A DNA stretch of 64,000 nucleotides, from the NCBI RefSeq assembly GCF_000981585.1, contig NZ_LN831776.1, positions 2,957,186-3,021,185 of the forward strand, written 5' to 3'. The notes beneath the pieces were generated by a model. The model saw only the letters and a program-made list of their open reading frames with translations, had not been told where the DNA came from and made no database searches. The position numbers and the translations under genes were made by a program. This document shows, one piece after another, positions 1 to 64,000 of the stretch. The stretch comes from Paenibacillus riograndensis SBR5. Its GTDB lineage: Bacteria; Bacillota; Bacilli; Paenibacillales; Paenibacillaceae. Numbering within the stretch: the first letter of the stretch is position 1; every line of letters begins with the position of its first letter.

Positions 1-105
1 GTACAGCTCAGGACGGTTTTTCCTCTCCGCCAGAAAAGGGAAATCACGGCTGAATTCGTCCGCCAGCTGCTGCCCATATTCCAGATGCATCCAAATGTTC
101 GGCAT
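1..105 (-). CDS. Zinc-dependent phospholipase C-like protein, N-terminal fragment (cut by window edge)
   Basis: This is the first 35 codons of a minus-strand gene that runs off the left edge. The peptide begins MPNIWMHLEYGQQLADEF, which resembles the start of the zinc-dependent phospholipase C family proteins of Bacillota (MPNIW-H-.-FG). The ATG at 105 is preceded by an AGAGGGGTG ribosome-binding site at good spacing. A second ATG 4 nt upstream is in another frame and meets a stop after about 20 codons. Only the start is visible, so the family assignment rests on the N-terminal signature and the metal ligands cannot be checked. Confidence 0.6.
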   Translation of the reverse strand, partial: MPNIWMHLEYGQQLADEFSRDFPFLAERKNRPELY

Positions 106-364
106 TCATTTCACCCCTCTTGATCGTAGTTACCCTCAGCATACAGGCTTCATGTTAAAAGAGATTGGATAATGCTCAAGCGGATTGTAATTCTCTTGAT
201 AAAGCAGGAAGGAAAAACCGGCGCTGCCTGTGCTGCTTCACCTTTAGGTTACTCCTCACCCTAGTCAATTTCAAGAAGTACAGCAATCGGGAAGAAACTC
301 CTGCTGCTGCTTCATGCTATAATCGGGCGGTAAACACTCAAATAAATGCAGAGGTGATCAGAGA

Positions 365-781
365 ATGGGATTCAAAGCAGGCCAGCTTTTTGTCAATTTG
401 CCGGTAAATGATCTGCAGGCTTCGATTAACTTTTTTACCGCACTTGGTTTCGAATTCAATCTGCAGTATACCGATGAGAACGCCACATGTTTGATCATCA
501 ACGACAACACGTTTGCCATGCTGCTGACCAAAGAGTTCTTTAAGACGTTTGTCTCCAAGGAAATCGCCGACACCTCCAGCCACACTGAAGTCATCATGGC
601 CTTCTCCGCTTCCAGCAGAGCAGAGGTGGACGAGCTGGTGCACAAGGCGCTGGCCGCAGGCGGCAAGAAATATAATGATCCGGTCGACCACGGATTCATG
701 TACAGCTGGAGCTTCCAGGATATCGACGGGCATCTGTGGGAAACCATGTACATGGAAGAAGGCACGGTGGAGAACGCGTAA
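365..781 (+). CDS. VOC family (glyoxalase/bleomycin-resistance-like) protein
   Basis: The 138-residue protein has the size and pattern of a single-module vicinal oxygen chelate (VOC) protein: an N-terminal LFVNLPVNDLQASINFF segment, then a second beta-alpha-beta-beta-beta half ending in SFQDIDGHLWETMYM. Family members bind a metal or act as dioxygenases, glyoxalases or antibiotic-binding proteins, usually as dimers. The substrate cannot be told from sequence. The ATG follows GAGGTGATCAGAGA, an acceptable ribosome-binding site. A TGCTATAAT extended -10 lies at 315-323, about 40 nt upstream. The gene stands alone and ends before a good terminator. Confidence 0.85.
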   Translation: MGFKAGQLFVNLPVNDLQASINFFTALGFEFNLQYTDENATCLIINDNTFAMLLTKEFFKTFVSKEIADTSSHTEVIMAFSASSRAEVDELVHKALAAGGKKYNDPVDHGFMYSWSFQDIDGHLWETMYMEEGTVENA

Positions 782-883
782 ACGTATCATATCCGAATAC
801 GAGGCTGCCTACAAAGCTGTAAACCCGTAAGAAGAGCGAAATTAATTCATATACTGGGTACTTCATATCCTATCGGATTCTTA

Positions 884-930
884 AGAGCAGTGATTCTCCC
901 TTTACTGGAGAGCCGCTGCTCTTTGTTTTT
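884..930 (+). terminator. Intrinsic terminator downstream of the VOC gene
   Basis: AGAGCAG at 884 pairs with CTGCTCT ending at 922, extending through wobble pairs to a 16-bp stem with a short loop, followed by TTTGTTTTT. It closes the VOC transcript. The rest of the gap up to the MFS gene shows no ORF with a ribosome-binding site. Confidence 0.8.
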
Positions 931-1131
931 GGCTTTTCCTTCAGAGGAGAGCCTTCGCAGGTGCTGCTTCGGTAATGTCATTGGCAATTGAATTTCCTTT
1001 ATAAACAAAAGAAGGGAATTTAAGGGTTTATGCAGAATGTATTAAACTTACATATGCGGCAGTTAGAACATTAAAAGGTAAGTTTGGTTAAGGAATGCGA
1101 AAATCACGATGGAAAAGAGAGGAGAGATTTT

Positions 1132-2421
1132 TTGATTAAGCGGTCTTTTTATTATTTGTGGGGGTCTCAGACGATCTCTAATATCGCAGATATTATCTAC
1201 ATTTTGAGTATAACGGTATTGGTGTTCAGCTCCAGCAACTCTCTAATGCAGACCACTTTAATTCCGTTGTTCCGTTTGTCTGCCCAAGTGGTTAGCGGGC
1301 TGGTTGCACCTATCATTCTCGGCCGGTTCAGGCTCACGCGGATTTTGCTGTTCTCCCAGCTTGGGCAGTTTATCATTTTTACGCTGCTGCTGCTTTATTT
1401 ACGGGCCGTGCCTGAGCAAAGGTCGTTTCTTTTTATTTTTATGCTGGTGTTTGGCATGTCGTTTCTGGATGGCTGGACCAATCCGGCGCGGAATGCGCTG
1501 ATCCCCCGCTTAGCCGCCGGTGAGGGGCTCATGCGCGCCAATGGCTTGACGGCAGTCAGTGATCAAGTCGTTAAATGTGCAGGCTGGGCGCTCAGCGGGA
1601 TTATTGTAGCCTGGCTCGGTACATTGAATACGCTCCTGATCGCATCCTGCTGTTATTTGGTGGCTGCAACCGTCACCTCATTCATTCGTGATCCGCTGGA
1701 TCATCAGAAATCAGGCTCTGAATCTCCTGCATCCGCTGCCCGTCCGGCAGCAGCCGAATCCAAAGGAGGGTATTGGAAAGAACTTGGGGAAGGGTGGAGG
1801 ATTATTTGGCATAACCGCCGCATTCGTTCTCTGATGATCGTGGACAGCATAGATACCATTGGAGGAACTTCCTGGCTTGGTGTATTTATTCTGGCGTATG
1901 TGACTCAGGTGCTGCATAAGGATGCAAGCTGGTGGGGGTTCATGAATGCCTCATTCTTTTCCGGTACGATTCTAGGCGGGGTGCTTGTTGTCGGGTTGGT
2001 TAAACGGCTGCAAAAGAACAGCTTTTTGTACATGCTTGGAGCATTGTTTGTGTATGTGCTGATTACAGTAGTATTTGCTCTTAATACGATCCCGGCTGCT
2101 GCGCTTGTTCTTTTTGCCGTCTCAGGTTTACCGGTGCAAATGGCTGGAATTATTCGCCGTACCCTGCTGCAGACAAGCGCTCCGGCTGCTCAGCTCCCAA
2201 AAGTGATGGCAGGCATTGATGTGCTCACGAACCTTGCCTTTGGCTTATCATTGTTGTTCTTGGGATGGTATGCAGACCGCTTTGGAATGGTACAAGTGTA
2301 TCTGCTGGCTGCGGCTATGACGACAATTGCTGTTTTGATCGGGTGGTTCTACCGGAGGGAGTTTCAGGAAAGTGTGCAAGCGGGCCATCCAGCTGTCACA
2401 GACGAAAGGGTAAGCAGCTAA
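1132..2421 (+). CDS. MFS transporter, probable drug/metabolite efflux
   Basis: A hydrophobic protein of about 429 residues with roughly twelve membrane segments and a central soluble loop rich in Ser/Ala/Pro (around nt 1700-1770), as in major facilitator transporters of the macrolide-efflux/EntS-like group. The motif FGMSFLDGWTNPARNALIPRL (nt about 1450-1510) matches the conserved region after TM4 in that group. I place the start at TTG 1132 because GAGAGGAGAG lies 7 nt upstream. An in-frame TTG at 1084 would add 16 charged residues before the first membrane helix and has no clear ribosome-binding site. Direction and substrate of transport are not determinable here. No partner gene is adjacent. 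Confidence 0.85.
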   Translation: MIKRSFYYLWGSQTISNIADIIYILSITVLVFSSSNSLMQTTLIPLFRLSAQVVSGLVAPIILGRFRLTRILLFSQLGQFIIFTLLLLYLRAVPEQRSFLFIFMLVFGMSFLDGWTNPARNALIPRLAAGEGLMRANGLTAVSDQVVKCAGWALSGIIVAWLGTLNTLLIASCCYLVAATVTSFIRDPLDHQKSGSESPASAARPAAAESKGGYWKELGEGWRIIWHNRRIRSLMIVDSIDTIGGTSWLGVFILAYVTQVLHKDASWWGFMNASFFSGTILGGVLVVGLVKRLQKNSFLYMLGALFVYVLITVVFALNTIPAAALVLFAVSGLPVQMAGIIRRTLLQTSAPAAQLPKVMAGIDVLTNLAFGLSLLFLGWYADRFGMVQVYLLAAAMTTIAVLIGWFYRREFQESVQAGHPAVTDERVSS

Positions 2422-2575
2422 AGACCTATAGCGAATCCGTCCTTGCGGAAAATGAACCAGTCAAGGATTTCTGTCCTCATTCTTAGGGCTGGATCGACTT
2501 TAAGGTAGGATTAAGTATGCCAAGTAAGTTATACTGATACCAAAAGTTTATTCAAGCTCCAGAGGAGGTACATAC

Positions 2576-3748
2576 ATGAATTACTCTTTTTCCAACCGTA
2601 TCGCGGCACTGCAGCCGTCCATTATCAGAGAAATTTTGAAAGCGACATCGGGCCAGGATGTCATCCCGTTTTCTGCAGGCAATCCGGCCCCGGAGACCTT
2701 TCCGATCGAAGCTATCCGGTCGTTTACGAGAGACATTCTGGAACAAGACCCGGTGACGGCGCTCCAGTACGGGATAACAGAGGGATATTCCCCCCTCCGT
2801 CAGGCGCTGACTGATCATTTAAGATCAGGATTTAATACGGGAAAAGATGCAGACAGCCTGTTCATCGTATCCGGTGCCCAACAGGGGATTGAGCTGGCTT
2901 GCAAAGTATTCTGCAATGAAGGCGACACGATTATTTGTGAGAGTCCCAGCTTTATTGGCTCGCTCAATTCATTCCGCTCTTCCGGCGCAAGGCTGGTTGG
3001 CGTTCCGATGGAACCGGACGGAATCAGTCTTGACAGGCTGGAGCATGCCCTGAAGACAGAGCCCAATGTAAAGCTGCTGTATTTGATTCCAAGCTTCCAG
3101 AATCCGACGGGAATCACAACAAGCCTGGAGAAACGGAAAGCGGTTTATACGCTGGCTAAAAAGCATGGTGTTGTCATTCTTGAAGACAATCCTTACGGAG
3201 AGCTGCGCTTTGGCGGGGAAGACGTGCCGACGATCAAATCGCTGGATGATGAAGGCTTGGTGATCTATGTGGGATCGTTCTCCAAAATTTTGTCCGCCGG
3301 CCTTCGCGTGGGTTTTGTTCTCGCCCCGGATGAAATCATTCAAAAGATGGTGGTTGCCAAGCAGGGGGAGGATGTGCATACGGCAATGCTTCCGCAAATT
3401 CTGGCGTACAAGTTCATGAAGGAATACGATTACGCAGGCCACGTCCGGCAGATCCGGGAGGTCTATCTCCGAAAATGCACCCTGATGACGGACAGCATCA
3501 AGCAATATACAGATGGTTCAATGGCATTTACCCGGCCCGATGGGGGATTGTTTCTATGGTGCGAGCTGCCTCAGAGTATAACGATGCTGGATTATTGTAA
3601 AAAGGCAGCGGCACACGGGGTTGCTGTCGTTCCGGGAACAGCGTTCCTTGTTGATCCGGGTGAGCCCTGCAACGCAATCAGACTGAATTTCTCTACGCCT
3701 TCAGATGAACAAATCGTGAAGGGGATTCAAATTTTGGGCCAGCTCTAA
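2576..3748 (+). CDS. PLP-dependent aminotransferase (class I/II, 2-aminoadipate-type)
   Basis: The 390-residue enzyme has the fold-type I aminotransferase signature set: SGAQQGIELA (residues 99-108), QNPTG (175-179), ILEDNPYGELRF (201-212) with the pyridine-N-binding Asp204, and SFSK with the Schiff-base lysine Lys237, followed by AGLRVGF. The C-terminal NAIRLNFS supplies the carboxylate-binding arginine. The pattern is that of the free-standing relatives of MocR/GntR aminotransferase domains, typified by 2-aminoadipate and aromatic aminotransferases. The natural amino donor is unknown. GAGGAGG lies just upstream of the ATG. The gene is monocistronic and ends at a terminator. Confidence 0.88.
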   Translation: MNYSFSNRIAALQPSIIREILKATSGQDVIPFSAGNPAPETFPIEAIRSFTRDILEQDPVTALQYGITEGYSPLRQALTDHLRSGFNTGKDADSLFIVSGAQQGIELACKVFCNEGDTIICESPSFIGSLNSFRSSGARLVGVPMEPDGISLDRLEHALKTEPNVKLLYLIPSFQNPTGITTSLEKRKAVYTLAKKHGVVILEDNPYGELRFGGEDVPTIKSLDDEGLVIYVGSFSKILSAGLRVGFVLAPDEIIQKMVVAKQGEDVHTAMLPQILAYKFMKEYDYAGHVRQIREVYLRKCTLMTDSIKQYTDGSMAFTRPDGGLFLWCELPQSITMLDYCKKAAAHGVAVVPGTAFLVDPGEPCNAIRLNFSTPSDEQIVKGIQILGQL

Positions 3749-3785
3749 GGGAAAGAGCCGGCTCCTGCACTGGATATATTAAGCA

Positions 3786-3817
3786 CGCCGCTGATTCCGG
3801 TCAGCGGTGTTTTTTTG
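3786..3817 (+). terminator. Intrinsic terminator after the aminotransferase gene
   Basis: CCGCTGA (3788-3794) and TCAGCGG (3801-3807) form a 7-bp stem around TTCCGG, followed by TGTTTTTTT. It separates the aminotransferase from the AraC regulator and argues against an AraC start as far upstream as 3807. Confidence 0.8.
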
Positions 3818-3935
3818 GATGTATGCTGCACTGCAGCGGTTTCAATTTTCTGGTTCCAATTATTTAGAATTTGTGATATTATTTATGCGAACTTACGTTC
3901 TTAAGATCAATCCCCGACGAAGGGTGGACCTTACA

Positions 3936-4721
3936 GTGACAGAACGGTTTGCAGAGATTGACGGCGTTATCGCTTATATTCACCAGCATATGTATGATCA
4001 TCTTCCGCTGGAGCGCCTGGCCCGCTACGCCGGCTACAGTCCTTATCATTTTGCCCGCATCTTCAAAGAACGGACCGGACTTTCCCCGCTGTATTATGTT
4101 TCTTCCCACCGCCTGCAGCGGGCGAAGGACCTGCTGCTGCGCACAGGACTTACCGTCCGCGATATTTCGCTGGAGATCGGGCAGCAGAGCCTCGGGACCT
4201 TCACGTCCCGTTTCGCCGCCAGGGTCGGGATGTCTCCGGCAGAGTTCCGCAATTCGGTCCAGTATGCCGGAGATCAGATGAGCTCGCTGAGGAAGCTGCA
4301 GGACTGGCGGTCTTCTTATCCCATCAGCAGGCTGCCTTCGTCCGTACACGGAACGATTTCCGCTGAGGTTCCTTTTGACGGGGTTATTCTAATTGGGCTC
4401 TTCGCCAAACCCATCCCCGAGGGGCTGCCCCTGTACGGCACCCTGCTGTCCTCCCTGGGGCATTTTCACTTCGATCATGTGGCGCCCGGGACTTATTACC
4501 TGCTTGCCACCTCCATTTCCTGGGGAACGCGGACGCTGGATTTCATGCTTCCCCATTCCACATTGCGTACCCGGTCGAGGGCTCCGATCCACGTCGGCCC
4601 GGGCTCGCTGGTCCCGCATCAGCAGGTAACGCTGCGTCCCCCAAGACTGGACGACCCGCCGATCCTTATTTCACTGCCGCTGCTTATGAACCGTTTCCTG
4701 AACCGGATTGCGGTCAGATAG
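3936..4721 (+). CDS. AraC-family transcriptional regulator (N-terminal HTH)
   Basis: The DNA-binding domain is at the N-terminus: IDGVIAYIHQHMYDHLPL opens the first helix-turn-helix, YAGYSPYHFARIFKERTG is the first recognition region, and GMSPAEFR closes the second. A beta-rich domain of about 130 residues follows (VHGTISAEVPFDGVILIGLF and onward); I do not recognise it, and it could be a ligand sensor. The reading frame is open back to 3807, inside the preceding terminator. GTG 3936 is preferred because AAGGGTGG sits 7 nt upstream and the HTH begins directly after. GTG 3924 is the alternative. No obvious target gene is adjacent; the next gene is a chemoreceptor. Confidence 0.78.
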   Translation: MTERFAEIDGVIAYIHQHMYDHLPLERLARYAGYSPYHFARIFKERTGLSPLYYVSSHRLQRAKDLLLRTGLTVRDISLEIGQQSLGTFTSRFAARVGMSPAEFRNSVQYAGDQMSSLRKLQDWRSSYPISRLPSSVHGTISAEVPFDGVILIGLFAKPIPEGLPLYGTLLSSLGHFHFDHVAPGTYYLLATSISWGTRTLDFMLPHSTLRTRSRAPIHVGPGSLVPHQQVTLRPPRLDDPPILISLPLLMNRFLNRIAVR

Positions 4722-4876
4722 CCGGGAGGCCTCTTTCGTGTTAACATTTTCGCAACAGATTCTTTACGGTCCGCATACAAAAGTGAAGAGGGCATTTAAT
4801 ATCCAGCTTCTACAATGAGTGTGTTAGTAAAATATACCTATTGTATGTTGAAGCTTGATATGAAGGGATGATTCGC

Positions 4877-6691
4877 TTGAAGGGAAACCCGCTGCACTTT
4901 TCTATGAAATGGAAGCTGATTTTAAGCTTTCTGGTCATTGCGCTTATTTTTCTGGGCGTGGCTGTGTACCAAGGAAATAAGATCGGACAAGTGGAGCTTT
5001 CTATGGAAAAGCAAAAAACGGAGATGGAAAACAGGATCACTGTCTCAACGGTTACTAAGCTGCTGCAGGAACTGAACCGTGCTGAAACGGCGCTTGCTGA
5101 AGCCAATGATCCGGAGCTGGCAGCCCCGCTTGAGGACAAGCAGCAGGAGCTTGCCCGGGAAATGGCCAAAATACATTTTGAGGCCGCAACCCCTGCACTC
5201 ACAATCCTTGAACTGCTGCGGACCCAGACTGGAGAATATAACGGGACCATGGATCAACTGGTTCAGACCCTGGAAGACGACAGCCTTGATCCATTGACGG
5301 TACTGGAACGGACGGATGAATTACATACGAAGGCATTGGCACTGAGCCAGTCTATGCTGGAGACGAACGGCAAGCTGTATGCGGCAGCGGCGGATAATGC
5401 CGAGCGGGCGCAGAGTTATTCTTTTCTTTTGCTGGACCAGACCGTTTCAGTTGTCATCTATGCGGCAGGGGGAGTATTCCTGTTCATGCTGCTGCTCGGC
5501 TGGCTGCTGATCCGCTCTTTTGTGTCGCCGGTCGGTAAGCTGCAGGCAGCCCTGCGGGAGATTGCCGAAGGAGATTTGCGGCAGCAGATCAACTCCCCCT
5601 ATAACGATGAGCTTGGCCGGCTGAGCCACCATTTCGATCATATGGTGCGCCGGGTGCGCGACATGCTGCGGCAGACCTTAAATGCGGCCTCTTCCCTGGC
5701 GGATTATTCGCACTCATTTCAGCAATCCTCCACTATTACCGCCCATACCAATCAGGATATTCTTCGCACCATCCAGGAGATTTCCGCGGGGGCGGAGCAG
5801 CAGGCGGTGCAGTCAGAACAGAGTACGGTGCTGCTGCAGGAACTGGAACGCGGGGTTCAGGAGATTACCGATTATACGGATATGATGCTCTCAACGAGTG
5901 AAACGGCCAATCGGAATACACGCAAAGGCGCAGATACGGTTACCGCACTCCGGGAGATTTCCCGGCATTCCCGGGATTCCATCACGAAGGTATATGAGGC
6001 GCTGGAAACGCTTGTTCAGCAGTCCGGCGATATTTCGCGCATCACTAATTCCATTACGGAAATTTCCAAGCAGACAAATATTCTATCCCTGAACGCCGCC
6101 ATTGAAGCAGCAAGGGCAGGAGCTTCGGGCAAAGGCTTTGCCGTCATCGCGGACGAGGTCCGGCATTTATCTGTGCAGACGAACGATTCCTCTATACATA
6201 TCAGTAAGATCATCAGTGAGCTGCAGGACAGCATGGCGGGTTTCCAGAAATATATGCTGGGGACCAAAAAAAACCTGGAGGCGCAGGACCACCAGGTGGT
6301 GGAGACGCTTGCTTCCTTCGAAGCCATTGACGAATCCATTACCGGGATCAGCCGCCAGATCGGGCAAATTCACCAGAAGGTGGAGCAGACCCGGCACATC
6401 AATTCCCGGCTGGCCGAATCTGTGCATTCTGTAGCGGCTGTAGCCGAGCAGACGGCAGCGGGCGTGGAAGAGGTCAACGCTTCCAGCACCCAGCAGGATC
6501 AGGCGATCAGTGATATTGCCCGGCAGGCTGTGGAGATCAATGAAATTTCGCAGCAGCTGTTCCGGGAAATTAATGTGTTCCAAATCGCCGAAGAGACCGG
6601 AGCGGATGCCCCGGCCGGTCAACTGCTTATTATGGAAGAAACCAGAGCTGAGAGTGAGGAGACAGGTCCGCTACTCGCGCTTGCGGAGTGA
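4877..6691 (+). CDS. Methyl-accepting chemotaxis protein
   Basis: A transmembrane chemoreceptor of about 604 residues. A membrane helix near the N-terminus (WKLILSFLVIALIFLGVAV) is followed by about 155 residues of helical extracytoplasmic domain of the four-helix-bundle type, a second membrane helix (VVIYAAGGVFLFMLLLGWLL), a HAMP linker (FVSPVGKLQAALREIAEGD) and a long coiled-coil signalling domain. The hairpin tip that contacts CheA/CheW is visible as [18 protein letters not shown] (around residues 400-417). The ligand is unknown. TTG 4877 has AAGGG 9 nt upstream. ATG 4868 is in frame but abuts the SD. The 3' end overlaps the convergent epimerase gene by 21 bp. Confidence 0.92.
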   Translation: MKGNPLHFSMKWKLILSFLVIALIFLGVAVYQGNKIGQVELSMEKQKTEMENRITVSTVTKLLQELNRAETALAEANDPELAAPLEDKQQELAREMAKIHFEAATPALTILELLRTQTGEYNGTMDQLVQTLEDDSLDPLTVLERTDELHTKALALSQSMLETNGKLYAAAADNAERAQSYSFLLLDQTVSVVIYAAGGVFLFMLLLGWLLIRSFVSPVGKLQAALREIAEGDLRQQINSPYNDELGRLSHHFDHMVRRVRDMLRQTLNAASSLADYSHSFQQSSTITAHTNQDILRTIQEISAGAEQQAVQSEQSTVLLQELERGVQEITDYTDMMLSTSETANRNTRKGADTVTALREISRHSRDSITKVYEALETLVQQSGDISRITNSITEISKQTNILSLNAAIEAARAGASGKGFAVIADEVRHLSVQTNDSSIHISKIISELQDSMAGFQKYMLGTKKNLEAQDHQVVETLASFEAIDESITGISRQIGQIHQKVEQTRHINSRLAESVHSVAAVAEQTAAGVEEVNASSTQQDQAISDIARQAVEINEISQQLFREINVFQIAEETGADAPAGQLLIMEETRAESEETGPLLALAE

Positions 6692-7576
6692 AGCATTCAG
6701 CTCCGTTGCCAGTTCCCCGATCAGCTCCGGGAACCACTCCGCCAGCTTCAGAAACTGAAAGCCCGCCCCGCGGGCTTTTGCTGTATCCATGTACCAGGAT
6801 TCTTCGATTCCAAACGGCGACATATCCTGGTCAGCTGTTTCGCTTAGAACCACCGCCTCCCGTCCTGTCTTCTGCCCGATGATGTTAAGGATATCCCCGA
6901 TTGCAAGCGTCCCGTCCGAGCAGGCATTCACAGGCCCTGCAAGCTGGGAGAAGCCCAGCCCGTACAGGAAATCCGCCGCCTCATCGGAACGGATGAACGA
7001 AATAAGCGCCCCCGGATTCGGTACGCCGATAGCTTTTCCTTCCAGCACATGCTCAATATGAAAATGCAGCCGCTTCGTATAATCATCCGTACCGAGCACA
7101 ATCGGAAACCGGACCGCAGCGGCCGGAAAAGCAGCTTGCGTCAAGAGTACCGTTTCCGCCAGTCTTTTGCCTTCCTGGTAGTTGAAATCTTCCTTAGCGC
7201 CAAGCCGCAGCGGAAAGGACAGCGGATCAAAATCCGCTTCGCGGAGAATTCCGGGTCCGGGGTCATACACCGACAGGCTGGAGGTGAGGATGTAACGCTT
7301 GGCGGTCTCCGCAAATATACGGCTGGCCGCAGCCGCCTCATCGGGAGAAAAACAGATGTTGTCATAGACCACATCCCACACCGTATCTCTCACTGCTTCA
7401 GCAAGTGCCTTGGCATCCGTGCGGTCCACGTTCAGCCGGTTCACACGGCTGCCAAAGCCGTCCTTTGTGATTCCTCTTGTAAGAATCGTGACTTGGGTGT
7501 CGGCATCCTGAAACAGGCGTTCCACCAACCGTTTGCCAAAAAAACGGGTTCCCCCGAGTACAAGTATATTCCTCAC
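6671..7576 (-). CDS. NAD-dependent epimerase/dehydratase family protein
   Basis: A protein of about 301 residues with an extended short-chain dehydrogenase fold. RNILVLGGTRFFGKRLVERL at the N-terminus is the Rossmann GGTRFxG nucleotide-binding motif, and YILTSSLSVYDPG carries the conserved serine. The Tyr/Lys catalytic pair appears as FNYQEGKRLAE (Y-x3-K). Members act on nucleotide sugars or, in plant and cyanobacterial relatives, on RNA; the substrate is unclear. GTG 7576 has AAGGAG 8-9 nt upstream. A GTG at 7585 lies inside that SD and is unlikely. The gene is convergent with the chemoreceptor and overlaps its 3' end. Confidence 0.85.
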   Translation of the reverse strand: MRNILVLGGTRFFGKRLVERLFQDADTQVTILTRGITKDGFGSRVNRLNVDRTDAKALAEAVRDTVWDVVYDNICFSPDEAAAASRIFAETAKRYILTSSLSVYDPGPGILREADFDPLSFPLRLGAKEDFNYQEGKRLAETVLLTQAAFPAAAVRFPIVLGTDDYTKRLHFHIEHVLEGKAIGVPNPGALISFIRSDEAADFLYGLGFSQLAGPVNACSDGTLAIGDILNIIGQKTGREAVVLSETADQDMSPFGIEESWYMDTAKARGAGFQFLKLAEWFPELIGELATELNASLRKRE

Positions 7577-7688
7577 GTTATACACTCCTTCTTAAACAGA
7601 GTCACGCTATAAATGATCCATCTATTCAGAACTTAAGCATTCTATTGCAGAAAGTACAGTCATATCAAAAATAACCATTTTCCGCATA

Positions 7689-8456
7689 TTACGCTGCCAT
7701 CCGCAGGCCCGCCATCCCGCCAGCCATCATGCTGGTGCCGGAACTTCCCCCGCCAAAACCCAGCATCTGCACAGTGCCGCTGCTGACCGCCATCGTCATC
7801 TCCGCCGCTGTCTCCCGGCGGAGCAGCTCCAGCATGACGGGAAGCTGGCCTTTTTCATAGGATTCCGCCAGCGCCTGGAGCAAAATCCGGAAATCCAGGT
7901 CCTGCGGCTGCGCAGGGCCGTCATCCTCCGCGAGTTCTTTGCGGACCGCCCCGAGTGCCTGACGCGCCCGGTGCAGCGCCGCCTTGACGGCTCCTTCGGT
8001 GGTGCCAAGCATTTCTGCCGTTTCACCTGCCGGGTAATCAAGCACATCGCGCATTACGAAAACCGTTCTTTGCAGCGGGGATAAATGACGGATCAGCGCC
8101 TGAAAAGCCATCTCGATCTCAGACCGTCCGCTCTCCGGTGCTTGACCGGACATCTGGCCTTGAGCGAGCGCCGCCACAGCTTGCGTGTGTTCCAGCACAC
8201 GTCCAAGCGAGGTTTTACGCCGCATGGCATCAATCCAGGTGTTTTTGGCAATCCGCAGCAGCAGTGCTTCGGGATTCGGGCTGTCTGCGAATTTTTTATA
8301 AGCAAGCGTTTTGGTCCAGGTGTCCTGGGCTAAGTCCTCGGCTTCAACCCGGGAGCGGGTCAGCGACAGGCAATACCTGAACAGAGCCTCGCGAAGCGGC
8401 GGGTAACTTTGTTCATCCATTAATACGGCGGTGCTGTATGGTTCAAGGATCGACAC
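7689..8456 (-). CDS. ECF-type RNA polymerase sigma-70 factor
   Basis: The 255-residue protein contains a sigma region 2 ([20 protein letters not shown], then DTWTKTL) and region 4 ([20 protein letters not shown] with the helix-turn-helix [20 protein letters not shown]). It lacks regions 1 and 3, as expected of group 4 (ECF) sigma factors. A C-terminal extension of about 75 residues ends in a Gly/Met-rich tail ([19 protein letters not shown]). Some ECF groups use C-terminal extensions in place of a separate anti-sigma factor, and no anti-sigma gene is adjacent here. GTG 8456 follows AAGGAGATG at 8 nt. The promoter is annotated separately. Confidence 0.9.
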
Positions 8457-8502
8457 CTGCGATCATCTCCTTTTTGCTCATCCTGGGTTTTCTGTTGCCT
8501 CT

Positions 8503-8530
8503 ATTATATAAACGATCTGCACAATGTAAA
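8503..8530 (-). promoter_or_regulatory. SigA-type promoter of the ECF sigma gene
   Basis: Read on the minus strand, TTTACA (8530-8525), a 16-bp spacer and TATAAT (8508-8503) form a near-consensus vegetative promoter about 45 nt upstream of the sigma-factor SD. It points away from clpP. Confidence 0.65.
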
Positions 8531-8636
8531 AGATACGCTGTCTTCACAGTTATTTTGCGGGGAACTCTGGCGTATCCTTTGCAGGGCCCCATCCGTTTAC
8601 AGGGTATCAACCAAAGCTACTCAAGGAGGCATGAAC

Positions 8637-9218
8637 ATGAGCGTAATTCCTTATGTCATTGAACAAACAAGCAGGGGGGAGCGTTCCTACGATATTTATT
8701 CCCGGCTGCTGAAGGACCGGATTGTGTTCGTAGGTGCGGCCATCGACGACCAGCTCGCAAACAGCATCATCGCCCAGCTGCTGTTCCTGGCGGCAGACGA
8801 GCCGGATAAGGATATCCAGATGTATATCAACAGCCCGGGAGGTTCGACTACCGCAGGCTTCGGCATTTATGATACGATGCAGGTAATCAAACCGCAGGTC
8901 AGTACAATTTGCACCGGCTTTGCGGCTTCCTTTGCTTCCCTTCTGCTGCTGGCCGGAGCAACCGGCAAACGGTACGCACTGCCGAACAGCGAGATTATGA
9001 TCCATCAGCCGCATGGCGGAGCTCAGGGCCAGGCCAGCGACATTGCCATCAGCGCACGCCGTATCCTGCAGATTAGGGAAAAGGTGGTGCAGATCAGCGC
9101 AGAACGCACGGGACAGCCGGCGGAGAAGGTGGCGAAGGATATGGACCGGGATTATTTTATGTCGGCCCAGGAGGCGCTGGAATACGGCATTATTGACAAG
9201 GTCATTACCAAACTGTAA
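8637..9218 (+). CDS. clpP: ATP-dependent Clp protease proteolytic subunit (ClpP paralogue)
   Basis: The 193-residue serine protease aligns throughout with Clp[29 protein letters not shown], and the catalytic triad Ser98 (GFAAS), His123 (MIHQPHGG) and Asp172 (DRDYF), at the residue numbers usual for ClpP. It would form the tetradecameric chamber fed by a Clp ATPase. The strand around the active serine reads [14 protein letters not shown] where housekeeping Bacillus ClpP has GMAASMGAFLLAAG, which suggests a secondary paralogue. ATG 8637 is 7 nt from AAGGAGG; ATG 8631 is too close. No ClpX/ClpC gene is nearby. Two small genes follow closely and may be cotranscribed. Confidence 0.93.
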
Positions 9219-9237
9219 GCAGAGGAGCGGATTCTAA

Positions 9238-9444
9238 ATGCTGGAAGCTTTAAAAGGCCAAGAGGTCAGTATGAATTTTCTGGATGGTTCAAGTGTAAGA
9301 GGCGGTGTTCTGGAGGAAATCGACGAGCGGTTTGTCAAATATCGTACCGAATATCAGGTGCTGTACATTCCCATTACCTCGATCCGCGCTGTGGCTGTGG
9401 AGACGAAAGAGCGTGAGCGTCCACGGGTAGGATTTGGGCAATAG
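9238..9444 (+). CDS. Small conserved-looking protein, SH3/Sm-like beta barrel predicted
   Basis: This 68-residue protein begins 19 nt after clpP with AGAGGAGCGG upstream. The alternation KGQEVSMNFLDGSSVRGGVL, then VKYRTEYQVLYIPITSIRAV, resembles small five-strand barrels (Sm/SH3-like) in which a ligand loop precedes a YIPI-type strand. The charged tail KERERPR is probably flexible. I cannot assign a function. Position suggests translation from the clpP transcript, and its end overlaps the start of the next gene by 11 bp. Confidence 0.7.
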   Translation: MLEALKGQEVSMNFLDGSSVRGGVLEEIDERFVKYRTEYQVLYIPITSIRAVAVETKERERPRVGFGQ

Positions 9445-9973
9445 CAAGGAGAGGAAAACCATCCAATATTTAAAATCTGTTATTGATGATGAGATTTGGT
9501 ATTTCGAAATTGACGGGCAGCAGACTGCTTACCGGCAGATTGTTGCCCGGCAAGAAGGGGCCTGCCGTGTGTCCGGCAGCCCGGATTTTTACTTAACGGA
9601 CCAGTCCGTTGAGTGGATGGAGGGAGATATCCCGATCGAATCTGCGGAATTTGAGGCGGTTTGGGCCAAGGCCATGGCACCTTACCAGGAGGAATGGAAC
9701 CGGGTCAGGCAGAGGTATCCTGAAGGCAGGCGGGTGGCTGGTGCCATTATGTTTTTTTCGATCCATGGCATTCATATTGCCTTATCGGACGGAGGTTATG
9801 CGGTGACAGCATATGAGCCGGTCCGTTCCCAAGTGGATCACAGCTATCTGTACCCGCGCTATCTTATTGAGGGCACAGTACAAGGAGTGGACGACGTTAA
9901 CTGCTGGCTGGTTCTGGGCAATTGCACCATGAGCGGCGGTACAGACGGCAAAGAGACTATTCTGCAAATTTAG
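9434..9973 (+). CDS. Hypothetical protein, about 170-179 aa
   Basis: I do not recognise this protein. It looks soluble, with no signal peptide or membrane segment. It is rich in aromatic residues (WYFEIDGQQTAYRQI, VEWMEGDIPIESAEFEAVW) and has a beta-rich C-terminal half (AGAIMFFSIHGIHIALSDG). The start is unusual. TTG 9434 overlaps the previous gene and has a poor SD, whereas a perfect AAGGAGAGG (9446-9454) lies 6 nt before an in-frame ATC at 9461, with no ATG/GTG/TTG at the right distance. Translation may therefore start at TTG 9434 or at the ATC. It is the last gene of the clpP group and ends at a terminator. Confidence 0.7.
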   Translation: MGNSKERKTIQYLKSVIDDEIWYFEIDGQQTAYRQIVARQEGACRVSGSPDFYLTDQSVEWMEGDIPIESAEFEAVWAKAMAPYQEEWNRVRQRYPEGRRVAGAIMFFSIHGIHIALSDGGYAVTAYEPVRSQVDHSYLYPRYLIEGTVQGVDDVNCWLVLGNCTMSGGTDGKETILQI

Positions 9974-9998
9974 GCGTTTATCATCCAGGTGATTTTTC

Positions 9999-10046
9999 AA
10001 GGCTATTCCCCGTTGTCCAGGAACGGAAGGAATGGCCTTTTTTTTT
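9999..10046 (+). terminator. Terminator of the clpP gene group
   Basis: AAGGCTATTCC (9999-10009) pairs with GGAATGGCCTT (10029-10039), with an inner CCGTT/AACGG stem, and is followed by a run of nine T. Confidence 0.85.
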
Positions 10047-10090
10047 GTTGTATAGGAAAATATGATTACTTCCGCTTGTGGATCTTCTCA

Positions 10091-10139
10091 TTCCAACTAG
10101 CGCTTGCTCACCCGCTTCTTCGCAGGACGCTAGTTGGAA
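10091..10139. repeat. 12-bp perfect inverted repeat with 25-nt loop
   Basis: TTCCAACTAGCG (10091-10102) and CGCTAGTTGGAA (10128-10139) are exact reverse complements. There is no U-tract, so it is not a simple terminator. It could be a REP-like element or a protein site. Confidence 0.7.
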
Positions 10140-10289
10140 AAATGGAGCTTATTTTTCCGAAAATTCAAAAATTCTGAGATTTAGGTGTAAAAAGGAAACT
10201 TAATTGGGCCATATTCCTTCGGTAGGAGCGAAAGGAGCTGAATTAGTGTCCCTTTTTCCACTTCATCTGTCGAACACAGGATGCTCTAG

Positions 10290-10314
10290 CAAATTAGTTA
10301 ACCTTTTTCCACTT
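10290..10314 (+). repeat. TTTTTCCACTT-family repeat, copy with extended similarity
   Basis: The 25 nt CAAATTAGTT-AA-CCTTTTTCCACTT match 16791-16815 at 23 of 25 positions. A shorter copy (CCTTTTTCCACTT) lies at 10251-10263. Confidence 0.7.
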
Positions 10315-10594
10315 GGCATTGCTGCAAGGACCATATGAAGGCCCTAAGCAACGCTATACTTAGATCCACAACGGCTGCGTTGTCCAGTGAAGAACGGCGC
10401 GGATGTTTGGTTTGGCTAAAAGAAAAAGTGCCTTTTATTAAATGACCAAGCTCATCCTATTCCGGCGGCAGCGGGCTATTATTTGTTTTGCGCATTGGTT
10501 TGGGACGTTCACCGTTTTGATGACGGGTATTGGATTAACAAGACTACATATAATAAACAATGACCGGAAGATTCTGGTGAAACAGCGGCCGGCG

Positions 10595-10630
10595 GCAGCA
10601 TGACAGTTATTAGCAGCATGACAGTTATTA
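10595..10630. repeat. Perfect 18-bp tandem duplication
   Basis: GCAGCATGACAGTTATTA occurs twice with no gap (10595-10612 and 10613-10630). It looks like a recent slippage duplication. Confidence 0.85.
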
Positions 10631-10732
10631 TAGGAAGGAAAACGGGTAAAAGAATATATTGCGCCGTGCAACAGACAGGATAGGCAGGCAAGATCAGACG
10701 GGTCAGGTACGGGATGATGAAAATGTATTATG

Positions 10733-10766
10733 AACTAGACAGCTGCTGTGATACAATAGTCTAGTT
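10733..10766 (+). promoter_or_regulatory. Promoter-like -10 inside an 8-bp inverted repeat (candidate operator)
   Basis: The extended -10 TGATACAAT (TACAAT at 10752-10757) is flanked by AACTAGAC (10733-10740) and GTCTAGTT (10759-10766), a perfect 8-bp inverted repeat. The 15-nt core CTGTGATACAATAGT is identical to that at 15187-15201 upstream of dgk. It lies about 310 nt before the polyamine operon, so it would give a long leader. It has no good -35. Confidence 0.5.
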
Positions 10767-10934
10767 GTCCTGGTCCGTCAAGTTCCATTTTTTATCGTGC
10801 TTTGACACACGCTGGGGTTTGAAGATCAATTCGCAGGAAAACGGAGCATTTCAGTGTATTTCCATGCGTTCCGGAGTATTAACAGGAAAAACAGAAGATT
10901 TTACAGTCTTGGCATCAATTTTTGTCGTTTTTTA

Positions 10935-10963
10935 TTGATTTATTGCTGTGCATTCTGTATAAT
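10935..10963 (+). promoter_or_regulatory. SigA-type promoter of the polyamine operon
   Basis: TTGATT (10935-10940), a 17-bp spacer and a perfect TATAAT (10958-10963), about 100 nt upstream of the first gene of the operon. Confidence 0.75.
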
Positions 10964-11072
10964 CAGCCTTGTTGATTTTTCAAATGGAATAGCCAAATGC
11001 TTCCGAAGCAAGCTTTGTACGAAGCTATTCTTATGAAGCAATGCTGACAAAACTTTTAGGAGGTAATCAATT

Positions 11073-12272
11073 TTGGGAAAAGCGTTAATTATTGGCGCTG
11101 GCGGTGTAGCAAGCGTTGTTGTTCATAAATGCTGCCAGAACCCGGATGTATTTGAAGAGATCTGCATAGCGAGCAGAACCCTCGCGAAATGTGAAGCTCT
11201 GAAAGATAAATTGGCCGGAGGCCAGACGAAGATTTCTACGGCGCAGCTTGATGCAGATAACACGGATGAGGTAATCGAACTGATCAAGAGCTTCCAGCCG
11301 GATGTCGTGATTAATGTCGCTCTCCCATATCAGGACCTGACCATTATGGATGCCTGCCTGGCAACGGGAGTGCACTATGTCGATACCGCCAACTACGAAC
11401 CGCAGGATACAGCGAAATTCGAATATTCCTGGCAGTGGGCGTATAAAGAAAGATTCGAAAAGGCCGGAATTACCGCGCTGCTCGGCAGCGGCTTTGACCC
11501 GGGCGTAACCGGCGTGTTCACAGCGTATGCGCAAAAGCACTATTTTGACGAAATCCACACCATTGATATTGTTGACGCCAATGCGGGCGACCACGGTTAT
11601 CCGTTTGCCACCAATTTCAATCCTGAAATCAATATTCGTGAAATCACCGCCAACGGACGTTACTTCGAGAACGGCGAATGGATCGAAACGCCGCCGCTGT
11701 CCGAAAAGAAAGTCTACGATCTCCCGGAGATCGGTCCGAAGGATATTTACCTGCTGTACCATGAAGAGCTGGAATCCCTGGCTGTTAACATCCCGGGCGT
11801 GAAGAAAATCCGCTTCTGGATGACCTTCTCGCAGAACTACCTGACTCACTTGAAGGTGCTCGAAAATGTAGGCATGACCTCCATCGAGCCGATTGTGTAT
11901 GAAGGCAAAGAGATTATTCCTTTGCAGTTCCTGAAGGCAATTCTGCCTGACCCGGCTTCTCTCGGACCAAGAACCAAAGGCAAAACCAACATTGGCTGCA
12001 TTATCCAGGGCACCAAAGACGGCCAGCCAAAAACTTATTACGTATACAATGTCTGCGATCATGAGGAATGCTACAGAGAAGTTGGCTCCCAGGCCATTTC
12101 CTACACCACCGGCGTACCTGCAATGATCGGAGCCATGCTCATTATAAAAGGCATCTGGAAGAAACCGGGCGTATATAACGTGGAGGAATTCGATCCGGAC
12201 CCATTCATGGATGCACTGAACAAACACGGCCTGCCTTGGCAAGAAGATTTCTCGCCAACGCTGCTGGATTAG
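11073..12272 (+). CDS. Saccharopine dehydrogenase-family carboxy(nor)spermidine synthase
   Basis: The 399-residue protein starts at TTG 11073 behind AGGAGGTAATCAATT. MGKALIIGAGGVASVVVHKC is a Rossmann NAD(P)-binding segment, and the rest matches the saccharopine dehydrogenase-like fold used by carboxynorspermidine/carboxyspermidine dehydrogenase (VINVALPYQDLTIMDACLA, GVHYVDTANYEP, ALLGSGFDPGVTGVF). These enzymes reductively condense aspartate semialdehyde with a diamine (putrescine or diaminopropane). The gene for the matching decarboxylase follows 10 nt downstream, which makes the pathway assignment firm. Whether the product is carboxyspermidine or carboxynorspermidine depends on the diamine available; putrescine and hence spermidine is the likelier case in Bacillota. 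Confidence 0.9.
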   Translation: MGKALIIGAGGVASVVVHKCCQNPDVFEEICIASRTLAKCEALKDKLAGGQTKISTAQLDADNTDEVIELIKSFQPDVVINVALPYQDLTIMDACLATGVHYVDTANYEPQDTAKFEYSWQWAYKERFEKAGITALLGSGFDPGVTGVFTAYAQKHYFDEIHTIDIVDANAGDHGYPFATNFNPEINIREITANGRYFENGEWIETPPLSEKKVYDLPEIGPKDIYLLYHEELESLAVNIPGVKKIRFWMTFSQNYLTHLKVLENVGMTSIEPIVYEGKEIIPLQFLKAILPDPASLGPRTKGKTNIGCIIQGTKDGQPKTYYVYNVCDHEECYREVGSQAISYTTGVPAMIGAMLIIKGIWKKPGVYNVEEFDPDPFMDALNKHGLPWQEDFSPTLLD

Positions 12273-12282
12273 GCGTAAGGCA

Positions 12283-13428
12283 ATGAAGGATATAGATATT
12301 GACATCAGCACGCTTCCGTCGCCTGCCTATCTGGTTGACGAACGGCTGCTGAAGAAGAACCTGGAAACCTTGAACTATGTGCAGGAGAAGACCGGGGCCA
12401 AGATTCTTTTGGCGCAAAAAGGATTTTCGATGCACGCGCTGTATCCGCTGGTCGGCAAATACCTGCACGGAGTGACCTCCAGCTCCTTGTTCGAAGCCAG
12501 ACTCGGGTATGAAGAAATGGGCAAAGAGGTGCATGTCTATGCACCTGCTTACATGGACCGCGAGTTCGATGAACTGCTCAGCTATACGGATCATATTGTA
12601 TTCAATTCATTCGACCAATGGGCCCGGTTCAAGAACCGGGTTCAGAGTGCGCCCAAAGCGATCAGCTGCGGCATCCGCGTCAATCCGGAGTACTCCGAGA
12701 TTGAAGTGCCGCTGTACGATCCTTGCTACAACTACTCCCGCATGGGTGTCACGCTGCCGAATTTCCGGCCGGAAGAGCTGGACGGCATTGACGGCCTGCA
12801 TTTCCATACCATGTGCGAGCAGAACTCCGACACACTGGAGCGTACGCTCAAGGTGGTTGAGGAGAAGTTCGGACAATATCTGCATGGCATGAAATGGCTT
12901 AACTTCGGCGGAGGACATCATATTACCCGTCCGGATTATGACCTGGAGACGCTGATCCGGTGCATTCTCCATATGAAAGAAACCTATAATGTGCAGATCT
13001 ACCTGGAGCCTGGTGAGGCGGTTGCGCTGAACACCGGGTATCTGGTAGCAACCGTGCTGGACACCATGCACAATGGGATGGATATCGCCATCCTGGACAC
13101 TTCGGCAGAATGCCATATGCCGGATGTGCTGGCAATGCCATACCGTCCGGGTATTATAGGCGCAGGAGAGCCGGGGGAATACCCGTATACGTATAGACTC
13201 GGCGGCATGACCTGCCTGGCGGGCGATGTCATCGGGGATTATTCCTTCAAGGAGCCGCTCAAATACGGCGACAAGCTGGTGTTCCTCGACATGGCGCATT
13301 ATTCCATGGTCAAGAACCATATGTTCAACGGCGTGAACCTGCCGGCCATCGCTTCGTATAACGATGAAGAGGGCCTTAAGGTGATCCGGGAGTTTGAATA
13401 TCAGGACTTTAGCAACCGTTTATCTTAA
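12283..13428 (+). CDS. nspC: Carboxynorspermidine/carboxyspermidine decarboxylase
   Basis: The 381-residue enzyme is a PLP decarboxylase of the alanine-racemase fold. The Schiff-base lysine is Lys46 in ILLAQKGFSM. The glycine-rich phosphate-binding loop is NFGGGHHIT, EPGEAV follows, and the C-terminal active-site region reads DTSAECHMPDVLAMPYRP. NspC removes the carboxyl group from carboxy(nor)spermidine to give (nor)spermidine. It follows the synthase by 10 nt, and the pair forms a two-gene spermidine operon that needs no S-adenosylmethionine decarboxylase. The operon ends at a strong terminator shared with the convergent gene. Confidence 0.93.
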   Translation: MKDIDIDISTLPSPAYLVDERLLKKNLETLNYVQEKTGAKILLAQKGFSMHALYPLVGKYLHGVTSSSLFEARLGYEEMGKEVHVYAPAYMDREFDELLSYTDHIVFNSFDQWARFKNRVQSAPKAISCGIRVNPEYSEIEVPLYDPCYNYSRMGVTLPNFRPEELDGIDGLHFHTMCEQNSDTLERTLKVVEEKFGQYLHGMKWLNFGGGHHITRPDYDLETLIRCILHMKETYNVQIYLEPGEAVALNTGYLVATVLDTMHNGMDIAILDTSAECHMPDVLAMPYRPGIIGAGEPGEYPYTYRLGGMTCLAGDVIGDYSFKEPLKYGDKLVFLDMAHYSMVKNHMFNGVNLPAIASYNDEEGLKVIREFEYQDFSNRLS

Positions 13429-13506
13429 ATAAAACCGAAAGCCAGCCGGTTTAGAGAGAGTCTCGGATACAGAGACGCATGAACCTGAACCTGCAAGCAT
13501 TATTAC

Positions 13507-13553
13507 AAAAAGCGAACCTGTCCCCGACAAGCGGGAACCAGGTTCGCTTTTTG
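13507..13553. terminator. Bidirectional terminator between nspC and the convergent RCC1-like gene
   Basis: AAAGCGAACCTG (13509-13520) and CAGGTTCGCTTT (13539-13550) form a 12-bp stem. T-runs follow on both strands, so it can end both transcripts. Confidence 0.88.
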
Positions 13554-13561
13554 TGTGCTGC

Positions 13562-15061
13562 TTATTTCATGGTTATAGAGATCCGCTCTTCCTTCGGCAG
13601 CCATTCCACCGTTGCCCCCAGCTTCTCGCTGATGAAGCGCAGCGGCAGGTACAGGGTTCCGTTTACGGTAAAAGGCTTGTTCTCGAGCGTTACGGCCTGG
13701 CCATTTAATGTGGTCTGGCCATTTTTGGCGTTGACACTGATTTTAAGTGCCGGAAGGCTTGGGTTGGTGCGCGTCACGGTCGCCAGCTTGCTTGTGCCAT
13801 CAAAGCCGATTTCGGCCCCAAGCTTGTCGAACAGCGAGCGGAGCGGGACGAAATTTTGGCCGTTCCGGGTAATCACTCCGGCGGTAAGGGGTACATTTTC
13901 CCCATTCAGAGATACAGCGATTGGTTTCTGCACAGGGACAGGGGTATCATGCATGAATTCATAATCCCCATATCCAAGCTCCGAATTTTTGTTCACACCC
14001 CAGCCCCATAGGCTGCCATCCTTCTTCTGCATAATCATATGCCTTCCGCCGTTCTTGATATTATTAATATCCGAGGCGAGCAGCACAAAGCTTGGATTTG
14101 CCGGCATGGCATCCCGGGCGACGGATGTTGAATAGACCTTGTTGTCAAGCGTCTGGACGATTAGCGAATGCTCGACAACAAAAGCATCCTTGACGTTCCG
14201 GATGCTGGTTATAAGAACGGGATCGGGGTGATCCGCATACGTCCAGCCGTCTGAATAACCGGTTACCGTACCGCCCCAGAACCACAGGCGGGACTGCTTG
14301 TCGATGGCGAGCGTGGACCTCTGCTCGTGTTTAAGGGTTTGGATATTGGTTAATGCGGCAAATTTGGAGGCAGCCGAAGCGCTTGCCGGAGGATTCTTTT
14401 CTGCAAAGGCGGCAGGCCAGGTCCAGACTGTCCCGTCTTTTTGCAAGGCATAGTTCTCCGCAATTTGCACAATATCATGCAGGTTCTGAATAGGCTCGAA
14501 CTCCTGCAGCTCCCCGTTGTCTCTCCAGACGGTTCCGTCTTTTTTCAGAAACAAATGCCGGTACCTCATTGAATCCGAATATTCCTCCGTATATATTTCA
14601 ATGTCCGCCACATTGTCTATGCCTGCCACCGGGGTGTAGGTTACTTCACTTTGAGGCTGAGAATCGTCCGCTCTGACCTTCGTATACACCGCCCCGGCGG
14701 CATCTGCGACAAGCGTGCCATTCCAGTCGAGCACATCCTGGATAGAGCTTAATCCGCTGACCGGCTTAACGGTTATAACCGGATTATAATAATCGTTACT
14801 CCATTGCTTGATCGTGTGATCCTCCATTACAGCCAGGCCGCCGTTATAGGAAGCGCTGGCACCGGTCAGCCCGGGAATTTGTGTGGGGACAGATTGGTTG
14901 TAATCCCAGATCCAGAAGCTGCCGTCGGTTTTGGTCAGCCAGTCTGTCCCGAAGGACTTAATGCTGGAGGCGGATGTTGTGTCTGTATCAGCGGAGGCAG
15001 CTGTGCCGGAAACGAGGCTTACCCCCAGAAGAGTAATGCAGAAGAGTGTCCATTTTTTCAT
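13562..15061 (-). CDS. Secreted RCC1-like repeat protein with C-terminal copper amine oxidase N-domain
   Basis: A 499-residue exported protein. MKKWTLFCITLLGVSLVSGT plus ASA is a signal peptide. Residues of about 35-370 contain repeats of the type LKKDGTVW and KKDGSLWGWGVNKNSELGYG, the blade signature of RCC1-like beta-propellers. The last 110 residues are the stalk domain known as copper amine oxidase N-terminal domain (ITRNGQNFVPLRSLFDKLGA and GTLYLPLRFISEKLGATVEW), which in Bacillota is a cell-surface module without copper chemistry. AGAGGGAAC precedes the ATG. The ligand is unknown. A second protein with the same stalk domain is at 42855. Confidence 0.85.
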   Translation of the reverse strand: MKKWTLFCITLLGVSLVSGTAASADTDTTSASSIKSFGTDWLTKTDGSFWIWDYNQSVPTQIPGLTGASASYNGGLAVMEDHTIKQWSNDYYNPVITVKPVSGLSSIQDVLDWNGTLVADAAGAVYTKVRADDSQPQSEVTYTPVAGIDNVADIEIYTEEYSDSMRYRHLFLKKDGTVWRDNGELQEFEPIQNLHDIVQIAENYALQKDGTVWTWPAAFAEKNPPASASAASKFAALTNIQTLKHEQRSTLAIDKQSRLWFWGGTVTGYSDGWTYADHPDPVLITSIRNVKDAFVVEHSLIVQTLDNKVYSTSVARDAMPANPSFVLLASDINNIKNGGRHMIMQKKDGSLWGWGVNKNSELGYGDYEFMHDTPVPVQKPIAVSLNGENVPLTAGVITRNGQNFVPLRSLFDKLGAEIGFDGTSKLATVTRTNPSLPALKISVNAKNGQTTLNGQAVTLENKPFTVNGTLYLPLRFISEKLGATVEWLPKEERISITMK

Positions 15062-15186
15062 AAGTGTTCCCTCTCATTTCGATGATTGTTATAATCTGCA
15101 ATAACGGATTACCCATTATATTACATGTAGACGCTTCTAAACCCCGAAAGGTTTCTCCACAATTAAAACACTCATACACAGCTCTC

Positions 15187-15201
15187 CTGTGATACAATAG
15201 T
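15187..15201 (+). promoter_or_regulatory. Extended -10 promoter element upstream of dgk
   Basis: CTGTGATACAATAGT contains the extended -10 TGATACAAT, about 70 nt before the dgk start. The same 15 nt occur at 10746-10760. The -35 region is weak. Confidence 0.5.
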
Positions 15202-15274
15202 TTAGTCTGTTTTTAGATCAAATTGTAGTGAGCTTCACCGGCAATGTCCATATTTGAGGAGGAAATCAGCGTTA

Positions 15275-15898
15275 ATGAAACATGCACCTTTTATCGCTGT
15301 GGAAGGCCCGATCGGGGCCGGTAAAACCACATTGGCAACCATGCTGGCCGGAGAATTGCAGCTGCCGGTCATTAAAGAAATTGTTGAGGAGAACCCGTTC
15401 CTGGACAAGTTCTATCAGAATATGGACGACTGGAGCTTTCAGCTTGAGATGTTTTTTCTGTGCAACCGCTACAAGCAGCTTGAAGATACCGTGAACCAGT
15501 ACATAAATAAAGGTAAACCGGTGATATCGGATTATCATATTTATAAGAATCTGATCTTTGGCGAGCGTACTCTAAAGGGAACGAAGCGGGAAAAATACCG
15601 GGAGATCTATCATGTGCTGACTGATGATCTGCCGAAGCCGGATATTATTCTCTACATCCGTGCAGATCTGGACACCCTGCTGGCACGTATCGCGAAGCGC
15701 GGACGCCAATTCGAGGAGGACATCGCCCCCGCCTATTTGCAGCAGTTAATCGAGGATTATGATGCAGCTATGGCTTCACTTGCTCTTACCGAACCGTCCA
15801 CGGTCATCGTCACCATCGATGGGAATCAGGTTGATTTTGTAGAGAACAAGGAAGACTTCACCAGAGTCGCCTCACAGCTAAAGGAGCTAATGAAATGA
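15275..15898 (+). CDS. dgk: Deoxynucleoside kinase, deoxyguanosine kinase type
   Basis: The 207-residue kinase matches Bacillus Dgk (YaaG) along its length: FIAVEGPIGAGKTTLATML with the P-loop GPIGAGKT, NPFLDKFYQNMDDWSFQLEM, ISDYHIYKNLIF with the DYH/ERS-type catalytic motif, and a lid segment RIAKRGRQFE. It phosphorylates purine deoxynucleosides in the salvage pathway. ATG 15275 has GAGGAGGAAATC upstream. An in-frame TTG at 15254 lies just upstream of, and overlaps, that SD and is rejected. The stop codon overlaps the start of dck (ATGA), so the two are translationally coupled. Confidence 0.92.
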   Translation: MKHAPFIAVEGPIGAGKTTLATMLAGELQLPVIKEIVEENPFLDKFYQNMDDWSFQLEMFFLCNRYKQLEDTVNQYINKGKPVISDYHIYKNLIFGERTLKGTKREKYREIYHVLTDDLPKPDIILYIRADLDTLLARIAKRGRQFEEDIAPAYLQQLIEDYDAAMASLALTEPSTVIVTIDGNQVDFVENKEDFTRVASQLKELMK

Positions 15899-16548
15899 AC
15901 GCATACAACATTCCGGATAATGCCATTATCACAGTAGCCGGTACGGTGGGTGTCGGTAAATCGACGCTGACTGCCGCCCTGGCGGAACAGCTGAACTTCC
16001 AGACTTCGCTGGAGCAGGTGGATCATAACCCGTACCTGGAGAAGTTTTATCATGATTTTGAGCGGTGGAGTTTCCATCTGCAAATCTATTTCCTGGCCGA
16101 ACGCTTCAAGGAGCAGAAAAAGATGTTTGAGCTGGGCGGCGGCTTTGTGCAGGACCGTTCGATCTATGAGGACACTGGTATTTTTGCCAAAATGCATGCC
16201 GATCAGGGGACCATGTCGAAAACCGACTATGACACCTATACCAGCCTGTATGAAGCCATGGTGATGACGCCGTATTTCCCGCATCCCGATGTGCTGATCT
16301 ATATCGAAGGCAGCCTGCCCTCGATCCTGACCCGCATCAATGAACGCGGACGCGAAATGGAAATCCAGACCGATGTCTCCTACTGGGAACACATGCACGG
16401 CCGTTATTCGCAGTGGATTGGTGAATTCAACGCCTGCCCGGTGCTGCGCCTGAACATCGACGATTATGATGTGAATGACCCGGCTTCGATGTCTGAGATT
16501 CTTAAGCAGGTGGGCGCGGCTATTGGGCGGGCTCCGGTGGGGAAGTAA
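15895..16548 (+). CDS. dck: Deoxynucleoside kinase, deoxyadenosine/deoxycytidine kinase type
   Basis: The 217-residue kinase matches Bacillus Dck (YaaF): AVAGTVGVGKSTL-type P-loop (here VAGTVGVGKSTL), NPYLEKFYHDFERWSFHLQI, then the QDRSIYEDTGIFAK catalytic segment and the lid RINERGREME. It phosphorylates deoxyadenosine and deoxycytidine. It overlaps dgk by 4 nt, mirroring the yaaG-yaaF pair of Bacillus subtilis. A terminator follows. Confidence 0.92.
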   Translation: MNAYNIPDNAIITVAGTVGVGKSTLTAALAEQLNFQTSLEQVDHNPYLEKFYHDFERWSFHLQIYFLAERFKEQKKMFELGGGFVQDRSIYEDTGIFAKMHADQGTMSKTDYDTYTSLYEAMVMTPYFPHPDVLIYIEGSLPSILTRINERGREMEIQTDVSYWEHMHGRYSQWIGEFNACPVLRLNIDDYDVNDPASMSEILKQVGAAIGRAPVGK

Positions 16549-16593
16549 GGGGAGCTGTAGGTAGAGAGAAGTTCTTAGAAGAGCGGAATTGGA

Positions 16594-16622
16594 GCGGCGC
16601 CTGGAGGTGCTGCTTTTTTTTT
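16594..16622 (+). terminator. Terminator of the dgk-dck operon
   Basis: GCGGCGCC (16594-16601) pairs with GGTGCTGC (16606-16613) with two G-U pairs and a TGGA loop, followed by nine T. Confidence 0.85.
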
Positions 16623-16734
16623 GAAAGAATAATTATTTTATTAGAACTGAGGTTTCCTTTAGTGGGAGAGCTGGGGAAGTTGAAGTGGAATTAGTATACT
16701 TAAATGAAGCCAAAAAGCCTCTTGAAGAGGGAAT

Positions 16735-16866
16735 AGTGGGAAAAAGTAAACTTAAAATGAACAAATTCATGGGTAAGCATGCGAATGGGGCAAATTAGTT
16801 GTCCTTTTTCCACTTAACATTGGTGGGGAAGCGGGATGGAGGGATTTAAGTTTACTTTTTCCACTT
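16735..16866. repeat. TTTTTCCACTT-family repeats arranged as an inverted pair
   Basis: AAAAAGTAAACTTAAA (16741-16756) is the exact reverse complement of TTTAAGTTTACTTTTT (16845-16860), giving a 16-bp stem around about 90 nt. Between them lies CAAATTAGTT-GT-CCTTTTTCCACTT (16791-16815), a near copy of 10290-10314. The rest of the gap 16623-17038 shows no gene. Confidence 0.7.
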
Positions 16867-17038
16867 GGATTGGTAGCTGGTCCAAAACCAGGATAAGCGT
16901 GAGAAGGAATGTTAATCCTGACTGGTCTGATAAAGCCTTTTAAGTTTTCTCCGCGCATCTTCAGTAGTGATTGGGGGAAGCATCAACTTTTGAAATGAAA
17001 AGTAAAATTTAATAAGTAGACAGGTGATAAAAGGAATC

Positions 17039-17413
17039 ATGTGTAGAAGTATACAGAAACCAGTTCAGCAAGGACATTTTACTAATTTGACTTTAGGTAA
17101 AGAATACCCGGTTTTGTCAATCGAGGTTTATAATAGCAAAGTGTCTAATTTCAGTAGTACTATTGGTGACTTTGTCATTTATAGACTCAGAGGAGATGAT
17201 GGTATCATACTACCTTATCCTTCTAAATTATTTGAGGTTACTTCGAACAAAATGCCATCGCGCTGGATTCCATATAAAGAAAATGACGATATATTTATGT
17301 TCATTCCAATTTCATTGGCCAGAGAATATTTTTGGGATGACTTTTACAACGATGAGAATGATGCACCACTTGATTTGATTAAGGAAGAAGAGATAATAAT
17401 TCAAGAGTCATAA
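17039..17413 (+). CDS. Hypothetical protein, AT-rich orphan
   Basis: I do not recognise this protein of about 124 residues. It has no signal peptide. It looks soluble and acidic toward the C-terminus (DDFYNDENDAPLDLIKEEE), with a beta-rich first half (LTLGKEYPVLSIEVYNS, DFVIYRLRGDDGIILPYPSKLF). Its base composition is clearly more AT-rich than its neighbours and its flanks are repeat-bearing, which suggests acquisition. ATG 17039 is 3-4 nt after AAAAGGAA; GTG 17024 is the alternative start. The size and acidity are compatible with an immunity-type protein, but no toxin gene is adjacent. Confidence 0.6.
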   Translation: MCRSIQKPVQQGHFTNLTLGKEYPVLSIEVYNSKVSNFSSTIGDFVIYRLRGDDGIILPYPSKLFEVTSNKMPSRWIPYKENDDIFMFIPISLAREYFWDDFYNDENDAPLDLIKEEEIIIQES

Positions 17414-17508
17414 TGGCCCTCTGCTGAGACTATCGCTAACATTTATAAGTTTCACAGGGCGGTCAAAGTTCTTTTGCGGCTGGAAAAAGATAATTTAAAA
17501 GTAAATTT

Positions 17509-17534
17509 GCGGCGTCTGCGGACGCTGCTTTTTT
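17509..17534 (+). terminator. Terminator after the AT-rich orphan
   Basis: GCGGCGTC (17509-17516) and GACGCTGC (17521-17528) form an 8-bp stem with a TGCG loop, followed by TTTTTT. Confidence 0.85.
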
Positions 17535-17832
17535 GTTTTTCAGATCAATTTTTTTAAAAAAATCAGGTTTTTTTTCGTAAGCAAGCACATTACCCCTTTT
17601 TTAGGGCTTTTGAAACGGATTTTGTCGAGATTTGTTAAGAGTTTGTTTAGAGCGGCCTGTTAGTATGGATTGCAGATATGAAAAAATAGGCAGTTTGAAT
17701 CTAGTGTTTTTTGTCCGCCGGAATGGGAGCCGAAAGGAGAGAGTGCGCGGGACATAGAGGAGATGCAGGAATATGCAATTCGATGTCAGGCGGCGGGCGA
17801 AAAATGATGAACGAATAAGGGGGAGCATCACA
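17535..17832. other. Upstream region of the giant surface-protein cluster
   Basis: This AT-rich stretch contains no protein-like frame except the in-frame extension of the next gene back to ATG 17773. It must carry the promoter of the 23-kb cluster, but I see no convincing -35/-10 pair. Confidence 0.4.
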
Positions 17833-20800
17833 TTGCTAATGAGCAGGAGAGCGAAGAAATACACCGCGTTAAGTTTGATCCTCAGTATGCTGCTGTCGCT
17901 GATACCCGGTTCCTGGAGCGGCCAGGCGGCTGCTGCGGGTAAGGATATCGAAGTGGTGTTTAAGAGCGGGGCACATGTCGGGAATCTGTCCTACCCTGCG
18001 GAGAATACATTCGTTAACTTTTACAATAACCAGGTTGAAGGGTTTACGCAGACTGAAACAGACAAGGACGCACGTTATGACTGGGCCAAAGGTGATATTT
18101 TTGCCGGTGTAGATGATAACGAGGCGACCGTTCGTTTCCAGGTCAATGTAGCTGATAACCCGATCCTGCGTGAGATGGCAAAAAGCGGCCATGCTGAGAT
18201 GCTCACTGGATTCAATGTCCTGAGATACCATAGCGGATTTGGCTGGACTCGGGTATCCCATATCGGGGTATGGGTAGATGGAGTTAACATTCTTCCCTAC
18301 TCGGCCAATGGAGGCAATGTATATAACAAATCTGCCTCCGCTATTATTAAGCCGAATTCCATAATTGAAGTAATGGTGTACGGTGAAGGCGACGATGATG
18401 GCGAAGCGGCAGGCGTCCGCGGCTTCTACCTCAAATTCCAAGACCTCCAGCGCCCTGTTCTGAACAGCTACACCTTCACAGGCAATGGCGTGGAGAGAAT
18501 GAACGAGACGATTAAGCAGAAGGAGCTTTTTGTTAAAAAGGAAGAGAATATCACGCTCTCCTACAACTTCAGCGAGCCGGTGAGTCCGACGAATCTGCTA
18601 ACTCCCTTGCTGTCGGAACCGTTCTTCAAACAGCCGTTATTCGTAAGTGAACCGGAGACAGGTCTTCCCGCTGCCGGGGAGCAGCAGTATTTGGAGAACA
18701 CAACCTATAACAAAAATAACCTCAAAGAATACTACGACAAAATCGCTTTTCAATATGTAGGCAAGCTGTATCACTCCAGCGGCAATCTTCCGCTCGAGCC
18801 GAAGATCACGGGAACGACTGCCGGAGGCGCGCTGATCGACCGGACGCTGGAAGAGAAGTTCAAGGATGCCGGACTCGCGGATGCGGCTGGCAACCTGGCG
18901 ACGATCAGCTTCCCGAATGTAGGGAGCTCAGGCAGCAACGTGCAAGTGCAGGGGAAAAACGTGAATCCCTTCGATTACAACCATGGCGGCTACCGTGTCA
19001 TTGTCGATGCGGTGCGTCCGAAATATACGAAGGTCGGAAACGGGATTCAGCCGGAGATTCTGACCGGAAGCACTTTGAACAAAGGAGATGTCATCGACTT
19101 CACGGTACAGATGACTGAAGAAGCCATTGTGAAGCAGGGCTGGGATGTTAAGAAGACCTTCCTCTATTTCAACAATGGAATGAAGGCTTATTATACCGGC
19201 GGCTCCAATACGAAAAACTGGAAATTCAGCATGACCGTGCCTGGGGGTACAGACGTCGAAGCCCCGCTGCTGAAGGTGATCGCACTTTCGAATGACAGCA
19301 AGGGCGACAGCAGTGATATCAATGTCATTCAGGACTACGCGGGGAACCTGCTGGTCCAGCCGGCCAACTATGACGGCAATCACTCGTTAACGGAAGAACC
19401 AGGAGATATCTCCAAAGTATATTCCAAAATTGACAACGCCAATCTCTCGATTGATAACACGAAGCCGGTTATTGGCTACCGTTATGAAGCAGGGGGCGGC
19501 AGCAATACTACCTACCAGAAAAAAGGTAAAGTGACGATCGACGCTAACGATCCGGCGGTAAGAGTGCCTAATCTTGATCCGATTCCTGAGGATAAGAATC
19601 AAGAAAGACCGAGCCGGGGCATCTACCGCCCGTCCAATATGACCGGTGAAACCTCGCCGTCGGTAGGTCTGGTGTATTATCTGTGGAGCCGCAGCAGCGA
19701 AGACCCGTTCGCTTCCAAAGCTGAGGACCATTACGCAGCCCTTAAGCGTTATTCCCTGGCTGCGAAACAGCCGTCCGAGGAGCTGTATCCAGGCGCGTTC
19801 CAGAATATTAAGCTCTCGGTGGCTAACAACAAAACCAATCTGCTGACGCCTCCGGCGGAAGCGTTCACCCCGGAAATGAGCGGAGAATGGTATCTGCATA
19901 CCTGGACCGCAGACATGACCTGGGATACTGCCCGTGAGCTGATGCAGTATGAACTGATGAAAAAATATAAGGCAGCTAATCAGGCGCAATATGATGCCTG
20001 GATTGCGGAAGCCCCGGGTTCCGAAGACGATAAAATTTTCTATGCCGATAACAAAGCGCTTGAAGCCGTTGGCCAGTATGGCGATCTGAACACCTGGCCG
20101 CTGGATCTGTTCAAGCAGGATGATTCCAACTGGACGCATGAAGTAGGCATTCTGAAGCTGGATAACCAGGCACCTGCTATAACTAAAGATGACGGCAGTT
20201 CTACTAACAACACCAACAATGTGACGGTATCCGCCGTGGTGCAGGACCCGCACAGCGGGGTCGGAAATGTGAAATATCAGTGGGTGAAGGAAGGCAACCA
20301 ACCGGTAGAAAATGAGTGGAAGGCCGCTGCATATTCGGGCTCCACCGTCACCCAATCCACGTATGAGGATGTGTCGGAGGACGGGAACTATTGGCTGTAT
20401 TTAAAGGCTGTTGATAAAGCGGGCAATGAGATTGTGGACACAGCTACCAAAAACCTGATTACAGTCAATTCACAGGACAGTATTCCGGCAGAGTTCACTC
20501 CTGCATCCAACCCGGATTATGAGCAAAGTCATGATGTCACTTTCCGGATTGGCGGGATTAAACCGGATTTCGTAGGTTATGCGATCGATGGCAATTCAAA
20601 TCATCCGGGAGATTCAGCGTTTACGGAGCTGTCATCAATTGAGCCATTGGAATCACGGGAAGCTCTGCTTGCTCCGACTCCAACTCAGACTCCTAGCCCA
20701 GCTCCAGCTGAAAATACAGGCTCTGCGGTTGGCACAGCCACGCCTCAGCCAACGGCCGCACCGGGCGGGAGCGCGGGTTCCGGCGGCGGGTCGGCTGCGC

Positions 20801-23673
20801 CGCAGCCAACGCCAAGTGAAAGTACGGGTGCAGGCGGCGGGGCAGTCACGCCGCAGCCATCGGGGATGCCGGCACCAACTTCCGCTCCAGATGCGTTGAG
20901 TGGAACGGGAGCAAGCGTGGCGGCCGGGCCTTTCGCTATGGCGAAGCTGCTCGCGTCAGGCCCGCTCCGCTTGGGGGCAAGTTCATTTCAAGAAGCGGCT
21001 GCTGTGGTGCTTGAGGAAACAGCGGCCCCGGCAACGGAAACGCCGGCGGCAACAGCTGCTTCAACCGCAGCACCTGCTTCAACTGCAACGGATGCTCCGG
21101 CTGCTACAGGTGCTCCATCGGCGGAAGCAAGCGCAGCACCTTCTGGAACGGCTGCGCCGAAGCCGGAGGCGGATGCTGATCCGCAAGCCACGCCAACAGC
21201 TGCGCCCGGGAAAGACGCAGCCAAGCTGCTGAAAGCGCCGGAAGATCCAGCGATGCTGAGCTATCTGATTCCGGCCAATACGAATCTGAACGGCACGCAG
21301 TATATTCATATGATCGTGAAGCAAGGCGATAAATCCTATTACTATACCAAAGCCTATTATTTCGACAATACGCCGCCAATGGTCGGTTTTGACAGCAATG
21401 GTGTGTCTTATCCGCTTCCGTCTGTAGAAGTAAAAGTATCGGTGGAGGATCTGTACAGCAAAAAGGGACTAACCGGCAAGTATCAATGGCTCAAGGATGG
21501 TGCAGCTGCACCGGACAGCAGCTCGCCTAATTGGAGCAAGCTTCCTGACAGCGGGAATGTCTTGCTGGATGGTGCCAAGCTTACGGCATCCAAAGAGCTC
21601 GCCCCAGGCGAAGTTGCAGATTACAGATTGTATGTCTACGCAGTAGACGGTGCCGGCAACGGAATTGTCAGCAGTCCTGAGGGAAGCTTCAAGATATCTG
21701 CCGTTTCCAAAGAGGCGCCGCCCGCTGAAGCGAAATCCGCACTGGTCTTTCTGTCAGGGGATACAGAGGACGGATACACGGCGATTGTGAAGCTGAGTCT
21801 GGAGACGGAAGACAAGACGGGGTATGAATATTCGGTCTCTTCCGACAATGGCCTGACCTGGGTGAACTGGCGTCCGTATACCAATTTTGTCTCCTTGAAG
21901 GCGCCGTCGGGCGACCCTTCGGAGCTGAATGTAATGGTGAAATACAGAACACCGGGCGGCAAAATCAGTGATCCGCTCAAGGTGGATGTCAGCGGAAAGC
22001 TGCCGGATGAAGCTCCGGTATACGCACTGGCCACCCTGAGCAGCAACGGGCCGGTCAATGCGGCCGCTGGTGTGAACGTCGATATCAGCTTGCCGGCCGG
22101 CATCAAGGTGATGCTGTCCAAATCCAATCCGTCCATACTGGTACGGACCGGTAATTCTTTTAACGTTAAGGAGAACGGATTTTACAGCTTTGAGCTGTTT
22201 GATCTGAATGATGCCAAACGCACAGATACCCTTTATGTAGTAGTGAAAAATGTGGATGGGACGATTCCGAGAGCGACTGTGAAGTATTCTCAATCTCTGC
22301 CAACCAATAACAATGTTACAGCGATTCTGGACCAGCCTTCGGAAGATATTATCGTCACTAACAATAACGGCAAGATGACGCATACCTTTACGGGCAACGG
22401 GACGTTTACGTTCGAATTCAAGGATGCGGCCGGAAATACCGGCTCAGCAGAGGCTGTGGTGAACATCATCGACAAGGAAGCGCCTAAGGTAAAAGTGGTG
22501 CGTTCCTATCAGTTTGGCACCGACGGAAGCAAGAGATTCGGCACGCTTCTGGACAGCAACGGCAACGTGGTCCTCTCTTCAGGGGTAACGCTTGAAGTGC
22601 AGAAGGCGGACGATTCGTCCAAGCAGATCTTTGTCACCAGCCAGGATAAAGCCGTGTCCATGACGCAGAATGGTGTGGTTTCCTTTACCGTTTCAGACCA
22701 GTATGGCAACACAACCGTTATAAAAGAAAATGTGACCCATATCGTCACTGCCCCGCCGGAGGTAGAGAATATTGCGTATACCTTCGTCGATGAAGACGGC
22801 AAAGCGCTGGCAGCCGATAAGATTGTTACAATAGGCGGCAAAAAATATGCGCAGGGCAAGGTGAAGGTAACGATTACCGGCAAAACCGCCGCGCCAAATA
22901 TGGTGTTCTCCGGGCTGAAGCCTATGCCAAACGGTGGAACCTACAGCAACAAGATCAGCGGGGCAGACGGAACATTCACTTACACACGGTTGTTCGAGAG
23001 CAATGGCCCGGCGGTAGCCACCCTTTCAGATGCGCTCGGAAATGCCAACAAGATCCCGGTAACTATTACCGGGCTGGATAACAAGGCTCCGGAGCTTTCA
23101 CTGAAGCAGGAAGTGGTCGGGATTGTCCAGAACAAGAAGGATTTTGTATTTGGCACCGATCTCGGCGGTTACACGGTATCCGATAATGTGTCGGCCCCGG
23201 GCAGCATTAAAGTCGCTGTCAGCGGGCTGGATCTCAAGAAGCCCGGACGCCAGCGCGTGACCTATACGGCCACAGATGAGGTGGGCAATACCAATGTTGC
23301 CTATCAGGATGTGGTTGTTGTGAAGGATGGCGGACTGCTTATTTTCGGAGACAATGTGCTGATTTCGGCTTCTTCCGGAGAGTCGGCCCTGTTTGAGAGC
23401 AATACGATTACCTTCAAGGTCACCGGATACAACGTGATGAAAGTGGCGGGAGCAGATAAAGTCAACGAGGCAGGTACCTTCGATATTCTCTATCAGCCGG
23501 GACTTTACCGCGAAGGACAAATGAAGTCCATTGCCGCCAAAATCACTTACCAGCAGCTGGTCAGCGGCCAGTATAAAGTGACTTTCCCGAAAGCGGGCTG
23601 GTACACGATTATTGTGAGAACGCAGGAGCGTGACCGCGAGTATGCGACCTTCTTCGTAGGCAGCACGAAATAA
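17833..23673 (+). CDS. Giant secreted protein 1 (about 1946 aa), Ig-like repeats and Pro/Thr/Ala linker
   Basis: A very large exported protein. The signal peptide is SRRAKKYTALSLILSMLLSL, then IPGSWSGQAAAA. The body is beta-rich and made of repeated Ig-like/bacterial surface domains recognisable from phrases such as LKAVDKAGNEIVD, VYAVDGAGNGIVSSPEG, FEFKDAAGNTGSAEAVVNI and YTATDEVGNTNVAYQDV. These D-x-AGN strands typify adhesin and S-layer-associated Ig folds. At nt 20680-21240 it carries about 190 residues of Pro/Thr/Ala/Ser/Gly-rich linker. It has no SLH domain or sortase motif, so it may be held by the next two proteins. TTG 17833 lies 7 nt after AAGGGGGAG; an in-frame ATG 17773 is weaker. 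It is the first gene of the cluster. Confidence 0.85.
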   Translation: MLMSRRAKKYTALSLILSMLLSLIPGSWSGQAAAAGKDIEVVFKSGAHVGNLSYPAENTFVNFYNNQVEGFTQTETDKDARYDWAKGDIFAGVDDNEATVRFQVNVADNPILREMAKSGHAEMLTGFNVLRYHSGFGWTRVSHIGVWVDGVNILPYSANGGNVYNKSASAIIKPNSIIEVMVYGEGDDDGEAAGVRGFYLKFQDLQRPVLNSYTFTGNGVERMNETIKQKELFVKKEENITLSYNFSEPVSPTNLLTPLLSEPFFKQPLFVSEPETGLPAAGEQQYLENTTYNKNNLKEYYDKIAFQYVGKLYHSSGNLPLEPKITGTTAGGALIDRTLEEKFKDAGLADAAGNLATISFPNVGSSGSNVQVQGKNVNPFDYNHGGYRVIVDAVRPKYTKVGNGIQPEILTGSTLNKGDVIDFTVQMTEEAIVKQGWDVKKTFLYFNNGMKAYYTGGSNTKNWKFSMTVPGGTDVEAPLLKVIALSNDSKGDSSDINVIQDYAGNLLVQPANYDGNHSLTEEPGDISKVYSKIDNANLSIDNTKPVIGYRYEAGGGSNTTYQKKGKVTIDANDPAVRVPNLDPIPEDKNQERPSRGIYRPSNMTGETSPSVGLVYYLWSRSSEDPFASKAEDHYAALKRYSLAAKQPSEELYPGAFQNIKLSVANNKTNLLTPPAEAFTPEMSGEWYLHTWTADMTWDTARELMQYELMKKYKAANQAQYDAWIAEAPGSEDDKIFYADNKALEAVGQYGDLNTWPLDLFKQDDSNWTHEVGILKLDNQAPAITKDDGSSTNNTNNVTVSAVVQDPHSGVGNVKYQWVKEGNQPVENEWKAAAYSGSTVTQSTYEDVSEDGNYWLYLKAVDKAGNEIVDTATKNLITVNSQDSIPAEFTPASNPDYEQSHDVTFRIGGIKPDFVGYAIDGNSNHPGDSAFTELSSIEPLESREALLAPTPTQTPSPAPAENTGSAVGTATPQPTAAPGGSAGSGGGSAAPQPTPSESTGAGGGAVTPQPSGMPAPTSAPDALSGTGASVAAGPFAMAKLLASGPLRLGASSFQEAAAVVLEETAAPATETPAATAASTAAPASTATDAPAATGAPSAEASAAPSGTAAPKPEADADPQATPTAAPGKDAAKLLKAPEDPAMLSYLIPANTNLNGTQYIHMIVKQGDKSYYYTKAYYFDNTPPMVGFDSNGVSYPLPSVEVKVSVEDLYSKKGLTGKYQWLKDGAAAPDSSSPNWSKLPDSGNVLLDGAKLTASKELAPGEVADYRLYVYAVDGAGNGIVSSPEGSFKISAVSKEAPPAEAKSALVFLSGDTEDGYTAIVKLSLETEDKTGYEYSVSSDNGLTWVNWRPYTNFVSLKAPSGDPSELNVMVKYRTPGGKISDPLKVDVSGKLPDEAPVYALATLSSNGPVNAAAGVNVDISLPAGIKVMLSKSNPSILVRTGNSFNVKENGFYSFELFDLNDAKRTDTLYVVVKNVDGTIPRATVKYSQSLPTNNNVTAILDQPSEDIIVTNNNGKMTHTFTGNGTFTFEFKDAAGNTGSAEAVVNIIDKEAPKVKVVRSYQFGTDGSKRFGTLLDSNGNVVLSSGVTLEVQKADDSSKQIFVTSQDKAVSMTQNGVVSFTVSDQYGNTTVIKENVTHIVTAPPEVENIAYTFVDEDGKALAADKIVTIGGKKYAQGKVKVTITGKTAAPNMVFSGLKPMPNGGTYSNKISGADGTFTYTRLFESNGPAVATLSDALGNANKIPVTITGLDNKAPELSLKQEVVGIVQNKKDFVFGTDLGGYTVSDNVSAPGSIKVAVSGLDLKKPGRQRVTYTATDEVGNTNVAYQDVVVVKDGGLLIFGDNVLISASSGESALFESNTITFKVTGYNVMKVAGADKVNEAGTFDILYQPGLYREGQMKSIAAKITYQQLVSGQYKVTFPKAGWYTIIVRTQERDREYATFFVGSTK
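20680..21235 (+). other. Low-complexity Pro/Thr/Ala/Gly linker coding segment
   Basis: Within giant protein 1 the translation is dominated by repeats of the kind TPTQTPSPAPAE, ATPQPTAAPGGS, SGGGSAAPQPTP and later TAAPKPEADA, with a less repetitive island in between (FAMAKLLASGPLRLG). It probably forms an extended, possibly glycosylated spacer. It interrupts an otherwise domain-dense protein. Confidence 0.7.
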
Positions 23674-23699
23674 TGAACAATGAACTGGGGGGACTAGGA

Positions 23700-26600
23700 G
23701 TGAAGCTGCTTAAAAGAACGTGTGCGGTAATGCTCTCATTGATTATGGTATTTCTGTCGGCCTCCGAGAGCTTGCATGCTCTGGCGGAAGCAGCGGCCGC
23801 TGCTAATACGACTACGATTCAAAATGATTTTATTAAAGTTACCGTGGATAACAGCACCGGCCGCTACGGAATCCGTACCGTCGAAGGCCAGCCCATCCGC
23901 AAAAAAGACCAGGATACTAATCTGCTGTACAAGGGGGATGATCCGGAAACGTCGTTTACGACGTTCCGGATTGACGGCACAGATTATATCTATGGCAATA
24001 AGTATAAATTCGGCAATGATCTGTACTCCGAGACTACCGCGCCCAAGATTGTGCGGAATGACAACGGAACCCAGCAGCTGGAAATGCTCTGGAAGATCAA
24101 AGGTGTGGAGATCAAGCAAATCCTGATGCTCTACACCGATGCCAAGGATGCCGTTAATTCAGGAAACGTCAATATCCGCTACGAAGTCAACAACAAAAGC
24201 GGCGCCCAAGTAGCGGTGGGCAGCCGGATTATGCTGGATACGATGGTTGGCGGCAATGATGCTCCGCTTTTCCAGATCGGAACGGCTTCCAAAGCTCCGC
24301 TGATGGTAGAGAGAAAGCTGACCCATGATCCTGAAAAGGATGCCGGCATTCCCAAAGAGGACAGCGCGCTGTACAAGCTGCCTGCTTACTGGGTCATGCG
24401 TGACAAGCAGGATTCAACCAATCCGCAGGCGACGAATGTTGTCGCCTACGGCTTCAATAATTTTGCCGAGCAGAATATCAATATCGTGGACGAGATGATT
24501 GTCGGGCACTGGAACGGGCTCGCCAATACCAAGTGGGATTACAAGGTAAATCCGGCTCTGGACTTCACCCGGGATACCAATGATTACGGCAGCGCCGATT
24601 CTGCAGTCGCTTTCTACTGGAATCCGGACAAAATTGCCGCCGGAGCTTCACAAAGCTTCGAAACCGTGTACGGGCTGGGTGAGATTATTGCACCGGACAA
24701 AGTTTTTTCGATCCGTTATGTGGATCAGGTGCAGCAATTGGCAACGCTTGAGGACAACAGTGGCTATGTGGATGATGGCATGTTCACCATCTACGCGGAA
24801 GTGGAGAACCTGGCATCCTATGATATGGAACACTCCAAAATTGAGGTCGAGCTGACGCTGGAAAGCGGACTGAGCCTGGTGAAGCTCGATGCCGCAGGCG
24901 AAGTGGTCAGAGATGCGAGCGGCAAACCGGTTCCGGAAACCTCATCCAGAAGGACGCTGGAGTTCCGCAAATCAGCGACCCCCGAGGAAGCGGCGCAGGG
25001 GATTCAACCGAAGTACAAGCCGGGCGACACCATCACCGCCTCCTTCAGGGTAATGGCGAAAGGCCGTCCTTGGCCGACAACCAAGGAATATATGATCACG
25101 GCACGCAGCCCGGAGACCCGGGCGAAGGTGGAGGGTGTCGAGGATGAGAGCATCAAAGCGCAATATGAGTCCAATAAATCGAATTTCATTCTGCTGCCTC
25201 CGGTTGGTGAAGCGACGCCTACCTATGTCTATGGAGTTTCGCCGAAAGAGCTGTACAGCAGTGATGTGAAATATCTGACCGTCAATCTGTCCAATATCGA
25301 AGCCTACAATACCGGCAATGAAACTACAGCACCGAACTTTGACTTGTACCTCAAGGAAACAGTAACCGGTGAGCGTTATAAAGTTAATGTGCAGGATGCG
25401 GTTGTGATGCAGCCGACGGATGACGGAATGTCCGGGGACATGCGGATCACTTACCGCGGCGGCGACCGTGTTGATGATGCCGGCAAGATAGTTGAAGCAG
25501 GTCTCGGACCTGAGCTGCCGCTTGGAGAATACCAGGTGGAGATTGACTACAAGGGAGACGCAGGCGGCGATGAGGAAGTTGCTGCCATGTACGATATCAC
25601 TACCGGGCAGACAGTGCTTGTATCCGATAATAATGAGTCGCGGATCAGAGAAGCCGGGATCATGGTTATCTACAAGCAGCTTGTGGATGTCAGCGGCATT
25701 GCGAACGGATCTTCGGTCAGCGGGGATTTGCTGGATGACCTGAACAGTCTGTTCCCCGGGGAGCCGTTTGAAGACGGCGCATTCCTCTATAATGCCGTTA
25801 CCGAATATAAAAAAACCAAAGCCCTGTTCGGGATTGCCAGCAAAGCGGTTGATCCGGAATTCGAGCTTGGCGAGTTTACGGATGATGAAGCGCTGGAAGA
25901 AACTCCGCTCTACAATTACCGGCTGTTCGATTCCGAAGCGGAGCTGGAAGCCTTCGAGCAGGAGGCAGAGGATGAGGAAATTGACCGTGAAGTCGTGCTG
26001 GTTATCCGCGGGATGATTAAGCAGGTAGGCTCGGGCGTAGACGAGCAGGTTGTGGTCGATACCAAAACCGAACCGGCCATCATCAACGATTCCGTAGCCT
26101 ATACCGGCAAGGATTTGGCTTTTGTCCGGGGCAAGCTGGACATCTTCGGAGTTACGCAGCCGGAGGATATGCCTTTCCTGGATACGCTGTTCGTAAAAGG
26201 AGACGGAACGCTTAGTGTGGCGAGCAGCGGATTTATTTTCCATAAAGGGGAGTGGACGCTGGATTTCTTCAACGGCTTCAACAAGTCGCTGGGCGGAGAT
26301 AACTATAATCTTCCCTCTGCCGACTCAGGCGGGGATGACGAAGAAGAGGGAGAAGAAGGGGCAGAGGCACAGGAGAACACGAACCCTGAAGATGACACTG
26401 AGAACGGAAGCCTGAAATGGGCGGTTGGCGGAGTGGGTGACCGGTTGAACCCGCTGCGTCAGGTAATGATCGAGGATGTGTATTTCAACAAGCAGTCCTT
26501 GTTCGGTGCACCGAGCTTCTCGATTGACGGATTTGGGCTTTCCTTTAACGATTTCATTCTGCGGGAAGGCGGGATCTCCTTCGGAGGCAGCCTGTCGATG

Positions 26601-29600
26601 AAGATCGTCAACACGGAAATCAAGAATGTTGTCTTTAATGAAAAAGGGTTTGTCGGCATTGATGCCGCGCTGAAATTTGACCTCGGTGAAGAATTGGGGC
26701 TGTTCGGGCCGAAGAAGGAGAGCGCTCCGCAGAAAAAAGGGGACAAGCCGAAGAAGCCGAGCGGTGAAGTCACGGTAACCCACTATGTCCAGGATATTGA
26801 CGGCATAGAGAATCAGTACGGCCTCGCATTCGATGCCCAGCTGAAAAATATGCTTGAGGTGTCCATCGAGCTGTCCCTGAAAAAGGTGAAGGACGGCCGC
26901 ATCCTGCCGGATGTCATCGCATTTGGTGCAGGATTGCCTGATCCGGGGATTCTGATCACCGGCGCAACGTACCTCACAGGCATTCGCGGGGCGGTTCGTG
27001 AACTTGCAGACACCATTGCAGGCGGCACGAAGGACGATCCCTTCCCGCTTACCGTTGAAGCAGGCGTGAGTGTGAGATTCGGCATGGCTCCGGCGTATTT
27101 TTTCGGCGATGTGGATCTGACCGTCAAACGGACGGGACTTAAGGTAGAAGGCAAGCTGGATTATTCCGCTAAGGCGGATGCAGAGGATGATGACAAGCTG
27201 CCAATGCTCACCAAGGCGCTGCTTGAAGCGCAGTGGGTCACCCCGTGGTTCGTGCGGGTGGAGTCCGAGATGGATATCGGCGGCTGGGATATTATTATCG
27301 GGAAGGCCGGCATTTTTGTCGGACAGAATCTGGAGAAGAACCGTACGGATTTCGAAGGGTATATCGGATCCAGACTGCAAATTCCGAGCAATGTGCCTGT
27401 TGTCGGCGGCCTGCCGTTGTCCAGCGTATTCCTCGGCGTTAACAATGATAAGGTTTGGGGCAGTATCGGCGTTCTGCTGATCTCGCTCGGCGTTACGTAT
27501 TATTGGGGCGGCGGGGTTGAATTTGGCACCTCCACCGACCAATTGCCTGACGGTCTGATACAACTCGTTGTAGATGATCCTGAGCTTGGACCGCGTCTGA
27601 TGGTCATTGGACAAGGGATAGAGACGCTCGCTACTTCAGAAGCGGCTGCAGAACAGGAAAATCAGGAGATCATCTACAGAGAGGTTAAAGAAGGCGTTGA
27701 ATATATTGAGAATGGCTCAGTGAACATCAGCGTTGGCGGCATCACCGTCAAGAACGGCGGCAGAGTCCATGAAATACCTATGGGCGGCGTGACCGGCAAT
27801 GCGCTGATTGAGATGGAATATGATGCGAAGGAGATGCCTGAATTCACACTGAAGGATGCCGGCGGCAAGGTGTTCCCGGTTAAATTCGACAATACGAATA
27901 CAGATCCGACGGCAAATGCATTCCAGCAGTATATTCCGGCTGATCAAAATCCTGACAAGGTGGATATCCGCAAAGCGTATATCATCGTTCCGGCGGATAA
28001 AGCAAAAAGCGGGGGCAATTGGACCTTGACTGCGGTTTCCGGAGTGAAAACCAAGCTGCTCAACGTGCCAACGGCTCCGCAGCTGAATGAGATCAACCTG
28101 GCGAAGGACAGCACGGATGTGAACAAATTCAATGCTTCCTGGAAAGTGGCTAACGCGTTGGAAGGCGATACAGTCAATCTGTATCTGGCTGAGGATGCCG
28201 TAACCAAGAACGAAACCTTACTTGCCGACGGGACCAAAGTGCTGGAAACAGGAGATCCCGGACTTCTGATTGCCAAGGATGTTCCGGTTGGCCAGAACGG
28301 CGGCGTGAGCGGAGGCATTACAAGCGGCAGCACCAGCATTGATGTAACCCGCGCAACGCTTATGGGCAAGCAGGAGGACATCCGCGGACTGCTTAGACAA
28401 GGCAATTATTATTTGCGGGCCGAGCTCAAGTCCACGGCTACCTTTGCAACAAGGACTTCAGCGCAGAAATTTGAACTCATTGATCCAATGGCACCGCAGA
28501 ACGTCAGTGATGTTAGGGTTGAGCCGGCAGGAAACGGATTATTCGCTTTGTCCTTCAAGCCTGGCACCAAACCGTCAAGCCACGCAAAGTATGAGCACAG
28601 CTATGTTATCGATGCACAGCGCGAGCAGGGGGGCGTGATGTCCGACTACTCGAACTTCGGGGAGATTCTGTTTACGGAATCGGAGCTTGCTCCGTATTGG
28701 AATGCATCCAGCGGTAAATATGAAGGCATTCTGATCGGCGGCTGGTCGGCAACCTCCACCTCTGACGAAGTCAATCTCGGCAGCCTGGAAGGCACCGTGA
28801 TGGATCTGAAGGATGTCAAATATGTCGGACTCGAAGTCGGTTATGAATATGAGATAGGGGTATCCGCCGCGACGGTTCCGACTGCGGCTGACGACCAGAA
28901 CCAGAATTACCACTATGCAGAACGGGTCAGCAGTTCTAAAAAGCTGCTTCCGAAGCCGGTGAAACCTGTGCTGACGGTAGGCGGTTCCGGCAAGGTAGAG
29001 AATACCGGCAACTATTTCAATCTGCTTACCAATCAAACCGGGCAGAGCATCACCCTCAGCTCGGATCAGAAGAATGTATCGGTTGAAGCGTTTTATGCCG
29101 AGCAATCCATCGGCAAGGTGAACCTGACTGACAGCGGAAACGCAAGCCAGGGCAAGCTTGATTTCAGCCAGTTCAAGACAGACGGGCCTTACGCTATTGA
29201 GCTGCGGGCAACCAATACCGTGACCAAGGACATTTCCGTCACGATGCTGTACCTGACAGTGGATACACTGGCTCCTGTGCTCTACATTGACTCACCTGCA
29301 ACGGGTGCAAGAACCGCAGGAGGAAAAATAAAGGTCTCCGGCACAACGACGAAGGATACCATTCTCAAAGTAGGTGACACGGTAGTCCCTGTAGCCGAAG
29401 ACGGAACCTTTAACAGTGAAGTTCCAATCCCTTCGGGTGATCCGACAGTGGCGCTTAAGTTCACCGCCACCGATGGGGCGGGCAACGGGAATTCAGCGGT
29501 CGTCGATATTACCAACGACAGCTATGATGTGCCTGCGGCCTTGATTCTTGAGAAAGTCCCTTCCCTGCAGCCAGGGGAGACAAGTACGCTGAAAGCTTTC

Positions 29601-31382
29601 CTGAAGGTCGCCAGAGGGAAGGACGGAAACGGAAAATTGAAGTTTGAGCAGGTGCCTGTGAAGGACAGCGAGCTTGGGCGTCTCGCCTACACTGTACCGA
29701 CAGGCGATTCGGTTGAAGTGACTACTTCTAAGGAGAATGTAACGACGGTGAGCGCATTGGCTACCGGAGCCAGTCTGATTGAAGCGGAATACAAGATTGC
29801 CGAAGGCGTTGTGCTGAAAGGCTACGCTGTTGCTTCTGTAGAAGTTCCTAAGCCTACAGCGCTTGGAACGCTGACAGCCTCGGCTCAGGCCATCGGCGGC
29901 GACACCACACACACCAAGGTGATTGTATCCAGTGCCGGAGATATGACCGGTCAACAACTGGCCTATAAGATCTACTCTAACGGAAGTGCTGTTCTGCCGG
30001 AATTCGACACGGATCTCAGCAGTTGGGCGTTGCTTCCGGCGGATGGTGTGATTCCTGCCAATCTGGGGGATGTCATCGTTGTGGCTAAGCGGACTTCACT
30101 GGCCAAGAAAGCTATGGCAGCGGCCGCAGTACCTGCAGTCATCTGGAGCAGCAGCTCCGGCGGTGGCGGCGGTGGCGGTGCAGGCGGCGGATTAGCGGCA
30201 GACCAGCCGGTTCCAGAAACCGCACCGGTATTCACCGTCGGCGGCAAAGCCATTGAAGCGGCTTGGGAAGGAACAACCGCAGTTCTTCATATTAAAGACG
30301 GTGATGTTGCAGCTGGCAGCAGTGGAGACATTGTGATCAGCTCGAAGGCAGCCGCAGCTGCTGGCTTCAGCATTACTGTGGATCAGAAGGTTGTGCAGCA
30401 GGCGGTTTCAGCCAAGAAGAAGCTGATCATCGAGGTTCCGCTTGGACAGCTGACGCTGGCTTCGGAGAATCTGAAGGGTCTCTCCGAACCGCTCAAGATC
30501 AGCATCGGAAGGAATTCTGCCGCTGACAAGGAGGCCATGAACGCTGCTGCTGCAGCCCAGAAATTCACCGTGCTGGGCGGAGGCCAAGGCGTCACCGTCA
30601 GCGTGAATCTGGCAGCAGGCCAGTGGACACCTGCCCCTGCCGGCAGGATTGCCATTCCGGCAGGTATCGCCGCGAAGGATATCACCGCAGTGGTACTGAA
30701 AAATGCAGCCGGCCAGTGGACCACCATCCCTTGGAAACCCGACAGCAGCGGAACTGCTGTGGATGTGCAGCTGACGGGAGAAGGCAGCCTGTTCTTTATC
30801 AACAATGCCAAAGCGTTCAAGGATATCGCCAAAGGCTTCTGGGCAGGACCAGACATCAGCAGTGCTTCTGGCAAGCTGTTTGTATTAGGTACCTCGGCAG
30901 ACACCTTTGCTCCGCAAGCGAAGATTACCAGAGCCGAGCTTCCGACTATCCTGCTGCGCGTGGCAGGGCTGATGAATAACACGGCAGCCAAGCAGGGCTT
31001 CAAGGATGTGGCCGAGAGCAGCTGGTATTTCCGCAGTGTCTCGATTGCAGCAGATCTGGGGATTGTTACCGGACTGAGCGAAGGCACATACGCACCGAAA
31101 TCTACACTGACCCGGATGGAAGCCATGACGATGGTAGGAAGACTGCTGAATGTGGTAAGCAGCGGCGGTGAGAGCATGGGTGACGCAGAGGCAGCCCAAA
31201 TCCTCAATGCTTTTGCCGACAAGGGTGAAATTCCGGCCTGGGCAAAATCCCCGATTGCGCTCAGCATCAAATACGGGATTATCCGTGGCGTAAACGGCAA
31301 GATCAATCCGGCGGGAGTATTGACCCGTGCGGAAGCGGCCGCCATGGCCAACAGACTGGATCAATTCATCATCGGCAGGTAA
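23700..31382 (+). CDS. Giant secreted protein 2 (about 2560 aa) with three C-terminal SLH domains
   Basis: An exported surface protein. VKLLKRTCAVMLSLIMVFLS, then ASESLHALAEA, is a signal peptide. I do not recognise the N-terminal 1300 residues. They are beta-rich with an acidic stretch (GGDDEEEGEEGAEAQEN, nt about 26330-26400). FN3-like and Ig-like segments follow (VTVDTLAPVLYIDSPATGA-like and TATDGAGNGNSAV), then a poly-Gly linker (nt 30158-30193). The last about 190 residues hold three S-layer homology domains, beginning near AFKDIAKGFWAGPDI, FKDVAESSWYFRSVSIA and FADKGEIPAWAKSPI. SLH domains bind pyruvylated secondary cell-wall polymer. GTG 23700 follows GGGGGG at 8 nt. ATG 23673, overlapping the upstream stop codon, is the alternative and would give 2569 aa. 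Confidence 0.88.
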   Translation: MKLLKRTCAVMLSLIMVFLSASESLHALAEAAAAANTTTIQNDFIKVTVDNSTGRYGIRTVEGQPIRKKDQDTNLLYKGDDPETSFTTFRIDGTDYIYGNKYKFGNDLYSETTAPKIVRNDNGTQQLEMLWKIKGVEIKQILMLYTDAKDAVNSGNVNIRYEVNNKSGAQVAVGSRIMLDTMVGGNDAPLFQIGTASKAPLMVERKLTHDPEKDAGIPKEDSALYKLPAYWVMRDKQDSTNPQATNVVAYGFNNFAEQNINIVDEMIVGHWNGLANTKWDYKVNPALDFTRDTNDYGSADSAVAFYWNPDKIAAGASQSFETVYGLGEIIAPDKVFSIRYVDQVQQLATLEDNSGYVDDGMFTIYAEVENLASYDMEHSKIEVELTLESGLSLVKLDAAGEVVRDASGKPVPETSSRRTLEFRKSATPEEAAQGIQPKYKPGDTITASFRVMAKGRPWPTTKEYMITARSPETRAKVEGVEDESIKAQYESNKSNFILLPPVGEATPTYVYGVSPKELYSSDVKYLTVNLSNIEAYNTGNETTAPNFDLYLKETVTGERYKVNVQDAVVMQPTDDGMSGDMRITYRGGDRVDDAGKIVEAGLGPELPLGEYQVEIDYKGDAGGDEEVAAMYDITTGQTVLVSDNNESRIREAGIMVIYKQLVDVSGIANGSSVSGDLLDDLNSLFPGEPFEDGAFLYNAVTEYKKTKALFGIASKAVDPEFELGEFTDDEALEETPLYNYRLFDSEAELEAFEQEAEDEEIDREVVLVIRGMIKQVGSGVDEQVVVDTKTEPAIINDSVAYTGKDLAFVRGKLDIFGVTQPEDMPFLDTLFVKGDGTLSVASSGFIFHKGEWTLDFFNGFNKSLGGDNYNLPSADSGGDDEEEGEEGAEAQENTNPEDDTENGSLKWAVGGVGDRLNPLRQVMIEDVYFNKQSLFGAPSFSIDGFGLSFNDFILREGGISFGGSLSMKIVNTEIKNVVFNEKGFVGIDAALKFDLGEELGLFGPKKESAPQKKGDKPKKPSGEVTVTHYVQDIDGIENQYGLAFDAQLKNMLEVSIELSLKKVKDGRILPDVIAFGAGLPDPGILITGATYLTGIRGAVRELADTIAGGTKDDPFPLTVEAGVSVRFGMAPAYFFGDVDLTVKRTGLKVEGKLDYSAKADAEDDDKLPMLTKALLEAQWVTPWFVRVESEMDIGGWDIIIGKAGIFVGQNLEKNRTDFEGYIGSRLQIPSNVPVVGGLPLSSVFLGVNNDKVWGSIGVLLISLGVTYYWGGGVEFGTSTDQLPDGLIQLVVDDPELGPRLMVIGQGIETLATSEAAAEQENQEIIYREVKEGVEYIENGSVNISVGGITVKNGGRVHEIPMGGVTGNALIEMEYDAKEMPEFTLKDAGGKVFPVKFDNTNTDPTANAFQQYIPADQNPDKVDIRKAYIIVPADKAKSGGNWTLTAVSGVKTKLLNVPTAPQLNEINLAKDSTDVNKFNASWKVANALEGDTVNLYLAEDAVTKNETLLADGTKVLETGDPGLLIAKDVPVGQNGGVSGGITSGSTSIDVTRATLMGKQEDIRGLLRQGNYYLRAELKSTATFATRTSAQKFELIDPMAPQNVSDVRVEPAGNGLFALSFKPGTKPSSHAKYEHSYVIDAQREQGGVMSDYSNFGEILFTESELAPYWNASSGKYEGILIGGWSATSTSDEVNLGSLEGTVMDLKDVKYVGLEVGYEYEIGVSAATVPTAADDQNQNYHYAERVSSSKKLLPKPVKPVLTVGGSGKVENTGNYFNLLTNQTGQSITLSSDQKNVSVEAFYAEQSIGKVNLTDSGNASQGKLDFSQFKTDGPYAIELRATNTVTKDISVTMLYLTVDTLAPVLYIDSPATGARTAGGKIKVSGTTTKDTILKVGDTVVPVAEDGTFNSEVPIPSGDPTVALKFTATDGAGNGNSAVVDITNDSYDVPAALILEKVPSLQPGETSTLKAFLKVARGKDGNGKLKFEQVPVKDSELGRLAYTVPTGDSVEVTTSKENVTTVSALATGASLIEAEYKIAEGVVLKGYAVASVEVPKPTALGTLTASAQAIGGDTTHTKVIVSSAGDMTGQQLAYKIYSNGSAVLPEFDTDLSSWALLPADGVIPANLGDVIVVAKRTSLAKKAMAAAAVPAVIWSSSSGGGGGGGAGGGLAADQPVPETAPVFTVGGKAIEAAWEGTTAVLHIKDGDVAAGSSGDIVISSKAAAAAGFSITVDQKVVQQAVSAKKKLIIEVPLGQLTLASENLKGLSEPLKISIGRNSAADKEAMNAAAAAQKFTVLGGGQGVTVSVNLAAGQWTPAPAGRIAIPAGIAAKDITAVVLKNAAGQWTTIPWKPDSSGTAVDVQLTGEGSLFFINNAKAFKDIAKGFWAGPDISSASGKLFVLGTSADTFAPQAKITRAELPTILLRVAGLMNNTAAKQGFKDVAESSWYFRSVSIAADLGIVTGLSEGTYAPKSTLTRMEAMTMVGRLLNVVSSGGESMGDAEAAQILNAFADKGEIPAWAKSPIALSIKYGIIRGVNGKINPAGVLTRAEAAAMANRLDQFIIGR

Positions 31383-31393
31383 TACGAAGAGCA

Positions 31394-31429
31394 GCGCCCA
31401 CACCATCCCTGGAGGATGGGTGTGGGCAA
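31394..31429 (+). other. Intercistronic hairpin without U-tract
   Basis: GCCCACACC-ATCC pairs with GGATGG-GTGTGGGC around CTGGA, with one bulge. No T-run follows, so it is not a standard terminator. It lies in the 100-nt gap between giant genes 2 and 3 and could tune downstream expression or stabilise mRNA ends. Confidence 0.55.
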
Positions 31430-31482
31430 GCTTTACGCCATGAAATGCTCTGATAGAATCCTATTACATTTAAGGTGGTGTC

Positions 31483-34400
31483 ATGATGGCAAGGAAGCAC
31501 AAATCATTGATCGGGCTGGCCATTGCGCTGGCAGTCCTGACAATTGCTGCGGTTACCGGCGGTTTGCTGGCCAAGGCGGATGGGCAGACCTGGACGGGCT
31601 CGGCCGAAACGGCATGGTACAATTCTGCCTATACTACGTATAAAATCAACTCGGCCGCCGAGCTGGCCGGGGTTGCCAAGCTGGTCAATGAAGACCCGGA
31701 CGGCAGCATTGACGGCTTCCGGAATAAGATCCTCGAAATCGATAAGAGTCTGGATCTGTCCGCCTATCTTTGGGTGCCGATCGGGACAGGAGAGCATCCT
31801 TTTCGCGGGACGCTGATCTCTAAGGGCGGGGAGATTCTTACCCTCTCGGGCATGAACGTTGACCCGAGTCTGTCTTATCAAGGGCTTGTCGGCAACATGG
31901 ACGGCGGAACTGTGGGCGGCTTTGAGTTCGATTCCAGCGGTTCGATCAGCGTAACAAGCGTTACTTATGATGTCTATGCAGGTGCAGCAGTCGGCAAAAT
32001 GACTGGCAACAGCACGGTATACGATATTACCAATAAAATGCGGATTGAGACGATCAGTTCACCGTTCGAAGCCTTTACCGGCGGTATCGTGGGTATGGGG
32101 ACAGGTTCCATTTCCAATTCCGTCAACGAAGCTTCCATCACGGCTAACGGTGCTTCGGCTGCAGGGGGAATCGTTGGATATAGCGGTCCCGGCAGTCTGA
32201 AGATCAAAAAAGTATCAAACTCAGGAGCAATTCTGGCTAACGGGCAGGGAGGGACGAGCTATGCCGGAGGGATTGCCGGCCATACTTCAGGCTCTCTGAT
32301 CATGAATGACGAAGATACGATCATCAGCAATAGTGCTGAGGTAGCAGCTACCGGCGGGGACATCGTATATGCCGGCGGCATTATCGGTAAAACCGATGGA
32401 ACGATCGTATATTCCAATGCTACGATCAGCAGTGGAGCGGTCAATATCGATGCTCCGGCAGCCGCAGGCTCCTACGCCGGCGGATTGATCGGCGGAGTGG
32501 GGGCCGTGCAGAATCCGGACATCACCATGGCTTTTGACCATTCGGCTCCGGTAACGAATAACGGCGGCACGAACGTATACACCGGCGCAATCGCCGGATA
32601 TGCGGACAGCCCGTTAACCTGGACCGCAGGCTACAACAACACCAGCCCTGTTACAGCAACGGGTTCACAACATATTTATACAGGCGGCTATATCGGATAT
32701 GCCGCAAAAGGCCTCGTGCTGAATAATCCGGCGTCTGCGGCGTATCAGAATACAGCCGCCATTACAGTATCCGGCGGGGCGGGTGTCTATACCGGAGGAT
32801 TCGCCGGGTACGATGCCGGAGGACATTTCACCCATGCTTCTTTTGCGGGGACCTTAAATGTCACCGGTACAGCCAATGTCTACACCGGGGGGATTGCCGG
32901 CTATGAAACCGGCGGCGAGATCGCAGCCTCTCAGGCAGGTAAAGCGGCTGACGATTACAATGCCATCACTTCCGATGGAACCATTGGCGGGATTGCCGGT
33001 TATCTGGACGGCACCATCAGCAATTCCACAGTGAAGCATATTACACTGAAGGCTACTTCCGAAGGCGGTGTCCTCGGCGGTATTGCCGGAAGCGCACAAG
33101 GGACAATCACCGGCGTATCAGCCGGGGATGCCAGCGGCACGGACTATAACAGCCTTCGTATGGAGGCGGCGGCAGCTGCACCGGCTGCAGATGGCCGGGA
33201 CAATATTACAGCTGGCGGAATCGTCGGCATAAATGACCAGGCACTCGTCCTGACCGGCAGCAAAGCGGCCAAAATCGGGTTCATTACCGCAACCGGCCGC
33301 AGCGGCTATACGTTCGGCGGAGTTGCTGGAAAACTGAATACAGAAGCTTCCATCGGTACAAAAGCGCAAGCCGTGGAAGCCAGCGATATTCTAGTAGAAA
33401 TGAAGGCGGATCAAGTGAGCTTCGGCGGCGCAGTCGGCAGCAACCGGGCTTCCGCACTGTATCTGCATACGAACCGGATTGAAATCCGGGCAGAGGCTTC
33501 GCAGGGGGTTGCCGGAGGGATGTTCGGCGAGAACCACGGAACCAGCCCGTATGTGCTGGCTGAGAACATCGGCATCAGTTCGCCGGGACCGGACAATGCA
33601 GTGGGCGGAATCGCCGGCTACAATACCGGCACGCTAACCGATGCAACCGCCCGCACTGTTGTGATTGCAGCAAACGGCCTGCGGACAGAAGCGGGGGGGA
33701 TTGTTGGACGCTCGGAAGGCATCGAAGGCCATCGTGCTGTCATTACAGCTCCGGTTATGCTCGCAGGTGAGAATACCCTGGTGAATATCACCGGAAAGGA
33801 CGTCAAGGCAGGCGGCATTGCAGGTTTTGCCAAAGCCACCGATATTATCAAACCTTTGGCATCCGCTATCGCGCCGGATTATCTCACCTTCACGGTTAAA
33901 GGAGCCGGAGCGAAAGCCGGAGGATTGGCCGGAGCTCTGGAGAACAGCACCATTAGCGGCGACACGTCAGCGCTGAACGTGGAAAATCTGCTGATAAGCT
34001 CAGGCACAGAAGGAGCCGATGCCTATATCGGCGGCCTGGTCGGCTATAACGATCAATCCCGTCTGGAACGTCTGGCCGGCAAAACGCTGAACCTGACCTT
34101 GAACGGCCCGAACGTGAAGACAGGGGGTATCGCCGGTTATCATCTGGGAACGAATACTGCTGTTATTGCGAACAACTATATAACCGCACTTAGTCTAAAA
34201 ACCAATGCCACAGCAGCAAACTCTGTCATCGGCGGGATCGTCGGACTGAATGCTGCCCAAGCCGGAGATCCGGTTCCGAATCCCGGCACTGCTGTCAGCA
34301 CGATTCAGAACAGCCGTATTCTGGGCAGCATTAATGCCGTTTCCCCATCGTCTGTGATCGGCGGCATGGTGGGTGAAAACCGCAGTCTGATTGCCAACAA

Positions 34401-37400
34401 CAGTATTACAGATAAACTCCCGGTAAGCTCAAAAGGCGACAACGCCATCTTTGGCGGCTTAGCCGGACGCAATACCGCTGCCGGAACGCTATATTACACG
34501 TATTCCAATGCTAATATGACCATAGAAGGCGCCGGAACCCTTGCCGGCGGACTGGCCGGTGAAAATGCCGGACAGGTGATCGGGTCGTATGTAGACATTG
34601 ATATTACGGGTAAAGCTGCCGGATCAGCCAGCCAATCCGTGTTCCTTGGCGGCTTGATCGGCAGAAACAGTGCAGGCTCGGTAGAACAGTCCTACTCTTC
34701 CTCCAAAGTGACCGCAAACGGGAAGTATACCGTAGTCGGAGGTCTGGTAGGAGAGCACACAGGAGGCAGCATCAAGAATTCTTATGTAGCGAAAAGCGTA
34801 AACGCCCTTGGGGAGCAATCCTATGCCGGCGGCTTTATCGGCCGAATCACCAACGGTAAGGTTACCAATGCCTATTCGGCGGCTGAAGTAACCGCAAAAC
34901 TTGATAATAATTCTTATGCAGGCGGCTTTGCCGGACGGTATGACAATGCCAGCAAAGAGCTGCTGTACAAATCCTACTATATAAAAGATGAAGCCCGGAA
35001 TATTAACAAAGACCTTCCGGACTTTGCTGAAGGCAAGCACCGCTGGCTGGATGTCCATGTCCGCCTGACCACGATTCTTTCGGAAACGCTGCGGGACAGA
35101 GAGGTCTTCCCGGGCCTGTCCGGCTGGGATTTCAGCAGAGCCTGGAAATACGGTTCACTGAATGCGGAATATAAATATCCTGAAGTCAACCGTGAAGCCA
35201 ACACCGGCGGAGATGCCGGAGGCGGCGTGAATTCCAATATCAACTGGTATATGAAAGACAAGGATGCCATCCGGTTCCAGATTTCGAGCGAAGCGGAGCT
35301 TGCCGGTCTGGCCGCGATTGTGAACGGTACGATCGCCGGTGTGGATAAGTTTGATTTTGCCGACAGAACCATTACCGTGATGAATCCGATCCATATTCAA
35401 TCGAAGCAGTGGACACCTATCGGCGATGAAGAAGAACATGCCTTCCAAGGAACGCTTGACGGCGGCGGCCATCTGATTGACGGTCTGACTATGCGGTCGG
35501 CGGTATTCAGCCATTCCGGGCTGTTCGGCGTCATTGGCGCCGGAGGCACCGTAAAGAATATCAATCTGGAGCCATTAACCATCGCGGGCAGCCAATTTGC
35601 TGGGGCTGTCGCCGGCAGGAACCTGGGGACGGTATCGAACATTGACCTTAAGCTGCTGAACGGCAGCAAGATCAGCGGCGGTACGGTGGGGAGTATCATC
35701 GGCGAGAATACGGGTTCTGTTTCCGCGCTGCATCTGACGCTGGATGGCGGCAGCAGAATCGAAACTGTATACACCGGCGGGATCGCCGGAGGGATCATTG
35801 GTGACAACACCTCGGAGCTGGTCTATACAGCGGATAGTGACAGCACCAAAGCCCTTGCGGCATCGACTTATCTTCTGACTGCCATAGACGGCAGCATCGG
35901 CAGTTCCGCCGATCAAGCGGTCATTGGCGGGATTGTCGGCCGGCAATCCGGCAATGTCACAGGAATGAATGAAGAGGTGAGTTCGAAATACCGGATCACT
36001 TCAACCGGTGCGGACAGTATTACAGGCGGACTGATTGGACGTTATGTTTCCGGCAGCGCCAAGCAGCTGTCCCTCACGTTTACGGATGGCCGGCTTGAAG
36101 CGTCTGGCCTGGATTCAGTGCTGGGCGGAGTGATCGGCCATGCCGAGGCACGGGCTGTGCTGGCGGATGTTACACTGAAAGGTCCGGGCACCGGAGTTCA
36201 ACTGACCGGCAATGGCACAGTCGGTGGTGTAGTGGGCGTTAAAGACGGCGCAGCCGGCAGCATGCCGCTCGCCAAGGCGGCTTCGGCCAGCAATATCTAT
36301 GATATCGATCAAGCCGAAGCTGCAGGCATTGGATTGTCGGCTGCAGAAGGCAGCCTGCAGGCCAAGATCGGCGGGATCGCAGGCAGGGCCTCAGATGCGG
36401 CTATGAACGGTCTGTTGTTCAGCGGGTCCGTGCAATCCGCAGGAGAAGCCAATATGGCGGGCGGAATCGTAGGAGAAGCGGTGAACACACTGCTGTACCA
36501 TGTGAATGCAGCGCCAAAGCTTGTGGTTGCCGCGAAAAGCGGTGAAACCGCCGCAGGCGGAATTGCCGGAAGCCTGTCGGCAGATAACTTGAACGAAGGC
36601 TTTGATTTTGGCAAACCTTATCCGTTATACAGAGGCATTTATCTGGCAAAAGCGCATTCCGGTTCCATCCATGTAACAGGCGCTGGCAATACAGCGGATC
36701 TTTATGCCGGCGGAATTGTGGGGAAAAATACGAATGCTTCCCTCTACCGCTCGGAAGCAGCGGCCGACTTGAATGTCACTGGCGGCAACACCGTGAATGC
36801 CGGGGGAATTGCGGGCTACAGCAGCGGTATTCTCGTGGACAACTCTGCACAGAACAGTCTGAATGTGGACAACAGCAGAGTATATAATGTTGGCGGTGTT
36901 GTCGGCCGGGGAGAAGGCGGCCAGATTCATTACAGCGAGAGCTCTGCCGGTGATGGCGAAGCCATCCTGGTGGGTACAGCGCTGACCCTGGGTGAATCGG
37001 TTCCGGCAACCCGTGCCGGCGGTCTGGTAGGTCTCGGGGATTACCTGACCATCACCCACTCCCATGCGGATATTCCGTTGCGGATTACGGACACGAATCA
37101 GGACAATACGATTTATGCGGGCGGTTTTGCCGGTCTCCTGGGAGATACGGATACCCGCGAAGGAAAGATTGAACGTTCCTATGCTACTGGTGATTTGACG
37201 GTAAGCGGCAAACTGGGCTCCTACACCGGAGGTTTCGCCGGTTCAGTGGACCACTTCACTATCAAGGATGCCTACGCTTCCGGCACCATCAGCAATACAG
37301 CTTTCGACACACGCAGCGGCGGTTTTGCCGGTACGGTCGAGCGAAACGCCGTGATCAGTGATTCCTATGCGCTGCAGCCGAAGATTTCAACTGTAGGCGT

Positions 37401-40224
37401 GAAGTCCTCCACCCGTTCTTACACCGGAGGTTTTGCGGGCTACAATGATGGCACTTTGTCCGGGGTTTACGCCAATGTGCCGGAAATTTCCGTCAATGTG
37501 ACGGGCTCGACGGTCTATGCAGGACGGCTGGCCGGATACAATTTCCGCGATGGCAAAATTATTAGCGCTACCTTCACTCCAGGGGCGAGTGATAAACTGA
37601 CTGCCGTCGGACGCAACGCCGGCGCTGAGCCGGCAGTGGCGGCAGTGAACGCCGTAGACCCGCTGGCTTCCGGAGAATGGAATATCGATTATGATACTTC
37701 GTTCATGGACAACGCAGTTGATGGCACGGTAACCTTGAGCACACCTCTGCAATTAAGAGGAGCCGTGCTGCTCTACAACGAAACTGGACCAGCATATTAC
37801 CGTTTGTACAATAGAACAGCTGCGGAAGGTCTGAAGCTGGACAAGCTGCTGCTTGCAGCGGATATGGATTTAGGCGGCAGCCTTTGGACCTCCTTTGACA
37901 GCTTCAGCGGAGTATTGGATGGACAAGGACATACCCTTTACGGGCTGCGGCTGGGAACGGCAGAGCGTAAATATAGTGGTTTTGTCTCAGAGAACTATGG
38001 ACACATTGCCCATGTGAACTTTGCGGATGCCCGGATTGCAGGGGGCGCCAATGCCGGGATTATCGCGGGCATCAACCACAGTGGAGCAGCGATCTCTGAA
38101 GCAAGTGTCAGCGGAAGCGTGCAGGGCAGTGAAGCTGCCGGGGGCGCAGCCGGCCTGAATCAGGGAACCTTGTCGGGAATCCGGGCGATGAGTCTGGACA
38201 TTGCGGGCAAAGGATACGCCGGAGGCATAACCGCTATTAATGAAGGAAGCGTGACTCAAGCTTCTTCTTCAGGCAGTGTCGCCACCAGTGGAGCCGCAGC
38301 AGGCGGAATCACCGGACGGAATGCAGCCGGGGGGACCCTTGCGGATTCCATGTCTTATGCCGCTGTCAGCGCTGCAGCGGCTCAGACCGCAGCCGGAGGC
38401 ATCAGTGGCCTGAACGCTGGTGAAGTAACGAACACTTATGCAGCAGGCCGGATCAAGGCTGCCGGAACCGAAAAGGCGTGGGCCGGCGGGATTGCCGGTC
38501 ACCATACAGGCGGGTCCATCGTATCTTCATTGAATACGGGGGAAATTACAGCAGCGGTGAAGGGGGAAATTCTCCCGCAGCAGGCTTTCTTCGGAGGTAT
38601 AGCGGGGCAGAAGGAGAGCGGAGCCATAATCAGCAGTTCCGCCTTCGACCGGCAAATGCTGAAGCGGAATATCGCCTATTATGACGGCGGTGGCAAGAGC
38701 AAAGCCGGAGACGCGGCCAGCGAAGGTCTGCTTGGCTCCGAGCTTGTGAAGCCGTCGCTTCCAGGAGTGCTCGATGCGGCCCATTGGACCGCACATGAAG
38801 GTTTCTACCCCGTACTTCGTGCGTTTGACGGCAAGGACGAAGGGGTACTCGGTTCAGCGGCAGTTGTCTTGAATCCGCAGGACCTGGTCAACCGTGTAGG
38901 CTTGAACTTTACGCTGAGCAGCGGCGGAGCATTGACCTGGAGTGCCGATCCTGCCCAAGCAGCCCTTAGCGGGGCCTCCGGCAAGCTGCAAACGGGCGGC
39001 AGTGCGGTGCTGACAGCAGCGGTGAACGGGAAGAGCCGGAGCATCACGGTCAATGAACCGGCCCTGAAATTCCCGGCTCCTGCGGCGGCACCTACTGTAG
39101 TGTCCGGCGATCCGGTCTTCAGCACTGAAGTGTCCGTTGTTCTCGGAACCACAGAGCCGGGAGGCAGCATTTATTATACACTGGATGGCAGTACGCCTAC
39201 GGAAGGCTCCCAGTTATACAGCGGCCCGATCGTGCTGAAGAGCACAACTGCAATTAACGCTATAACGATAGCAGACAATAAAGAGTACAGCGGGATTCTG
39301 TCGGGAACCTGGACCCAGCAATTCAGCGGGGGAGGCGGCGGTGGAGGTGGCGGCGGTGGCGGCGCTCCAGCGGCCGTTGTGCCACCGGTCAAAGAACCGG
39401 CCATCTCTGCAATCGCAGGCACCACTCTTACCAAAGGGGATAGCAAAACGCCGGTTAAAGTAGCCAGAAACAGCAAGCTGAAGCTGACCGCACCGGAAGG
39501 GCAGACGATCTATTACACCACGGACGGCAGCACGCCGACTGTGGACAGCAAAAAATATACCGGTGAGATTCTGATCACGGGCAATATGACGATCAAGATG
39601 ATTACGGACAAAGATGACACAGTAATCACGATTGAATATAGGGTTGAAAATGCGAAATACAGCCTGAAGAGCAATGCCGGCGAAGTGAAGTACATGACAG
39701 CACCTGCAAACGGATTGTTCCGGCCAAATACGGCGATTTCGAGATACGAAACGATTGCCGCACTGGCACCGCTGCTCGATATGGAAGAAGTCAATGTAGG
39801 GAACCTGTTCAACGATGTAACGGCTGAGCATCAGGCGCTGACCGCATTCTTTGCTTCGGCAGGGATTATTGAAGGGTATCCGGACGGAGGGTTCGGGGGA
39901 ACGAAAGGCCTGACGAGAGCCGAGTTCTCCAAAATCATGACCGCCGTGTTGAATCTGGATGTTACAGCAGCCGGTGTTACGAAGCAATCGGACATCAAAG
40001 GCCACTGGTCGGAGAAATATGTCAATGCACTGTCCAAAGCCGGGTATGTGCAGGGGTTCCCGGATGGTACCTTCAAGCCGGGGGCTCCGATTACACGGGC
40101 ACAGGCTGTTGTGCTCATCAACCGGATTGCCGGCACGAAGCAGCTGAATGTGACCACAGTGAGATTCAAGGATCTGCCGGCATCGCACTGGGCGTACAAG
40201 GACATTATGTCTGCAGTGAAATAA
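31483..40224 (+). CDS. Giant secreted protein 3 (about 2913 aa): GLUG-repeat beta-helix, CHB_HEX_C-like modules, SLH domains
   Basis: An exported surface protein of about 2913 residues with signal sequence KSLIGLAIALAVLTIAAVTG. Most of it is built from dozens of GLUG-type repeats (GGIVGYSGPGSL, GGLAGRNTAAGTL, GGFAGRYDNAS), which form right-handed beta-helices in adhesins. Three modules each begin with an ELAGLA-like helix and a WVPIG/WTPIG-type strand (nt about 31650, 35284, 37731). Two YYTxDGSTPT modules (nt 39163-39300 and 39508-39620) match the chitobiase C-terminal-like fold, separated by about twelve glycines. The C-terminus carries SLH repeats (DIKGHWSEKYVNALSKAGYV, GFPDGTFKPGAPITRAQAV). 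AAGGTGG precedes the tandem ATGs at 31483 and 31486. The next gene begins 22 nt after the stop. Confidence 0.9.
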   Translation: MMARKHKSLIGLAIALAVLTIAAVTGGLLAKADGQTWTGSAETAWYNSAYTTYKINSAAELAGVAKLVNEDPDGSIDGFRNKILEIDKSLDLSAYLWVPIGTGEHPFRGTLISKGGEILTLSGMNVDPSLSYQGLVGNMDGGTVGGFEFDSSGSISVTSVTYDVYAGAAVGKMTGNSTVYDITNKMRIETISSPFEAFTGGIVGMGTGSISNSVNEASITANGASAAGGIVGYSGPGSLKIKKVSNSGAILANGQGGTSYAGGIAGHTSGSLIMNDEDTIISNSAEVAATGGDIVYAGGIIGKTDGTIVYSNATISSGAVNIDAPAAAGSYAGGLIGGVGAVQNPDITMAFDHSAPVTNNGGTNVYTGAIAGYADSPLTWTAGYNNTSPVTATGSQHIYTGGYIGYAAKGLVLNNPASAAYQNTAAITVSGGAGVYTGGFAGYDAGGHFTHASFAGTLNVTGTANVYTGGIAGYETGGEIAASQAGKAADDYNAITSDGTIGGIAGYLDGTISNSTVKHITLKATSEGGVLGGIAGSAQGTITGVSAGDASGTDYNSLRMEAAAAAPAADGRDNITAGGIVGINDQALVLTGSKAAKIGFITATGRSGYTFGGVAGKLNTEASIGTKAQAVEASDILVEMKADQVSFGGAVGSNRASALYLHTNRIEIRAEASQGVAGGMFGENHGTSPYVLAENIGISSPGPDNAVGGIAGYNTGTLTDATARTVVIAANGLRTEAGGIVGRSEGIEGHRAVITAPVMLAGENTLVNITGKDVKAGGIAGFAKATDIIKPLASAIAPDYLTFTVKGAGAKAGGLAGALENSTISGDTSALNVENLLISSGTEGADAYIGGLVGYNDQSRLERLAGKTLNLTLNGPNVKTGGIAGYHLGTNTAVIANNYITALSLKTNATAANSVIGGIVGLNAAQAGDPVPNPGTAVSTIQNSRILGSINAVSPSSVIGGMVGENRSLIANNSITDKLPVSSKGDNAIFGGLAGRNTAAGTLYYTYSNANMTIEGAGTLAGGLAGENAGQVIGSYVDIDITGKAAGSASQSVFLGGLIGRNSAGSVEQSYSSSKVTANGKYTVVGGLVGEHTGGSIKNSYVAKSVNALGEQSYAGGFIGRITNGKVTNAYSAAEVTAKLDNNSYAGGFAGRYDNASKELLYKSYYIKDEARNINKDLPDFAEGKHRWLDVHVRLTTILSETLRDREVFPGLSGWDFSRAWKYGSLNAEYKYPEVNREANTGGDAGGGVNSNINWYMKDKDAIRFQISSEAELAGLAAIVNGTIAGVDKFDFADRTITVMNPIHIQSKQWTPIGDEEEHAFQGTLDGGGHLIDGLTMRSAVFSHSGLFGVIGAGGTVKNINLEPLTIAGSQFAGAVAGRNLGTVSNIDLKLLNGSKISGGTVGSIIGENTGSVSALHLTLDGGSRIETVYTGGIAGGIIGDNTSELVYTADSDSTKALAASTYLLTAIDGSIGSSADQAVIGGIVGRQSGNVTGMNEEVSSKYRITSTGADSITGGLIGRYVSGSAKQLSLTFTDGRLEASGLDSVLGGVIGHAEARAVLADVTLKGPGTGVQLTGNGTVGGVVGVKDGAAGSMPLAKAASASNIYDIDQAEAAGIGLSAAEGSLQAKIGGIAGRASDAAMNGLLFSGSVQSAGEANMAGGIVGEAVNTLLYHVNAAPKLVVAAKSGETAAGGIAGSLSADNLNEGFDFGKPYPLYRGIYLAKAHSGSIHVTGAGNTADLYAGGIVGKNTNASLYRSEAAADLNVTGGNTVNAGGIAGYSSGILVDNSAQNSLNVDNSRVYNVGGVVGRGEGGQIHYSESSAGDGEAILVGTALTLGESVPATRAGGLVGLGDYLTITHSHADIPLRITDTNQDNTIYAGGFAGLLGDTDTREGKIERSYATGDLTVSGKLGSYTGGFAGSVDHFTIKDAYASGTISNTAFDTRSGGFAGTVERNAVISDSYALQPKISTVGVKSSTRSYTGGFAGYNDGTLSGVYANVPEISVNVTGSTVYAGRLAGYNFRDGKIISATFTPGASDKLTAVGRNAGAEPAVAAVNAVDPLASGEWNIDYDTSFMDNAVDGTVTLSTPLQLRGAVLLYNETGPAYYRLYNRTAAEGLKLDKLLLAADMDLGGSLWTSFDSFSGVLDGQGHTLYGLRLGTAERKYSGFVSENYGHIAHVNFADARIAGGANAGIIAGINHSGAAISEASVSGSVQGSEAAGGAAGLNQGTLSGIRAMSLDIAGKGYAGGITAINEGSVTQASSSGSVATSGAAAGGITGRNAAGGTLADSMSYAAVSAAAAQTAAGGISGLNAGEVTNTYAAGRIKAAGTEKAWAGGIAGHHTGGSIVSSLNTGEITAAVKGEILPQQAFFGGIAGQKESGAIISSSAFDRQMLKRNIAYYDGGGKSKAGDAASEGLLGSELVKPSLPGVLDAAHWTAHEGFYPVLRAFDGKDEGVLGSAAVVLNPQDLVNRVGLNFTLSSGGALTWSADPAQAALSGASGKLQTGGSAVLTAAVNGKSRSITVNEPALKFPAPAAAPTVVSGDPVFSTEVSVVLGTTEPGGSIYYTLDGSTPTEGSQLYSGPIVLKSTTAINAITIADNKEYSGILSGTWTQQFSGGGGGGGGGGGGAPAAVVPPVKEPAISAIAGTTLTKGDSKTPVKVARNSKLKLTAPEGQTIYYTTDGSTPTVDSKKYTGEILITGNMTIKMITDKDDTVITIEYRVENAKYSLKSNAGEVKYMTAPANGLFRPNTAISRYETIAALAPLLDMEEVNVGNLFNDVTAEHQALTAFFASAGIIEGYPDGGFGGTKGLTRAEFSKIMTAVLNLDVTAAGVTKQSDIKGHWSEKYVNALSKAGYVQGFPDGTFKPGAPITRAQAVVLINRIAGTKQLNVTTVRFKDLPASHWAYKDIMSAVK

Positions 40225-40246
40225 TCTGAAGCGGAGGACATGGGAG

Positions 40247-40936
40247 ATGAAAAGAAACTGGCTGGCCGTGTGCCTGGCCTGCTCTGTCTTGGCCGCGGTT
40301 CTCTTCTATACCGGCACCTCCAGCGCCGACACACCGGTGGTGAACAACGCCGAGCAGACGTACCAGCTTGCAGAGAATGCAATGTTCTACCTGCGGGTGC
40401 TGAAAAGCGACGGTACGGCAAGTTCCACAGGGACAGGGATCATCCTGTCCTCCGGCGGAACAGCGGCAACCGCGTACCATGTGGTCAAAGGTGCGGAACG
40501 GATGGAAGGGATCATGGCGGACGGGACAGTGATCAGTCCGATCAAAGTCACCACGTTCGATGAGCTTAAGGATGTGGCAGTGCTTGCACTGCCGGTTCCG
40601 GCAGCTATGAAAGCGAAGGGCAATGGCTTTGCGTACCTGAGTATGCGCAAGGATGCCGTCAGGCATGGAGAGGCCGTATTCGCCCTGGGATATCCTTTGA
40701 AGAATACAAATATCATCACGGAGGGCATAGTCAATTCGCCCGATGCGGAGATTAACGGCAGAAGCCGGATTCTGGCTTCCGCCCAGGTGGCGAGCGGCAT
40801 GTCCGGCGGACCGCTGATAGACGCGCACGGCCAACTGGCCGGAATCATCTCCGGTTCGCTGCGGACCATGAACAACATCCATCTGATCATCAATATGGAA
40901 GATCTGCGCAGCCTGCTGCCGGCAGCACTGAAATAG
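40247..40936 (+). CDS. Secreted trypsin-like serine protease (S1C/HtrA-type catalytic domain)
   Basis: A 229-residue exported protein. The N-terminus RNWLAVCLACSVLAAVLFYT is a signal peptide or anchor. The chymotrypsin-fold triad is visible as His78 (ATAYHVV), Asp109 (DELKDVAVL) and Ser186 (SGMSGGPL), with oxyanion-loop glycines intact. It has no PDZ domain, unlike HtrA/DegP. It lies 22 nt after giant gene 3, before a terminator, so it is probably the last gene of the cluster. It may process or police the surface giants. GGAGG lies about 9 nt before the ATG. Confidence 0.88.
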   Translation: MKRNWLAVCLACSVLAAVLFYTGTSSADTPVVNNAEQTYQLAENAMFYLRVLKSDGTASSTGTGIILSSGGTAATAYHVVKGAERMEGIMADGTVISPIKVTTFDELKDVAVLALPVPAAMKAKGNGFAYLSMRKDAVRHGEAVFALGYPLKNTNIITEGIVNSPDAEINGRSRILASAQVASGMSGGPLIDAHGQLAGIISGSLRTMNNIHLIINMEDLRSLLPAALK

Positions 40937-40991
40937 CCAGGTTCAGATGGCTTATAAGGATTTGACAGCGGCAGAACAATAAAATAACCCT

Positions 40992-41037
40992 GGCTGTCCT
41001 CAGACGTTTGCGCCAAACGCGGGGGCAGCTCTTTTTA
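40992..41037 (+). terminator. Terminator of the giant surface-protein cluster
   Basis: GCTGTCC (40993-40999) pairs with a GGGGCAGC segment ending near 41029, with an inner GTTTG/CAAAC stem, followed by TCTTTTTAT. Confidence 0.8.
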
Positions 41038-41085
41038 TAACTGAGCAGGGTCTGGACAACTCCAGGCGGCGGGAGGAGGGAAGGT

Positions 41086-41448
41086 ATGATACAGGCGTTT
41101 TTGCTGGATATGAACCGGAAGGATCTGTATAAGCTTGCTCTTATGCTTCAGCGTTCGGGACAAGTCAATGTAATCGGTATGTCAGCCCAGCCGCAGGAAG
41201 CGGTGGACAAAATTCTTCAGCTTCAGCCGGAGGTGCTCTTCATGGATCTTCAGGGGCCGGGTCTGCAGGGTGTTCTTGTGGCTGAGCTGGTGAAGCAAAA
41301 AATCCCGCACATTCAGATTGTAGTTGTCACGGAGAGTAAGCAGCATGCACTGTGGGCGTTTGATCACGCCGTTGCAGACTATGTCCTGAAGCCGCTGGAG
41401 GAGGTCCGGCTGAGCCAGTCCCTGGAACGGCTGCGTATCGGAAGCTAA
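41086..41448 (+). CDS. Stand-alone response-regulator receiver domain protein
   Basis: The 120-residue protein is a receiver (CheY-like) domain with no output domain. The phosphoacceptor is Asp54 in VLFMDLQ, the switch threonine is Thr82 (VVVTES) and the conserved lysine is Lys102 (VLKPLEE). The acidic pocket at the N-terminus has only Asp8 (LLDMN). No histidine kinase is adjacent. It may act in a phosphorelay or as a binding partner. The ATG follows GGGAGGAGGGAAGGT. Confidence 0.88.
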   Translation: MIQAFLLDMNRKDLYKLALMLQRSGQVNVIGMSAQPQEAVDKILQLQPEVLFMDLQGPGLQGVLVAELVKQKIPHIQIVVVTESKQHALWAFDHAVADYVLKPLEEVRLSQSLERLRIGS

Positions 41449-41545
41449 GGTTATAGAAATCTGAACTCTATAAGTCTGAAGCAGGTGCCGGAAGTGTCTC
41501 CCCATGTTACAATAAATGAACAAGCAGAAAGGATGGGGATTCTAG

Positions 41546-42724
41546 TTGAAGTATGATTTTAACCGTATCATTGACCGCCGCAATACCCGCTCCTACAAAT
41601 GGGACCAGTCTGAGAAGCTGTTCGGAGACAAAGACATTCTTCCGCTCTGGGTAGCCGATATGGACTTTGAAAGCCCGCCTGCCGTGAAGGACGCGATTCT
41701 GCGCCGCGTGCAGGAGGGGATATACGGCTATAGCGTGACAAGTGATTCCTACAAATCAGCGATTGCCGGCTGGTACAGCAGACGCCATGACTGGGAGATT
41801 CAAAAGGAATGGATTACAGATTCCCCCGGCATCGTTACATCGCTTAGCCTTTCGGTAGAGCTGTTCAGCAACCCGGGCGATCAGGTGATTCTGCAGTCGC
41901 CGGTGTATTATCCTTTTTATGATGTGATCCGGATGAATGACCGGAAGGTAGCTATCAATCCGCTGAAACTCGAAGACGGCCATTATGTTATGGATTATGA
42001 ACAGCTCGAAGAGCTGATGAGCGGCGGCGCCAGGCTGCTGCTGCTGTGCAGTCCGCATAACCCGGGGGGCAGAGTGTGGGAACGGGCGGAGCTGCTGCGC
42101 CTTGGAGAACTGTGCCTGCGGTACGGCGTGACAGTCATTTCAGATGAAATTCATTGCGATCTGGCGTTGCCGGGCCATAAGCATATTCCATTCGCTTCTT
42201 TATCGAAGGAGCTGTCGGATATTACGCTGACCACACTCGCCGCAACGAAGACATTTAATCTGCCCGGCCTGCAGACCTCGTATATCGTCACCTCCAATCC
42301 TGAATTGAGACGGAAATTTGAATACAAGCTGAAGGCGCTCAGCCTGCATATGTCCGCTTTTTTTGCCCCGGAGGCAGTGGAAGCGGCATACAATGAAGGC
42401 GGGGAATGGCTGGACCAGCTTATTCAGCATATCAGCAGTAATGCGGAGTATGCCATAAGCTACCTTGCAGAGCATCTGCCGCAAGTGAAGCCAATGAGGC
42501 CGGAGGCTACTTACCTGCTGTGGGTGAATTGCCGCGAACTCGGACTTGATCCCGAGGGTCTGAAAAAGCTGATGTACCGCGAGGCCAAAGTGGCGTTTAA
42601 CGAAGGCTCCATTTTTGGTACGGAAGGCCAGGGCCATCTGCGGATTAATCTCGCTTGTCCGCGTTCAACTCTGACCGAAGCGCTGGAGCGTTTCGCCCGG
42701 GCTGCTGCACCTTATGTAAAATAA
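41546..42724 (+). CDS. patB: MalY/PatB-family cystathionine beta-lyase
   Basis: The 392-residue PLP enzyme matches the MalY/PatB C-S lyases: the N-terminal RRNTRSYKWD and LPLWVADMDFESPP, CSPHNPGGRVW (168-178), ISDEIHCDL with the cofactor Asp200, and the Schiff-base lysine Lys235 in LAATKTFNLPG. Such enzymes split cystathionine or cysteine S-conjugates to thiol, pyruvate and ammonia, linking cysteine to homocysteine. The TTG start has AAAGGATGGGG upstream. Gene symbol by family resemblance; its exact role in this organism is unproven. Confidence 0.88.
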   Translation: MKYDFNRIIDRRNTRSYKWDQSEKLFGDKDILPLWVADMDFESPPAVKDAILRRVQEGIYGYSVTSDSYKSAIAGWYSRRHDWEIQKEWITDSPGIVTSLSLSVELFSNPGDQVILQSPVYYPFYDVIRMNDRKVAINPLKLEDGHYVMDYEQLEELMSGGARLLLLCSPHNPGGRVWERAELLRLGELCLRYGVTVISDEIHCDLALPGHKHIPFASLSKELSDITLTTLAATKTFNLPGLQTSYIVTSNPELRRKFEYKLKALSLHMSAFFAPEAVEAAYNEGGEWLDQLIQHISSNAEYAISYLAEHLPQVKPMRPEATYLLWVNCRELGLDPEGLKKLMYREAKVAFNEGSIFGTEGQGHLRINLACPRSTLTEALERFARAAAPYVK

Positions 42725-42854
42725 GAAGGCTAACCAGAAAGGCAATAGTTACAATCTATTAATTTGCTAAAAATACCTGGTTTGGTAGAATGGTAGGAGT
42801 GCATGCGGTTGAGAGATTCGAATTCATATCCTACTTAGAATGGGGAATCCGGCA

Positions 42855-44099
42855 ATGAAATGGTTGGCCAAAATAGTATTGTGCGCAGCAGTTACAGCAG
42901 CAGGTTTTACGTCACTTCCGGCAGAAGGTGTTAAGGCGGCTGCAGGCGGTGTCAGTATCGTACTCGATGGATATCCGCTTCCTTTTCCGGTAGAACCGGC
43001 GGTGATGAGCGGGACTACGATGGTGCCTTTCCGGGCAATCTCCGAGGCACTGGGTGTCAAGGTGGAATGGAATCAGGCGGCTAAGCAAATTACAGCAACC
43101 CATAAAGAGGCTTCAGGCACCCAAAAAGTAATACTGACCTTGGGCAGCAAAAGTGCATCGGTGAACGGCTCGGCCGTGAAGCTGGCCGTGGCACCGCAGA
43201 ACATCCGCGGCACCACGATGATTCCGCTCAGTTTTTTTGGACAGCAGTTCGGTGCAGGCGTAGCCTGGAATCAGGCCACAAAGACGGTGTCCATCACCTC
43301 ACCGAAAAAAGATTTATATACCCTTGGGTTCTACGCGCAGGGTGCGTACAGTGAGGTTTCCCTGATCCCGGATTTTGACGCTGTTGCCTTTGGCTGGAGC
43401 CGGATTGACCGCAGCGGCCAATACACGACCTCGGGGACAGAGTTCAGATGGCCGCAGGCCGCCGGTGATGTCACACCGGAATCAATCGTCCAGAATGCCG
43501 CAGCCGGGGGGACCGCTCCTTATCTGATGGTATACTCAGGGGACAAGGAATTGGAGCTGACCAAGAATGTGGAGAATCTGCAGCTTCAGCAGCAGACGAT
43601 TGCCGGTATCGTAGATACGGCAACACAGAAAGGATTCCGGGGGATTGCCCTTGATCTGGAGGGGCTCGGCATGACCGGGGACAAGGCGGTTGTGCAGAGT
43701 CAGTACAACACTTTTGTCAAGAATCTGTCCGCCAAAGCCAAGGCCGCGAACCTCAAGCTTACGGTCATTCTGCATCCGCTCAACAGCTCCTATAAAGGTT
43801 ATGATTACAAGACGCTGGCCACGATTGCCGACGACCTGGTGATTATGGCTTACGCCTATGAAGGTGAGACCGGACCGGAGCCGATGAACAAGGTGGATGA
43901 ATCCATCCGTCTGGCCCTCCAGCAGGTCAGCAAGGACAAGCTGATCCTGGGCATTTCGGTATACAGCGAGAATGAGACCTCGGTCAATGCCAAGATCGGC
44001 CTGGCCAAACGTTATGGCCTCAAGGGCATCGCCATCTGGCGCCTCGGTCTGATCGGACAGCCAGTGTGGAGTGAAATGGGCAAATCGGTAGAATGGTAG
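42855..44099 (+). CDS. Secreted protein with two stalk (copper amine oxidase N) domains and GH18-like hydrolase domain
   Basis: A protein of about 414 residues with signal peptide KWLAKIVLCAAVTAAGFTSL. Residues of about 30-150 hold a stalk domain in two halves (TTMVPFRAISEALGVKVEW and TTMIPLSFFGQQFGAGVAW). The rest is a TIM-barrel of the glycoside hydrolase 18 type seen in spore/cell-wall YaaH-like proteins, with the acidic signature FRGIALDLEGLG, then LTVILHP and DDLVIMAYAY. It is likely to act on cell-wall glycan. ATG 42855 is preferred because GGGGA lies about 9 nt upstream; ATG 42840 is in frame with no SD. A strong terminator follows. Confidence 0.85.
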   Translation: MKWLAKIVLCAAVTAAGFTSLPAEGVKAAAGGVSIVLDGYPLPFPVEPAVMSGTTMVPFRAISEALGVKVEWNQAAKQITATHKEASGTQKVILTLGSKSASVNGSAVKLAVAPQNIRGTTMIPLSFFGQQFGAGVAWNQATKTVSITSPKKDLYTLGFYAQGAYSEVSLIPDFDAVAFGWSRIDRSGQYTTSGTEFRWPQAAGDVTPESIVQNAAAGGTAPYLMVYSGDKELELTKNVENLQLQQQTIAGIVDTATQKGFRGIALDLEGLGMTGDKAVVQSQYNTFVKNLSAKAKAANLKLTVILHPLNSSYKGYDYKTLATIADDLVIMAYAYEGETGPEPMNKVDESIRLALQQVSKDKLILGISVYSENETSVNAKIGLAKRYGLKGIAIWRLGLIGQPVWSEMGKSVEW

Positions 44100-44151
44100 A
44101 ACTCGCCGGGTTAAGTAAGCGGGTCGGTTATTAATATAGCTTTTAGCGAGC

Positions 44152-44184
44152 CAAAAGGCTGCCGTTGCCGGCAGCCTTTTGTTT
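44152..44184 (+). terminator. Terminator after the GH18-like gene
   Basis: CAAAAGGCTGCCG (44152-44164) and CGGCAGCCTTTTG (44169-44181) form a perfect 13-bp stem with a TTGC loop, followed by a short T-rich stretch. Confidence 0.88.
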
Positions 44185-44286
44185 ATCCCCTCATTCGTAT
44201 AGGCCGCTAATTATGTAACTGATAAGCGAATTTGTGTAACCAAGCGGTCATTGAGGATATTTTCAACAAAAAGTTATAATTCAATT

Positions 44287-44509
44287 GACTATATAGAGTG
44301 AACTTGAAAAATTAACAAAAGGGAAAAGGGATGGAGGGGAAGTTTGGAACTGGAGGAGCGAATGCGTCCGCCTTTGTCTGCGGATTTCAACCGCGAACAG
44401 CGGTATAAATTGAAGAAATCTGTAGACAACAGCGGCCGGAAGTCCAAACATTCTCCGTAGTCCCGACGAAGTCCCTAATGTAAATATCTTAAGTTCATTC
44501 TATATAGTC
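44287..44509. mobile_element. MITE-like element with 22-bp terminal inverted repeats (non-coding)
   Basis: The left end GACTATATAGAGTGAACT (from 44287) is the reverse complement of the right end (44488-44509, ending TTCATTCTATATAGTC) with two mismatches over 22 bp. Inside, a second imperfect inverted repeat runs from about 44395 (CCGCCTTTGTCTGCGGATTTC region) to about 44435 (GAAATCTGTAGACAACAGCGG region), and AGTTTGGAACT opposes AGTCCAAAC. The whole 223 bp could fold as one long hairpin. It has no transposase frame. It fills most of the gap upstream of the XRE regulator. Confidence 0.55.
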
Positions 44510-44537
44510 GCAATGAGATTAATTGGAGGTTAGCTAA

Positions 44538-45572
44538 TTGAATATTGAGATCGGAAAGAAAATAAAAACACTGCGTTTGCAAAAAGGAATGACTCAGGAA
44601 CAACTCGCAGTAAAACTGAATATGTCGTCCCAAGCAGTATCCAAGTGGGAAAACAACGTAACTATGCCCGATATTCAAATTCTTCCTGATTTATCTGTGA
44701 TTTTAGGCGTTACAATTGATGAGCTTTTTGCATTAACCGACGATGTACAGCTGGAACGGATCGGAAATATGATTAGCAATGAACAATTTATATCAGAAGA
44801 TGATTTTAACTATGCTGAGCAATTTCTTATAGAGAAAATGAATGATGACAGCCAAAAATCGCCATGCCTTACGCTGCTGGCTCAGTTGCACATTCATCGC
44901 TCAGATGAGCACCGTGAATGGGCCGCCCGTTATGCCAAAGAGGCATTGATATTAGCTCCAGACAGCAAAAGTAATCATAACGCTTTGCGGGATGCAGAGC
45001 ATGGCGTCATTTTTGACTGGAACTATTCCAACCGCCATAAGCTCATAGAGTATTATCAAAATTTCGTGCTGAATCACCCCGAGTACTGGCAGGCTTATGT
45101 TTGGCTTTTGAACTACCTGATTGCAGACGGCAGATGTATTGAAGCAAAAGCAGTTCTGGAACAATTAAACCAAATCCATCCCGGTCATTTATATCAAAAA
45201 TATGGAGGTCTGATATGCAAGGAAGAAGGTGACTTAACTCAGGCCTTGGCACTCTGGGAGCAAATGACTGAACTGTACCCTGAGGATTGGCTTGCGGTCT
45301 CCTCCAGAGGAGACTGTATGGCTAAACTTTGCAGATACGACGAAGCTATAGAATATTACGCCAAAGGCCACGAGCTTCAGCCAAATCCCAAATATACAGA
45401 TTCATTCGAAGCCATCTCGCATATCTACAAAATTCAGGGAAAATATGATAAATCCATTGAGATGCTCCAGGAAATCATTGCTCTATTGGAAAGTGACTGG
45501 AACATCACAGAAGGCAAGACAGTTGATTTTTATCATAGAGAAATAGAAAATCTAAAGATCATGCTGGCATAA
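44538..45572 (+). CDS. XRE-family HTH regulator with TPR-like domain
   Basis: The 344-residue protein begins with an XRE/Cro helix-turn-helix (IKTLRLQKGMTQEQLAVKLN, MSSQAVSKWENNVTMPDIQ). About 250 residues of helical repeats follow, with TPR features (ALALWEQMTELYPEDW, YDEAIEYYAKGHELQPNPKY, GKYDKSIEMLQEII). In Bacillota this architecture is typical of peptide- or stress-responsive regulators. The TTG start follows GGAGGTTAGCTAA. The MITE-like element lies 28 nt upstream and may carry the promoter region. Confidence 0.88.
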   Translation: MNIEIGKKIKTLRLQKGMTQEQLAVKLNMSSQAVSKWENNVTMPDIQILPDLSVILGVTIDELFALTDDVQLERIGNMISNEQFISEDDFNYAEQFLIEKMNDDSQKSPCLTLLAQLHIHRSDEHREWAARYAKEALILAPDSKSNHNALRDAEHGVIFDWNYSNRHKLIEYYQNFVLNHPEYWQAYVWLLNYLIADGRCIEAKAVLEQLNQIHPGHLYQKYGGLICKEEGDLTQALALWEQMTELYPEDWLAVSSRGDCMAKLCRYDEAIEYYAKGHELQPNPKYTDSFEAISHIYKIQGKYDKSIEMLQEIIALLESDWNITEGKTVDFYHREIENLKIMLA

Positions 45573-45733
45573 CCCGTTTAATTTGCTGAAGAAGATGACG
45601 TAGCAGACTGCGCCTGCTGATGTTCCGGTTCTATATTAACAACAAATGTCACATTAACTTATGCGGCGAACCTGTATAATTTGTAGGGTTGACCTTAGCG
45701 GGAGACATCTTACTTTCAGGAGGAATACAGAGC

Positions 45734-46687
45734 ATGAGCATGAAATATAAATCACTGGAGCTGGATAAACCGCTGACTTATGAGCTGGAGGGGCTGGAGG
45801 TCGGGGTAACCTCGAACTGCAATTTCCGCTGCGATTACTGCTGCGCATATAACAGAAATGACGGACAGAGCATCAAAGGCAAAGAAGTGGTCCGCATTCT
45901 GGAGGAGCTGCCGAATCTTAAGCGGGTTCGTCTCTCTGGAGGAGAAGTCACCCTCAAATTCGAAGATTGTGTGGAAATTGTCAGCTACTGCACCTCCCGG
46001 GGCATTCAGACCCAGTTGAATTCCAATGGAAGCCTTCTGAACGCAGAGCGGATTGAACAGCTGGAGAAGGCCGGGCTGACCACGATCCATATTTCCTTCA
46101 ACTTTACAACCGCCGAGGCGTTTTCACGTTATTATAATATCCATACCAGCATCTATGACAAAATCAGAGAGAACATCACGATGTTCGCCAAAACCAGTGT
46201 GGATGTAGTCCTGGAAACGCTGCTGTTCAATGAGACACAGGATAAGATGCAGGAGATCAGCGACCATGTCTATGCGATGGGGGTTAGAACCCACGAAATC
46301 CAGAACAGCATTATTATGGGTCATACCGGCTGGAAGGCGATTGCGGCCCGCGAACAACTGAAGAACGCCGTAAACGAGCTGATTGCCCGTAAAAAAGAGG
46401 ATACGACCCTCTATTTCACCTGCATGGACCGTTTTATGGAGCAACTGGGCTTTCAGGAGCAGCCCGGGGTATATTTCCCGCACTGCATTGAAGGCAAGAA
46501 GCAGCTTCACCTGCACGGCAATGGGGATATTCTGATCTCTGAGCTGTGCCACCCGGTCATTATCGGCAATATCTATAAAGGCACCTCGTTAAAAGACCTT
46601 TACAGCAATATGCCTGCACCGCTTTCCGATTTCCTTGACAAGCTTCCTTGCCCGGCACTAGATGCCCTGTTCCCGCAGGAAGTATAA
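45734..46687 (+). CDS. Radical SAM protein
   Basis: A 317-residue enzyme with the [4Fe-4S]-SAM motif Cys29-x3-Cys33-x2-Cys36 (SNCNFRCDYCC), the GGE-like SAM-binding motif (VRLSGGEVTL) and barrel strands typical of the MoaA/SPASM group. The C-terminal part (HCIEGKKQ, ISELCHPVIIGN, LPCPALD) contains further cysteines that could bind an auxiliary cluster, but it lacks a full SPASM pattern. The reaction is unknown. No small precursor-peptide ORF with a ribosome-binding site is evident upstream or downstream. ATG 45734 follows AGGAGG at 10 nt; longer upstream starts have no SD. Confidence 0.82.
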   Translation: MSMKYKSLELDKPLTYELEGLEVGVTSNCNFRCDYCCAYNRNDGQSIKGKEVVRILEELPNLKRVRLSGGEVTLKFEDCVEIVSYCTSRGIQTQLNSNGSLLNAERIEQLEKAGLTTIHISFNFTTAEAFSRYYNIHTSIYDKIRENITMFAKTSVDVVLETLLFNETQDKMQEISDHVYAMGVRTHEIQNSIIMGHTGWKAIAAREQLKNAVNELIARKKEDTTLYFTCMDRFMEQLGFQEQPGVYFPHCIEGKKQLHLHGNGDILISELCHPVIIGNIYKGTSLKDLYSNMPAPLSDFLDKLPCPALDALFPQEV

Positions 46688-46698
46688 TCCTTCGCAAT

Positions 46699-46752
46699 CA
46701 GCGGGAAATAGAAGGGACATTTATGGTGTGAAACATATAAATTATATCTTAA
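46699..46752 (+). repeat. GTGAAA...TATAAA intergenic element, copy A
   Basis: The copy starts with CAGCGGGAAATAGAAGG and continues to GGTGTGAAACATATAAA. It matches copies B-D in the tail but lacks the GGACGG hairpin at its head. It lies between the radical SAM stop codon and its terminator. Confidence 0.7.
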
Positions 46753-46787
46753 ACAAGACCGCAGCCGGGTGCTGCGGTCTTGTTTTT
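46753..46787 (+). terminator. Terminator of the radical SAM gene
   Basis: ACAAGACCGCAG (46753-46764) and CTGCGGTCTTGT (46772-46783) form a perfect 12-bp stem with a seven-base loop, followed by TTTTT. Confidence 0.9.
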
Positions 46788-47506
46788 AAGATTTATACGG
46801 GTAAGCAATTGTATAGGAAATGCGGACAGAGGAGCCCTTATTTTGCCAAAAATCTTGCTTTTTTAGCAGTTACGGACTCAGGAGCCGTTATAACGTTCGA
46901 TGGAGCCTGGAACAGAGGGGAAAGGGACAAATAGGGCATCTCAGTCCGCATAACCTTCTGAACCGTCTGAATCGGCAAGAATAAAGGCTCTCCTGTCCGC
47001 AACGGCTGCGGATCGATCGTGAAGGAAGCACAACGGTCCCTTCAGCATGCCCCTTTCCTTCTGGAGCTGTGGGGAATCCCTGCGGCCGTAAGCCTAATGT
47101 TGTTTTCATACGCCAGTTTTTCCACTTAAATCGTTACAGTAGGATTTAAGAGGAGCCGTTCTCCAGATAACCTAGATCCAAGACGGCTGTACTGTCCCGT
47201 GGGGGGATGACACAGCCGTTTTTTTCTTGGCTTCCTGTGGTCAATGTTGCCCATAGCTTAGCAATGAAACAAGCACCTGCGCCGGGAGATATTCTAGGCG
47301 AGGTGCCAGTTTAGGGTTTGCTTATCCTGCTAAAAACTTAAAACTATAGACCTAGATTTCGACAAAATGCGATAATATATCCTAATTTTCTCCATGTAAT
47401 ATTCACTATTCAAGGCTTAAATCCGATAATTATTGTAATAAATGTTACTGCTTAAAGATGAGAACAGAATTACCTAGGAAATCAGGACGGAAGGATGTAG
47501 AAGAAG
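46788..47506. other. Intergenic region without a supported gene
   Basis: No frame here looks protein-coding. It shares pieces with the 10.0-10.4 kb gap (TTGTATAGGAAA; TAGATCCAAGACGGCTG at 47173-47189) and has one TTTTTCCACTT copy (47117-47127) followed by a terminator-like hairpin. The promoter of the chemoreceptor must lie in the AT-rich part after 47330, but no clear match to SigA or SigD promoters is visible. Confidence 0.55.
47183..47226 (+). terminator. Orphan terminator-like hairpin
   Basis: ACGGCTGT (47183-47190) pairs with ACAGCCGT (47212-47219), followed by TTTTTTT. No gene ends near it on this strand. It belongs to the repeat-bearing stretch and may end an unseen short transcript. 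Confidence 0.55.
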
Positions 47507-49540
47507 ATGAAGATTCGGATGAAGCTATCGGTATTGATGATCGTCGTTACACTGATTTCTACAGTATTAATGGGGGCTTTTACGTACAGCAAATCCACAC
47601 GGACCATTCTCAATCTGACCGAAACCTCCATGGCACAGGTGAATACAAACAAAGCACAGACCATCGAAGCGATGATAGACAAAGAAAAGCGCAGCATGGA
47701 GCTTGTTGCGGGTGAATCGGAAATTGCCGAGCTGCTGCTGAATTCCGCAAGCGGAGGTCTTGCCAGCGGGGACCCGCTTCGGGCCGAGGTGAATGCCAAG
47801 TTTCAGCAGATGGTGAAGAATGCGGGCAATCTGGAGCATATATTTGTGGCCGATATGAAAGGAATAGGGATTGCGGACAGCGATACCAAGCTCATAGGAG
47901 CGGATTTCAGCGAAAGAAATTATACGAAAAATGTGCTCAAAACCGCCGGGCCGGTCGTCAGTGAAACGCTGAAGTCCAAATCTACAGGCGCGTATGTCCT
48001 CGCTTTTATACATCCGGTGATGAGCGGCGGCAAAATGATCGGTTTCGTGGGTTCAGCCGTCAACGCGAACAGCATTATTAAATATTTGGCCGATGCCAAG
48101 GTGGCGAATGCGCCTTCCTCCTATGCCTATCTTGTGGATGAGACAGGCAATATTTTGTACCATCCCGATGAAGCCAAGATCGGATCACCGCTGGAGAACG
48201 CACAGATGAAAGCAGTTGTGGAACGGGTGAAGGCTGGTGAGACAGTAGCTGACGGGAATGTAGAATATACCTTCAACGGCGCGGAGAAAAAAGCAGCGTT
48301 CACCGTTTTGCCGGAAACGAAATGGACACTGGTGCTCACCGGTGATATTGATGAGGTGATGAAGCCGGTCAACAACATGACGAACTTTATTATTCTGCTG
48401 GGACTCGGGAGCCTGCTGCTGACCTTGCTGGTAGGCATCTCTGTGGCTACACGGATTTCTTCGCCGATCATTAAGCTGACAGAGCTAATTAACCGTACGG
48501 CAGAACTGGATCTCAAATATGATACACAATATGAGTACCTGACCAAAAATAAAGATGAGACCGGTACGATCGCCAAAGCGATGTTCCATACACGGGCTGT
48601 GCTGCGGGAAATGGCCGGCAGTCTGGTTACGATCTCCACCAAGGTGCTGGACAATGCGGAGACGCTGGAGAAGCTGTCCATTGACGTGCGGGAGAATGCC
48701 CATGACAACTCGGCGACTACAGAGCAGCTGTCGGCAGGTATGGAGGAGACGGCGGCCTCTACCCAGGAGATGACAGCGGCGATTCATGAGGTTGAGAACA
48801 ATGTCCGGGTGATCTCCGGACGTGTTAAGGAAGGTGCTGGTGTATCTGTACAGATCACCGAACGGGCTCTGGCGCTGCAGCATGATGCCACCGAGTCCAT
48901 CAGCAATACCCGGGAAATCTATGATTCGGTAAAAGTGGAAATGCAAAAAGCGATTGAGCAGTCAGACTCCATTCATGAAATCAACGTCCTCGCCGATACG
49001 ATCCTTTCCATCACCAGCCAGACCAACCTGCTGGCGCTGAATGCGGCGATAGAGGCGGCGCGGGCCGGAGAAGCGGGCCGGGGATTTGCCGTGGTGGCGG
49101 GGGAAATCCGCAAGCTGGCAGAGAAATCCTCTGAAACGGCAGCCGGCATTCAGGACGTTGTCAAAAATGTTTACTCTTCCGTGGAACAGATGAAAGGGAA
49201 TTCCGAGGCAATCCTGGACTTTATTGATCAGAATGTGCTGGGAGATTATGAGCGTCTAGCGGAGGTCAGCGAGCAGTACAACAGTGACGCCACAGCGATT
49301 AATGGGCTGATGAGCCAGTTCGAGGAAGCTGCCGACCATCTGAGCGAGACAGTGTCCAGCATTGCTATTGCCGTCAACGAGGTTGCAACTACCGTCAATG
49401 AAGGTGCGGTCGGGGTGCAGGACATTGCTGTGAAAACTGCGGATATCGTAGAAAAAACCTTCCACGAAGCAAAAATGGCTGATGAGAATACACAAAGCGC
49501 CAAAGAAATGCAGCGGCTGGTGGAACAATTCAAAATATAA
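47507..49540 (+). CDS. Methyl-accepting chemotaxis protein with dCache-type sensor
   Basis: A 677-residue chemoreceptor. TM1 is [20 protein letters not shown]. It is followed by about 250 residues of extracytoplasmic sensor with the two-lobed Cache pattern ([59 protein letters not shown]). TM2 is [25 protein letters not shown] linker and the signalling coiled coil follow, with the tip [19 protein letters not shown] (around residue 505). dCache domains usually bind amino acids or other small metabolites; the ligand is not readable. GGAAGGATG lies upstream of the ATG. It is a monocistronic gene with its own terminator. Confidence 0.93.
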
Positions 49541-49631
49541 TGCAGTTAATGCAATCTTTAGCCAGTTTTCATTAGGATTTAAGCTTGCAGGGGTATATTA
49601 AATCTATACCCCCCTTTAATATAGTATTTGG

Positions 49632-49662
49632 CCCCGCCGGTTGCCGGCGGGGTTCTTTTTTT
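49632..49662 (+). terminator. Terminator after the dCache chemoreceptor
   Basis: CCCCGCCGG (49632-49640) and CCGGCGGGG (49644-49652) form a 9-bp GC-rich stem with a TTG loop, followed by TTCTTTTTTT. Confidence 0.9.
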
Positions 49663-49730
49663 GGCAATCCGGCAGCAGCATTACGACCCGGATTTTTGGT
49701 CCATAATGTTACCAAGGGGTGTGGATCAAA

Positions 49731-51062
49731 ATGAGGGATTATTTGCCGAGGCCGGAGGCATATGTATATGAAGAGCTGCATGAGCTGCCGGGCAATCCGG
49801 GCCGGGAATTCGGGTCGAAGGCGCAGAATCAACGTGTCCCGGATCACGGAAATTTGCGTAAGAATGACCAAGTACAGTTGCTGCAGGAGAGCTTTTTGCT
49901 GCAAATGGTTCGGGACGATTGGCCTAATCTCACAGTGATTAGGGAGCGTCTGCAGCAGCTAGGGCTGGCCCCGCTGGCGGCAGATGATCTGAGGCTGCAG
50001 TGTGCAGCGGCAGAGATGAGAATGACATCAGAGATATCGGCAGACCGCCGGGAACGCCGGAACCTGCTGAATCTGGCTTTTCAGAAGCTCTGCCGGGAAA
50101 CGTCCTCTGATTATAAAGGAATTTATCCGTTTGGCAGCGTTGCAGATTCGGCAATGATGTATTTTCTTGTGATCCTGAAACCGGGAGCGGAGCATGTCCG
50201 GAAGACCCGGCGGTTCATGGAGCAGCTGAATCACAGCGTTGCCAGTGAACTGAAGATGGAATGTGTGAGCGGGATTGGCGGGGAAGTGAAGGGACTGAAA
50301 CGGCTGAAGAACAGCTATGCCTCCTGCATGTTGCCCTGGACCCGGAGCGGCAGCGGTAAGGAAGGGGACGTGCGTTACCGTGACCTGGAATTGGCCCCGG
50401 CCTTTACTCCGGAGATTGAACGAAAGCTGAAGCGGGCAATCGAAAATCCCGACATGCACGGCTTCCGCCAGCAGCTGGACAGCCTGATGAACAACGAAAG
50501 AGATACACCTGTTGTTACTTTTCTGGCCCTCAGGCTGGTATTGCTGCTTGCCTCCATTGCCAAAAAGTTTGAGCTGGGCAGTTCCTCATTGCAGAGGTAC
50601 ATCTGGAACTCCCGGATGCCCATTGTCAATGCCCGCTCGCACGATGAGGTACGGAGGTTACTGGATGAGCTGGCGCAGCTTGTGATGGAAGAAGTGAAGA
50701 AGGTCCGCTTCTCAGACGGCTGGCACCTTATTGAGGCCGTCCGGAAATATGCCGGGGAGAATTTCTGCTGCAGGCTGGAGATATCCTCCCTGGCAGAGAT
50801 GTTTTACTTGAATGAGGCCGATTTGCCAAGACAGTTCAAGCAGCATGTCGGCATAACCTTCAGCGACTACATTACCAAGCTGCGGATGACCAAGGCAGAA
50901 CAGCTGCTGCAGGATAACGGGCTCAAAGTGGGCGATATTGCCAGGCTTGCCGGATATTCCGGCTTCAGCGGCTTCAGCACCGCTTTCAAAAAATACAGCG
51001 GCCAAAGCCCCAAAGAATACCGGGAACGGTTATCGCAGGGGCGTGCGGCCAGAGGCTGCTGA
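49731..51062 (+). CDS. AraC-family regulator (YesN-like without receiver)
   Basis: A regulator of about 443 residues. The C-terminal 100 residues are a double helix-turn-helix of the AraC type (LEISSLAEMFYLNEADLPRQ, FKQHVGITFSDYITKLRMTK, AEQLLQDNGLKVGDIARLAG, SGQSPKEYRERL). The upstream 330 residues resemble the middle region of YesN-like response regulators, but no receiver domain with a phosphoacceptor Asp precedes it. No kinase is adjacent. ATG 49731 is chosen because GTG 49719 abuts the AAGGGG SD; both are possible. Confidence 0.82.
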   Translation: MRDYLPRPEAYVYEELHELPGNPGREFGSKAQNQRVPDHGNLRKNDQVQLLQESFLLQMVRDDWPNLTVIRERLQQLGLAPLAADDLRLQCAAAEMRMTSEISADRRERRNLLNLAFQKLCRETSSDYKGIYPFGSVADSAMMYFLVILKPGAEHVRKTRRFMEQLNHSVASELKMECVSGIGGEVKGLKRLKNSYASCMLPWTRSGSGKEGDVRYRDLELAPAFTPEIERKLKRAIENPDMHGFRQQLDSLMNNERDTPVVTFLALRLVLLLASIAKKFELGSSSLQRYIWNSRMPIVNARSHDEVRRLLDELAQLVMEEVKKVRFSDGWHLIEAVRKYAGENFCCRLEISSLAEMFYLNEADLPRQFKQHVGITFSDYITKLRMTKAEQLLQDNGLKVGDIARLAGYSGFSGFSTAFKKYSGQSPKEYRERLSQGRAARGC

Positions 51063-51092
51063 CGGGGAGTGTTTGCATCTCCCTATCAATGG

Positions 51093-51332
51093 TACAATAA
51101 GGAAAAGGTATGTTTCATACCCACCGGATATAGAAGGGAGGATGAGGATGAGTATGAGTATGAGAAGATTAGGGTTCCGCTCTATGCAAGGTCTATGGAT
51201 GAACAACAATGGCGGTTGTTTGCATAGAGCGGGAAGCATAACACCGCTATAATAGCCTGCAAGAGTAACGTTGTTCATCCTGTAGACTTTGCCACCTTAA
51301 AAAGTTTATTAATTTTAAGGAGCGGAGCTGCG
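51093..51332 (+). promoter_or_regulatory. Structured leader of the CD3324-family gene (possible pseudoknot, SD-sequestering hairpin)
   Basis: An extended -10 (TGGTACAAT, TACAAT at 51093-51098) would start a transcript of about 230 nt before the gene. Three structures are visible. CCGCTCTATGCAA (51177-51189) pairs with TTGCATAGAGCGG (51220-51232), 13 bp. Loop bases GGATGAACAAC (51197-51207) are complementary to GTTGTTCATCC (51270-51280), 11 bp, which would make a pseudoknot. CCTTAAAA (51295-51302) pairs with TTTTAAGG (51313-51320), which overlaps the AAGGAG SD (51317-51322) of the gene at 51333. A small ORF with its own SD lies across the first hairpin. Confidence 0.6.
51148..51252 (+). CDS. 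Candidate 34-aa leader ORF
   Basis: The reading frame MSMSMRRLGFRSMQGLWMNN ends at a TAA at 51250-51252. A strong AGAAGGGAGG SD ends 6 nt before ATG 51148; in-frame ATGs also occur at 51142, 51154 and 51160. It runs through both arms of the 13-bp hairpin of the leader, so translating ribosomes would unfold it. No family is recognised. It could be chance, but SD, spacing and position are good. Confidence 0.4.
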   Translation: MSMSMRRLGFRSMQGLWMNNNGGCLHRAGSITPL

Positions 51333-51599
51333 ATGAAATATGTTAACGCGGATATAGTATTGCCGGAAGATTTGCTGAAGGAAGTCCAGAAATATATACA
51401 TGGCGGGATGCTCTACGTGCCAAAGCCGGAAGGGATAAAGGCCAAATGGGGCGAGAACTCCGGCGGCAGAGCCTATCTGACCCACAGGAATAATGAGATT
51501 CGTAAGCAGTATAGGGCTGGGCTCGGCATTGAGCATCTGGCAGAACAATTCTGCCTCTCCTGCGACAGCATCAAAAAAATCGTCTATGGCAAGAAATAG
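51333..51599 (+). CDS. CD3324 family protein (small putative HTH protein)
   Basis: The 88-residue protein matches the CD3324 family of Bacillota: MKYVNADIVLPEDLLKEVQK, YVPKPEGIKAKWGE and IRKQYRAGLGIEHLAEQFCL with SCDSIKKIVYGKK at the end. The last 35 residues look like a helix-turn-helix (IEHLAEQFCLSCDSIKKIV). The function of the family is unknown. The AAGGAGCGG SD is predicted to be inside a hairpin, and the gene has a long structured leader. A terminator follows. Confidence 0.85.
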   Translation: MKYVNADIVLPEDLLKEVQKYIHGGMLYVPKPEGIKAKWGENSGGRAYLTHRNNEIRKQYRAGLGIEHLAEQFCLSCDSIKKIVYGKK

Positions 51600-51611
51600 A
51601 CGGCTGCAAAG

Positions 51612-51646
51612 GCCGCATCGGATGTTTGTTCCGGTGCGGCTTGTTT
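51612..51646 (+). terminator. Terminator after the CD3324-family gene
   Basis: GCCGCATCGGA (51612-51622) pairs with TCCGGTGCGGC (51630-51640) with one G-U, followed by TTGTTT. Confidence 0.8.
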
Positions 51647-51710
51647 AGCATGTCAGATAGTATATATTGGGGTTTTGGGTGCCGCGCAAAGTGCAATGAT
51701 ATAGATTGAG

Positions 51711-52991
51711 TTACCTGGCAAGCTTTGCAATAGCTTCTTCCACCGTAAGCAGCTCCTCGCTTTGCTGCGACATATCCTTGAGCCGGAGCTTGCCTTCGGC
51801 CGCTTCGCTCTCCCCGACTAGAATGACGTAGCGGATACCTTTCGTGTTCGCTGCGGCCAGCGTTTTCTTCAGCTTGCGTTTCCCGGTATCCACAGCAGTA
51901 CGGATGCCGGCAGCACGGATGGCAGCGGCTGCTGTCAAGGCCTGCGGCATACACTCTCCGACGGGTATGACCAGCACCCCTGATGTTTCCACACGGACAG
52001 CCCGTTCGCCAAGCAGAGCCATAATCGACTCCATGCCGAAGGAAATGCCCACCGTGGGATATTCGATGTCCTCGCGCCCCACCAGCTTTCCGATGATCGA
52101 GTCATATCGGCCTCCGCCGCCAAGGCTGGAAGTGTAGGCACCGGAAGCATCGAAGATCTCGTATACCGTCCCTGTGTAGAAGGACAGGCCCCGTGACAGA
52201 AAAGGATCGAAGACGCAGGTCTCCGCGAGTCCAACCGCCGCGATCAGCCGCTGCAGAGCCAGCACCTCCAGAGCACCCGGTTCCCCGCCCAGTCCATAGT
52301 TCTCCGCCAGCTCTTCAAAAGATGGAGCATCCATGTCCAGCAGCTCCGCGAGCGCACTTACAGCAGCCGGAGCCACGCCTTTCCCTTCAAGCTCCGCGAG
52401 CACGCCGCGGCTGCCGATTTTGGCCAGCTTGTCGAGCGTCAGCATCACTGAGAGATGCTCCCCCGCAGGCACGCCAACCGCCGTCAGAATTTCCCCGAGA
52501 AACCGCCGGTTGTTCCATTTCAGGGTGACGGCAATCTCCAGTCTGCGGAAGGCTTCCGCCGCAAGCTGCATCAGCTCGGCTTCTCCCTGCGGCCCGGCAA
52601 TCCCCACCACATCGGCGTCGCATTGCAGGAATTCGCGCAGGCGGCCTTTTTTGACCGGTCCATCGCGGAATACCTTGCCGATCTCATAGCGCTTGTAAGG
52701 AAATTCAATGCCCGGATTCAGGGCGATCACTTTGGCAAAAGGAATCGTCAGATCGTAGCGCAGTCCAAGCTGTCGGCCGCCCTGATCGGTAAGCTGATAC
52801 ATCTCGCGCAAAATCTCATCGCCTCCCGCATATTTGGAGGTCAGCAGCTCCAGCTCATTCAGCAGGGTGGTATCCATGGATTCAAAGTCATAGAGTTCAA
52901 ACAGTTCGCTCAGCGTAGAGCGGACCTTCTGGCGGATGGCCTGCTCCCGGCCGAAATAATCATAGGTTCCTTTGACGTTCTGCATAATCAT
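51711..52991 (-). CDS. hisS: Histidine--tRNA ligase
   Basis: A class II aminoacyl-tRNA synthetase of about 426 residues. The N-terminal VKGTYDYFGREQAIRQKVRS and motif 2 region RYEIGKVFRDGPVKKGRLRE, then FLQCDADVVG, are HisRS-like. The histidine-binding motif appears as DPFLSRGLSFYTGTVYEIFD, motif 3 as YPTVGISFGMESI, and the C-terminal anticodon-binding domain starts at GVLVIPVGE. It charges tRNA-His. The sequence is somewhat divergent from the main Bacillus HisS, so it may be a second copy. ATG 52991 has AAGGAA 9 nt upstream; ATG 52985 is also possible. A long leader with attenuator features precedes it. Confidence 0.92.
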   Translation of the reverse strand: MIMQNVKGTYDYFGREQAIRQKVRSTLSELFELYDFESMDTTLLNELELLTSKYAGGDEILREMYQLTDQGGRQLGLRYDLTIPFAKVIALNPGIEFPYKRYEIGKVFRDGPVKKGRLREFLQCDADVVGIAGPQGEAELMQLAAEAFRRLEIAVTLKWNNRRFLGEILTAVGVPAGEHLSVMLTLDKLAKIGSRGVLAELEGKGVAPAAVSALAELLDMDAPSFEELAENYGLGGEPGALEVLALQRLIAAVGLAETCVFDPFLSRGLSFYTGTVYEIFDASGAYTSSLGGGGRYDSIIGKLVGREDIEYPTVGISFGMESIMALLGERAVRVETSGVLVIPVGECMPQALTAAAAIRAAGIRTAVDTGKRKLKKTLAAANTKGIRYVILVGESEAAEGKLRLKDMSQQSEELLTVEEAIAKLAR

Positions 52992-53010
52992 TAACCCCGT
53001 TTCCTTTTTT

Positions 53011-53104
53011 TTAAAATATAAGAAAGTATAAGTTTCACACAATACTTTATCCTTATATTTCTCGCTGAAACGGATACCGTCCTTTTAAGGACGGTATCCG
53101 TTTC
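53011..53104 (-). repeat. GTGAAA...TATAAA intergenic element, copy B, with 18-bp hairpin head
   Basis: On the minus strand the copy begins with GAAACGGATACCGTCCTT, a 2-nt spacer and the exact reverse complement (53104-53067). It continues with CAGCGAGAAATATAAGG and TGTGTGAAACTTATA, and ends in TTATATTTTAAA next to the hisS SD. It aligns with copy C (55535-55622) over the head and tail. Confidence 0.75.
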
Positions 53105-53118
53105 TGCTTGGCTCTGTA

Positions 53119-53154
53119 CAAATAAAAAATGCGCCGGACCTCTTGGTCCCGCGC
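53119..53154 (-). terminator. Intrinsic terminator inside the hisS leader
   Basis: On the minus strand GCGCGGGACC (53154-53145), loop AAGA and GGTCCGGCGC (53140-53131) form a 10-bp stem with one mismatch, followed by ATTTTTTATTT. It lies between the leader peptide and hisS on the same strand. Confidence 0.82.
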
Positions 53155-53219
53155 GCAAATATGCGGCAGGGAGGCCAAACGCAAAATGCGTCAGCCCTCC
53201 CTGGAAAATGTCAGGAGTG

Positions 53220-53273
53220 CTAACGCTGCTTGTGGTGATGCTGCCGATTCAGTATGATAGTTATGCTGTTCAT
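53220..53273 (-). CDS. hisS leader peptide with three consecutive His codons
   Basis: The 17-residue peptide is MNSITIILNRQHHHKQR. The His codons CAT CAC CAC are at 53240-53232. AAAGGAT (53289-53283) lies 9 nt before the ATG. The promoter is near-consensus and about 30 nt further upstream. Size, His run near the C-terminus, position before a terminator and alternative hairpins match the organisation of HisL-type leader peptides of enterobacterial his operons, although the sequence itself is unrelated. Confidence 0.75.
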   Translation of the reverse strand: MNSITIILNRQHHHKQR

Positions 53274-53308
53274 GAGCATCAGATCCTTTCTAGGCTGAAT
53301 TACAGCAC

Positions 53309-53337
53309 ATTATAGCGGATCGGGCGAAGTCATGCAA
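53309..53337 (-). promoter_or_regulatory. SigA-type promoter of the hisS leader transcript
   Basis: On the minus strand TTGCAT (53337-53332), a 17-bp spacer and a perfect TATAAT (53314-53309). The predicted start near 53302 places the leader-peptide SD about 12 nt into the transcript. Confidence 0.85.
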
Positions 53338-53382
53338 GGCCAGACCGCAGATTCGATCCATAAACAAAGGGAGTATTTTACT

Positions 53383-54054
53383 ATGAACGATACCCAAATC
53401 ATTGCCGCTGCCGAACAATTCGCCCAAGAGCAACTGGGGCAGGACACCACCGGCCATGACTGGTTCCATACGGACCGTGTGCGCAATATGGCGGGTCTGA
53501 TCGCAGAGATGGAACAGGCGGATGTGTTTGTCTGCACCTTAGCCGCACTGCTGCATGATGTGGCCGACGAGAAGCTGAATCCCTCCAAGGAAGCAGGGCT
53601 GCAAAAAGTACATAGCTGGCTGGCCGGGCATCTGGGTGATGAAGGGCAGATCCGGCATATTCTGCAGATCATTGAAACGATGTCTTTTAGCGGCGGAGGC
53701 GGCAAGCCTATGACTACTCTTGAAGGTCAAGTGGTGCAGGATGCGGACCGGCTGGATGCGCTGGGGGCGATCGGGATTACGCGGGTGATGGTTTTTTCGG
53801 GGGCCAAGGGACGTCCGGTCTATGATCCGGAAATTGCGCCGCGTGACGAATCCTTGCAGAAGGAGTACCGCGACTATTCCAAGGGAACGGCGGTCAATCA
53901 TTTTTACGAGAAGCTGCTGAAATTAAAGGACTTGATGAATACCCCCTATGGGCGCAAGCTGGCGGAGGAGCGGCACGCGTTCATGGAGAGCTTTTTGGAG
54001 CAGTTTTATAAGGAATGGAATCAAGGAAGCCGGAAGCAGGGAAATCCCGCTTGA
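53383..54054 (+). CDS. HD-domain metal-dependent phosphohydrolase (YpgQ/YedJ-like)
   Basis: The 223-residue protein has the HD-domain metal-ligand series: HDWFHTDRV, LAALLHDVADEKL (the His-Asp pair) and VVQDADRLDALGAIGITRV, characteristic of the YpgQ/YedJ group, which hydrolyses nucleotides. ATG 53383 follows AAAGGGAGTATTTTACT. An in-frame ATG at 53332 has no SD and sits in the hisS promoter. The gene is divergent from hisS and lies 36 nt before dbpA, so the two may be cotranscribed. Confidence 0.88.
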   Translation: MNDTQIIAAAEQFAQEQLGQDTTGHDWFHTDRVRNMAGLIAEMEQADVFVCTLAALLHDVADEKLNPSKEAGLQKVHSWLAGHLGDEGQIRHILQIIETMSFSGGGGKPMTTLEGQVVQDADRLDALGAIGITRVMVFSGAKGRPVYDPEIAPRDESLQKEYRDYSKGTAVNHFYEKLLKLKDLMNTPYGRKLAEERHAFMESFLEQFYKEWNQGSRKQGNPA

Positions 54055-54090
54055 ACCGGAACAATCGGCATAGAAGAGGTAGATAACTAC

Positions 54091-55530
54091 ATGAGTGTAT
54101 TTAGAGATTACGGGTTAAATGAAGAGATTATCCGCGCGCTGGATGTACTGAATTATCTGGAGCCTACAGAGGTGCAGAGCATGGTCATTCCTGCGGCACT
54201 GAAGGGCCAGGATCTCATCGTCAAGTCACAGACCGGCAGCGGCAAAACCGCATCGTTCGCCATCCCGCTCTGTGAACTGGCAGACTGGGCGGAGAACAAG
54301 CCGCAAGCGTTGGTGCTGACACCAACCCGCGAGCTGGCTGCACAGGTTAAGGAAGACATCACGAACATCGGGCGCTTCAAGCGGATTAAGGCAGTTGCGT
54401 TATTCGGCAAGCAGCCGTTTGCCCCGCAAAAAACCGAGCTTGCCCAAAAAACGCATATCGTCGTAGGCACACCGGGACGTGTGTTCGACCATATCGGGCG
54501 CGGCACGCTGCCGCTCAGCCGGATTAGATATCTGGTGATTGATGAAGCGGATGAGATGCTGAGCATGGGATTTATCGAGCAGATTGAACAGATTATCGAG
54601 AAGCTGCCCCGTGAGCGCATGACGATGCTGTTCTCCGCGACGCTGCCGGATGCCGTGAAGAGCCTGTGCCTGAAGTATATGCGTGGACCGGTGGACATTG
54701 AGATCGAAGCCAGCGGCATTACGACGGCGGCAATTGAGCATGCCCTGATTGAAGTCAGACAAGCCGCGAAGTTTGGGCTGCTGCTTGACGTGCTGGCAGT
54801 GGAGAATCCGGACAGCTGCATTATTTTTTGCCGGACGCAGGAGCAGGTGAACGAGCTGTTCCGCAGTATGGCGGACCTGGAGTATCCGGTGGATAAAATC
54901 CACGGCGGGATGATGCAGGACGAGCGGTTTGAGGTCATGAACGCTTTTAAAAGAGGCCGGTTCCGCTATCTGATCGCCACCGATGTAGCCGCTCGCGGGA
55001 TTGATATTGAGAACATCACCCATGTGATCAATTACGATATTCCGATGGAAAAAGAGAGCTACGTGCACCGTACCGGACGCACCGCACGCGCAGGCAAAAG
55101 CGGCAAAGCCATCACCTTCGCCACACCGGACGAACACAAGTGGGTCGGGGAAATTGAGCGCTATATCGGATTCAGCCTCCCGGTGATGAAAGCTCCTTCG
55201 GAGGATGCTGTGGCCGATGCCAAGCCTGCGTTTGAAGCAAAGCTGGGCAAGCAGCAGGTCCGCAAGAAGGGCAAGACTGAGGTCATGAACGAGGACATCG
55301 TGAAGCTGTATTTTAACGGGGGCAAAAAAAAGAAGCTGAGAGCCGTCGATTTCGTCGGCACCATTGCGAAGCTGGAAGGGATCACCGCTGACGACATCGG
55401 GATCATCACGATCCAGGACAATGTTACTTATGTCGATATCCTGAACGGCAAAGGCGCGCAGGTGCTGCAGGCGATGAAGGACACCACAGTGAAGGGCAAG
55501 CTGCTGAAGGTGCATGTCGCGAAGAAGTAG
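54091..55530 (+). CDS. dbpA: ATP-dependent RNA helicase DbpA (DEAD-box)
   Basis: A 479-residue DEAD-box helicase with all core motifs: Q-motif region [29 protein letters not shown] (I), TPTRELA (Ia), GTPGRV (Ib), VIDEADEML (II, DEAD), FSATL (III, SAT), IIFCRTQEQ (IV), [11 protein letters not shown] (V) and [12 protein letters not shown] (VI). The C-terminal 75 residues ([20 protein letters not shown] and on) are the DbpA RNA-binding domain that recognises 23S rRNA hairpin 92, so it acts in large-subunit assembly. It ends just before repeat copy C and a terminator. Confidence 0.94.
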
Positions 55531-55534
55531 CAAG

Positions 55535-55622
55535 TGGAAACGGCTACGCCGTCCTTTTAAAGGACGGGGTGTTTCAGCGAGAAATAGAAGGATAATATAA
55601 AGCGTGAAATATATAAATTTGT
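55535..55622 (+). repeat. GTGAAA...TATAAA intergenic element, copy C, with hairpin head
   Basis: The head CCGTCCTTTTAAAGGACGG (55549-55567) is a 9-bp palindrome. It is followed by TTTCAGCGAGAAATAGAAGG and AGCGTGAAATATATAAATTT. It lies between dbpA and its terminator, in the same arrangement as copy A. Confidence 0.75.
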
Positions 55623-55625
55623 TCA

Positions 55626-55652
55626 AAGGACAGGCACGGCTGTCCTGTTTTC
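55626..55652 (+). terminator. Terminator of dbpA
   Basis: GGACAG (55628-55633) and CTGTCC (55640-55645) form a short stem around GCACGG, followed by TGTTTT. Confidence 0.65.
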
Positions 55653-55659
55653 CGGCAAA

Positions 55660-55674
55660 AAGAAAGCGCATACT
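55660..55674 (+). promoter_or_regulatory. Candidate cre (CcpA) site of the beta-glucoside operon
   Basis: AAGAAAGCGCATACT matches the cre consensus WTGNAANCGNWNNCW with one mismatch. It lies just upstream of the operon promoter -35. Confidence 0.5.
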
Positions 55675-55680
55675 TTTTTC

Positions 55681-55709
55681 TTGCCAAACGGTGAAATTAG
55701 TGTTATCCT
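55681..55709 (+). promoter_or_regulatory. Promoter of the licT-bglP-bglA operon
   Basis: TTGCCA (55681-55686), a 17-bp spacer and TATCCT (55704-55709) with an upstream TG (extended -10). It lies just before the first antiterminator site. Confidence 0.7.
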
Positions 55710-55716
55710 GGCTTTG

Positions 55717-55782
55717 GGATTGTTACTGAAAAGGCAAAACCCAGGACATGTAGAGACATGTTTTGGGTTTTGCCTTTTTTGT
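55717..55782 (+). promoter_or_regulatory. RAT antiterminator site plus overlapping terminator, upstream of licT
   Basis: GGATTGTTACTG (55717-55728), continuing through AAAAGGCAAAACCC to about 55745, matches the ribonucleic antiterminator recognised by BglG/LicT proteins. Its 3' half overlaps the terminator stem AAAAGGCAAAACCC (55729-55742) / GGGTTTTGCCTTTT (55765-55778) with a T-run. LicT binding would stabilise the RAT hairpin and allow read-through. Confidence 0.9.
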
Positions 55783-55917
55783 CTCCGACCTGTCCTTTGC
55801 ACGCCCGCAGCTATCACGAAATGGAGTGGGTGATGATGATATTCAAGTCCAATGGGTAACACTTAACATCATGGATCTGAACATTTTCGTCCAGTCGGGA
55901 TAAAGGGAGGTAGCTCT

Positions 55918-56754
55918 ATGATCATCCAGAAAATCTTTAACAACAACGCAATTGTCGCCAAAGATTCGCAAAGGCAGGAGCTTGTTGTTATGGGGCGGGG
56001 CATTGGTTTCAAAAAGAATATGGGGGATGAGGTGGAGAAAGAGCTGATTGAAAAGGTATTTATCCTTAAGCAAAAGGAAGCCTCGGAGAAATTCAAGCTG
56101 CTGCTGGAGGATGTGCCTTCCGAATATGTATCACTGTGCTATGACATCATTGAGTACGGCAAAAATATGCTGGGGGTTCCGTTGAGTGATTATATCTATG
56201 TCACCCTCACAGACCATATCTTCAATACCTTCAAAATGCATGATGACGGCATCCGCAACCCTAATCCCTTACTATGGGAAATTAAAAAGATCTATCCCAA
56301 GGAGTTCGCAGTTGGACTGAAAGCCCTGGAGTTCATTGAAGACTCTGCCGGCAAAAAGCTTCCGGAAGATGAAGCGGGCAATATCGCCCTTCATTTAATC
56401 AATGCCCAGCTCAGCAGCTCGAACAGCAGGACATCCGATGTCGCCGGGCAGACCCAAAAAATCCAGGACATTCTTAACATCATCAAATACACCTATAATA
56501 ACAACCTGGATGAACAATCGATCAGCTTTGAAAGGTTCATTACCCATCTGAGATTTTTCTTCCAGCGGATACATCAGAAGAAAAAGATGGAGCTGGAGGA
56601 TGACTTCCTGCTGAGGCAGGTCAAGGCAAAATACAAAAAGGCTTATAGCTGCATGCTGAAAATTGAAAAGTATCTGAACACCGGATTGTCGGATGAGGAA
56701 AAGCTGTATTTAACCATTCATGTCCATCGCGTAACGGAAAGACAAACCGAATAG
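55918..56754 (+). CDS. licT: BglG-family transcription antiterminator LicT
   Basis: The 278-residue protein has an RNA-binding CAT domain (MIIQKIFNNNAIVAKDSQRQ, ELVVMGRGIGF; residues 1-58) followed by two PTS regulation domains. The phosphorylatable histidines are in LTDHIFN and IALHLINAQL of PRD1 and in FITHLRFFF and TIHVHRVT of PRD2. Without beta-glucosides the PTS component phosphorylates PRD1 and keeps LicT inactive; HPr phosphorylation of PRD2 activates it. Its targets are the two RAT sites at 55717 and 56762. The ATG follows GGGAGGTAGCTCT. Confidence 0.93.
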   Translation: MIIQKIFNNNAIVAKDSQRQELVVMGRGIGFKKNMGDEVEKELIEKVFILKQKEASEKFKLLLEDVPSEYVSLCYDIIEYGKNMLGVPLSDYIYVTLTDHIFNTFKMHDDGIRNPNPLLWEIKKIYPKEFAVGLKALEFIEDSAGKKLPEDEAGNIALHLINAQLSSSNSRTSDVAGQTQKIQDILNIIKYTYNNNLDEQSISFERFITHLRFFFQRIHQKKKMELEDDFLLRQVKAKYKKAYSCMLKIEKYLNTGLSDEEKLYLTIHVHRVTERQTE

Positions 56755-56761
56755 AAATTTT

Positions 56762-56835
56762 GGATTGTTACTGGTAAAGCAGGCGAGACCAAAATAGATA
56801 GCAGGCTGAGTACTGCTGTTTATTAGGTCCCGTCT

Positions 56836-56840
<5 letters not shown>
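56762..56840 (+). promoter_or_regulatory. Second RAT antiterminator site and terminator, between licT and bglP
   Basis: GGATTGTTACTG opens a 29-nt RAT (56762-56790) nearly identical in its 5' half to the first site. AGGCGAGACC (56781-56790) pairs with GGTCCCGTCT (56826-56835), followed by TTTTTT. An inner AGCAG/CTGCT hairpin is also present. Confidence 0.88.
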
Positions 56841-58787
<1,947 letters not shown>

Positions 58788-58812
58788 TCAACCCAATATT
58801 AAGGAGGAATAA

Positions 58813-60270
<1,458 letters not shown>

Positions 60271-60403
60271 TCGGGCAGCAGAAGATGAAGATAAGCGGCA
60301 AAGGGGTCGTCCCCTAAGCGGCAGCGTGCGCTTTTGGCCACAATAGCGCCTCCGTCCGCAGAGTGTCTGCACCTGGTGCTCACACTGATCCGGCTCCACA
60401 AAC

Positions 60404-60450
60404 AAGGGACAGTCCAAGCAGCCATTCGAGGCTCCTGGACTGTCCCTTTT
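60404..60450. terminator. Terminator shared by the bgl operon and the convergent FAD gene
   Basis: AAGGGACAGTCCA (60404-60416) and TGGACTGTCCCTT (60436-60448) form a 13-bp stem with a 19-nt loop and a T-run on the plus strand. Confidence 0.82.
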
Positions 60451-60476
60451 GCATTGCGGGCAATATGGCGGGCCGC

Positions 60477-62741
60477 TTATTGCGGCGCGCCCCCATATGC
60501 CCGGATCTCGATCAGCTCCGCGTGGGGGCTTCCGTTCGTGGATTCAATCACAACCCGGAGGCTCCGCGCCTGTACAGGCTCCGGCAGCCGGTGAATGACT
60601 TTGCGCCTGCGGTTGCCGGTTCCGGCGGCAATTTCCGTCCACTCTCCGCCAGCGCCAAAGGCTTCCACCCGGTAATCGCGGACCAGCTCGGGGATGATGG
60701 CAAACGGCGTGCGGTGATGGTGCAGATTCACCAGGTCCTCATTGACATCATCGTTGAAGGTCAGATGAATCTCGCCAAGCGTCTGCTCCGAATCCCAATC
60801 GAGCTGCAGCCACTCCGGTTTGCCGTCCTCCATCGGCTCCGACATCCACTGCTGCGGTCCGCCGTACGGGCGGTGGTAACCGTTCACCGCTTTGTCCGCC
60901 GCGAACGCTGCGGTGGGCGAACTCAAACGGAAGCAGAACGGCCGGCGGGCCTGGCCCTTCATCTTCCAGAGGACGACGAGCTGATCCGTGGAGTGGTCCT
61001 CCAGATCCCTGGAAACCTGCGGCTGCTCATCCTTGAAGAAGACCAGCACCCCGCTGTGCGGCTCCAGCGAATGATGAAGGCTGACCGCAGGATTCGCCTT
61101 GATGATTACAAAGGCGTTCTGCGGCTGCTCCGGCTGCCACTGCAGATCAAAGGCCACCCACTGCCGCTGCCCGGCTTCGGCATGTGCGGCTGCCCGTGCC
61201 TGCAAAGTATGCGGCACGTAATTCTCCCCGCGGCCGGTGTCCCACAGCTCGGCCGTCACTTCCGCTGCCTGCTCCGCGTCCAGCAGCAGCTCAAAGCCGC
61301 TGATTCCCGGGTCCGCCGGGAACAGCACGGCCACGTCCTGCCGCAGCCGGTAGGCTTCGCCCGGCTGTGCCAGTTCAAGTGCGGACTGCACGCTGGAGGC
61401 GCTGACCCGCGCCCGGCGTGCAAGATCCGCTTCATCGGTGCTGCGCAAGCCGATGATTGAAGCGTCCTGCCGCAGCAGCGTCTGCCGCAGCTCCGTAAGG
61501 TGCCGCGCGTGCAGCCCGCGCGGCGTAATGCCCAGGCGGCTGCTGAGCGCCGCCCCGGTGCCGGCGGCTTCGCCGATGACGGCGCAGGTCGCCATCACCC
61601 GCGTCGTGCCGAAGGCGACATGGGAGGCGCTGATATCGCGCCCGGCCATCAGCATATTCCGCACATTGGCGGAATACAGGGAGCGGAAGGGGATGTGATA
61701 CACCCCGTCCGCATGCATATGCTTCGAGCCGCTGGCTTCGGCGTACATCCCCTGCGGGGGATGGAGATCGATCGACCAGCCGCCAAAAGCCACTGCGTCC
61801 GCGAACTCGCGCTGGGCGATAATGTCATTCTGGTTCAGCACGTAGTCGCCGATGAACCGCCGGTATTCCCGTTTGCCGGGCAGCGCGCCGACCCATTCCA
61901 GCGTCATGTTTTCGGCGCCGAATTTGCCGGAGTTTTTGATATAGTCCCAAATGCCGTAAATGACCGACCACAGCTCATCGCGGATCATTTCATTATCATG
62001 CACCGTGTCATGCTCGCCGCCCCATTCAATCCACCAGTAGTGGCAGCCGGAATCGCCGCTTCGGATCACCCGCCGGAGCGGAATCGTCGTTTCCGAAATA
62101 TCCTTGGCAAAAGAAGGCGGGACAAAGTTCACCGGTACCCCCGCATCTTTGGTATAAAACAGAATAGTGCTGCCTAGTGTGATGCCGTCAGCTGCCTCCG
62201 GAGCCCACTCTTCGTTGTATTCACTGCGGGCTTCCCGCCCCAGAGAGAATTTGGCCCCGGCCAGGAAGCCGATCAGGCCATCGCCAGTGCAGTCCAGGTA
62301 CATGCTGCTCTTGAATGTGATCCGCCGCTCCGAGGCCATCATCCAGCCTACCACGGCAGTGATCGTCCGGTCATCGTCCGGGCCTTCAGCCTGTACCTCG
62401 TGGACATCGGTATTTAGATAAAGGGTAATATTCGCCTCGGCTTTTACAGCCTCCAGAACCACCAGATCCCAAAGATAAGGATTGCCCTCGGGGTTGCGGT
62501 ACTGGTTCTCCAGGAACAGCTCGCCCATAATGCCTGTTTCCCGGGCATAACGGTTCGTTCCATGCGCGGTTGCCCCGCAGACCCAGACGCGCACCTCGCT
62601 GCTGGAGTTGCCGCCGAGGACGGGACGGTTCTGCACCAGCGCCACCTTTTGCCCCAGTCTGGCCGCAGCAATGGCCGCACACACTCCCGCCAGCCCGCCG
62701 CCGATTACAGTAATGTCATTGTTCACTAGCTCCTGCTTCAT
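60477..62741 (-). CDS. FAD-dependent oxidoreductase with C-terminal carbohydrate-binding-like domain
   Basis: The 754-residue protein begins with a dinucleotide-binding fold (DITVIGGGLAGVCAAIAAAR, then LVQNRPVLGGNSSSEVRVW), typical of the FAD-dependent oxidoreductases found in sugar-utilisation loci of Paenibacillus and Bacteroidetes. MLMAGRDISASHVAFGTTRV and MATCAVIGEAAG form the FAD-binding C-terminal part of that domain. The last about 280 residues look like a discoidin/F5-F8-type module (FAADKAVNGYHRPYGGPQQW, LQLDWDSEQTLGEIHLTFND). No signal peptide is present. The substrate is unknown. GGGAGTGAATAGCT precedes the ATG. A divergent AraC regulator probably controls it. Confidence 0.82.
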   Translation of the reverse strand: MKQELVNNDITVIGGGLAGVCAAIAAARLGQKVALVQNRPVLGGNSSSEVRVWVCGATAHGTNRYARETGIMGELFLENQYRNPEGNPYLWDLVVLEAVKAEANITLYLNTDVHEVQAEGPDDDRTITAVVGWMMASERRITFKSSMYLDCTGDGLIGFLAGAKFSLGREARSEYNEEWAPEAADGITLGSTILFYTKDAGVPVNFVPPSFAKDISETTIPLRRVIRSGDSGCHYWWIEWGGEHDTVHDNEMIRDELWSVIYGIWDYIKNSGKFGAENMTLEWVGALPGKREYRRFIGDYVLNQNDIIAQREFADAVAFGGWSIDLHPPQGMYAEASGSKHMHADGVYHIPFRSLYSANVRNMLMAGRDISASHVAFGTTRVMATCAVIGEAAGTGAALSSRLGITPRGLHARHLTELRQTLLRQDASIIGLRSTDEADLARRARVSASSVQSALELAQPGEAYRLRQDVAVLFPADPGISGFELLLDAEQAAEVTAELWDTGRGENYVPHTLQARAAAHAEAGQRQWVAFDLQWQPEQPQNAFVIIKANPAVSLHHSLEPHSGVLVFFKDEQPQVSRDLEDHSTDQLVVLWKMKGQARRPFCFRLSSPTAAFAADKAVNGYHRPYGGPQQWMSEPMEDGKPEWLQLDWDSEQTLGEIHLTFNDDVNEDLVNLHHHRTPFAIIPELVRDYRVEAFGAGGEWTEIAAGTGNRRRKVIHRLPEPVQARSLRVVIESTNGSPHAELIEIRAYGGAPQ

Positions 62742-62886
62742 AGCTATTCACTCCCGTAACCTCATTTAGATGAACCTGAATGATTAATTCATATCTATAA
62801 TTTCATCATAGACGCTGCAATTTACTTTTTAAATGCACTATATTATCATCTAACATATACTTTATTTCACTGGGGATGGATGTTTC

Positions 62887-63654
62887 ATGGAGCTTTTGAA
62901 CCATATTTACTGGCGGCAGAAAAGAGCTTTCGACCTGGCAGAAGATCTCTACGATACTTGGGTGGCTTTTGCTGTGGAAGAAGGCATATTCCGTTATGAA
63001 ATCGGGGCCGATTCGGGAGAAGCGGGCTTTGCCGATGTGGTGCTGTGTCCGCCGGGGGTTCCCTTCCGCCGGGCGGCCATCACTCCGCTGACCTTTCACT
63101 ATTTGCAGTTCAGCGCCAGCAGAGAGGAGGCGGCAGAGCTTCTTCCGCCTGCCGGCAGATCGTTCTTCAACGATACCAAGCGGCTCGCTTCGACCTATGC
63201 TTGTTTGCGTCAGGCGGGCGAGGAGAATGACTTGCCTTCCGGGCTCTGGAAGAATCATCTTCTTCTGGATCTTTGGCAGCTGTTTCAATGGGAGCGCAGA
63301 CAGAGCCGGCTGAAGGAGCGGACATTCACCGAGGATGCTTTAATGGCGGAAGCAGCAGGGCTGCTGGAAGAACAGGCCGGGAAGGCGGTCAGCCTTCAGG
63401 AGCTGGCCCGCCGGCTGGCATTAAGTCCGGTGCAGCTTACCAGACGGTTCCGCGAGGCTTTTCAGGTGACGCCTTCCGATTATCTCAGAGCAATCCGGCT
63501 CAAAAAAGCGCGCAGCCTGCTGGCCGAAAGCACGCTCACCCTTGCACAGATTGCCGAGCGCTGCGGCTATGAGAACGGCTTTTATCTGAGCAGAGTCTTC
63601 ACCAAAGCCATGGGCGTCAGCCCCTCAGAATACCGCAGACGGAGCCGGGTGTAA
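62887..63654 (+). CDS. AraC-family transcriptional regulator
   Basis: The 255-residue regulator has an N-terminal cupin-like sensor half (YEIGADSGEAGFADVVLCPP, GVPFRRAAITPLTFHYLQF) and a C-terminal double helix-turn-helix (VSLQELARRLALSPVQLTRR, FREAFQVTPSDYLRAIRLKK, LTLAQIAERCGYENGFYLSR, then MGVSPSEYRRR). It is divergent from the FAD oxidoreductase gene with 145 bp between the starts, the usual layout for a sugar-responsive activator and its target. The ATG at 62887 has GGGGATGGATGTTTC upstream, a fair SD. A terminator follows. Confidence 0.87.
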   Translation: MELLNHIYWRQKRAFDLAEDLYDTWVAFAVEEGIFRYEIGADSGEAGFADVVLCPPGVPFRRAAITPLTFHYLQFSASREEAAELLPPAGRSFFNDTKRLASTYACLRQAGEENDLPSGLWKNHLLLDLWQLFQWERRQSRLKERTFTEDALMAEAAGLLEEQAGKAVSLQELARRLALSPVQLTRRFREAFQVTPSDYLRAIRLKKARSLLAESTLTLAQIAERCGYENGFYLSRVFTKAMGVSPSEYRRRSRV

Positions 63655-63676
63655 GGATAGCACGCGGGTCACAGAG

Positions 63677-63707
63677 GCCGGGGATCACAGATCTCCGGCT
63701 TTTTTTT
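63677..63707 (+). terminator. Terminator after the AraC regulator
   Basis: GCCGGGGATC (63677-63686) and GATCTCCGGC (63690-63699) form a 10-bp stem, followed by eight T. Confidence 0.88.
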
Positions 63708-63744
63708 AGGCTTTAGCCAGTTGAGTGCGTGAAACGCGCGAAAC

Positions 63745-64000
63745 AAAAAACCACCCGCTATGCGGGTGGAGGGATGTAGGGTTTGACCACCAAGACCATT
63801 CCGATAAAATTGAGATGTTCAGGCTCAATTGGAAAGGAATGGTCTTAGATGGCAAACAAGAGCTACAGTTTGGCTCACACAAAGTGGATGTGCAAATACC
63901 ACATTGTATTCACCCCGAAGTATAGACGGAAAGAGATCTATAATCAAGTGAGAAAAGACTTGATCGAAATCTTCAAACGTTTATGTAAATACAAGGGAGT
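63745..64000 (+). mobile_element. IS200/IS605-family insertion sequence, left end (truncated by window)
   Basis: The left-end hairpin CCACCCGC-TAT-GCGGGTGG (63751-63769) is the subterminal imperfect-palindrome type bound by the TnpA transposase. A second hairpin, AAGACCATTCC (63792-63802) with GGAATGGTCTT (63836-63846) and an inner AATTGAG/CTCAATT stem, lies immediately before tnpA, as in the leader that limits tnpA expression in IS200 elements. The right end is outside the window. Confidence 0.8.
63849..64000 (+). CDS. tnpA: IS200-type transposase TnpA, N-terminal fragment (cut by window edge)
   Basis: The 50 visible codons read MANKSYSLAHTKWMCKYHIV and then FTPKYRRKEIYNQ, the well-known start of the Y1 (HUH) transposase of IS200 elements, with the KYHIVFTPKYRR strand. 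The HUH motif and catalytic tyrosine lie beyond the window. The start codon sits at the 3' base of a hairpin that would occlude the ribosome-binding site, consistent with the low expression typical of IS200. Confidence 0.88.
   Translation, partial: MANKSYSLAHTKWMCKYHIVFTPKYRRKEIYNQVRKDLIEIFKRLCKYKG

Follow-up and report, generated by a model that had tools for sequence, protein, structure and literature searches.

A proposed five-segment histidine attenuator upstream of a second histidyl-tRNA synthetase gene in Paenibacillus

The enterobacterial his attenuator carries a leader peptide with His codons, and a ribosome stalled on it leads to antitermination via alternating hairpins built from six segments. 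In Bacillota, T-boxes are the usual sensors of tRNA charging before synthetase genes. Histidine leader peptides have already been put forward in this phylum. Naville and Gautheret (2010) proposed one before hisS*/hisZ of bacilli, hisS being under a T-box (PMC2965389), and His-leader attenuators were described in 2022 before the his operons of the B. cereus group, of Peptostreptococcaceae/Lutispora and of Erysipelotrichales (PMC9413887). The ilv-leu leader of S. aureus, described in 2018, is leucine-rich and shows translation-dependent attenuation with supporting mutants (PMC5794164).

The leader described here is located on the minus strand of a stretch of 64,000 nucleotides (the window, i.e., positions 2957186-3021185) of the 7.9 Mb genome of Paenibacillus riograndensis SBR5, ahead of a second gene for histidyl-tRNA synthetase (HisRS), hisS2. 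It is a better resolved variant of the histidine leaders and not a first one: an earlier note on this DNA had contrasted it with the T-box control normal for synthetases in Bacillota, and the proposals of PMC2965389 and PMC9413887, as far as the available portions of the two texts go, precede it. The open-licence PMC literature searched here yielded no description of the five-segment scheme, of such leaders before NUDIX or orphan genes, or of hisS2 leaders in Paenibacillus.

With the enterobacterial his attenuator (RF00514) the hisS2 leader shares the His peptide and a stall proposed to favour antitermination; compared with the six-segment enterobacterial leader, the first segment is missing. 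RF00514 gave no gathering-score match in the window, and none up to E 5 in 52600-53600. The comparison with the three cited systems, limited to the available portion of each text, leads to the following: (i) the bacilli leaders of PMC2965389 likewise have a short His ORF and a terminator ahead of a paralogue of the T-box-controlled hisS; unlike the present leader, hisS*/hisZ are treated without a pairing scheme in that portion, and the word «Paenibacillus» has 0 occurrences in the text; (ii) the leaders of PMC9413887 also have His codons (three to five consecutive ones) directly preceding attenuator, antiterminator and terminator hairpins, but they control the his biosynthetic operon and the present one is proposed to control hisS2; the word «hisS» has 0 occurrences in the text; (iii) in S. 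aureus ilv-leu, also from Bacillota, attenuation likewise depends on a leader peptide rich in the amino acids concerned, but these are Leu/Ile, and the antiterminator proposed there takes up the U-tail without disturbing the terminator stem (PMC5794164).

The leader and its gene in the window

The elements named by the earlier note were confirmed on the minus strand, with coordinates that agree to within a few bases. As read here, they are the following.

53309..53337, minus strand: predicted promoter (-35 TTGCAT at 53337-53332, 17-nt spacer, -10 TATAAT at 53314-53309)
Ahead of the leader-peptide ATG, minus strand: SD AAAGGA, from reading of the sequence
53220..53273, minus strand: leader peptide gene of 17 codons, MNSITIILNRQHHHKQR and stop (ATG at 53273-53271, UAG at 53222-53220 inside segment 1)
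53232..53240, minus strand: His codons CAT CAC CAC, the first being 14 nt ahead of segment 1
53212..53226, minus strand: segment 1, GCGUUAGCACUCCUG, overlapping the last peptide codons and the stop; predicted partner, segment 2
53188..53203, minus strand: segment 2, CAGGGAGGGCUGACGC; predicted partner, segment 1 or 3
53166..53182, minus strand: segment 3, GCGUUUGGCCUCCCUGC; predicted partner, segment 2 or, as antiterminator, segment 4 and the terminator loop/start of segment 5
53170-53166 and 53176-53171, minus strand: antiterminator pieces of segment 3, i.e., CCUGC (to segment 4) and GGCCUC (to the terminator loop/start of segment 5)
53145..53155, minus strand: segment 4, CGCGCGGGACC, terminator 5' arm or partner of CCUGC of segment 3
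53137..53142, minus strand: GAGGUC, which spans the terminator loop and the beginning of segment 5 and pairs with GGCCUC (segment 3) in the outer antiterminator
53124..53140, minus strand: segment 5, GGUCCGGCGC (53140-53131), terminator 3' arm, and U6 (53129-53124)
53067..53104, minus strand: perfect palindrome (match 53110-53060), copy of a dispersed repeat between the leader and hisS2
51711..52985, minus strand: hisS2, second histidyl-tRNA synthetase gene, proposed to be controlled (ATG at 52985; NF009085, 561.8 bits for a cut-off of 540)

The predicted -35 agrees with TTGACA at only 3 of 6 bases. Among the 84 aligned leaders of relatives, TATAAT was found in 81, and TTGCnn-16..18-TATAAT is present in 74 (at most one mismatch being allowed in the -10). 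The U-tailed terminator that the earlier note had seen before the HisRS gene is confirmed as a conserved hairpin, the predicted arms of which (53155-53145 and 53140-53131) hold one G.G mismatch (53150:53135). A generic scan called 0 promoters and 0 terminators at the leader. The fold energy of the leader corresponds to z = -8.3 versus 100 shuffles, for a 334-nt stretch in which the unrelated perfect palindrome is included. This palindrome (53104-53067) was rejected as a component of the switch, being a dispersed repeat with 44 match rows in the source genome. No Rfam family reached its gathering score anywhere in the window; the matches around the leader, all below that score, were dismissed.

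The product of hisS2 carries PF13393 and HGTP_anticodon and is HisRS-like over its whole length when compared with known structures (best, PDB 6nhi). Its closest relative found is from P. jilunlii (94%); the relatives named belong to Paenibacillus, Saccharibacillus and Cohnella, with a few records labelled Bacillus. The genome also contains another hisS (TIGR00442, 500.1 bits for a cut-off of 286.75) and hisZ (NF008941, 528.2 bits for a cut-off of 447). The earlier note was thus right in assigning the leader to a HisRS gene, but this gene is the second one: the other hisS has a T-box match just upstream (C1:6154567-6154880, 66 bits, under the Rfam cut-off).

The T-box model (RF00230) matched 25 places in the genome (5 above cut-off), none of which is at the hisS2 leader. 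T-box control of hisS2 was rejected on this basis, in line with the earlier note, which had seen no T-box there. With a T-box ahead of the other hisS and a leader peptide ahead of hisS2, the genome seems to use both controls, which points to one shortage being sensed in two ways within the same genome. A T-box binds the tRNA directly, whereas the proposed sensor of the hisS2 leader is the ribosome together with the peptide.

Conservation of the leader peptide and of the pairings

Among 100 genomes of the genus, hisS2 was detected in 62 (E <= 1e-100), and the leader lies upstream of it on the same contig and strand in all 62. The distance between them is 29-157 nt in 61 genomes (29-67 nt in 55 of the 62) and 755 nt in one, L010; the latter had been taken for a leaderless hisS2, which was overturned when the covariance model located the leader. 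In the source genome this distance is 138 nt from the model match. G096 has the leader and no hisS2 at the survey threshold.

The first covariance model, R1, was built from these leaders, read directly in 61 of the 62 genomes. Its match in these 61 genomes is by construction, and the evidence is therefore the direct reading of the upstream regions; G054 is the sole model-independent find. In the source genome R1 found no second leader, only an opposite-strand match over the same site; such opposite-strand matches were disregarded. The weak model matches L201 and L202 were dropped, there being no such leader there.

Alignment A1 was built from 107 loci, reduced to 85 distinct upstream regions, of which 82 passed a terminator and segment-1 pattern; with L024 and L059 added by hand and L010 omitted, it finally has 84 rows (78 distinct). 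All 84 leaders have a start codon (ATG or GTG) behind a leniently defined SD, and in all of them one or more of the six codons preceding Arg code for His, so that the His-codon leader peptide claimed by the earlier note is conserved. One His codon is found in 6 leaders, two in 22, three in 52 and four in 4. The run of His codons is thus kept in relatives as that note expected, but not absolutely: the six leaders with a single His codon have Tyr or Phe adjoining, and in 3 of them this His is only 8 nt from segment 1.

The tail of the peptide is mostly QLHHHKQR, with the variants HHYKQR, HYYHKQR, HHYYKQR, HHFTKR, FYYHKQR and FHYYKMR. By pattern count, Q stands two residues ahead of the His/Tyr/Phe run in 71 of the 84. 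The codon after the His run is AAR in 72 leaders and ACC in 7 (GAT, ATT and CAA also occur); the second one is CAG in 65, with AAG, CGG, GAG, ATG and GGG elsewhere. UAG is found within segment 1 in 83 leaders, L047 having CAG instead. The first His codon is 14 nt from segment 1 in 63 of the 84 leaders and 17 nt in 16; the last one is merely 8 nt ahead of it in 68.

It must be noticed that, in the hisS2-type leaders of A1, the His codon at -5 from Arg is always CAT (70 of 70) and that at -3 always CAC (68 of 68). Given these fixed codons, codon choice within the His run is constrained too.

The earlier note had proposed two exclusive pairings, 1:2 and 2:3. Covariation establishes the former: in the hisS2 set (78 distinct leaders), 94.3% of cells are paired, with 7 double-changed pairs, a number reached in 0 of 500 shuffles; the first seven pairs of the helix are kept in 84 of 84 leaders. 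When other leaders are added, 8 pairs and 28 cells are double-changed (0 of 500 shuffles as high). Within the hisS2 set, 22 of the 30 double-changed cells come from one column pair, which is unpaired in 37 leaders; clean double changes are those of L055 (G-C to A-U), L070 (U-A to C-G) and L047 (U-A to C-G). In L047 the change of U to C removes UAG, and the matching change in segment 2 preserves the 1:2 pair.

For 2:3, the earlier claim stands across families and not within the hisS2 set. In the latter, 90.8% of cells are compatible, versus 38-54% when the segments are slid, and no covariation was found (1 double change, 374 of 500 shuffles as high). With the NUDIX-type leaders described below, there are 13 double-changed cells, a count that none of 500 shuffles reached, and 5 double-changed pairs, reached by 5 of 500, 10 of the 13 cells falling at two pairs of one related group. 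A second alignment, A2, consists of 27 of the 84 rows and 9 others, chosen for diversity. Since the shuffle tests ignore the relatedness of the leaders, separate families and differing letter changes were given more weight than counts. Pairing 2:3 is supported on these grounds, less strongly than 1:2.

The guess of the earlier note, a pairing of the terminator with segment 3 plus its 3' flank, is borne out as an antiterminator of 11 pairs, in which 99.4% of cells are paired (20-53% when slid), with 5 double-changed cells, reached in 0 of 500 shuffles, and 2 double-changed pairs, reached in 13 of 500. Its inner part, CCUGC with GCRGG (GCGGG in the window), has a 5-pair core present in all 78 distinct leaders, which mainly reflects the invariance of both sides; the one double change is in L193, and this inner 3:4 pairing is, as 2:3, supported but weaker.

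The outer part, GGCCUC/GAGGUC, first spotted in a predicted fold and then tested by covariation, is shown by sequence comparison: 98.9% of cells are paired, with 5 double-changed cells and 0 of 500 shuffles as high. Its CCUC/GAGG is elsewhere CCCC/GGGG, CCUU/AAGG, CCUA/UAGG, CCCU/AGGG or CCCA/UGGG, and all four positions are paired in 43 of 48 parsed sites (out of 60, some of them also in A1); the remaining 12, among them NUDIX-type leaders whose loop is shorter, fall outside the set in which the outer helix is supported. The conservation of the terminator loop is explained by its use in the outer antiterminator. In the same manner, column 116 of A1, a purine, makes a mismatch in the terminator of 52 of the 78 leaders and is always paired with segment 3; it would be kept because the inner antiterminator pairs with it.

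Ribosome position and direction of the response

Two marks of the attenuator class are found here, i.e., a short ORF with a run of His codons ahead of hisS2, and mutually exclusive RNA structures that include a U-tailed terminator before the gene. We are fairly confident that this leader is a five-segment ribosome-mediated transcription attenuator which senses a shortage of charged His-tRNA and controls hisS2. From the anatomy of the leader, we infer the following positions. With enough His-tRNA, the ribosome would get to the UAG within segment 1 and cover this segment; 2:3 and the terminator 4:5 would then form, and transcription would stop before hisS2. When His-tRNA is scarce, the ribosome would halt at the first His codon with its leading edge just short of segment 1; the latter being free, 1:2 would form and release segment 3, which would capture the 5' arm of the terminator (CCUGC/GCGGG) as well as its loop and 3' arm (GGCCUC/GAGGUC), and hisS2 would be transcribed. 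This would be a testable five-segment mechanism for an amino-acid leader peptide in Bacillota. The proposed direction is the opposite of the textbook one, since the stalled ribosome would expose, and not hide, the first segment.

A ribosome's leading edge extends roughly 12 nt beyond the A-site codon's first base. With the first His codon 14 nt away, a ribosome halted there is expected to clear segment 1 and one at the stop codon to cover it. A first His codon at 14 or 17 nt from segment 1 in 79 of 84 leaders fits a choice of structure by ribosome position.

The RNA ahead of the ribosome was folded at equilibrium, with the edge placed, for each of the 78 leaders, where a His codon 14 nt upstream would put it. 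With the ribosome at the stop, the mean probabilities are 0.93 for 2:3 and 1.00 for the terminator, p(4:5); when it waits at the first His codon, mean p(4:5) is 0.60. For the leader of the window, p(4:5) is 0.05 at the first His codon versus 1.00 at the stop. The probability of the outer antiterminator exceeds 0.5 in 30 of the 78 leaders when stalled and in 0 of the 78 at the stop. The outcome is sharply sensitive to the position of the edge: p(4:5) falls below 0.5 in 33 of the 78 leaders with segment 1 free, in 11 with 1 nt covered and in 0 with at least 3 nt covered. Without a ribosome, termination is predicted for the window (p(4:5) of 0.98), mean and median being 0.67 and 0.96 over the 78 leaders.

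In a wider set (73 of 76 leaders scored, 3 having no U-run by pattern, and L230 and L270 being one site), p(4:5) is below 0.5 in 30 of 73 when stalled and in none at the stop, and in 25 of 73 the two ribosome positions give the same prediction. A clear response is predicted for only 1 of the 7 leaders of the second family described below. Before segment 5 exists, the inner 3:4 pairing has a probability of 0.80 in the stalled state, 0.45 at the stop and, if half of segment 1 is covered, 0.91; as it forms in both ribosome states, it does not by itself separate them. The predicted folding supports the direction of the response but not its efficiency.

The earlier note had proposed that the ribosome stalled on the His codons covers segment 1 and favours 2:3, which, as in the classical four-segment scheme, would somehow block the terminator. 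A stall at the last His codon, 8 nt from segment 1 in 68 of 84 leaders, would indeed mask the start of this segment. On the other hand, a ribosome held 14 nt before segment 1, on the first His codon, should leave that segment free; moreover 2:3 shares nothing with segments 4 or 5, the covarying antiterminator is left without use, and masking of segment 1 gives a mean p(4:5) of 1.00 in the 78 leaders, so that a starving cell would stop hisS2. This direction is very improbable. From anatomy and equilibrium folding, the stall on the first His codon probably leads to antitermination, i.e., the reverse.

It is improbable, though less so, that the nascent chain itself halts the ribosome via a small molecule (free histidine or an antibiotic) and not via uncharged His-tRNA. 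Such an arrest peptide would be consistent with the Gln that, in 71 of 84 leaders, precedes the His/Tyr/Phe run by two positions, with Tyr or Phe in place of His in some of them and with possible resistance genes among the targets (NUDIX, S66 peptidase). The residues after the run vary, however (though they are mostly Lys-Gln), the fixed Arg-stop is accounted for by segment 1, and a series of cognate codons ahead of the gene for the cognate synthetase typically indicates that charged tRNA is sensed. A constitutive leader with a leaky terminator, in which the His codons are a relic, is hardly probable: for many leaders, equilibrium folding prefers the terminator whatever the state of the ribosome, and some leaders precede a broken or absent hisS2 (L192, L283), but two-sided changes are seen in 1:2, 2:3 and the antiterminator, the reading frame and the His codon position are kept in 84 leaders, and a second family has the same layout with other sequences.

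Other genes behind the leader

A second covariance model, R2 (E <= 1e-4), matches 148 of 394 genomes of the family, in 12 of 19 genera, and 20 of 398 genomes of the class, 17 of which are from the same family. Among the matches listed, 60 sites were fetched, picked for extra copies, low scores and spread over genera (some are shared with A1): 38 are followed by a hisS2 match (partial at L251, L255, L277 and L279), 12 by a NUDIX-like gene and 10 by neither. NUDIX-like genes were assigned by tblastn to the protein of L197, which is a PF00293 protein. Outside the 60 sites, L195-L199 are full leaders ahead of NUDIX-like genes.

The 10 sites with neither are L243-L248, L231 and L239, L283 and L264. 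For the protein of L243-L248 (genus g2, same family), the similarity to HisS2 is confined to residues 121-424 of the latter (hhalign probability 98.8, E 1.4e-16, 17% identity); this protein is probably a non-catalytic derivative of HisRS. L231 and L239 precede an orphan family of about 123 residues, with no Pfam match, the 65 homologues of which are named hypothetical or uncharacterised. L283 has a hisS2 with an early stop behind the leader. At L192, which is not among the 60 sites, a leader is present and no hisS2 was found within the stretch examined.

Some sites call for a separate description. The peptide tails of L243-L248 are, e.g., QYYHFNQR. Outside the 60 sites, at L200 (G337), ahead of a NUDIX-like gene, the leader has no peptide and no segment 1, segments 3 to 5 being kept. 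At L190 (G096), likewise outside the 60, the leader MINLVLKQPYHHKKR retains all five segments; behind it come a short ORF similar to the beginning of the NUDIX gene and then the gene of an S66 LD-carboxypeptidase, presumably MccF-like.

A search for hisS2 in 299 genomes of the class (E <= 1e-110) missed a second family, which NF009085 detected (L230, L291-L296). Its HisRS are 44-47% identical, its peptides are, e.g., FLQQHHHT and FLQLHHHH, and segment 1 starts 15-16 nt after the first His codon. When the pieces were cut by hand and folded separately, hairpins 1:2, 2:3, 3:4 and 4:5 were predicted in 7 of 7, with other sequences.

The leader could be used as a bait for genes wanted when the charging of histidyl-tRNA fails, proteins of unknown function included. 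A more speculative reading, which we hold unlikely, is that of a portable sensor of HisRS failure, placed in Paenibacillaceae-like genomes before a spare HisRS, a NUDIX hydrolase, an orphan, a degenerate HisRS and, in one genome, the S66 stretch, and responding to natural HisRS inhibitors rather than to dietary histidine. If it were true, the targets would be a resistant or reserve synthetase, or hydrolases which destroy the inhibitor.

In another family, at L297 (G283), a HisRS detected by NF009085 lies behind a His leader, MVITLVQSFTTKHHHHH and stop, the terminator RNA of which is different by eye; it is perhaps an independent histidine leader.
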